From a virus, in IMG/VR virus record IMGVR_UViG_3300035180_001298, positions 1 to 28,259 of that record: a stretch of DNA of 28,259 bases. The stretch is one strand, 5' to 3'. The notes below the pieces were generated by a model, which saw only the letters and a list, made by a program, of their open reading frames with translations, made no database searches and had not been told where the DNA came from. How positions within the stretch are numbered: the first letter of the stretch is position 1; every line of letters starts with the position of its first letter. Positions 1 to 28,259 of the stretch are shown here, piece by piece. A program made the translations under genes and the position numbers.

Positions 1-946
1 TCTCAATATAATGCCCAGAAGATTGATTACTTCCAGCTTCATATCCCAATTGAGCCAAACGAGGTAACCTATATCGGTAATAGATAATACCAAACTGATA
101 TGTGAGTGCGTTAACTTTGTTTATTAGGTTTTCAGCCTTCTCTCTAGTCAGGCAAAAAGGGATGAACATAGCAGGAAGCCAATGAGAGCCAGGGTCATCA
201 TAGAAAAAAGTTTTGTAGAACATCTTAACATCTTCAATGATCGATTTACTCTCCCAGTTTTCACCCGAAGCAACTTGTCCATACATCAGTTGTTTGCCAG
301 GCAGGTCATCTAAGGAGTTTTTCCATGCAATGACGTCTATACCTGCATCTTTCGAGTCGGTGAGATATCCGTCTCTAGGAGCCTTAAGACAGACTCCCTC
401 TTTGATATGGTTAGCAAATACACTATGAATTTTGTGCAATATATTGCTATGGTCAGGTCTTGGAAATCCAAATGAGATAGCATTCCCAAAGTCAGCACCA
501 GAAGCGTAAGTTGCAGCTACCTGTAGGTAATCACGTCTTTTGTCATATGGAGTTAGTCCAATGGATGTTTTTAAGACATCGTCTGGCTTCGGATGCGAGA
601 TGATTAAACAGTATAAATATATCCAACCACCAAGCGTGATATTGTCCGTTTGAATAGCGGTGAGTTCATAGGTTGTATTGTCTAACAAAAATGGGTAAGC
701 ATTATGGAGACTCTTCTGTCTTAACGCAATTTCACTGAAAACATTTTGCAGTATTACCTCATCTAAATTGTCTTGATAAGTAATATTGTCATCAACCTCG
801 TCTTCTAATTCTTCGCTCAAACTTCTTAGATCAGCAAGTTTAAAAGTTCTAAATTCATTGGCAATTGCCTTAAACTCAATCCAGTCAACCAAATCGCAAA
901 TGTCACCATCAATAGGCGGTGTTTCATTGATATAACTATGATGCAT
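1..946 (-). CDS. Putative PD-(D/E)XK-like nuclease-family protein, partial at left edge
   Basis: An open frame of 315 codons runs from ATG at 946 off the left edge with no stop, so the C-terminus is missing. I do not recognise a named family. Residues 199-234 carry a pattern typical of PD-(D/E)XK-fold proteins: KDAGIDVIAW (D204) followed about 20 residues later by MYGQVASGENWESK, where Q224 would take the usual acidic position. The start overlaps the end of the upstream ParB-like gene by 11 bases, so the two are translationally coupled and probably act together. No signal peptide or membrane span is visible in the part seen. The location beyond the repressor fits a lysogenic-conversion or defence gene. 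Coding is secure; the nuclease call is inference. Confidence 0.75.
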   Translation of the reverse strand, partial: MHHSYINETPPIDGDICDLVDWIEFKAIANEFRTFKLADLRSLSEELEDEVDDNITYQDNLDEVILQNVFSEIALRQKSLHNAYPFLLDNTTYELTAIQTDNITLGGWIYLYCLIISHPKPDDVLKTSIGLTPYDKRRDYLQVAATYASGADFGNAISFGFPRPDHSNILHKIHSVFANHIKEGVCLKAPRDGYLTDSKDAGIDVIAWKNSLDDLPGKQLMYGQVASGENWESKSIIEDVKMFYKTFFYDDPGSHWLPAMFIPFCLTREKAENLINKVNALTYQFGIIYYRYRLPRLAQLGYEAGSNQSSGHYIE

Positions 947-2027
947 TGGCTTTTTTCTGTACGATGGCTTCAATTGCTTGTGCATTGAAAACAATAGTTT
1001 GACAAATTTCTAATACTTTTTCGTTGTGGCCTTTATAGCCGCTGATAGTTTTCATAGCTTTTTCAAGCGCAGTATTGGCCGCAACAATGTTTTCTTCAAA
1101 TAGCATATCCTTAGATTTCGTGTCTTCTAGGGCATCATCAAGGTTATTAGTTTGTTTTAGTTTTATAAGTGCAGTCGGATTAACCAGTACGTAGCCTAGG
1201 TTTTTTAAGTCAGGATTTTGTGATTCAATAACAGACCTGACTCCATCCATCTTTGAGCCATAGATAAATTGCAGCATGGTTTTTAAGTTATCTAGCTTAT
1301 CTTCTGGCACTGGTTTTTGAGTTGGTTGTTGGCTCCAGTTTTTCTCTAAATTAAGAAATTCTTTGTATTCAGCACGATTGAGTGCTGTATACAGGTGCGA
1401 AAATCCAAATGCGCCAACCTTGGTTCTATCCTTAATATCAAAAATGTCATTCTGTTCTGCTTGGTTTAATACCAGCATTCCACCAATCAGGTTGCGAACA
1501 GTTTGGTTGGTATCACCAACTTTTTTTGCAATATCTTCGATGGGTGTTCCGCGCAAATACCAGTCAGTGACATATTTAGCTTTTGCGAATGAGTTCCATT
1601 TGTTCGAGCCATTAATATGCTTAAATCCAATGTAAGATCTAGCTTCCTCTTTATCAGCTACTTCAATGGCGCCAATCTCAATAATAGATTTAAGTACATC
1701 AGGTGGAATGACGTCTGGTAGTGATATTTTAAAGCTTCTAGCAAGCGTTTTATCCTGAATAACACGAATAGCGGCCAAGCGACGATTTCCTTCCAAAACC
1801 ATGTAGCGGCCTGCATCATCATTCTTCTTTTTGACAATGATTGGCTCAAAAGTAAGGTAGGTATTAGAAGTGATGGAGTCTACCAATTCTTGCAGGTCAT
1901 ATTGAGATGATAAAAAGCGTATAGTCTCTTCATCATTATGACTATTATCGGTATCTTCAACTAAACGAGGATTATCATAGTCAAAGTCAAGTAGCGCTGT
2001 TTTTACAAAGAATATTCGGTTAGTCAT
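936..2027 (-). CDS. ParB/sulfiredoxin-fold N-terminal domain protein
   Basis: 363 residues. The N-terminal ParB/Srx-like region includes YDLQELVDSI (43-52) and the motif VLEGNRRLAAI at 77-87, in which EGNRR replaces the GERR/GHRR box of ParB and Srx proteins that bind CTP or ATP. Residues 140-190 (NSFAKAKYVTDWYLRG, then IAKKVG and TVRNLIGG) look like the helical DNA-binding part of ParB-like proteins. I chose ATG 2027 over the GTG at 2039 because AGGTGA lies 8 bases before the ATG and covers the GTG. It is unlikely to be a partition protein: no ParA lies beside it, and its partner is a putative nuclease with overlapping start. Proteins of this type occur in phage and defence islands. Its own extended -10 promoter lies upstream. 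Confidence 0.85.
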   Translation of the reverse strand: MTNRIFFVKTALLDFDYDNPRLVEDTDNSHNDEETIRFLSSQYDLQELVDSITSNTYLTFEPIIVKKKNDDAGRYMVLEGNRRLAAIRVIQDKTLARSFKISLPDVIPPDVLKSIIEIGAIEVADKEEARSYIGFKHINGSNKWNSFAKAKYVTDWYLRGTPIEDIAKKVGDTNQTVRNLIGGMLVLNQAEQNDIFDIKDRTKVGAFGFSHLYTALNRAEYKEFLNLEKNWSQQPTQKPVPEDKLDNLKTMLQFIYGSKMDGVRSVIESQNPDLKNLGYVLVNPTALIKLKQTNNLDDALEDTKSKDMLFEENIVAANTALEKAMKTISGYKGHNEKVLEICQTIVFNAQAIEAIVQKKANAS

Positions 2028-2093
2028 TACAATTGTCACCTGTACTTTGGCTGTTATCTTCTATTAGGTTAGGTTTTTTCTTGCTAGGAAATA

Positions 2094-2102
2094 AGTATAG
2101 CA
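2094..2102 (-). promoter_or_regulatory. Extended -10 promoter for the ParB-like/nuclease-like pair
   Basis: On the minus strand TGCTATACT matches the extended -10 form TGnTATAAT with one change. No good -35 hexamer lies 17 bases upstream, which extended -10 promoters tolerate. Transcription would begin near 2087, about 60 bases before the ATG at 2027. It lies beyond the terminator at 2302-2324, so the two-gene unit could be expressed independently of the repressor operon. Confidence 0.5.
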
Positions 2103-2105
2103 TTT

Positions 2106-2265
2106 TCACAAAAACCTCATTAGCAATTCAACGACCACGCCACAAACATGAGCATCTTTTTCCAGTCGCATAATCGGGTAGTGCAGGCGCAAGCGTGCGA
2201 ACGTCTATCTCGCTTAACGCTAATGCTTCGCCATCGTAAATGATTATAAAGTGTTCTGTTTTCAT
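2106..2265 (-). pseudogene. Chimeric gene scar: 5' end of a small gene joined to a repressor 3' end
   Basis: Reading the minus strand, ATG 2265 opens a 45-codon frame (stop at 2128) that begins MKTEHFIIIYDGEALALSEI and continues to about TLAPAL. From about 2185 another frame reads PIMRLEKDAHVCGVVVELL and ends in RFL plus a stop at 2106-2108. That second part matches the last residues of the resident repressor (PIMTMKEDAHVCGVVVEMI, ending in KFL), so it is the tail of a second S24-type repressor gene. The N-terminal piece resembles the start of phage proteins that follow repressor genes, and loosely the FDLIIEGDGF region of the protein at 2347-3393. The two parts are in different frames, so this is a recombination remnant. 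A 45-residue peptide could still be made. Confidence 0.7.
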
Positions 2266-2301
2266 TATATTTATTATCAGTTATAGCTGTTTGTTTGGCA
2301 A

Positions 2302-2324
2302 TAAAAAACCCCGACTAGCGGGGC
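2302..2324 (-). terminator. Intrinsic terminator of the repressor operon
   Basis: On the minus strand the sequence is CCCCG-CTAGT-CGGGG followed by TTTTTT. The GC-rich 5-bp stem (extended by G-C and A-T neighbours) with a U tract, about 25 bases after the stop at 2347, is a standard rho-independent terminator ending the repressor plus membrane-protein transcript. Confidence 0.85.
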
Positions 2325-2346
2325 ATAAAATGTTTTTAAGACCGAT

Positions 2347-3393
2347 CTATGTTTCTTCGTTAATAACGACGCCAACTACTTCAGCTTGAATTACTTCTCC
2401 TGATTTTATTCTTGCATTAACGTTTAGCTTTACTGTTTTTGACTTGCTGCTTAGCGATTGTGTTATCTCACCAATTGATTGAGGTGTTAGTACTGAATCT
2501 GACAGGCTTGCTGTAAATTCTCTTGTTGATGATTTAATGGTTATTTTTATATCTGTTGGGTCTTTGGCATTGTAAGCAATGACTCTGTAGTCATCATTTA
2601 ATTGTGTTGATGATGATTTTTTTCGTTCAGATTTTGCAATCGATAAAGCCTGATCTGCTGGTATTTCAACACCAGCATAAGAAATAGATGAGGCACCTTT
2701 GGCTGCTTTTAGCATCCCTAATTTTGCATCTTTTGATTCGTCTATTGTAGCTTTGACTTTTGGGTTGCTATTTGCAACCATGTTCATTAGAGCTATTTTT
2801 TCTTCGTGACTTTGCAGTTCTCTTTGTGCTTGTTGTTCGCTACTTATTGACGCATTCTGTGTCGTCGTCATTGTTGCATTATTGTTTTCAATGATCTTAA
2901 GATCGATTTGTTTTAGTTGTGCCTCGCTCTCTAGATGGCTTTTATACATATCAGTACCAAACCAAGCAAGACCTAATACAATAACGATGATGGATATTTC
3001 TTTAGCACTCACTTTGTCCGCCAAAATTCTAACAATTTCGATAACCATATCATACAGCGATGTGGCGTGGGAACAGCCATCCGTAATCGTGTATTTTATT
3101 GAACTAAAGTGCTCTGAAATCTCATTTGAAAGACTTCTTAAATCGCCTTTTCCATGGATAATGCTTGCACATGCACGCATTATATCATCATGGAAGTCAG
3201 ATATAGCCTGCATCGACGCTCTATCTAAGGAAGACTTAAATCCATCTCCCTCGATGATTAAGTCAAATACAGGCCATTTGTCAAAAACAACCTTAACACT
3301 TGCATCATCTGGCAAAGAGTTAATGCTCTTTAGCGCTTCCCACGCTGAGTTGTCATTTGATATTTCAAATATATGTGTTTTTTCTTGGCTCAT
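2347..3393 (-). CDS. Repressor-linked single-span membrane protein (moron), function unknown
   Basis: 348 residues from ATG 3393, chosen because GAGG lies 5 bases upstream; the in-frame TTG at 3417 lies inside the repressor gene. Order of parts: an N-terminal domain (about 1-105, with FDLIIEGDGFKSSLD at 43-57), one hydrophobic helix (about 132-147, ISIIVIVLGLAWFG), a charged Gln/Glu-rich coiled-coil stretch (152-210), and a C-terminal beta-rich domain (260-348, ending NARIKSGEVIQAEVVGVV). It follows the repressor by 7 bases and has its own terminator, so it should be expressed in the lysogen. I recognise the layout from hypothetical proteins found beside phage repressors but know no activity. 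The position resembles rex or other superinfection-exclusion genes; that role is inference. Confidence 0.85.
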   Translation of the reverse strand: MSQEKTHIFEISNDNSAWEALKSINSLPDDASVKVVFDKWPVFDLIIEGDGFKSSLDRASMQAISDFHDDIMRACASIIHGKGDLRSLSNEISEHFSSIKYTITDGCSHATSLYDMVIEIVRILADKVSAKEISIIVIVLGLAWFGTDMYKSHLESEAQLKQIDLKIIENNNATMTTTQNASISSEQQAQRELQSHEEKIALMNMVANSNPKVKATIDESKDAKLGMLKAAKGASSISYAGVEIPADQALSIAKSERKKSSSTQLNDDYRVIAYNAKDPTDIKITIKSSTREFTASLSDSVLTPQSIGEITQSLSSKSKTVKLNVNARIKSGEVIQAEVVGVVINEET

Positions 3394-3400
3394 GATTTCC

Positions 3401-4099
3401 TCACAAAAACTTAACAATCATTTCAACAACAACACCGCATACATGAGCATCTTCTTTCATTGTCATGATTGGAAATCGGTCATTGTCTGGCTTTAGCAGC
3501 CATGTTCCACCATCTTTAATAAGACGCTTAACAGTAACTTCATCATCACCATTCTGACGAACCACCACAATTTTGTTATGACCCCATTCAGCCTGTGGGT
3601 CAACGATGATGATGGCATTTTCATTAATGGTTGGTTGCATACTGGTGCCATTAACACGCAGTGCATAAGTTGTTTCGCTGTATTTCCCAGTTGTTTCCAC
3701 CCACTCATCTGCATCACCAGGAGCAAAATTATCAACCAAAGTACACCAGTTGCCAGCTTGCACATAACTGATGACGGGAATTTTTCGACGATGGGTTATT
3801 GGCATTTCTGCCAGTAGTGCAGGAAATGGATCAATACTTGGGTTGTGAAAACTTGCCTGAGACTGTTGCTCATCATGCAAACGATCCATCCAGCCATGCG
3901 GAAGCGAAAGGGCTACCTCTATTTTTTCAGCGGCAACATCGCCTACATTTCTTGGATGATCTGGGTTTCGCATCTGGCTTATTTCCGACGCAGAAATCCC
4001 GCATAGCTTTGAAAGCTTTGCGGCGCTTCCTGCAATTTTAATAGCCTCTTCTAGTTTTTGTTTTCTAGCTTTAGCTCTGCCTGTTTCGTCCCGTGCCAT
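3401..4099 (-). CDS. CI-like repressor: helix-turn-helix plus S24 (LexA-like) peptidase
   Basis: 232 residues. The N-terminal helix-turn-helix is at about 24-60 (AAKLSKLCGISASEISQMRN). The C-terminal S24 domain (about 106-232) has all key parts: the Ala-Gly cleavage site A115-G116 (YVQAGNW), catalytic Ser153 in NGTSMQP, and Lys191 in VTVKRL. It should hold the prophage silent by binding operators in the adjacent gap, and RecA-stimulated self-cleavage at A115-G116 should relieve repression after DNA damage. It is divergent from the Cro-like gene at 4205 and co-transcribed with the membrane protein downstream. The last 20 or so residues are duplicated in the gene scar at 2106-2180. Confidence 0.95.
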   Translation of the reverse strand: MARDETGRAKARKQKLEEAIKIAGSAAKLSKLCGISASEISQMRNPDHPRNVGDVAAEKIEVALSLPHGWMDRLHDEQQSQASFHNPSIDPFPALLAEMPITHRRKIPVISYVQAGNWCTLVDNFAPGDADEWVETTGKYSETTYALRVNGTSMQPTINENAIIIVDPQAEWGHNKIVVVRQNGDDEVTVKRLIKDGGTWLLKPDNDRFPIMTMKEDAHVCGVVVEMIVKFL

Positions 4100-4139
4100 G
4101 CTTATTACCTCTTTGGCAATTGTGGCGTGTGTTTTCTTT

Positions 4140-4194
4140 TTAGTAAATTCCTAATTAGCAAATTTATGTTGCTAAAACGTTTGTTAATTAGTAA
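4140..4194. promoter_or_regulatory. CI/Cro operator region
   Basis: The 105-base divergent gap contains five copies of a heptamer related to TTAGCAA: TTAGTAA (4140), TTAGCAA (4155), TTGCTAA (4169, inverted), TTGTTAA (4181, inverted, one change) and TTAGTAA (4188). The pair at 4155-4175 is a perfect palindrome, TTAGCAA-ATTTATG-TTGCTAA. The pair at 4181-4194 abuts as TTGTTAA-TTAGTAA. These are the likely sites for CI and Cro, and they overlap the rightward promoter. The leftward repressor promoter could not be assigned confidently. Confidence 0.7.
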
Positions 4195-4197
4195 ACT
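4169..4197 (+). promoter_or_regulatory. Rightward early promoter (PR-like) for cro
   Basis: TTGCTA (4169-4174), a 17-base spacer, then TAAACT (4192-4197). The -35 lies in the right arm of the perfect operator palindrome, so bound repressor would block it. The -10 ends 8 bases before the ATG at 4205, so the mRNA probably starts at or next to the start codon. Confidence 0.6.
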
Positions 4198-4204
4198 TAG
4201 AGAC

Positions 4205-4456
4205 ATGAAAAAATTTACTGACATCAAAACATCCGTGCTGGCTAAAGAGTTATCAGTAACTCAGTCATATGTCAGCAACATGAAAGCGGGAAGAACTCAA
4301 ATTCCAGCTGACATTGCTTTGCGCGTAAACAAGCTTTTCGGCACTCCTCTGTGGGAAATCCGACCAGACATTTACCCGCGTCATTTGTTTGAAGCCAATG
4401 ATGCCAGTGAATCCAATCAACAGCAACGTCCTACTGAATTAGGAGCGAACGTATGA
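4205..4456 (+). CDS. Cro-like helix-turn-helix regulator
   Basis: 83 residues. The helix-turn-helix lies at about 11-33 (VLAKELSVTQSYVSNMKAGR), and the sequence continues ADIALRVNKLFGTPLWEIRP, as in Cro and YdaS-type phage regulators. ATG 4205 was chosen because the earlier in-frame ATG at 4167 lies inside the operator palindrome and before the predicted transcription start. No Shine-Dalgarno is seen in the few bases between the -10 and the ATG, which suggests a leaderless message. It is divergent from the CI-like repressor and its end overlaps the CII-like gene by 4 bases. Expected role: repress the CI side and tune early transcription during lytic growth. Confidence 0.85.
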   Translation: MKKFTDIKTSVLAKELSVTQSYVSNMKAGRTQIPADIALRVNKLFGTPLWEIRPDIYPRHLFEANDASESNQQQRPTELGANV

Positions 4457-4890
4457 ATATCAAAGACGCAATGCACCACACAGTTCACGATTACCCAGGT
4501 GGTAGCGAAAGCTTAGGTCCACGCATGAACATCGTGCCAGCCGTGTTACGCAACAAGGTTAATCCAAACAGCAGCAGTCATCACTTAACGCTTATCGAAG
4601 CCGACCGCCTTATGAGCATGACAGGCGACCACCGCATCTTAAACGCATTAGCACAGAACCATGGTTATGTTCTTGTGCCTGTTGAATTTGACACGCCTGC
4701 CAGTGACCTAGCAATTCTTGAACTGGTTACACGCGTGTGGCGCACCAACGGCGATGTTGGCAAAGCAGTAGACGAAGCCCTTTGCGACGGAAAAATAACA
4801 AGCAAAGAGCTAGAACACATTCAAGACACCATTACCCAAGTCGAACAAGCCATGCATACCATGCTTTCCCGGCTAAAAGAACTGGTATAG
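4453..4890 (+). CDS. CII-like phage regulatory protein (CP76-type family)
   Basis: 145 residues. The opening IKDAMHHTVHDYPGGSESLGPRMN and the following VLRNKVNP...HHLTLIEADRLMSMTGDHRILNALA are characteristic of the phage regulatory protein CII family (Pfam PF06892), which is distinct from lambda CII in sequence. The C-terminal half is helical and charged. ATG 4453 overlaps the Cro-like stop, with AGGAG 7 bases upstream. Members are thought to influence the lysis-lysogeny choice through early promoters; the target here is unknown. High confidence in the family, moderate in the role. Confidence 0.85.
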   Translation: MNIKDAMHHTVHDYPGGSESLGPRMNIVPAVLRNKVNPNSSSHHLTLIEADRLMSMTGDHRILNALAQNHGYVLVPVEFDTPASDLAILELVTRVWRTNGDVGKAVDEALCDGKITSKELEHIQDTITQVEQAMHTMLSRLKELV

Positions 4891-4912
4891 CCAAGATGAA
4901 GGGAAGGGGATT

Positions 4913-5122
4913 ATGAACAATCAATCTCAAGCCGACATTATTTTGCATCAGCTCAAGCAAGGTAAAACCCTAACAGCAAAAGACGCTATCCAATTCGGTT
5001 GTTTTCGTTTAGCAGCGCGCGTGAAGGATTTAAGAGAGCATGGTGTGAATATAACCACAATCAAAGAAAAGAACGCTAACGGTTCATACCATGCGCGTTA
5101 CAGCCTAGCAAAGGAGCTATGA
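4913..5122 (+). CDS. Small winged-helix DNA-binding protein (HTH_39-like)
   Basis: 69 residues forming one winged-helix domain: SQADIILHQLKQGKTLTAKDAI (helix 1 and 2), GCFRLAARVKDLREHG (recognition helix) and the wing NITTIKEKNANGSYHARYSL. This is the pattern of the small phage HTH_39-type proteins found between cII and replication genes. A strong Shine-Dalgarno, AAGGGGA, precedes the ATG. It ends 2 bases before the next start. It probably binds DNA in early regulation or replication, but no target can be named. Confidence 0.8.
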   Translation: MNNQSQADIILHQLKQGKTLTAKDAIQFGCFRLAARVKDLREHGVNITTIKEKNANGSYHARYSLAKEL

Positions 5123-5124
5123 AC

Positions 5125-5310
5125 ATGAACGACCAAGAATTACGCCTAGAGTGCCTGCGCCTTGCAGAGAAGAACGCAAGCCTTGGTGATGAACCTGTTA
5201 TTGCTGATTTTCTTTATCAGTATGTAACGACTGGTCAGATAGTGCCAAAAGAGATTTTGCGTAAAGCTTTGCAAACGCATCAATCTGATCAATGCGACTC
5301 AAGCTCTTGA
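5125..5310 (+). CDS. Small hypothetical phage protein
   Basis: 61 residues from ATG 5125, chosen over ATG 5119 because AGGAG lies 8 bases before 5125 but only 2 before 5119. The sequence MNDQELRLECLRLAEK...ADFLYQYVTTG looks like small helical phage proteins of unknown function; the match ends near residue 35-40 and the remainder may be a poorly conserved tail. Its 3' half overlaps, head to head, a possible minus-strand gene at 5198-5413, which is unusual and lowers confidence in one of the two. Confidence 0.6.
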   Translation: MNDQELRLECLRLAEKNASLGDEPVIADFLYQYVTTGQIVPKEILRKALQTHQSDQCDSSS

Positions 5311-5413
5311 ATTGAATGTCTTTTGATATGAGGTTTTTACCACTGTCAACAACCATCATCGTCAGATCAAAAGCGCGTTGTTTGTCGGAGTCGGAATAAA
5401 TTTTATCAGACAT
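5198..5413 (-). CDS. Possible small antisense gene, unknown function
   Basis: 71 residues starting MSDKIYSDSDKQRAFDLTMM, soluble and largely helical. It is supported by AGGTGA 5 bases before the ATG at 5413 and by protein-like composition (FAKLYAKSLLALSDQS). The frame continues upstream to 5686, but that part looks non-coding. It lies opposite to the early operon and overlaps the last 113 bases of the small gene at 5125-5310, so the two cannot both be freely optimised. It may be a lysogen-expressed gene or an artefact of an open frame. Confidence 0.4.
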   Translation of the reverse strand: MSDKIYSDSDKQRAFDLTMMVVDSGKNLISKDIQFKSLSRIDQIDAFAKLYAKSLLALSDQSLHTDKENQQ

Positions 5414-5596
5414 GAAATCACCTATCAGGTTAGTTAGTCTTAACAGTCTTTCGACTATGGGTAGCACCAAGCATTCTAACACGGTGGTTTCATTTTTAAT
5501 TGGCTTCGTCTGTGGCCAGAATTTCAGACAACAAAAAAGCCAAAGAGCGCTACTAAACAACTCGATGGCTTCAATCAAAAAATGAGTGAGGTAATT

Positions 5597-6496
5597 ATGC
5601 ACAAAATAATGAATGTTAGCAATAGCCCAATGATGAGCAGTAAAGAAATTGCTGATATTACTGGCAAAGACCTTAGTCACGTGCACCGTGATATTAAAAA
5701 AATGTTATCTCAATTAGAAGCCGATAAGTACGCTGGTGAAAAAGAGTATGACAGAGGAAGTAGGACTCAGTACAAGTACATAAAGCCTTCTGCAATAGAA
5801 AAAATAATGAATATTGGGCATGATCCACAACAGGATCATGAAAAATATCAAGAGGTTAAAGACTATCGTGGTTACATTTCTGAAATACTGCTAGACCACG
5901 ACTTAACCATATTACTAATGACAGGCTATGACGTTAAAGCTCGATTAAAAGTTATTCAGCGTTGGAAGGAATTGGAACAGCAAGTAGAACAACCCCAGTT
6001 CGCCATACCAACAAGCCTATCTGGTGCGCTTATGTTGGCAGCACAACAAGCCGAACAAATTGAGAAGCAACAAGCGGTAATTGCACAACAGGCACCCGCT
6101 GTTGCTTTTGTTGAGCGATTTGTTGAAGCCGACGGTTTGCACAACGTAAGACAGACAGCTAAAGCATTAGAAATACCAGAAAAAGAGTTTGTGTCCCGTT
6201 GCATTGCCGCAAAAATTCTATATCGCACTAACAAAGCGCTGACAGGCTATCAGCAATGGAAGGACGCAGGTTATTTAACACACAAAGAAGACGAGATTAA
6301 CGGTAAGGCACGTTTGCAGGTCATGTTTACACCAAAGGGTATTGCATGGCTTGGCAAGCGTTTAATTAAAGCTCAGGCACAAATAATCGCTTTTGAGAGA
6401 AAGGTCGAGAAAAATACAGCTACCAAAAAAGCAGAAGAACCTCCACACCTAAAAGCGCTTGCTGCGCTAGGCATACGCAAAGGAGCGCACGCATGA
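5597..6496 (+). CDS. Rha/KilAC-type phage antirepressor
   Basis: 299 residues. The N-terminal Rha-type domain (about 1-115) has MMSSKEIADITGKDLSHVHRDI and the usual close near LTILLMTGYDVKARLKVIQRWKELE. A Gln-rich linker with AQQAEQIEKQQAVIAQQAP (about 140-165) leads to a KilAC/ANT-type C-terminal domain (about 170-262: FVERFVEADGLHNVRQTAKAL, YQQWKDAGYL, VMFTPKGIAWL). ATG 5597 was chosen since GTGAGG lies just upstream; ATG 5582 has no such site. The two-domain build is standard for phage antirepressors, which bind or displace the repressor and promote lytic growth. It overlaps the replication gene by 4 bases. Confidence 0.85.
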   Translation: MHKIMNVSNSPMMSSKEIADITGKDLSHVHRDIKKMLSQLEADKYAGEKEYDRGSRTQYKYIKPSAIEKIMNIGHDPQQDHEKYQEVKDYRGYISEILLDHDLTILLMTGYDVKARLKVIQRWKELEQQVEQPQFAIPTSLSGALMLAAQQAEQIEKQQAVIAQQAPAVAFVERFVEADGLHNVRQTAKALEIPEKEFVSRCIAAKILYRTNKALTGYQQWKDAGYLTHKEDEINGKARLQVMFTPKGIAWLGKRLIKAQAQIIAFERKVEKNTATKKAEEPPHLKALAALGIRKGAHA

Positions 6497-7293
6497 ACTA
6501 CTATCCATTCCATATTGGCGATTATGCAACCAATACGCGCCACCTAGACTTGATTGAAGATGCTATCTATCGTCGCCTAATAGACCTTTACTATCTACGT
6601 GATGGGGTTCTTACTGCTGACATAGATCAGTTAGCACGCCTTATTTGTGCTCGCTCTAACCGCAATGAAGTTGAAGCGATTGTTAATGAGTTCTTCACTA
6701 TTGAAGATGGTATGTTAAAGCATAGCCGTTGCGACGAAGAAATTGCTCGGTTCAACGACAAGGTTGAAAAATCTAAAGCTGCTGGCAAGGCTTCTGCTGC
6801 ATCACGTAAAACGAATGTTGCACAAGAAAGCAACACAAGTTCAACGGACGTTCAACGGACGTTCAACCAAAATTTAACGGACGTTCAACCATCCAATATC
6901 CAAGAACCAATAACCAATAACCAATATGAAGATACTAACGTATCTTCTTGGGAAGAATCTGCACCCGCTGTCGCGGATGCTAAACCGCCAACACCTGCAA
7001 AAAAATTCATCAAGCCAACAGCGGAAGAGTTAGCTGGGTATGCAAGCGAGATTGAGTTTGCTGGATTTAACCCAAGCAAGTTCTTGAACCACTACGATTC
7101 CAACGGGTGGATGGTTGGAAGAAACAAGATGAAGGACTGGAGGGCTGCGGTTAGAAACTGGAAAACAAGCGATTTTGGCAAACCTATGTCAAAACCTTCA
7201 TCACACACTGGCTTCGCAACCAAAAACTATTCAGTAGGCGCAACCCAGCTAGACCCCGATGATTGGGCTGCTCGAATTGGGGGTAGTGCGTGA
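6493..7293 (+). CDS. YdaU-like (DUF1376) replication initiator
   Basis: 266 residues. The N-terminal DUF1376 domain (about 1-95) begins NYYPFHIGDYATNTRHLDLIEDAIYRRLIDLYY as in YdaU proteins; the C-terminal segment (about 170-245) contains FNPSKFLNHYDSNGWMVGRNKMKDWRAAVRNW, a motif common at the end of phage replication proteins. The middle (about 110-165) is a low-complexity Ser/Thr/Asn/Gln linker encoded by 11-bp tandem repeats. It is followed directly by a DnaC-like loader, so it likely plays the lambda O role: binding the origin and recruiting the loader. The gene may contain the origin itself. Confidence 0.85.
   Translation: MNYYPFHIGDYATNTRHLDLIEDAIYRRLIDLYYLRDGVLTADIDQLARLICARSNRNEVEAIVNEFFTIEDGMLKHSRCDEEIARFNDKVEKSKAAGKASAASRKTNVAQESNTSSTDVQRTFNQNLTDVQPSNIQEPITNNQYEDTNVSSWEESAPAVADAKPPTPAKKFIKPTAEELAGYASEIEFAGFNPSKFLNHYDSNGWMVGRNKMKDWRAAVRNWKTSDFGKPMSKPSSHTGFATKNYSVGATQLDPDDWAARIGGSA
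6840..6944. repeat. Iteron-like repeats inside the replication gene: candidate origin
   Basis: Five 11-base units start at 6840, 6851, 6862, 6873 and 6884. Units 1 and 2 are TTCAACGGACG, unit 4 is TTTAACGGACG, and units 3 and 5 keep only TTCAACC. Then come three tandem AACCAAT heptamers (6905-6925) in AT-rich sequence and a perfect dyad GATAC-TAAC-GTATC (6931-6944). The 11-base period is close to one DNA turn and is not a multiple of 3, so the protein sequence does not explain it. In lambda the origin iterons also lie within the initiator gene O, next to an AT-rich stretch. Confidence 0.55.
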
Positions 7294-8090
7294 TGTTCAC
7301 CGAAGTCGTTGTGAAAGCCCATTGCGAGAAGCATGGCGAGTACGAGTCTAAGGCCATGCAGATTGGTTCGCAAAAATTGCAAACAGGCTGCCCACACTGC
7401 GAAGCCGAACGCGAAGCGGAAAAGAAAGCGCAAGAATCGGTAGAGCGCAAAGCGAGAAAATTGGAAAAACTGAAAAACTTGATCGGCATTCCAAAGCGTT
7501 ACGAAACTGCAACGATTGAAAACTTCGTGGTTAGTAACGAGAAGCAAGCAAAAGCAAAACGCTACTGCGAGGCATACGTTGAACGATTCGAGTCTTGCCT
7601 AGACAAGGGTACTAGTCTTGTGTTTTGCGGCAATGTAGGTACTGGAAAAACACATTTAGCTTATGCGGTTGCCCGTGCGGTGTTTGAAAAATATCAGTCT
7701 AAGTTGCTGCCTGAATTATCAGTTGCAAACATGGACGAAGAACGACCAGAAACAGTGTCAAAAGTCGTCAGCGCTTTGGATATTCTGCGAGAAGTCAAAG
7801 CGACATACAGCAAAAACAATCATGAAACTGAAACTGATGTAATCGCGCGTTACGTGCTATTGCCGTTACTGGTGATTGATGAAGTCGGTGTCCAGTTCGG
7901 TAGTGAAGCGGAAAAGGTAATCATGTTCGACATTCTCAATCGTCGTTACCTGGATATGAAACCGACCATCATGATTAGTAATTTGCCGATTGCTGAGTTG
8001 ACTAACTTTGTAGGTGATCGAGTCGTTGACCGTATGCGTGAAAACAATGGCGCAGTGATTGAGTTTGACTGGGAATCGAATCGCAAGTGA
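7293..8090 (+). CDS. DnaC-like helicase loader (AAA+ ATPase) with zinc finger
   Basis: 265 residues from ATG 7293, chosen over GTG 7290 because ATG overlaps the previous stop. The N-terminus has a likely zinc site (C11, H14, C33 and C36 in HCEKHG and CPHC). The AAA+ domain shows Walker A GNVGTGKT (113-120), Walker B LLVIDEVG (192-199), a sensor 1 region MISNLP (227-232) and the arginine-rich DRVVDRMRE (242-250) typical of DnaC/DnaI. It should load the host DnaB helicase at the phage origin marked by the upstream YdaU-like protein. It lies in the early operon with 1-4 base overlaps on both sides. Confidence 0.93.
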   Translation: MFTEVVVKAHCEKHGEYESKAMQIGSQKLQTGCPHCEAEREAEKKAQESVERKARKLEKLKNLIGIPKRYETATIENFVVSNEKQAKAKRYCEAYVERFESCLDKGTSLVFCGNVGTGKTHLAYAVARAVFEKYQSKLLPELSVANMDEERPETVSKVVSALDILREVKATYSKNNHETETDVIARYVLLPLLVIDEVGVQFGSEAEKVIMFDILNRRYLDMKPTIMISNLPIAELTNFVGDRVVDRMRENNGAVIEFDWESNRK

Positions 8091-8293
8091 TTAACCAAAC
8101 CCCAACCACTATGACCAACCAATCAATCGGCACATCCTACGGTCGTGTAATCCTCAGCCGTCAAATGCTGGGCGGCAAGCTGGCCACATTGGAAACCTTC
8201 AAAGCTGAATTAGCCAAACTGATTGATGCAGGAGAGATAACCCGTGACGATGCTAACGAGCGTTATCAGTGGGCTAAGGGGGTTAGTCGGTGA
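8087..8293 (+). CDS. Small hypothetical phage protein
   Basis: 68 residues if GTG 8087, overlapping the loader stop, is used; ATG 8111 would give 60 residues. Neither has a good Shine-Dalgarno, so translation is probably coupled. The C-terminal half is a likely helical hairpin (LATLETFKAELAKLIDAGEITRDDANERYQWAKG). I do not recognise the family. It is packed between the helicase loader and RusA with overlapping ends on both sides, which supports it being a real gene in the replication/recombination block. Confidence 0.65.
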   Translation: MINQTPTTMTNQSIGTSYGRVILSRQMLGGKLATLETFKAELAKLIDAGEITRDDANERYQWAKGVSR

Positions 8294-8676
8294 TTGTCAA
8301 ACTACCATACCCACCATCGGCGTTAAACCCAAACAAGAGACTGCATTGGGCGGTAAAGCGCAAGCATACGATGAATTATCGAGAGTTATGCAAGTACCGC
8401 TTCCGTATGCACTTTATCAATGAGCTTGGAGCAATCGAAGGGATTCGAGCATTAAAAAGTTTTGAAAATCATGTCGGTGATTTTAAGGTGAGTATCACAT
8501 TCCATAAGCCAGACAACCGCAAGCGTGACGATGACAACATTATCGCCAGCTTTAAGGCAGGGCGTGATGGAGTGGCAGATGCGCTTAAAGTCGATGATAA
8601 CCGCTTCGAGGTTAGCTACAAAGTGAGTAAGGAAAACGTGAAAGGCGGACTAGTTGTGATTGAGGTGAGTAAGTGA
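8290..8676 (+). CDS. rusA: RusA-family Holliday junction resolvase
   Basis: 128 residues, GTG start; the RusA N-terminus LPYPPSALNPNKRLHW begins at residue 5, so no other start fits. The acidic metal site is visible as KRDDDN (78-83), followed by GRDGVADAL (91-99) and VDDNRF (101-106), which match the catalytic Asp positions of RusA. The enzyme cuts four-way DNA junctions symmetrically; in phages it resolves recombination intermediates and branched DNA before packaging. Length is close to the roughly 120 residues of E. coli RusA. It overlaps its neighbours by 4 bases on each side. Confidence 0.92.
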   Translation: MIVKLPYPPSALNPNKRLHWAVKRKHTMNYRELCKYRFRMHFINELGAIEGIRALKSFENHVGDFKVSITFHKPDNRKRDDDNIIASFKAGRDGVADALKVDDNRFEVSYKVSKENVKGGLVVIEVSK

Positions 8677-9074
8677 ACGATACCTTTTGGCTTAAAGCTG
8701 ACAATATTACAACCGTAATGCCTAACCTTGGTTTAGCGATTCGCTCACAGGTTGCGGCTGGCAAGGTTATCGAAGTGGCAATCAAAGAAGCAAAAGCGAT
8801 TAAAACAAGGCAACAAGAAAAATACGCTCATGCCTGTATTGGCACAATCGCAAAAGAAGTAGGGGAATCACCAGAAGCGTTAAAAGTCAGAATTAAGGTA
8901 GCGCTTGGGTTGATAGAAGAGTTTTTTGCAGGAGGAAAAGTAATCACTCAAACACGCAGCACGGCAACGCTAACCCGTGATGAATATGGTCAGTTTATCG
9001 ACGCAATCCAGCAAACAGCAAACCACTTAAATATCAGCTTGCCGCAACCTAAAGATATGGGGTTTTTCTGGTAA
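8673..9074 (+). CDS. Possible NinB-like recombination protein
   Basis: 133 residues, GTG start overlapping the RusA stop. The centre TRQQEKYAHACIGTIAKEVGESPEALKVRIK and the end TATLTRDEYGQFIDAIQQTANHLNISLPQP resemble NinB-type proteins (a Gln/Asn-rich start to a helix carrying a small conserved core, then an STxxLTxxEY segment and a terminal LPxP). NinB binds single-stranded DNA and substitutes for recombination mediators in lambda. The position between RusA and an HNH/YbcO-like protein is that of the nin region, which supports the call, but the sequence match is weak and it could be another phage recombination accessory. Confidence 0.5.
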   Translation: MNDTFWLKADNITTVMPNLGLAIRSQVAAGKVIEVAIKEAKAIKTRQQEKYAHACIGTIAKEVGESPEALKVRIKVALGLIEEFFAGGKVITQTRSTATLTRDEYGQFIDAIQQTANHLNISLPQPKDMGFFW

Positions 9075-9364
9075 TGGACTTTTTGAAAACCTACAGAAGC
9101 CCTAAATGGATACAAGCCGTGCGAGATATCGGGCGCTGTGTGCTATGTGGTAGCACCGAAGGCATACAAGCCGCGCACCGCAACCAAGGCAAAGGCATGG
9201 GCATTAAAACAGACGATTGCGCCACAGCTTGCTTGTGTCACAAATGCCACTTTGAGATTGATAACGGCAAGGATTTAAGCAAACAAGAAAGACACGCATT
9301 GATGGATAGCGCCATTGTTAAAACACTTATCGAGTTAGCCAGAAAAGGAAAAGTGACAGTATGA
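9074..9364 (+). CDS. HNH-type, YbcO/DUF1364-like small nuclease
   Basis: 96 residues. Two cysteine pairs, CVLC (22-25) and CHKC (55-58), frame the AAHRNQGKGMGIKTDD segment (33-48, H35) and are followed by HFEIDNGK (59-66). The motif AHxN, CxxCH and EID is that of the small YbcO/DUF1364 phage proteins with a zinc-bound beta-beta-alpha nuclease fold. These are found in the nin-like region with RusA; the substrate is probably branched or single-stranded DNA. The ATG shares its A with the previous stop codon. The following 55-residue gene overlaps its end by 4 bases. Confidence 0.8.
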   Translation: MDFLKTYRSPKWIQAVRDIGRCVLCGSTEGIQAAHRNQGKGMGIKTDDCATACLCHKCHFEIDNGKDLSKQERHALMDSAIVKTLIELARKGKVTV

Positions 9365-9528
9365 CACTAAACGATTCAATCAAGATTATTAACCTGCTCA
9401 AAGCGCAAATAAAGGCTTGTGAGAAGCTTTCAACCGACGGACTAGCATTTAGCCTAGATGATTACGAACTCGCTTTGACGGTTGTTTTAGCCGCTGCTAG
9501 AGCCTATCACATTGAACGGTTGGGGTGA
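9361..9528 (+). CDS. Small hypothetical protein, 55 residues
   Basis: ATG 9361 overlaps the stop of the HNH gene (ATGA), and the stop TGA 9526-9528 lies just before the terminase small subunit gene. The protein begins MTLNDSIKIINLLKAQIKAC and looks like two helices joined by FSLDDYEL. No family is recognised. Exact filling of the gap and overlap on the left support a real gene. It sits at the junction of the early block and the packaging genes. Confidence 0.65.
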   Translation: MTLNDSIKIINLLKAQIKACEKLSTDGLAFSLDDYELALTVVLAAARAYHIERLG

Positions 9529-9530
9529 TT

Positions 9531-10013
9531 ATGGCACGCCCAAGTAAATACAACTGGGATGAGATTATTGACCACTATCTTGCTGGCATGTCCCGTGATG
9601 TTATTTGCGATAAATTTGGGTGCAAACCATCAAGCCTTTCTGAAGAGTTAAAGAAGCGCGGAATTAAAGAGCCAGACCAAAAACGAGTGCAGGTAAAAGA
9701 TGCGATTGTTAGCGCGGTTAGTCGCGTTTCCGAAGTTTCCGAAATAATTACCGAAAATGAGCGAAATTCGATAATTAACGTGGCAGCTCACGAATCAGGT
9801 TACATCATGCTATTGCAACGCGCAGCAAGCGCTGGGGTTAATAAAGCGCTAGAGCTGCTTGAAACAACGGATTCGCAGATTGGCGTTAAGGCCTTCATGG
9901 ACTCAATCGATAAGGCGACTGGCATCCTTGCACCAGAACATAAAGCCAAGGCAACCGCACCAGCGCAACAACCGATAACAGCGGTGCAGGTTAACTTAAA
10001 GGTGGTTAAGTGA
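9531..10013 (+). CDS. Terminase small subunit-like protein
   Basis: 160 residues from ATG 9531, chosen over GTG 9525 because GGGGTG lies just upstream of the ATG. The N-terminus MARPSKYNWDEIIDHYLAG...VICDKFGCKPSSLSEELKKRG is a helix-turn-helix, as expected for DNA recognition by small terminases; the middle is helical (oligomerisation) and the Ala/Gln/Thr-rich tail ends VNLKVVK. It overlaps the large terminase gene by 4 bases. The call rests on the DNA-binding domain and position; the sequence is not clearly of a named small terminase family. Confidence 0.75.
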   Translation: MARPSKYNWDEIIDHYLAGMSRDVICDKFGCKPSSLSEELKKRGIKEPDQKRVQVKDAIVSAVSRVSEVSEIITENERNSIINVAAHESGYIMLLQRAASAGVNKALELLETTDSQIGVKAFMDSIDKATGILAPEHKAKATAPAQQPITAVQVNLKVVK

Positions 10014-11245
10014 ACAAGCTAGAAGTTAACGCTGAAATCCCTAACTGGGCAATTGATTTTTATCAAACCGACATGCGTTATAAAGTTGCTTATGGCGGGC
10101 GCGGTAGTGGCAAAAGCTGGGGGTTTGCCTTGCTGATTGTACTCAAAATGATGCAATCGCCTATCCGCGTGTTATGCGCTCGTGAATTGCAAACATCAAT
10201 GCGTGAGTCAGTTCATCAGCTAATCAGCGAAACTATTAAGCGGATTGGGGCGCAAGAAGCATTTAACGTTCTTGAATCAGAAATCACATGCACGCTAAAT
10301 GGTAGCAGTTGTATTTTTAAGGGCTTAAAAGGCGTTAAAAACGATGCCAGTGCGCTCAAATCGTTCGAGGGGATTGATATATGCTGGATAGAAGAAGCGC
10401 AAACTGTAAGCCGAGAAAGCCTTGAAACACTAAAGCCAACAATCCGCAAACAAAACTCCGAGATATGGATAACGTTCAATCCATTACTGACAACTGATCC
10501 CGTTTATGTCGATTATGTGATTAACACACCAAAAAACGCCTTGGTGCGTAAGGTAAATTATTCCGATAACCCTTGGTTTGCAGATACAGCCTTACCAGAT
10601 GATATGGCGCATATGAAAGCAACGGATTATGAACGATACCGCCACGTATGGGAGGGTGAGTGCGTTACGCATACTGATGCGCAAGTGTTCAAAGGCAAGT
10701 GGCGCGTTGATGATTTTGAAACACCCGAGGGCGTTGTTTTTTATTTTGGTGCAGACTGGGGCTTTTCTGTTGACCCAACAACGCTAATCCGCTGTTTTAT
10801 TCAAGGCGGCAGTCTTTATATCGACTATGAAGCCTATGCTGTTGGGTGTGAAATCGACCACTTGCCAGCCTTATTTGATACCGTTCCTGAATCACGTCGA
10901 TACATCATCCGAGCCGATAGCGCACTTCCAGCAACGATAAGCTATATGCAGCGCAGGGGTTTTAAGATGCAAGCCGTTAAGAAAGGCGCTGGTAGTGTAG
11001 AAGATGGAATCTTGCACCTGCGCGGCTATAACGAAATCATCATTCATGATCGTTGCATTAAAACAGCAGAAGAATTTTTACGCTATTCGTATAAAACCGA
11101 CAAGCTAACAGGCGACGTCCAGCCTGTACTCGAAGACAAGTGGAATCACTGCATCGATGCGTTGCGCTATGCAGTAGAGCCGTTAATTAAATCCAGTCAA
11201 CCAGTCGCACTTTCCTACACCACATCAAAAGCGAGGTATCGTTAA
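10010..11245 (+). CDS. Terminase large subunit (PBSX-type packaging ATPase/nuclease)
   Basis: 411 residues, GTG start overlapping the small subunit stop. The ATPase half has the Walker A region YGGRGSGKSW (28-37), Walker B DICWIEEA (123-130) and the coupling motif TFNP (155-158). The nuclease half has the three expected acidic positions: D249 (FGADWGFS), D303 (RADSALP) and D384 (HCIDALRY). It moves DNA into the prohead through the portal and cuts it to length. The match to the PBSX/Terminase_3 layout is clear, which suggests headful or site-directed packaging of concatemers; the cutting mode cannot be read from the sequence. Confidence 0.95.
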   Translation: MNKLEVNAEIPNWAIDFYQTDMRYKVAYGGRGSGKSWGFALLIVLKMMQSPIRVLCARELQTSMRESVHQLISETIKRIGAQEAFNVLESEITCTLNGSSCIFKGLKGVKNDASALKSFEGIDICWIEEAQTVSRESLETLKPTIRKQNSEIWITFNPLLTTDPVYVDYVINTPKNALVRKVNYSDNPWFADTALPDDMAHMKATDYERYRHVWEGECVTHTDAQVFKGKWRVDDFETPEGVVFYFGADWGFSVDPTTLIRCFIQGGSLYIDYEAYAVGCEIDHLPALFDTVPESRRYIIRADSALPATISYMQRRGFKMQAVKKGAGSVEDGILHLRGYNEIIIHDRCIKTAEEFLRYSYKTDKLTGDVQPVLEDKWNHCIDALRYAVEPLIKSSQPVALSYTTSKARYR

Positions 11246-11574
11246 TGTCAGATTATCCAGAGCAACTTATCGAAATGGGCATTTTATTTGCCGATGGCTT
11301 TGCCCAGCAAGGCTTTGGTGACGAGCAGGCAATAACAGCTGCTTGCAAGATGCTGGAGTACATTCGCACCAATATGGGCGGCTCATTGATTTACATAAAC
11401 AAAGGCTCGAAATATGAAGCCGATGAGATAAAAGAAGAGATATGGAAAAAATTCAATGGGCGTAACCACGAGGAATTGCGCCGCGAGTATGGTACTTCTA
11501 TTCAGCATATTTATAGAATCCTAAAATCCGCGCGTGATAAAACATTCGCTAAAAATCAACAAAACTTAATTTAA
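11245..11574 (+). CDS. Mor/C-family transcription activator
   Basis: 109 residues. The pattern is that of Mu Mor (PF08765): an N-terminal helical dimer region, the beta segment MGGSLIYINKGSKYE (44-58) and a helix-turn-helix NGRNHEELRREYGTSIQHIYRILK (71-94). Mor activates Mu middle transcription at promoters lacking a -35 by binding a dyad upstream of the -10. Here the gene lies between the terminase and portal genes, not in an early regulatory block, and starts on the terminase stop. Two identical palindromes ahead of the capsid and baseplate blocks are good candidate targets. Confidence 0.85.
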   Translation: MSDYPEQLIEMGILFADGFAQQGFGDEQAITAACKMLEYIRTNMGGSLIYINKGSKYEADEIKEEIWKKFNGRNHEELRREYGTSIQHIYRILKSARDKTFAKNQQNLI

Positions 11575-11583
11575 GGAATAACA

Positions 11584-13026
11584 ATGAAAATACTCCGCGC
11601 ACTGTTTGCCAAAAAACAACCAGCACCAACAACCGCCAGTCGCATTAGTGCAACAAAGGTAGCCGATAGTATCTTTAACAGCGTACAACGCGCCACAGGG
11701 TCACAGATTGAGTTTGAATTGGGACGTGTTGGAATAAAAAGAAAAGACTTACGCAAATTAACCCTAGATGATGAGATTTATACAGCAATCGAAACTAGAC
11801 GTTCTGCCGTTGAAGCCACCCCGTGGCAGTTAGAGCCGTCAGAGAATGAATTATCTCAAGCGATTACTGAAATCATTAACCCACATATTAAAACTATTGT
11901 AAGCGCCGCCATTAATGCCACGCTATACGGCTATGCTGTTATCGAGTTAATCTGGGAGGATGGTGGCAATAATGGCACTACATTAAAAGACGTGCGAAAC
12001 TTGCCCTTTGAGTGGTTTGATGTCGACAGTAACGGTCGGTGGGTCAATGTTGCAAACAGCGCAGTACCTATAGACACACAGCATAAGTTTATTGTGATTA
12101 CCCATAATGCCAGCATTGACGAACCAAAGGGAGACCCGCTATTAGCACGTGCATACTGGGCTTGGCGATTCCGCACTGATGTATGGCGTTATTGGATGCG
12201 CTACTTAGAACGCTTTGCCGACCCTGTTTTGTTGGGCAAGGTATCAAACCCAGCTGACTTCATTTCCAGTGTAACGCAAATGGGTTTGGATTCTGCTATT
12301 GCAGTCGGCAAGGATGAATCAGTCGAAGCCATTATTGCTAACGGTGTAGGGGAATTTGAGCGCATAGAAACCGTGTTGCGCAAACGCTTTCAGCGGTTAA
12401 TCCTCGGTCAAAATTTAACCAGTGAAGTATCTGGGGGCAGTCTTGCAGCGGCGGAGGTACACGAGCGAGTCCTAGAAGACCGACGCAACGCGGACATTGA
12501 AAAAGTGGAACAGGCTACCAATAAGCTGATTAGTGCGTTAATGGATTTATGCACTTTACCAGCAGGTGAGCAACCTGTTTTTGCAATGCGCGACGACACA
12601 GGGTTAGAAGAAAAACGCGCAGACCGTGACGCTAAGCTCATGGCACAGGGAGTAAAACTAACAGAACAATACTTCCTCCGTGCTTATGATTTTCAACAAG
12701 GCGACCTTGATACCACATTAGCGCAACCAGCTAGTGATAAATCGGCAAAATTATCAGCAAACTTTAGCGCAAAACAAAGTCCGTTTACGCCTGTACAAAC
12801 AGCGGTCGAAGGTATTGCAGATGATGCACTAGCGCAAACTGCAAGCCCAATTGACCCAAGCTTAATCCGCAACGCGATATTAGCTGCTAAGAACCCAGAG
12901 GATTTAGAAGAGCGGCTATCAACCCTGCTAAATGAGCGTGACCCGAACTTTCAACAGGTAGTGGAGCAAGCAATTTTTGCCGCTGATGTTTTGGGTTATG
13001 TGGCGGAAGCGGAGCAGAAAATATGA
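11584..13026 (+). CDS. Portal protein, Mu gp29-like (DUF935)
   Basis: 480 residues. Diagnostic parts are GIKRKDLRKLTLDDEIYTAIETRRSAVEATPW (about 51-82), YGYAVIELIWE (about 117-127), LPFEWFDVDSNGRW (about 139-152), DEPKGDPLLARAYWAWRFRTDVWRYWMRYLERFADP (about 179-214) and ASDKSAKLSANFSAK (about 379-393). This is the DUF935 portal family, the Mu gp29 type. It forms the dodecameric ring at the prohead vertex through which terminase drives DNA. It overlaps the F-like head protein gene by 4 bases. The length is close to that of Mu gp29. Confidence 0.93.
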   Translation: MKILRALFAKKQPAPTTASRISATKVADSIFNSVQRATGSQIEFELGRVGIKRKDLRKLTLDDEIYTAIETRRSAVEATPWQLEPSENELSQAITEIINPHIKTIVSAAINATLYGYAVIELIWEDGGNNGTTLKDVRNLPFEWFDVDSNGRWVNVANSAVPIDTQHKFIVITHNASIDEPKGDPLLARAYWAWRFRTDVWRYWMRYLERFADPVLLGKVSNPADFISSVTQMGLDSAIAVGKDESVEAIIANGVGEFERIETVLRKRFQRLILGQNLTSEVSGGSLAAAEVHERVLEDRRNADIEKVEQATNKLISALMDLCTLPAGEQPVFAMRDDTGLEEKRADRDAKLMAQGVKLTEQYFLRAYDFQQGDLDTTLAQPASDKSAKLSANFSAKQSPFTPVQTAVEGIADDALAQTASPIDPSLIRNAILAAKNPEDLEERLSTLLNERDPNFQQVVEQAIFAADVLGYVAEAEQKI

Positions 13027-14243
13027 GCGAATGGCTAAATCGTTCGTTAACATTTGATGAGGCTGTTGCTTGGGCAAAACAGCGCGAGGTTGTCTTGCCT
13101 GATGAGTATTATGGCAACCGCATTGGTATTGCGCGTGCGCAGGCGTTTAGCGTGGCTGGGCTTGCGAGTATTGACCAACTAGAAGCGGTTAAAGCCGCGC
13201 TAGATGACTATTTAATACAAGGAAAGCCGTTTAATAACTTTGTCAACGACGTTAAAGACGGCATTATCCCCATCGACTTGCCAAAAAGTAGGTTAGACAA
13301 TATTTTTAGAACCAACATTCAGGGCGCATACAATGCGGGGCGATACGCAGCGCAACAGGATTTTAAGGAATCGCGCCCCTATCTTATGTACGATGCGATT
13401 AACGATTCTCGAACCCGTCCGTCGCATCGAGCAATGGATAATATCATCAAGCCAATAGATGACCCGTTTTGGAACACCCATTATCCGCCGAACGGATACC
13501 GTTGTCGTTGTCACGTTCGCAGTCTAAGCATAGAGCAAGCAGAAAAGAAAGGCGGAACAACGCTCAATGTTCCAGCAAATGCTAAACCAGACGAGGGTTG
13601 GGATTATAACGGTGGAAAGGAGCGTGGGGAGGGGATTAAGAGGGCATTACAAAATAGGCTTGCAAACTGCAAAGGAGCGTTAGAATTTGCAAAAAGAGTG
13701 CGTAATGACTCTTGTTCCTTAGCACAATATGACGAAGTTAAAAATACGATCACTGCGATACAGTCACTCTCAGAAAGAGGGTTTTCTATGCCGCCTATTC
13801 AAGAATTGCAGTCAGCTTTGTTATTGCCATCAGGCGTTAGTCATGACACAGCGATTGCACGGTTTTTGTCTGAATTTAGCGCAAACGATGGCCTTGTTAA
13901 CTTAACCGATAACATAAAAATGCAAATAACAGATGATTTTTTTGTTAAACAATCTGGCGCAAGTAAAGCTGAAGGGAAAGACAGAGTGCGATTTATGCGC
14001 GTGTTTGCGCAAGCAATTCAACAGCCGCAAGAGGCTTGGCTATCGTTAGATGATGGTAGTAAGCGCGTGTTTTTAACACTGTTATCACGCTACAAAATCG
14101 GCAAAGAATCAGTTGGAATATTTGCTAGGTTGGAGCTAAAAGAAAACGGTTATTACAGAGGAATTACTTTATTTAATAGTGAGCTTGATTATATAGAAAG
14201 CAAAAGAGGTGAAGGTGGGTTAGTTAGGGTAAACCACCAATGA
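13023..14243 (+). CDS. F-like head morphogenesis protein with C-terminal PBECR-like nuclease domain
   Basis: 406 residues. The N-terminal half is the Mu gpF/SPP1 gp7 head protein: FRTNIQGAYNAGRYAAQQDF (95-114), YDAINDSRTRPSHRAMD (123-139) and HYPPNGYRCRCHVRSLS (153-169). The C-terminal 290-406 looks like a phage Barnase-EndoU-ColicinE5/D-RelE-like (PBECR) domain: RVRFMRVFAQAIQQPQEAWL, then GYYRGITLFNSELDYIE and RGEGGLV. Such domains are known on phage head proteins and have a toxin-type RNase fold. The minor head protein could deliver it with the DNA. Catalytic residues cannot be assigned safely. It ends the first late gene block. Confidence 0.85.
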   Translation: MSEWLNRSLTFDEAVAWAKQREVVLPDEYYGNRIGIARAQAFSVAGLASIDQLEAVKAALDDYLIQGKPFNNFVNDVKDGIIPIDLPKSRLDNIFRTNIQGAYNAGRYAAQQDFKESRPYLMYDAINDSRTRPSHRAMDNIIKPIDDPFWNTHYPPNGYRCRCHVRSLSIEQAEKKGGTTLNVPANAKPDEGWDYNGGKERGEGIKRALQNRLANCKGALEFAKRVRNDSCSLAQYDEVKNTITAIQSLSERGFSMPPIQELQSALLLPSGVSHDTAIARFLSEFSANDGLVNLTDNIKMQITDDFFVKQSGASKAEGKDRVRFMRVFAQAIQQPQEAWLSLDDGSKRVFLTLLSRYKIGKESVGIFARLELKENGYYRGITLFNSELDYIESKRGEGGLVRVNHQ

Positions 14244-14321
14244 CGACGCTCGTACACTTCCCTAACCGCGATGGCACTTTCGTCTAAACGAAATATTAAC
14301 CGTAACCAAGGAGTAAATCAA

Positions 14322-14387
14322 ATGGATTTTGATGCCATTGTCTCCGACTCGCCTTCTCGTCTAATCTATTTTTTTAACATCGGTTAA
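14322..14387 (+). CDS. Possible 21-codon peptide ending inside the late-promoter palindrome
   Basis: ATG 14322 has an excellent Shine-Dalgarno (AAGGAG, 8 bases upstream) and reads MDFDAIVSDSPSRLIYFFNI-G to TAA 14385-14387, which lies inside the palindrome at 14372-14389. A 15-codon frame (14240-14287) overlapping the end of the F-like gene precedes it. The 180-base gap 14244-14423 holds nothing else except the promoter. It may be a leader peptide, a leftover of a lost gene, or chance. Confidence 0.3.
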   Translation: MDFDAIVSDSPSRLIYFFNIG

Positions 14388-14423
14388 AAGACTACACAAT
14401 CCTTGCGCGTTAAGCTGATAGCT
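14372..14423 (+). promoter_or_regulatory. Candidate Mor-type late promoter 1 (capsid block)
   Basis: A perfect palindrome TTTTAAC-ATCG-GTTAAAA (14372-14389), 34 bases before ATG 14424. The centre lies about 43 bases before the ATG, near the place where Mu Mor binds relative to its transcription start. No -35 hexamer is seen; a weak -10 such as TAAGCT (14411-14416) would start the RNA at or next to the ATG, and no Shine-Dalgarno precedes it. The same palindrome and spacing recur at 25713. Confidence 0.6.
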
Positions 14424-15299
14424 ATGAATAAACCTATTTATCTATCAGCGGCTTTAACGCCAGAATCAACAGACTGCACCACGAACCGCGCGTTTTCAGG
14501 TGTGGCGTACACTGGCGCGATGATTGAAAACCACGGCTGGTTGTCTAACGTCATTATCGACATCGACAGCATGACGATTGAGCCCAGCTTACAACTCTTA
14601 CTAGAACACGACACAAACCACGTTATCGGTACTGCTACGGCAGTCAAACAAGACTGTAAAGTGCTGGTCAATGGTTTACTGGTTAGCGCCATCGACAACG
14701 ACGCGCTTACTGTCTGCCAAAAAGCGCAAGCTGGAATTAGCTGGCAGCTGTCCGTTGGCTTGTACGATTATCAGCAACAAGAGTTAATCGAAGGTCAAAG
14801 CGAGGTGGTCAACGGCTTAACGGTCGAATATCCCGCCACTATCCTGCGCAACGCCGTACTCCGCGAGGTTTCTGTTGTTGCTCTTGGCGCTGATAGCGCA
14901 ACCTCATTAGCGATTTTTTCACGTAACTTAACCCAACAAGAGGATAACCGCATGGATGTAAAAGCCTTGCAAGAAGAAAACGCCACATTAAAAGCGCAGC
15001 TTGAGGCTACCAATGTGGAATTATCAACACTAAAAGCCGAATTTGCAGCCAAACAGCTAGAAGCGCGCACCAACGAAGTGAAAGCCTTGTTTGCAGCTAT
15101 CGGCAAAGAAGCAACTGAAGATGCCATTAAGCCCTATTTAAGTATGGATAGCGCGGCTTTTTCAGTCGTATCTGCCGACATGCAAGCGCTGAAGCCTAAA
15201 GCTAATGCCGCTTTATTTACTGCAACCACACAGCCAGCCGAAAAACCTGCTTTTGACCCAAGCAACGTTTACGGCGTTAACCGTTACAAAGGAGCATAA
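14424..15299 (+). CDS. Prohead protease with C-terminal scaffold region
   Basis: 291 residues from ATG 14424, which fits the promoter geometry better than TTG 14403. The protease half (about 20-165) has FSGVAYTGAMIENHGW, LLLEHDTNHVIGTA (H62) and WQLSVG (S110), the likely His-Ser pair of a herpes-type phage prohead protease. The C-terminal half is a scaffold: a charged coiled coil at 177-218 (VKALQEENATLKAQL...) and a long acidic helical tail ending NVYGVNRYKGA. Protease and scaffold shape the prohead and the protease then trims the scaffold. It is the first gene of the capsid block, followed by the decoration and capsid genes. Confidence 0.88.
   Translation: MNKPIYLSAALTPESTDCTTNRAFSGVAYTGAMIENHGWLSNVIIDIDSMTIEPSLQLLLEHDTNHVIGTATAVKQDCKVLVNGLLVSAIDNDALTVCQKAQAGISWQLSVGLYDYQQQELIEGQSEVVNGLTVEYPATILRNAVLREVSVVALGADSATSLAIFSRNLTQQEDNRMDVKALQEENATLKAQLEATNVELSTLKAEFAAKQLEARTNEVKALFAAIGKEATEDAIKPYLSMDSAAFSVVSADMQALKPKANAALFTATTQPAEKPAFDPSNVYGVNRYKGA
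14952..15299 (+). CDS. Nested in-frame scaffold protein
   Basis: An internal ATG at codon 177 of the protease gene has AGAGG 8 bases upstream and starts exactly at the scaffold coiled coil (MDVKALQEENATLKAQLEAT). It would give a 115-residue free scaffold, as in lambda C/Nu3 and Mu I/Z, where protease and scaffold share a frame. The start site is clear in the sequence; use of it is inference from those phages. Confidence 0.65.
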   Translation: MDVKALQEENATLKAQLEATNVELSTLKAEFAAKQLEARTNEVKALFAAIGKEATEDAIKPYLSMDSAAFSVVSADMQALKPKANAALFTATTQPAEKPAFDPSNVYGVNRYKGA

Positions 15300-15301
15300 C
15301 T

Positions 15302-15676
15302 ATGCGCACAGCAACTCAAACTGAAAACCCACGCGCTTTAGCGTTTTTATTGTCCGAAGGCGATGGCACGATTAGCCGTGAATCGGTTGTTATTGGCGCT
15401 GGCAAGTTAGTAGCTGGTACGGTATTAGGCAAGGTCACAGCAAGCGGCCAATACGTCGCGCATAATCCAGCGGCAACGACTGGCGAGCAAGCGGCTGTTG
15501 CAGTATTAGGTTACGACACAGACGCAACCAGCGCACCACAAACAGCGGTAGCGATTGTACGTGAGGCTGAAGTGAACGCACTTAAATTAACTTTTGCTGC
15601 AAACATTACAGCAGCACAGAAAACAGCGGCAATCACGTCGTTAGCGTCTAACTTTATTATTGTACGAGGTGTTTAA
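15302..15676 (+). CDS. Head decoration protein, lambda gpD-like
   Basis: 124 residues, beta-rich. The pattern FLLSEGDGTISRESVVIGAGKLVAGTVLGKV...GYDTDATSAPQTAVAIVREAEVNALKL belongs to the bacteriophage lambda head decoration protein D family (PF02924). It binds as trimers on the expanded capsid to stabilise it. It lies 2 bases after the protease and 2 before the capsid gene, the lambda order (protease, decoration, capsid). Length is close to gpD (110). Start ATG 15302 lies just after AAAGGAGC. Confidence 0.92.
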   Translation: MRTATQTENPRALAFLLSEGDGTISRESVVIGAGKLVAGTVLGKVTASGQYVAHNPAATTGEQAAVAVLGYDTDATSAPQTAVAIVREAEVNALKLTFAANITAAQKTAAITSLASNFIIVRGV

Positions 15677-15678
15677 CC

Positions 15679-16647
15679 ATGTTAATTAACGATATTATTA
15701 ATACTGATGGTTTTAGCCTATCAGAATTAACGGCAGCTATTTATAAAGCACCTTATATCCCGAATGGTATTGCTAAAGCTGGCTTGTTTTCTGAGTCAGG
15801 AGTTACTACTACTACGGCAACAATTGAGCTATATGATGGCGCGTTAGGTTTAATCCAAACATCTGCTCGCGGCACAGCACCTAGCGTTGTATCTCAAGAA
15901 AAACGCACACGCAAAACTTTTGAAGCGCCACGCATTGCAACGATGGAATCTATCCTTGCTGATTCATTGCAAAATCGTCGCGCATTCGGTAATAGCTCGA
16001 TGGATACGATTACTCTTGTTCGTGACCGTGCGGTTGCTCGTCTACGTAACCAAATCGAAATGACGCACGAGCACCAACGCGCTACTGCTTTACAAGGTAT
16101 TGTTTTAGACGCAGACGGTACGCCATTAATCAACCTATTCAATGAGTTTGGTTTGACGCAACAAGTGCTAACAGGTGTAGCAACGGCAACTGATGTGCGC
16201 GGTCAGATTTTTACGGCTATTACAATGGCTGAATCAGCATTGGGTAACGCAGCACCAACAGGTTACAAAGTGTTTTGCGGTAAAGCGTTCTGGGCAGCGC
16301 TGATCGCTAACAAGTCAATTGTTAATACTTACATCTATTCACAAGATGCGGCTGCTGTACGTGGTGACACAACTCAATCGTTTGTTTTTGGTGGTGTTGA
16401 GTTCATTCGTTACCGCGGTGGCTATATTGCTGACAACGAAGCTTATTTGTGCCCTGAAGGTGTACCAGACTTGTTTGTGTCTTATTTTGCACCTGCGGAC
16501 TATATGGAAACCGTTGGCACTATGGGCTTGCCTATGTACGCAAAAGCGTTTGAAATGGAACGTAACCGCGGCATTTTGTTAGAAGCACAATCTAACCCAT
16601 TGCACTTGGTTACTCGTCCAGATGCTGTTATCAAACTTACCGCGTGA
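15679..16647 (+). CDS. Major capsid protein, lambda gpE-like
   Basis: 322 residues of HK97 fold, family PF03864 (Phage_cap_E). Recognisable parts are MLINDIINTDGFSLSELTAAI (N-terminus), RAVARLRNQIEMTHEHQRATALQGIVLDADGTPLINLF (about 115-152) and the end VGTMGLPMYAKAFEMERNRGILLEAQSNPL. It forms the shell with the decoration protein. Length compares with 341 in lambda. Codon use is typical of an abundant structural gene. The capsid, decoration protein and protease are lambda-like, whereas the portal and F-like protein before them are Mu-like: a module boundary at the gap 14244-14423. Confidence 0.95.
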   Translation: MLINDIINTDGFSLSELTAAIYKAPYIPNGIAKAGLFSESGVTTTTATIELYDGALGLIQTSARGTAPSVVSQEKRTRKTFEAPRIATMESILADSLQNRRAFGNSSMDTITLVRDRAVARLRNQIEMTHEHQRATALQGIVLDADGTPLINLFNEFGLTQQVLTGVATATDVRGQIFTAITMAESALGNAAPTGYKVFCGKAFWAALIANKSIVNTYIYSQDAAAVRGDTTQSFVFGGVEFIRYRGGYIADNEAYLCPEGVPDLFVSYFAPADYMETVGTMGLPMYAKAFEMERNRGILLEAQSNPLHLVTRPDAVIKLTA

Positions 16648-16654
16648 GTTTAGT

Positions 16655-17119
16655 GTGATTACCGCCCAAGACCTAATCAATCGTTTTGACAATGCCGAGC
16701 TTGCCCAATTAACGGGCGGGCTTAGTATTGATAACGACCGCTTGCAGTTGGCTTGTGATGAAGCCACGCAGGAGGTTGATGGGGTGTTGGGTTCACGCTT
16801 TGCCTTTTATCGCTTTGCGGTGGTTTACCCCAGTGCGATAACAGATAAGGCGTTGCATATTGCCAGATACTGGTTATGGATTAGCTCATCCTTATCAATG
16901 AGCGACCAAGTACAAGCTGGCTATGATGCCGCGATGCGCTTCTTAAAGTCTGCTCATTTTGACCCTGATCAGTTTGGTGTTACGGCAACAGCGCAAACGT
17001 CAAGCATGGCAAGCACGCCGCGTACATTGCGTTATAACACCGATAAATTTAAGCAGCAGCACGACCCTTATTTGCCGTTAAACCCTGCCAGTATCGGGCA
17101 GGACTGGACGCCGTTATGA
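16655..17119 (+). CDS. Head completion/joining protein, Mu gp36-like (DUF1320)
   Basis: 154 residues from GTG 16655, chosen since the family normally begins a few residues before the DLxxRF motif (here ITAQDLINRFDNAELAQLTG). The ATG at 16622 lies within the capsid gene and would add 11 unlikely residues. The middle AIDNDRL-like part, LACDEATQEVDGVLGSRF and DKALHIARYWLW are typical of DUF1320. It joins the head to the tail near the portal. It overlaps the next gene by 4 bases. Confidence 0.88.
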   Translation: MITAQDLINRFDNAELAQLTGGLSIDNDRLQLACDEATQEVDGVLGSRFAFYRFAVVYPSAITDKALHIARYWLWISSSLSMSDQVQAGYDAAMRFLKSAHFDPDQFGVTATAQTSSMASTPRTLRYNTDKFKQQHDPYLPLNPASIGQDWTPL

Positions 17120-17643
17120 TAAACATTGCTATTGATGCCCGCGAACTTGAGCGAAAGCTGAATGCGCTAGGCAATGCTTTATCATCAAAGCGCCTGTTGC
17201 GTAATATCGGTAACGATTTAGTTGAGGGTGTTATTGCTGACCAGTTTAAGCAGGGGAGAGACCCATACGGAAACGCATGGAAAAAGCTAGCGTTCAGACA
17301 AGGGCAACCTTTGCGTGATACAGGAACGTTATCGGCAAGCTTTATGGCAAAAGAAGAGGGCGACAAGGTAATTGTTGGAACACCTGTTTCCTATGCCCCT
17401 ATTCATCAAAAAGGCATGGTTATTACAGCTAAACCGAACAACCCAGGCACAAACAGTATCGGTAAGCGATACGGTGCTAAAGCCTTAAAGTTTAAAGGCG
17501 GCAGCGGTGGCTTCATTTATGCCAAAAAAGTAACCATTCCCGCTCGCCCGATTTTACCTGAAGAAGGCAATTTGCCTGCTTCTTATCGTGAAAGCATCGA
17601 AGCGACGATAAATAAAGCAATTGATAAGGCGACTCGCTCATGA
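17116..17643 (+). CDS. Virion morphogenesis protein, Mu gpG / P2 gpS type
   Basis: 175 residues. IADQFKQGRDPYGNAWKKLAFRQGQPLRDTGTLSASF (about 40-76) and VGTPVSYAPIHQKG...IPARPILP (about 91-155) are the signature of the phage virion morphogenesis family (PF05069). The protein finishes tails and helps attach them to heads. It overlaps both neighbours by 4 bases, within the run of joining genes between capsid and sheath. Length fits the family. Confidence 0.9.
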   Translation: MINIAIDARELERKLNALGNALSSKRLLRNIGNDLVEGVIADQFKQGRDPYGNAWKKLAFRQGQPLRDTGTLSASFMAKEEGDKVIVGTPVSYAPIHQKGMVITAKPNNPGTNSIGKRYGAKALKFKGGSGGFIYAKKVTIPARPILPEEGNLPASYRESIEATINKAIDKATRS

Positions 17644-18104
17644 ACCAAATGCTAACACTAGAGCAAAACATCGTTAGCTTGCTAAAAGCAGCTATGCCAT
17701 CAGTCACGATTGCAGTAATGCCAAGCGGTGATGATGCTGTACTGGTTAGCAAAATGCCACGCGGTGGGTTTTATGTGCAATATCAAGGTTCACGCTTTAC
17801 CAAGCCGAATGGATTAGGCGCACAAAATCAAATCCGTGAAGTGCGATTAAGTGTGATTTTACTTTACCCTGATGCGAACAAACACAGCGACGCATACACA
17901 TTGCTTGATATGGCGCGGCAAGCATTACAAGGCGCTAATGTTGGCGCGATGTACCCTTTGGAGATTGAAGAGGAGCGTTTTGTTGACGCACAAAGTGGAT
18001 GGTGGAAGTACGCGCTTAGTGTATCAACTAGCTTAATGACATTTGCACCAGAACCAAAACCAGACCCGACCATTAAATTAATCACAACCAACACAGGACT
18101 ATAA
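17640..18104 (+). CDS. Tail terminator/joining protein, Mu gp37-like
   Basis: 154 residues of the Gp37 family (PF09646/DUF1834): LTLEQNIVSLLKAAMPSVTI at the start, GGFYVQYQGSRFT (about 41-53), REVRLSVILLYPDANKHSDAYTLLDMARQALQG (about 66-98). It probably completes the tail at the head-proximal end. It overlaps the gpG-like gene by 4 bases and precedes a small gene and the sheath, the Mu order 36-G-37-38-sheath. Confidence 0.88.
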   Translation: MNQMLTLEQNIVSLLKAAMPSVTIAVMPSGDDAVLVSKMPRGGFYVQYQGSRFTKPNGLGAQNQIREVRLSVILLYPDANKHSDAYTLLDMARQALQGANVGAMYPLEIEEERFVDAQSGWWKYALSVSTSLMTFAPEPKPDPTIKLITTNTGL

Positions 18105-18106
18105 AT

Positions 18107-18382
18107 ATGAACGCTTATTTATTTACAGGCACTCACCCGCAATTCGTGACTATTAACGGTGCTGAATTTGAAATGCAGCCCAATAATTCTGTTGACTTGC
18201 CCGATTGTGACTATGTACAGACACTGGTAGCGAAAGGGTTTTTAACGCCTGTCGATGCGCCTGTTGAAGCTCATACTGAAGAAGCAACAGCTGAAGCACC
18301 AGATGAGGCAAATGCTGAAGCACAAAATGAGACACAAACAGATTCACCAAATGTTGAAGTACCAGCAAAAAAAATCAACTAA
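18107..18382 (+). CDS. Small acidic protein at the gp38 position
   Basis: 91 residues. A short folded N-terminus (YLFTGTHPQFVTINGAEFEMQPNNSVDLPDCDYVQTLVAKG, a likely small beta domain) is followed by a disordered Ala/Glu-rich acidic tail (about 56-91) with repeats such as EEATAEAPDEANAEAQNE, then AKKIN. The place between the gp37-like and sheath genes is that of Mu gp38; I infer a tail-assembly role from context only. Its C-tail is encoded by GAAGCA-like repeats. Confidence 0.75.
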   Translation: MNAYLFTGTHPQFVTINGAEFEMQPNNSVDLPDCDYVQTLVAKGFLTPVDAPVEAHTEEATAEAPDEANAEAQNETQTDSPNVEVPAKKIN

Positions 18383-18400
18383 GAAAGGAGCACAAGCATA

Positions 18401-19606
18401 ATGCCAGCAAGTTATTTACATGGCGTCGAGACAATCTCCGTCACATCGGGCGCACGACCAGTATCAGTGGTTAAGAGCGCGGTGATTTTACTGGTTGGTA
18501 CAGCGCCAACTGGTCCAATCAATACCCCTACTTTAGTAATGTCAGACGTTGACGCTGCCAAATTCGGCACGTTTACAGCTGGTTATACTATTCCTTATGC
18601 GCTCGATGGTGTTTTTGACCAAGGCGCAGGCTTAGTTGTTGTTGTGAACGTTTATGACCCTGTTAAACATGCGGGCAACCCAGCTAACGTGACAGCCGCT
18701 GACATTATCGGCGGTTATGATTCAACAACGGGCAAAAGAAATGGTCTAGCGATTGCGCAAGATTGTTATACACTGTTCGGCTTCCGACCAAAAATCATTA
18801 TCGCCCCTGGCTATTGTACATCTGCCGCAGTTTCTACTGAAATGATTAACCAAGCGAACGGGCAGCGTGGTATTGCGCTGATTGATGCACCTATCGGTTG
18901 CACTTATGAGCAGGTAATTGCTGGACGCGGTGCAAGCGGTACAATTAACTTTAACACCAGTAGCGAACGCGCTTATTTGCTTTACCCAAGCGTTAAAGTT
19001 TACGACCCAGTTACAAATGCAACGCGAATCGAAGGCATGTCGCCACGTATTGCTGGTTTGATTGCTTCGACAGACCAAGCTGAAGGTTACTGGGTAAGCC
19101 CGTCTAACCACGAGATTGGCGGTATTATTGGCGTTGAGACCAGCTTAACAGCCGCAGTAAACGACCCTAACACGCAAGTAAACTTGTTGAACAGCAACGG
19201 CATTACCTCGATTTTTAATAGTTTTGGTTCAGGTTTACGTCTATGGGGCAACCGCACAGCTTCTTATCCTAGCAGCACAGCGGTAACTAACTTCTTGCCA
19301 GTGCGTCGTACGGCTGACATCATCCACGAAAGTATCGAGCTTGCGATGTTACAGTTTATTGATAGCCCAATTAATCAAGCAGTAGTGGACAGTATCCGCG
19401 AAACGGTTAATTCGTTCTTACGCACATTGGTTGGCCGTGGTGCATTGATTGACGGCTCTTGCACATTCGATAAAGCGAAAAATCCTAATACCGAATTGGC
19501 AGCAGGGCACTTAACCTTTGATATTACGTTCTTGCCACCAACACCAGCGGAACGCATTAGCTTCCAATCATTTATTGATATTAACCTTTACAAAGGGCTT
19601 AAATAA
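18401..19606 (+). CDS. FI: Contractile tail sheath protein (P2 gpFI / Mu gpL type)
   Basis: 401 residues. The N-terminus YLHGVETISVTSGARPVSVVKSAVILLVGTAP is the usual start of phage sheath proteins, and the C-terminal domain has NRTASYPSSTAVTNFLPVRRTADIIHESIELAMLQFIDSPI followed by LAAGHLTFDITFLPPTPAERISF. It polymerises round the tube and contracts on infection. Length is close to P2 FI (396). AAGGAG lies 10 bases before ATG 18401. It begins the tail module and overlaps the tube gene by 1 base. Confidence 0.96.
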   Translation: MPASYLHGVETISVTSGARPVSVVKSAVILLVGTAPTGPINTPTLVMSDVDAAKFGTFTAGYTIPYALDGVFDQGAGLVVVVNVYDPVKHAGNPANVTAADIIGGYDSTTGKRNGLAIAQDCYTLFGFRPKIIIAPGYCTSAAVSTEMINQANGQRGIALIDAPIGCTYEQVIAGRGASGTINFNTSSERAYLLYPSVKVYDPVTNATRIEGMSPRIAGLIASTDQAEGYWVSPSNHEIGGIIGVETSLTAAVNDPNTQVNLLNSNGITSIFNSFGSGLRLWGNRTASYPSSTAVTNFLPVRRTADIIHESIELAMLQFIDSPINQAVVDSIRETVNSFLRTLVGRGALIDGSCTFDKAKNPNTELAAGHLTFDITFLPPTPAERISFQSFIDINLYKGLK

Positions 19607-20124
19607 TGGCACAACAAATTAATAGCCTTTATGGGGCAAACGTCTACATGGACGGCAATAACTTAGCTGGTCGAATTTCAGAAATGGAATTGCCGACCTT
19701 ACAATCTAAGATGACTGATCATAACGTGTTAGGTATGGCTGGTGCGTTGGAAGTGTTCAGCGGGTTCGAGAAGCTAGAAGGCAAAATGACTTGGAACAGC
19801 ATTCACCCTGACGTTATGAGCAAGTTATTTAACCCGTTAAAAAATGTGCAGCTACAATTGCGTGGCTCATTGCTAACGCACACAGCGCAAGGCGTATCGC
19901 AAGAAGTGCCTTACGTGTGTGTTGTTACGGCTAATTTTAAGAATGTGCCGCTTGGTGGATTCAAACCGCAGTCTGGCGTTGAACTAGCTGTTGATTATGG
20001 CGCGACGTACATCAAGCTAACTATCGACGGCGCAGACCATTTAGAGTTTGATGTTATGAACAACGTCTATAAAGTTGACGGAGTTGATGTTCTTGATACA
20101 TACAAAACTAATTTGGGATGGTAA
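19606..20124 (+). CDS. FII: Major tail tube protein (P2 gpFII type)
   Basis: 172 residues, the same as P2 FII. Recognisable parts are SLYGANVYMDGNNLAGRISEMELPTLQSKMTDHNVLGMAGALEVFSGFEKLEGKMTW at the start and AVDYGATYIKLTIDGADHLEFDVMNNVYKVDGVDVL at the end. Rings of this protein form the inner tube for DNA passage. The ATG shares its A with the sheath stop, so translation is coupled. Confidence 0.96.
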   Translation: MAQQINSLYGANVYMDGNNLAGRISEMELPTLQSKMTDHNVLGMAGALEVFSGFEKLEGKMTWNSIHPDVMSKLFNPLKNVQLQLRGSLLTHTAQGVSQEVPYVCVVTANFKNVPLGGFKPQSGVELAVDYGATYIKLTIDGADHLEFDVMNNVYKVDGVDVLDTYKTNLGW

Positions 20125-20128
20125 TTAA

Positions 20129-20416
20129 ATGAAGATTACACGCGAACAAAGCGCTAATAATCTACCCTTCGACCCTGACACGGTCGAAGTGGTGGTGCGT
20201 GACGCAACAGGTATGGACATGGAAAACGCTTATCGTGCCGCTGGTAAAGATGCCAGCGAAACACGATTAATGGCGGCAGTTATTGCACAAACAGCAACTT
20301 TCGACGGCAAGAAGCTAGTCATGGAAGACGTATTGCAGCTACCAGTTAAGCTACTTGGTGAATTGGGAAACGCATTGGCAGCGTCATCGGACGCGAGCGA
20401 GACTATGTCAGCTTAG
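20129..20416 (+). CDS. E: Tail assembly chaperone, short form (gpE-like)
   Basis: 95 residues. PFDPDTVEVVVRDATGMDMENAYRAAGKD and VMEDVLQLPVKLLGELGNALAAS are typical of the helical chaperones that coat the tape measure before tube assembly. P2 gpE has about 91 residues. The last third overlaps an open -1 frame that reaches 20529; a slippery heptamer at 20365-20371 joins the two. It follows the tube gene and precedes the tape measure, as in P2 and lambda. Confidence 0.88.
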   Translation: MKITREQSANNLPFDPDTVEVVVRDATGMDMENAYRAAGKDASETRLMAAVIAQTATFDGKKLVMEDVLQLPVKLLGELGNALAASSDASETMSA

Positions 20417-20529
20417 TGCTTTACTTAACCACGCAGGGCGGCTTTAGTTATGCGGATTGTTGCACTATGCCGATTAGTCGCCTTGTATGGTGGGCTGAAC
20501 AGGCGCAAGCGGTATTGTCTAAAGACTAA
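20129..20529 (+). CDS. Tail assembly chaperone, frameshifted long form (gpE+E'-like)
   Basis: A -1 shift after codon 81 (AAC, 20369-20371) continues in the frame CGC 20371 to TAA 20527-20529, adding 52 residues for a total of 133. The new part reads RIGSVIGRERDYVSLVLYLT, then QGGFSYADCCTMPISRLVWWAEQA to SKD, resembling the C-terminal half of gpE'-type chaperones. There is no start codon or Shine-Dalgarno for a free E'. In P2 and lambda the same arrangement makes a minor long form that recruits the tape measure. Confidence 0.85.
20365..20394 (+). promoter_or_regulatory. Programmed -1 ribosomal frameshift signal
   Basis: GGGAAAC at 20365-20371 is in phase as G GGA AAC (X XXY YYZ), the class of the lambda G/T site GGGAAAG. 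Nine bases downstream a hairpin GCGTC-ATCG-GACGC (20381-20394) can stall the ribosome. The -1 frame is free of stops from here to 20527. Confidence 0.85.
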
Positions 20530-20747
20530 TGCCGCAAGCCTTGAATGGTGCTAAGGATAAACGCTGGAATCATGAGCAACACAAGGCATATTCCAGCCGC
20601 TATCACCGAGGGAATCGACACGGCAATCATGGCTAAAAAATCAAGACCATGCGCCACATTCACCGACCAAACAAGGTCGATAATGATGCTAAACCAGATA
20701 ATAAAGGGTTGTGTATTGTCTGCTAACAGGTCTAAAGGGTCACGCAT
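20526..20747 (-). CDS. Possible antisense two-span membrane protein
   Basis: 73 residues from ATG 20747 (a start at 20768 is less likely since it lies in the tape measure gene and has no Shine-Dalgarno; GGTGG lies 10 bases before 20747). Two hydrophobic segments are clear: about 14-28 (PFIIWFSIIIDLVW) and 37-67 (DFLAMIAVSIPSVIAAGICLVLLMIPAFIL). The gene fills the 221-base gap between the gpE' stop (20529) and the tape measure start (20751) almost exactly, and the opposite frame in the gap is not protein-like. Role unknown; a holin or exclusion protein is possible but unsupported. Confidence 0.55.
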   Translation of the reverse strand: MRDPLDLLADNTQPFIIWFSIIIDLVWSVNVAHGLDFLAMIAVSIPSVIAAGICLVLLMIPAFILSTIQGLRH

Positions 20748-20750
20748 ATT

Positions 20751-23069
20751 ATGAGCACCACCATGCAATTAGGGATTGCGCTAGGCTTTTCGGGCGCAGC
20801 AGCATTAAAAGGTTTTAGTAATCTTAGCAAAACAGCTAGCGCTTTTAAAGCACAAGTTGAAGGGATTAAGGGAAGCAAGCAATTAATAAAGGACTTGCAA
20901 GCCGCTGAAAAAGAGCTTGCGCGGCTAAAATCACAATCCACAACAAGATTATTTACCAGTGGCACAGAAGCACAAATTAAAACTTTGCGCAGTCAGTTAA
21001 AAGCCGCTGGTGTTGATACAAATAACCTAAAGAACGCCACGCGCGAACTGAATGCCGAATTAGCTAAAACGCGCCTCAGTCAATCACAAGAAGCATTCCA
21101 GCAAGCACAAAGCCAGCTTATAAGTACCGCAGCCGTTGGTTATGTCGCGGCTAAACCAATCACAGCAAAAGCAAAAGCCGAGGATGATGTTAAAGATATT
21201 TCAATTACTGGCGAATTTACACCAGAGCAAGAAGCCGCGCTAGGCTTTACCCTGCGCAAAGCTGCGCTAGACATGAACCAGTCTCTCGATTCTGTTGCAG
21301 ATGGGGTAAAGACTTTAGTCGCTGGTGGTATTCAGTCTGCTGATGAACTTAACCGTTATGCCCCAGTTATTGCCAAAACTGCTACGGCTACCCGTGCCCA
21401 AATGGATGACATTGGCAACACCTTTTTAGCGCTTGCGAACAATATGAAAATCAGCGCGGCAGATAGTGAAAGCGCAATGAATATCATGATTAAATCAACA
21501 AAACTTGGGCAGGTTGAGTTTAAAGATATGGCTAAATGGATGCCGCAATTAACGCCCATGCTTGCGGCTATGGGTATGACTGGTAAAGAAAGCGTTGCCC
21601 AGCTTGCCAGTATGTTGCAAGTGTCTAAAATTGGCGCAGGAACGGCAGACGAAGCAGGGAATAACCTTAAAAACCTGTTGACCAAAATCAATGCGCCCGA
21701 TACCGTTAAAGACTTTGGAAAAGTAGGCATTGACTTAAAAGCTAGTCTTAAAGCGTCCGCATTAAACGGCGTTGACCCTGTTACCGCTATGTTAGACTTG
21801 GTCGAAAACTACATGGCTAAAGCCCTAAACCCCGCTGACTTGGCTAAATATCGAGCAGCTTTGGCTGAAAAAGACGGCGCAAAATCCGCTGAAATGTTTA
21901 AAAGCCTTGGTGAAGCTGGGAATATGGGGCAACTATTCCAAGACATGCAAGCGATGGGTGCTTTACGTGCGCTGTTGCAAAACAAAGACAAGCTGAAAAG
22001 CTTTAGCGCCGATTCTTTAGCAGCAGGTAATAGCGATATGCTTGGGGCGGACTTTGAGAAGCGGATGCAAGGCTTTTCTGAACAGTGGAAAGGCTTAAAT
22101 ATTGCACTTACCGAGTTTTCCGTATCGGTTGGCGATTTATTATTACCAGCAATCAAGACTATCACAGGTTACTTAAAAGATGCTGCCCTCTTTGTTGGTG
22201 ACTTTGTAAAAAATAATCCTGAAATAGCAAAAATGGCGGGGTATGTATTAGCGGGCGTGGCTGCATTTAAGGCGTTATCGGTTGGTATTTTGTTGGTCAA
22301 GGCATCATCATTAGCAACTTCTGCCGCATTGACGGTGCTAAAAGTCGCGGTCATGAGCAACCCAGTTACCGCAGCGGTTATCGCCATTGGTACTGCCGCC
22401 TATCTACTTTATGAAAACTTTGCACAGGTACGCGGATTGTTTAATGGGCTTTGGGATGGTTTTATGGTTGGCTTGTCACCTGTCATTAAGCTATTCGACG
22501 GCTTTGGCAGCAAAGTTTCTGGCTTAATAGAGAGCATTACGGGCATTAAAGTTGCTACTGATGAAAGCTCATTGAGTTGGCAAGTATGGGGTGAAGGGGC
22601 TGGCATTGCCATTGGCAGCGCAGTCAGCTCTGTTACGGATTTTATTGGTCAGGTTATTTACCAAGTCTGGTCATTGCCCGACACTATTAAAGCCGCTTTT
22701 GAAGGCTTGAAAAAGTGGTTTGCTGAATTATGGCAGGACATTTTAGGCAGATTTACAGGCTTTATTAACACGACAAACGAAGCCTTGAACAGTATCTTGC
22801 CAGAAAAGTACCAGATGCACCTTAACGCGCCACAGCTTAAACAGTTACCAGTGCCAGACATTCAGGCAAAACTAACAGCGGCTAACGATACCCGCGCAAA
22901 AGTCGGCGATGTTATCCACTTTAGCCCCAATATAACATTGCCAGCTGGCACAAGTGAACAAACTGTATCAAGCGTTAAACAAGCGTTAAGCATAAGCCAA
23001 ACGGAGTTCGAGCAACGCTATAAAATTATGATGAAACAACAAACACGCACGGGGTATGCAGCACAATGA
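20751..23069 (+). CDS. Tail tape measure protein
   Basis: 772 residues. A long coiled-coil N-terminus (about 25-125, with LIKDLQAAEKELARLKSQ) leads to a TP901-type core (about 150-400: AALGFTLRKAALDMNQSLDSVADGVKTLVAGG, LANNMKISAADSESAMNIM, WMPQLTPMLAAMGMTGKESVAQLASML). A hydrophobic stretch lies at about 490-560 (VLAGVAAFKALSVGILLVKA, TAAVIAIGTAAYLLYENF), likely inserted in the host membrane on infection. It sets tail length; at about 0.15 nm per residue the tail would be roughly 115 nm. The start at 20751 has only a weak Shine-Dalgarno; ATG 20763 is an alternative. It overlaps the U gene by 4 bases. Confidence 0.95.
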   Translation: MSTTMQLGIALGFSGAAALKGFSNLSKTASAFKAQVEGIKGSKQLIKDLQAAEKELARLKSQSTTRLFTSGTEAQIKTLRSQLKAAGVDTNNLKNATRELNAELAKTRLSQSQEAFQQAQSQLISTAAVGYVAAKPITAKAKAEDDVKDISITGEFTPEQEAALGFTLRKAALDMNQSLDSVADGVKTLVAGGIQSADELNRYAPVIAKTATATRAQMDDIGNTFLALANNMKISAADSESAMNIMIKSTKLGQVEFKDMAKWMPQLTPMLAAMGMTGKESVAQLASMLQVSKIGAGTADEAGNNLKNLLTKINAPDTVKDFGKVGIDLKASLKASALNGVDPVTAMLDLVENYMAKALNPADLAKYRAALAEKDGAKSAEMFKSLGEAGNMGQLFQDMQAMGALRALLQNKDKLKSFSADSLAAGNSDMLGADFEKRMQGFSEQWKGLNIALTEFSVSVGDLLLPAIKTITGYLKDAALFVGDFVKNNPEIAKMAGYVLAGVAAFKALSVGILLVKASSLATSAALTVLKVAVMSNPVTAAVIAIGTAAYLLYENFAQVRGLFNGLWDGFMVGLSPVIKLFDGFGSKVSGLIESITGIKVATDESSLSWQVWGEGAGIAIGSAVSSVTDFIGQVIYQVWSLPDTIKAAFEGLKKWFAELWQDILGRFTGFINTTNEALNSILPEKYQMHLNAPQLKQLPVPDIQAKLTAANDTRAKVGDVIHFSPNITLPAGTSEQTVSSVKQALSISQTEFEQRYKIMMKQQTRTGYAAQ

Positions 23070-23914
23070 TTGGACTTTTTGGCGATGTGACATTTGGGTT
23101 AATTACCTACTTCACTGGTGTATCGCAGGAACAGACGGCGAATTATGCAAGTCTTGAGCGTATCGGACAAAAACCACTTTTGCAGTTTACTGGTTTTGGT
23201 GCGGATACTTATAAGCTTGATATGTTGTTTCATGTTCGCTTCTGCGATCCACAGGTAGAAATAGATAAGTTAAAAGGAATGTTAGCCAGCAAGAAAAGTG
23301 GCGGCTTAGTGCTAACAAACGGCACGCACGCTGGCTGGTTTGTATGTAATAGTATTAGCATCACCAGCACACAAATGACCGCGGATGGTAGCTTGGTGCA
23401 AGCTACGGTATCGGTATCACTAACTGAAAGCCCTCCGCTACCGATTGGTGAAACAAACGGCGACGTTTCGCACCCAGCCAATGCCCTTGGAGATAAACTA
23501 AAACTAACAGATGACGGCAAAGGGATGACCATTGCAAAAGCGTTAAGCACAGCGAGAACAGTAATGAGCGCGGTAAATCGCGGTATTGCCTTCGCTAAAG
23601 CATTAAAGAGTGGCAATCCGACAAGGGTGCTAGGTCAAATGCCAGGACTGGCGAACGACGCAGTAAAAGCTGCCAATGCGTTAGGGATTGACACGAGCGG
23701 AATATCAGCGGATGACCTAAAGTATGTTAATAATATGAGTAGATCAAGCATTGAAATGGTTAATATAAGTAACGTTGCCAGAAATATGAACGCAAGCAAT
23801 ATCGAGCAGGGTATACAGGCAATGGAAGGCAGTATGCAAAACGCCAACGGCTACATGAGTAGCGTCAGCCCTTGGTACTCGGAAAATATTTCTAATGCGG
23901 TGGCGAGAAAATGA
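23066..23914 (+). CDS. U: Tail protein U-like (P2 gpU) with long C-terminal extension
   Basis: 282 residues. The first 135 or so match P2 gpU: MIGLFGDVTFGLITYFTG, RIGQKPLLQFTGFGADTYKLDMLFHVRFCDP and LVLTNGTHAGWFVCNSISIT...ATVSVSLTESP. P2 gpU has about 159 residues; here about 120 further residues follow, helical and Ala/Asn/Ser-rich (e.g. ALSTARTVMSAVNRGIAFAKALKSG, NMSRSSIEMVNISNVARNMN). Such extensions occur in Mu-like tail proteins at this position (N or P). It probably sits at the tail tip or hub. It overlaps neighbours by 4 bases on both sides. Confidence 0.9.
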   Translation: MIGLFGDVTFGLITYFTGVSQEQTANYASLERIGQKPLLQFTGFGADTYKLDMLFHVRFCDPQVEIDKLKGMLASKKSGGLVLTNGTHAGWFVCNSISITSTQMTADGSLVQATVSVSLTESPPLPIGETNGDVSHPANALGDKLKLTDDGKGMTIAKALSTARTVMSAVNRGIAFAKALKSGNPTRVLGQMPGLANDAVKAANALGIDTSGISADDLKYVNNMSRSSIEMVNISNVARNMNASNIEQGIQAMEGSMQNANGYMSSVSPWYSENISNAVARK

Positions 23915-24135
23915 ACGAAATTGCTTATTACATCCACCACGTCACAACTCAAGACGACCGATTGGACTTGATTAGTTTTAAGTATTTCGGAAACGTTAGC
24001 ATGGTAAGCGATATTGTCGCCATTAATCCAAACCTGCCGCTAACTGACACGCTGCCAACAGGATTAACGGTTAATGTCCCTGTTTATAAAACAACAAAAC
24101 CAACGACACAGGCAAAACCAGGGTGGTTAACATGA
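23911..24135 (+). CDS. X: Tail protein X (LysM-like)
   Basis: 74 residues, family PF05489. DDRLDLISFKYFGNVSMVSDIVAINPNL...LPTGLTVNVP is a LysM-like fold common to all gpX proteins, which are thought to link the tail tube tip with the baseplate hub. P2 gpX has about 67 residues. It overlaps the U and D genes by 4 bases each, so the three are translationally coupled. Confidence 0.93.
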   Translation: MNEIAYYIHHVTTQDDRLDLISFKYFGNVSMVSDIVAINPNLPLTDTLPTGLTVNVPVYKTTKPTTQAKPGWLT

Positions 24136-25124
24136 GTCTCATTCCTGCGCTTAACATCAACTATAACGGCAAAAGCACTGGGCGCGATTTAACCGATAGC
24201 CTGATAAGCTTTGACTATCAGGACAACATTAGCGACAGAAGCGACACGGTGAGCATTACGTTTGAAGACGTTAGCGGTTTTTGGCGCGATAACTTGCCAG
24301 ATACAGGGGCAACCTTAGATATTTCATTCGGTTACGAGGGTTCATTAGTTGATATTAATAACCTGTTTGAAATTGACCGCATTAAATATACAGGGTCGCC
24401 AAGTGTCGTGACCTTATCAGGTAACGCAGCACCAAACCAAAAACAGCTACGCACCCGTATTAGTCAAAGCTGGGATAATCAAAGCCTACAAAGCATCATT
24501 AAAACAGTTGCCCAGCGCACTGGACTTGCAACCGATTTACGCTTTAAAGACATCCCATTAGACTACACAGCGCAAGACAACGAAACCGACCTTAACTTTT
24601 TGATTCGCTTGTGTGACGAGGCTGACCTTAATCTAAAGCTGAATAACAATACGATAACATGCGTACCGATGTCAGATTTAATGGCACAGAAACCCTTTTA
24701 CACAATACCAGAAGACGTATTGATTAGCTGGGATGTCGATATTGATTTAGTAGAAACGGTTAAAAAAGTTGAACGCAGAAAGCACGACACCACAACCAAA
24801 GAGTTAATTGTTTATGCGGTTGATGAAAAGGGCAGCGTTATTCAGACAGGTACAACAAAAGCCGCACAAACCACGAAAAACGTTAAGCGCGAAATTGCCA
24901 GACAAACCCACGCAGCGGCAACCAATGCCGATTTAGCCCGTGCAAACAGAGACCGCAAACGCATTAGCTTTCGCTGTTTTGGCATTCCTGTTATCGCCGC
25001 TGGGCGAGTCATCACGTTAGTTGGCATGGGTAAAAATGCCAGATCGTGCTTAGTGCAAACAGTAAACCACACGATTGATAAAAGCAGCGGTTATATCACA
25101 TCCGTGGAAGGGTGGCTATTATGA
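24132..25124 (+). CDS. D: Baseplate hub protein D (P2 gpD type)
   Basis: 330 residues from ATG 24132, which overlaps the X stop; GTG 24123 is less likely. Typical parts are LIPALNINYNGKSTGRDLTDSLISFDYQDNISDRSDTVSITFED, SLQSIIKTVAQRTGLATDLRF, DNETDLNFLIRLCDEADLNLKLNNN and the ending TVNHTIDKSSGYITSVEGWLL. It is a gp27/VgrG-like hub on which the spike V sits. P2 gpD has about 387 residues. It overlaps the V gene by 4 bases. Confidence 0.94.
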   Translation: MSLIPALNINYNGKSTGRDLTDSLISFDYQDNISDRSDTVSITFEDVSGFWRDNLPDTGATLDISFGYEGSLVDINNLFEIDRIKYTGSPSVVTLSGNAAPNQKQLRTRISQSWDNQSLQSIIKTVAQRTGLATDLRFKDIPLDYTAQDNETDLNFLIRLCDEADLNLKLNNNTITCVPMSDLMAQKPFYTIPEDVLISWDVDIDLVETVKKVERRKHDTTTKELIVYAVDEKGSVIQTGTTKAAQTTKNVKREIARQTHAAATNADLARANRDRKRISFRCFGIPVIAAGRVITLVGMGKNARSCLVQTVNHTIDKSSGYITSVEGWLL

Positions 25125-25708
25125 TTAACAGCGTTATCGGTATTGTTAAGGAACGAGACCCAGCAACCTACAGAATCCGCGCTACGCTTCCTGAATATGA
25201 TGGGATGGTTAGCCCTTGGTGCGACGTATTGGCAACCAAAACCGCGCTAGACAAACATGCCGCTTTACCAGACATTGGCGAACAAGTCGTTATCTTGTTA
25301 GAGTTAGACCTTAACCGAGGTTTTGTTATCGGCGCAGTTTATAGCAATGTTGACACAGTCCCAACAACAGACGGCGACACAACAATAACCAAGTTTAGCG
25401 ATGGCGCTTACGTTGCTTATAACCGCAAAACCCATACCCTGACCGTATTAACCAGCGGCACGATTAACGTAACAGCATCGACCATCAATATCACCGCAAC
25501 AAGTACCCATAACGGCAATATAACCGTTAACGGTAATGTGAGCATTAACGGAAACCTTAGCGCAAGCGGCAACGCGAACGTTGGCGGTAATGCAAGCGTA
25601 TCAGGCGCATTAAGAGCAGCTGGTGGCATTAGTGGTAGTGGCGGACTATCGTTTGAAGGTCATACTCATACCGATAGCCGAGGAGGTAGTACCAGTACGC
25701 CGCATTAG
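25121..25708 (+). CDS. V: Baseplate spike protein V (P2 gpV type)
   Basis: 195 residues from ATG 25121, which overlaps the D stop. An OB-fold N-terminus (about 1-85: SVIGIVKERDPATYRIRATLPEYDG, LPDIGEQVVILLELDLNRGFVIGAVYS) is followed by a beta-helix of short Asn/Gly repeats (about 125-165: NGNVSINGNLSASGNANVGG) and a tip with GHTHTD (H181 and H183). In P2 gpV an HxH motif from each of three chains binds iron at the spike point. It is the last gene before the second late promoter. Confidence 0.94.
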   Translation: MINSVIGIVKERDPATYRIRATLPEYDGMVSPWCDVLATKTALDKHAALPDIGEQVVILLELDLNRGFVIGAVYSNVDTVPTTDGDTTITKFSDGAYVAYNRKTHTLTVLTSGTINVTASTINITATSTHNGNITVNGNVSINGNLSASGNANVGGNASVSGALRAAGGISGSGGLSFEGHTHTDSRGGSTSTPH

Positions 25709-25712
25709 TATT

Positions 25713-25764
25713 TTTTAACATCGGTTAAAATACACCGCCACCTTGCTCACGCGATACTAACAGC
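25713..25764 (+). promoter_or_regulatory. Candidate Mor-type late promoter 2 (baseplate block)
   Basis: The same perfect palindrome TTTTAAC-ATCG-GTTAAAA (25713-25730), again exactly 34 bases before an ATG (25765), begins 4 bases after the V stop. Identity with copy 1 extends over 20 bases (TTTTTTAACATCGGTTAAAA) and is largely lost downstream, save CCTTGC. GATACT at 25753-25758 is a possible -10, 7 bases before the ATG. No -35 and no Shine-Dalgarno are seen. Confidence 0.6.
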
Positions 25765-26094
25765 ATGAGCAGCACTATTACCCAAACCTTCATCCTTGCT
25801 AATAATGGCATCACCAGCAAACCCTTAACAGGTAGTGAGCTGGTGTTGAGTGTTGCTCAAAATATTTCAAACATCATCACGACGATACAGGGTCAAGACC
25901 GCCTTCGTCCTGATTTTGGCTCTCGCGTCATTGATTGTTTAGATAAGCCGCTACAAAAAGCAAAACTATGCGTAATTTCAGCGATTGCCGACGCTATCAG
26001 CAAATGGGAAAAGCGCGTTAGCCTGCTTAAAACCGAGGTAACTAGCACCGATAGCAGTGGTTTAATTGTAACAATAAGCTGGAAACTGTTATGA
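25765..26094 (+). CDS. W: Baseplate wedge protein W (gp25-like)
   Basis: 109 residues of the GPW/gp25 family: LTGSELVLSVAQNISNIITTIQGQDRLRPDFGSRVIDCLDKPL, then ISAIADAISKWEKRVSLL. It is an essential baseplate wedge part related to T4 gp25; P2 gpW has about 115 residues. The start is fixed by the conserved N-terminal region and no Shine-Dalgarno precedes it, in line with the promoter just upstream. It overlaps the J gene by 4 bases. Confidence 0.94.
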   Translation: MSSTITQTFILANNGITSKPLTGSELVLSVAQNISNIITTIQGQDRLRPDFGSRVIDCLDKPLQKAKLCVISAIADAISKWEKRVSLLKTEVTSTDSSGLIVTISWKLL

Positions 26095-26879
26095 CTATGC
26101 CGCAAGCTGTAACCGAGAACGCTTCTGTTTTGTTACAACAAGCAACAGATTATCTTGCATCGCAAGGGGTAACTATCACTCCAGCAAGCACAGAACAATT
26201 GACGTTAAACGCAGCGTTATACGCCTTACTGCTTGCTAATATTCAAACAAATTACGCTTTAAATCAGAATTTTTTAGCGTATGCGCAAAACGTATCCCTT
26301 GATAACCTTGGCAGTTTGGTCAATTGCAACCGTTTAGACGGTGAAAGCGACGACGCATATAGAGCGCGTATCCCGTTAAGCCTGAAAGCATTATCAGCAG
26401 GTGGCACAGCGGATTATTACAAGTATCACGCCCTCGCAAGCAGCGGTGACATCATCGACGCAACCGCTGTCATGACTGTTGCGGGAACGGTACAAGTTAC
26501 CATTCTAAGCGCAACAGATAACACGGCTGCTGATGATTTATTGTTGGCGACAGCAGCATTGACAAGTGACTCAGTGCGAAGCTTGTGCGATACCATTTTA
26601 GTACAAAATGCCAGTGCGGTTACGTATAGCGTGGTTGCTAATATTACCCCGCAAGTTGGCGTATTGTTTAGCGATGCTAAAGCAGCTTGTGTGGCTGCAA
26701 TTACCGCTCTAAATGCCAGTTGGCGCAAGTTAGGGCAAGATATTATCCCAAGTCAGATTATTGATGCTTGCCACAACACAGGGATGGTTAGCCGCGTTGA
26801 ACTAAGTAGTCCGACTTATCTTGCTGTTGCGCAGTCAGCCTATCCTAATGTAAGCGCAATCACGGTGGGCGCGTTATGA
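26091..26879 (+). CDS. J: Baseplate wedge protein J (Baseplate_J family)
   Basis: 262 residues. ASVLLQQATDYLASQGVTITPASTEQL, NFLAYAQNVSLDNLGSLVNCNRLDGESDDAYRARIPLSLKALSAGGTADYYKYHALASSGDIIDA and SDAKAACVAAITALNASWRKLGQDIIPSQIIDACHNTGMVSRVEL are typical of the Baseplate_J/P2 gpJ family. P2 gpJ has about 302 residues. It forms the wedges with W and I. ATG 26091 overlaps the W stop; ATG 26097 is also possible. Confidence 0.94.
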   Translation: MTMPQAVTENASVLLQQATDYLASQGVTITPASTEQLTLNAALYALLLANIQTNYALNQNFLAYAQNVSLDNLGSLVNCNRLDGESDDAYRARIPLSLKALSAGGTADYYKYHALASSGDIIDATAVMTVAGTVQVTILSATDNTAADDLLLATAALTSDSVRSLCDTILVQNASAVTYSVVANITPQVGVLFSDAKAACVAAITALNASWRKLGQDIIPSQIIDACHNTGMVSRVELSSPTYLAVAQSAYPNVSAITVGAL

Positions 26880-27472
26880 ATAACCTCCCTTTAGCGGTTA
26901 GCAGTGACCCTACATATAGCGCATTTGTTACGTGGTTCGAGCAACAAACGCAAGTCAATGTCGTTAATCTAATGCCGATGCTTGTTGACATCTGCCCAGC
27001 GGATTACTTACCTTATCTTGCGCAAAACTTCGGTATTTACAACGAGCCAATTTGGAAATTATGCGAATCTGACGAACAGAAACGCAACGCGATTAAATCG
27101 TCTGTTAGTTATCACCAGCTAAAAGGTACACCGCAAAGCATTAGAAACATGTTGGCAATTTTCAATCAAGGCGATGCGCTGATTGAAGAGAACTTTAATA
27201 AGATTGCGCGAAACGGTGTTGTTGCTAGAAACGGATTAAATAGCCACGGGCAAAGTGCATTTAGCTGGGCGCAATGGCGTATTACACTAAACAACCCTAT
27301 AACAATAGACCGCGCACAAACGCTGTTCACCGCATTAAAACTAACAGCCCCTGCGCGTTGTCAGTTAGTTAGCATTAATTATCAACAGGCGGCAAACAGG
27401 CATAATGGCGCGATTTTCCGTAATGGTAACAACACGCGCGGCGCTGTTGCACAAATTTTAACAGGAGCTTAG
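26876..27472 (+). CDS. I: Tail protein I (P2 gpI type)
   Basis: 198 residues. CPADYLPYLAQNFGIYNEPIWKLCESDEQKRNAIKSSVSYHQLKGTPQSIRNMLAIF (about 40-97) is the family signature, and NPITIDRAQTLFTALKLTAPARCQLVSI follows. The tail ends in NGAIFRNGNNTRGAV. It is the third wedge protein, connecting J to the fibre. P2 gpI has about 176 residues. It overlaps J by 4 bases and is followed 6 bases later by the fibre gene. Confidence 0.92.
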   Translation: MNNLPLAVSSDPTYSAFVTWFEQQTQVNVVNLMPMLVDICPADYLPYLAQNFGIYNEPIWKLCESDEQKRNAIKSSVSYHQLKGTPQSIRNMLAIFNQGDALIEENFNKIARNGVVARNGLNSHGQSAFSWAQWRITLNNPITIDRAQTLFTALKLTAPARCQLVSINYQQAANRHNGAIFRNGNNTRGAVAQILTGA

Positions 27473-27478
27473 TAAAAA

Positions 27479-28259
27479 ATGGCAACTTTACCAGAAACAG
27501 CTACGTGGGAAGCAGGTATATACCAGCTTGAAACAACCGACCCAGTTCAAGGTGGATTAAACGGCATTGATAACTTACAAGGTAAACAGCTTGCTAACCG
27601 CACTGTTTACCTAAAACAGCAAGCCGACGCTGCAAATACAGGATTGGCAAATCATATAGCAGCAGCAGACCCGCACCCGCAGTACACCACTGCCGCGGAA
27701 CTAGAGACCCGCATTGCTGCGCTAGTAGCGTCTTCACCCGCTGCATTAGACACACTTAACGAGCTTGCAACTGCGCTTGGGGATGACCCGAACTTTGCAA
27801 CAACGATAACCAATGCACTAGCGACAAAAGCACCTCTAGCTTCACCAGTATTTACTGGACAGGTTTTTATTCCAGAAGGTACGGCATCTGCTCCAGGGCT
27901 AACATTTCAAAACGATGGCTCAGTCAGTAACACTGGGTTTTATCATATTGCAGATGATGTTATAGGTGTTTCTTGTGGAAGTATAGAAGTTGCATATTTT
28001 ACAGGTGCAGGTCTAAACTTACTTAATACACCTACAGCCCCAACAGCTGCAGCGGGTACAAGCACAACTCAATTGGCAACCACGGCTTTTGTTACAGCTG
28101 CTGATAATAACTTACAAGCACAGATTAATGGTAAAGCACCTCTAGCTTCACCAGTATTTACTGGACAGGTTTTTATTCCAGAAGGTACGGCATCTGCTCC
28201 AGGGCTAACATTTCAAAACGATGGCTCAGTCAGTAACACTGGGTTTTATCATATTGCAG
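27479..28259 (+). CDS. Tail fibre protein, partial at right edge
   Basis: 260 codons are visible and no stop is reached. ATG 27479 follows GGAG by 13 bases. The N-terminus (LPETATWEAGIYQLETTDPVQGG...NLQGKQLANRTVYLKQQADAA) is the baseplate-attachment type of phage fibres; HIAAADPHPQY (about 59-69) is a classic fibre repeat motif. Then come repeated modules with KAPLASPVFTGQVFIPEG and PTAPTAAAGTSTTQLATTAFV. The receptor-binding tip and any chaperone gene lie beyond the window. A 306-bp direct repeat is described separately. Confidence 0.93.
   Translation, partial: MATLPETATWEAGIYQLETTDPVQGGLNGIDNLQGKQLANRTVYLKQQADAANTGLANHIAAADPHPQYTTAAELETRIAALVASSPAALDTLNELATALGDDPNFATTITNALATKAPLASPVFTGQVFIPEGTASAPGLTFQNDGSVSNTGFYHIADDVIGVSCGSIEVAYFTGAGLNLLNTPTAPTAAAGTSTTQLATTAFVTAADNNLQAQINGKAPLASPVFTGQVFIPEGTASAPGLTFQNDGSVSNTGFYHIA
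27827..28259 (+). repeat. 306-bp direct repeat in the tail fibre gene
   Basis: Bases 27827-27953 and 28133-28259 are identical by eye over 127 bases, an offset of 306 (102 codons), and the match is still running at the window edge. Repeat units encode KAPLASPVFTGQVFIPEG and the following FQNDGSVSNTGFYHIA. Identity at the DNA level implies recent duplication or ongoing gene conversion. Confidence 0.9.

Follow-up and report, generated by a model that had tools for sequence, protein, structure and literature searches.

Two late genes preceded by a common dyad

The window analyzed here is a stretch of 28,259 nucleotides from a virus (IMG/VR record IMGVR_UViG_3300035180_001298, positions 1 to 28,259), and all of the features with coordinates given below lie on its plus strand. 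Between the genes for the terminase large subunit and the portal protein, the window encodes a 109-aa transcription activator of the Mor family (11245..11574; Pfam PF08765, E 7e-22), as had been proposed in the initial annotation. Its score of 77.9 bits, against a curated cut-off of 24.9, places the protein within the family; the ORF is also assigned to PHROG 532 (late transcriptional activator), and the protein matches the structure of Mu Mor (PDB 1rr7, E 6.6e-7), with the Mu C structure also matched by sequence. This is the only Mor-family gene in the record, and a C activator was not found there; since the phage has one Mor-family protein and no C, a single activator probably serves both of the promoters described below.

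The proteins of the left block include a CP76 CII-like protein, KilAC/Rha, an IstB/DnaC-like ATPase, and Terminase_3, and an S24 repressor is also encoded. No MuA/MuB-type transposase occurs among the left-block proteins scanned, which represent part of the ORFs of a contig that may be incomplete. On its left side, the window phage is not Mu-like, and on the proteins scanned it does not class as a Mu-type transposable phage.

Two late structural genes, the head maturation protease gene (14424..15299; PHROG 3244, E 9e-25) and the baseplate wedge gene W (GPW_gp25; 25765..26094; Pfam PF04965, E 2e-10), are each preceded by an exact copy of TTTTAACATCGGTTAAAA (14372-14389 and 25713-25730). No other copy with up to three mismatches was located in a search of the window (0.07 expected by chance). 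The distance from this 18-mer to the ATG is exactly 34 nt at both copies, as first reported. The two copies had also been described as perfect palindromes; the twin 18-mers are indeed exact, but each is composed of perfect 7-bp inverted repeats flanking a non-symmetric ATCG. The block common to both sites is 20 nt long (TTTTTTAACATCGGTTAAAA) and, in agreement with the earlier description, stops inside the spacer, with the letters upstream and those downstream, through the rest of the spacer, differing between the sites. The element is best read as 16 bp in a 5+6+5 arrangement, TTTAA-CATCGG-TTAAA, which is a proposed Mor-dimer site at 14373..14388 (dyad 1, centre 14380.5) and again at 25714..25729 (dyad 2, centre 25721.5).

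Neither a -35/-10 promoter match nor a terminator was found at either dyad site, and the sites lack a -35, as had been claimed. Proposed -10 hexamers are TAAGCT at site 1 (14411..14416; of the form TAnnnT, with only three of its six positions matching TATAAT) and GATACT at site 2 (25753..25758). In addition, an AT-rich stretch at 14367..14372 (-57..-52) takes the position of the proximal UP subsite of Mu (PMC4390567).

Geometry relative to Mu Pm and the predicted starts

The Mor-dimer target at Mu Pm consists of two 5-bp inverted repeats on either side of a 6-bp spacer, and this 16-bp element spans -51 to -36, with its centre at -43.5, in a promoter without a -35 (PMC4390567; PMC4287176). In the Mu record, located by the primer coordinates in PMC4390567, the element reads AGTAA-AGCCGG-TTAAT, and the Pm -10 (taken here as TATCCT) begins 30.5 after the dyad centre. 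In the window, the -10-like hexamer begins at +30.5 at site 1, as in Mu Pm, and at +31.5, or 1 bp farther, at site 2. The initial annotation had likened a palindrome centre about 43 bases before the ATG to the placement of Mor; when the A of the ATG is taken as +1, which is the start predicted for both genes, this distance is exactly 43.5 at both 14424 and 25765.

The window sites resemble Mu Pm in their 5+6+5 dyad centred 43.5 before the (predicted) +1, the G/C-containing 6-bp spacer, the identical right half CGGTTAA, the lack of a -35, a -10 at the same distance, the A/T-rich stretch upstream, and an activator of the same Pfam family. They differ in their genetic setting: Mu Pm is the promoter of the middle operon, from which C is made, and the gene after it is SD-led, whereas the two window sites each immediately precede a late structural gene and have the ATG at the predicted +1; no second activator was found.

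The earlier observation that neither ATG has a Shine-Dalgarno (SD) sequence agrees with the weak anti-SD pairing calculated for the protease (-3.2 kcal/mol) and W (-1.5 kcal/mol, the last of 35 gene starts), and neither gene carries a useful SD. Most of the other starts with weak anti-SD pairing abut or overlap the upstream gene. All 27 tabulated sites have 6 or 7 nt between the end of the -10-like hexamer and the ATG. These sites had already been picked for geometry, so that the table describes the class only; tests against chance consisted of the 18-mer expectation, the paired-dyad survey, and a comparison with the opposite strand and reversed sequence. With this distance of 6-7 nt, RNA initiated normally, 7-8 nt past the -10, would begin with the A of the ATG or with the base preceding it. 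The positional evidence is strong, and the mRNAs from the window sites are probably leaderless. Leaderless genes are known from the phages lambda and P2 (PMC4633059).

These could alternatively be Mor-type promoters with a short leader, in which RNA starts a few nucleotides farther upstream or translation begins at a later codon. Leadered, SD-led sites of the Mor type do occur within the same family, including those of the lysis and protease genes in both AFS-2018a and PhiKM, a further locus (L056), and Mu itself, and the leaderless start is therefore a recurrent design, not a rule, for Mor-type promoters. Three other loci (L087, L088, and L091) have GGAGGC directly before the ATG, but this motif ends 1 nt from the ATG, which is too close for an SD. 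The narrow range of -10 to ATG distances in the tabulated sites also argues against a leader, as does the behavior of two relatives (L012 and L054) in which the spacer is 1 base shorter and GATACT still lies 6 nt from the ATG, the -10 having moved with the start codon; the proteins of the relatives, furthermore, align from the ATG on. We consider a short leader rather unlikely on this evidence, and favor initiation at the A of the ATG.

Conservation in relatives and recurrence with Mor-family genes

Exact matches to the 18-mer occur in 26 stretches of viral contigs, comprising 18 relatives of the window phage and 8 unrelated sequences, and in every one of the 18 related stretches the 18-mer precedes a protease or W gene. 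At loci picked independently by protein similarity, the dyad likewise lies before protease or W. Alignment of the sequences upstream of 6 protease genes and 9 W genes shows no change in any of the 20 columns of the arms and heavy variation in the flanks, which bears out the expectation that the palindrome would be conserved ahead of these two genes in related phages. The 6-bp spacer varies at one of its six columns per set (TATCGG in L055 and CATCTG in L053), and the proposed site-1 -10 reads TAGGAT in L046 and L055, the latter a Thiotrichales MAG contig that supplied the only host assignment obtained. A third site of the window type was not found in the longer relatives. Because the close relatives are mostly metagenome fragments, both sites together were seen in the window only. 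The closest named capsid relatives (Pseudomonas U6, Turba, and Curvibacter PCA1) were set aside, as they belong to other lineages and have no annotated Mor gene.

Two loci, L047 and L048, encode proteases that are 70-71% identical to that of the window, and share a different common element upstream of the protease gene, CAGTGAACCACTTCC, followed by AATACT, 6 nt, and the ATG, with no SD. Their dyad is weak, and its centre is about 46 from the ATG, compared with 43.5 in the window. In L047, the position of the window Mor gene is occupied by another member of the family (Pfam E 1e-7), whose product gave no significant match to the window Mor by BLASTP; the L048 contig ends short of this position. 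The site thus appears, from L047, to change together with the activator. When sites of the L047 type were sought ahead of W, the matches not recognised as relatives comprised only the two known loci.

A broader survey covered Mor-family genes from Gammaproteobacterial genomes and named phages, and looked within each genome for pairs of 5+6+5 dyads of whatever sequence, followed by a -10 at the spacing of Mu. Clear pairs were obtained with arms TATCA..TGATA (L087 and L088), TCTCA..TGAAA (L089 and L091, with 4 of 5 positions symmetric), and ATTAA..TTAAT (L132, a sequence of 67% G+C). In each of these, the dyad centre lies 42.5 or 43.5 from the ATG, and the genes that follow encode an endolysin or DUF5675 and a Mu-type protease I, which are the places of Plys and PI in Mu. 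When perfect dyads with such a -10 (+30.5/31.5) were counted, nine on the Mor strand had an ORF starting at 41-45, compared with zero on the opposite strand and one in the reversed sequence. The letters of the dyad differ across Mor-family lineages, while the distance from its centre to the -10 stays at 30.5/31.5 and that to the ATG at 42.5 to 44.5.

Among cultured phages, the layout is present before the endolysin, protease, and W genes of Bise, and before W in PhiKM, KP12, and AFS-2018a; in Komp_PAO1_1, which has four dyads of the form TTTAA-ACC[CT]GA-TTAAA, the ATG of W is at 43.5. It also precedes W (STM4203 in LT2 numbering) in a Salmonella remnant whose Mor-family gene is STM4219. Of 5426 complete genomes of E. 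coli, 627 (about 12%) contain a PhiKM-like copy of the W region, in prophages.

This recurrence also bears on whether the dyads might be operators for some other regulator, such as the S24 repressor, the CII-like protein, or a host factor, situated near these genes by chance. Dyads are common operators, and this phage encodes a CII-like protein as well as a repressor, but no copy lies at the immunity region, the two late-gene sites being the only copies in the window, and the placement relative to the -10 and the ATG is that of an activator replacing a -35. Moreover, unrelated phages that carry Mor-family genes have the same layout, which was not found before W in four phages that are absent from the Mor-family matches listed; we regard an operator function as very improbable. 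That the dyads are instead a copy of the strong gyrase site of Mu, or some other structural DNA element, is exceedingly unlikely, since the sites that invite this comparison, TTTAAACnnnGTTTAAA or close variants between the head genes and protease of Vibrio, Shewanella, and Pasteurella Mu-like phages, at the location of Mu's annotated gyrase cut site, are 141-280 nt from the ATG, occur once per genome as far as seen, and have a different spacing, whereas the window has two copies at a fixed 34 nt, one of them before W. The TTTAAACnnnGTTTAAA palindromes were also considered as supporting Mor sites, and were rejected due to this gyrase-site position far from the ATG.

The -10 is enclosed, in most relatives but not in the window lineage, by an inverted repeat that runs up to the ATG (e.g., GGGGGC-AATACT-GCCCCC-ATG, GCCCTG-TAATAT-CAGGGCT-ATG, and CCTCTA-TCC-TAGAGGC-ATG). 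The letters of these arms differ between phages, and their complementarity is kept. A comparable repeat, GCCGCC-GATCAT-GGCGGC, follows the Komp dyad at 37669 in what is seemingly a leadered promoter, and the repeat may therefore have its effect on the promoter instead of on translation.

The proposed late switch and known phage systems

We consider it likely, with a probability of about 0.8, that the two sites form a conserved, activator-dependent late promoter pair of the Mor/C type with leaderless starts. The two-promoter late switch run by Mor that had been suggested from the window is supported by the Mu Pm geometry, by conservation, and by recurrence in independent Mor-family phages. In the mechanism that we propose, the Mor-family protein (11245) would be made with the early/terminase block, and its dimer would bind TTTAA-N6-TTAAA in place of a -35, with host sigma70 RNA polymerase recruited to a -10 resembling TAnnnT that lies about 25 bp farther downstream. 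Transcripts would begin with the A of the first ATG. One activator would thus turn on two blocks at once, capsid genes from the protease onward and baseplate genes from W onward, and the first gene of each block would be translated from leaderless mRNA.

Comparable arrangements exist at the Mu promoters PI and Plys, which are activated by C: PI stands before the head protease, as here, and Plys before lysis genes, as in the relatives. Unlike the window, Mu employs C as a separate paralogue, and its PI and Plys mRNAs have SD leaders; the window has one Mor-family protein and is predicted to have no leader. The late promoters of P2 use a zinc-finger activator and a TGT-N12-ACA box, and the leaderless gene of P2 is the baseplate gene V, which is next to W. 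Six TGT-N12-ACA boxes occur in the window, compared with 9.4 expected, and none is near the dyad sites. The likeness to P2 is in the overall design, as its late promoters with Ogr, like those proposed here, are activator-dependent and have a leaderless first gene (PMC4633059).

Mor-type activation and leaderless phage mRNAs are each already known. What appears to be new, as far as the literature searched shows, is that the two are combined, that a second site precedes W, and that the arrangement is spread across phages; no earlier report of leaderless Mor-type promoters was found in that literature, which left subscription journals mostly outside its coverage. More tentatively, there may be a widespread class of Mor-family late promoters in which the AUG of the leading late gene (protease, endolysin, or W) is the precise 5' end of the RNA and, in most members, the -10 repeat would fold any read-through RNA, such that only fresh leaderless RNA would be translated; we find this conceivable but doubtful in its full form.

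The geometry described here provides a rule for finding late promoters in Mor-family phages, namely a 5+6+5 dyad, a -10 at +30.5, and often an ATG at +43. Furthermore, it points to leaderless translation as a common mode of expression for late structural genes in Mor-family phages, which would be unexpected if leaderless mRNAs mostly encode weakly expressed regulators.

Inverted repeats and a short ORF at the proposed promoters

In most putative Mor-type leaderless promoters, the -10 is flanked by an inverted repeat reaching or adjoining the ATG, as in PhiKM (L136:17248-17271) and also L142, L087, L088, L089, L091, L132, and L042; hairpin z-scores for these repeats are often < -3 among the Mor-type promoter sites tabulated. 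No -10-bracketing repeat was found in the window lineage promoters. Ahead of the window head protease gene, a short ORF of ~21 codons (14324-14389), with AAGGAG upstream, enters dyad 1 (the proposed Mor-dimer site) and has its stop codon within it. The same arrangement occurs in the relative L029, and other relatives differ from both in the sequence upstream of dyad 1.

Related sites in other genomes

The PhiKM-like promoter region of the baseplate wedge gene, W, is present in 627 of 5426 complete E. coli genomes (~12%), mostly at ≥95% identity. In a Mu-like remnant of Salmonella Infantis SARB27 (L140:3925-18345; LT2 equivalent STM4219-STM4203), both a Mor-family gene and W have been retained, W having the predicted leaderless layout; this remnant carries glycosyltransferase/GtrA-like genes between the baseplate genes V and W. 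Dyads of the type TTTAAACnnnGTTTAAA in five Mu-like phage loci (L036:15973, L037:18881, L041:17124, L044:16742, and L045:16738, the L044 copy being less symmetrical) match the Mu gyrase site in location, and may represent a conserved strong gyrase site (SGS) motif.

Activator and site exchange

L047, a close relative, encodes a Mor-family activator very different from that of the window (L047:747-1127), and the promoter site ahead of the protease is altered too in L047 and L048. This joint exchange of activator and site is a putative natural specificity swap.
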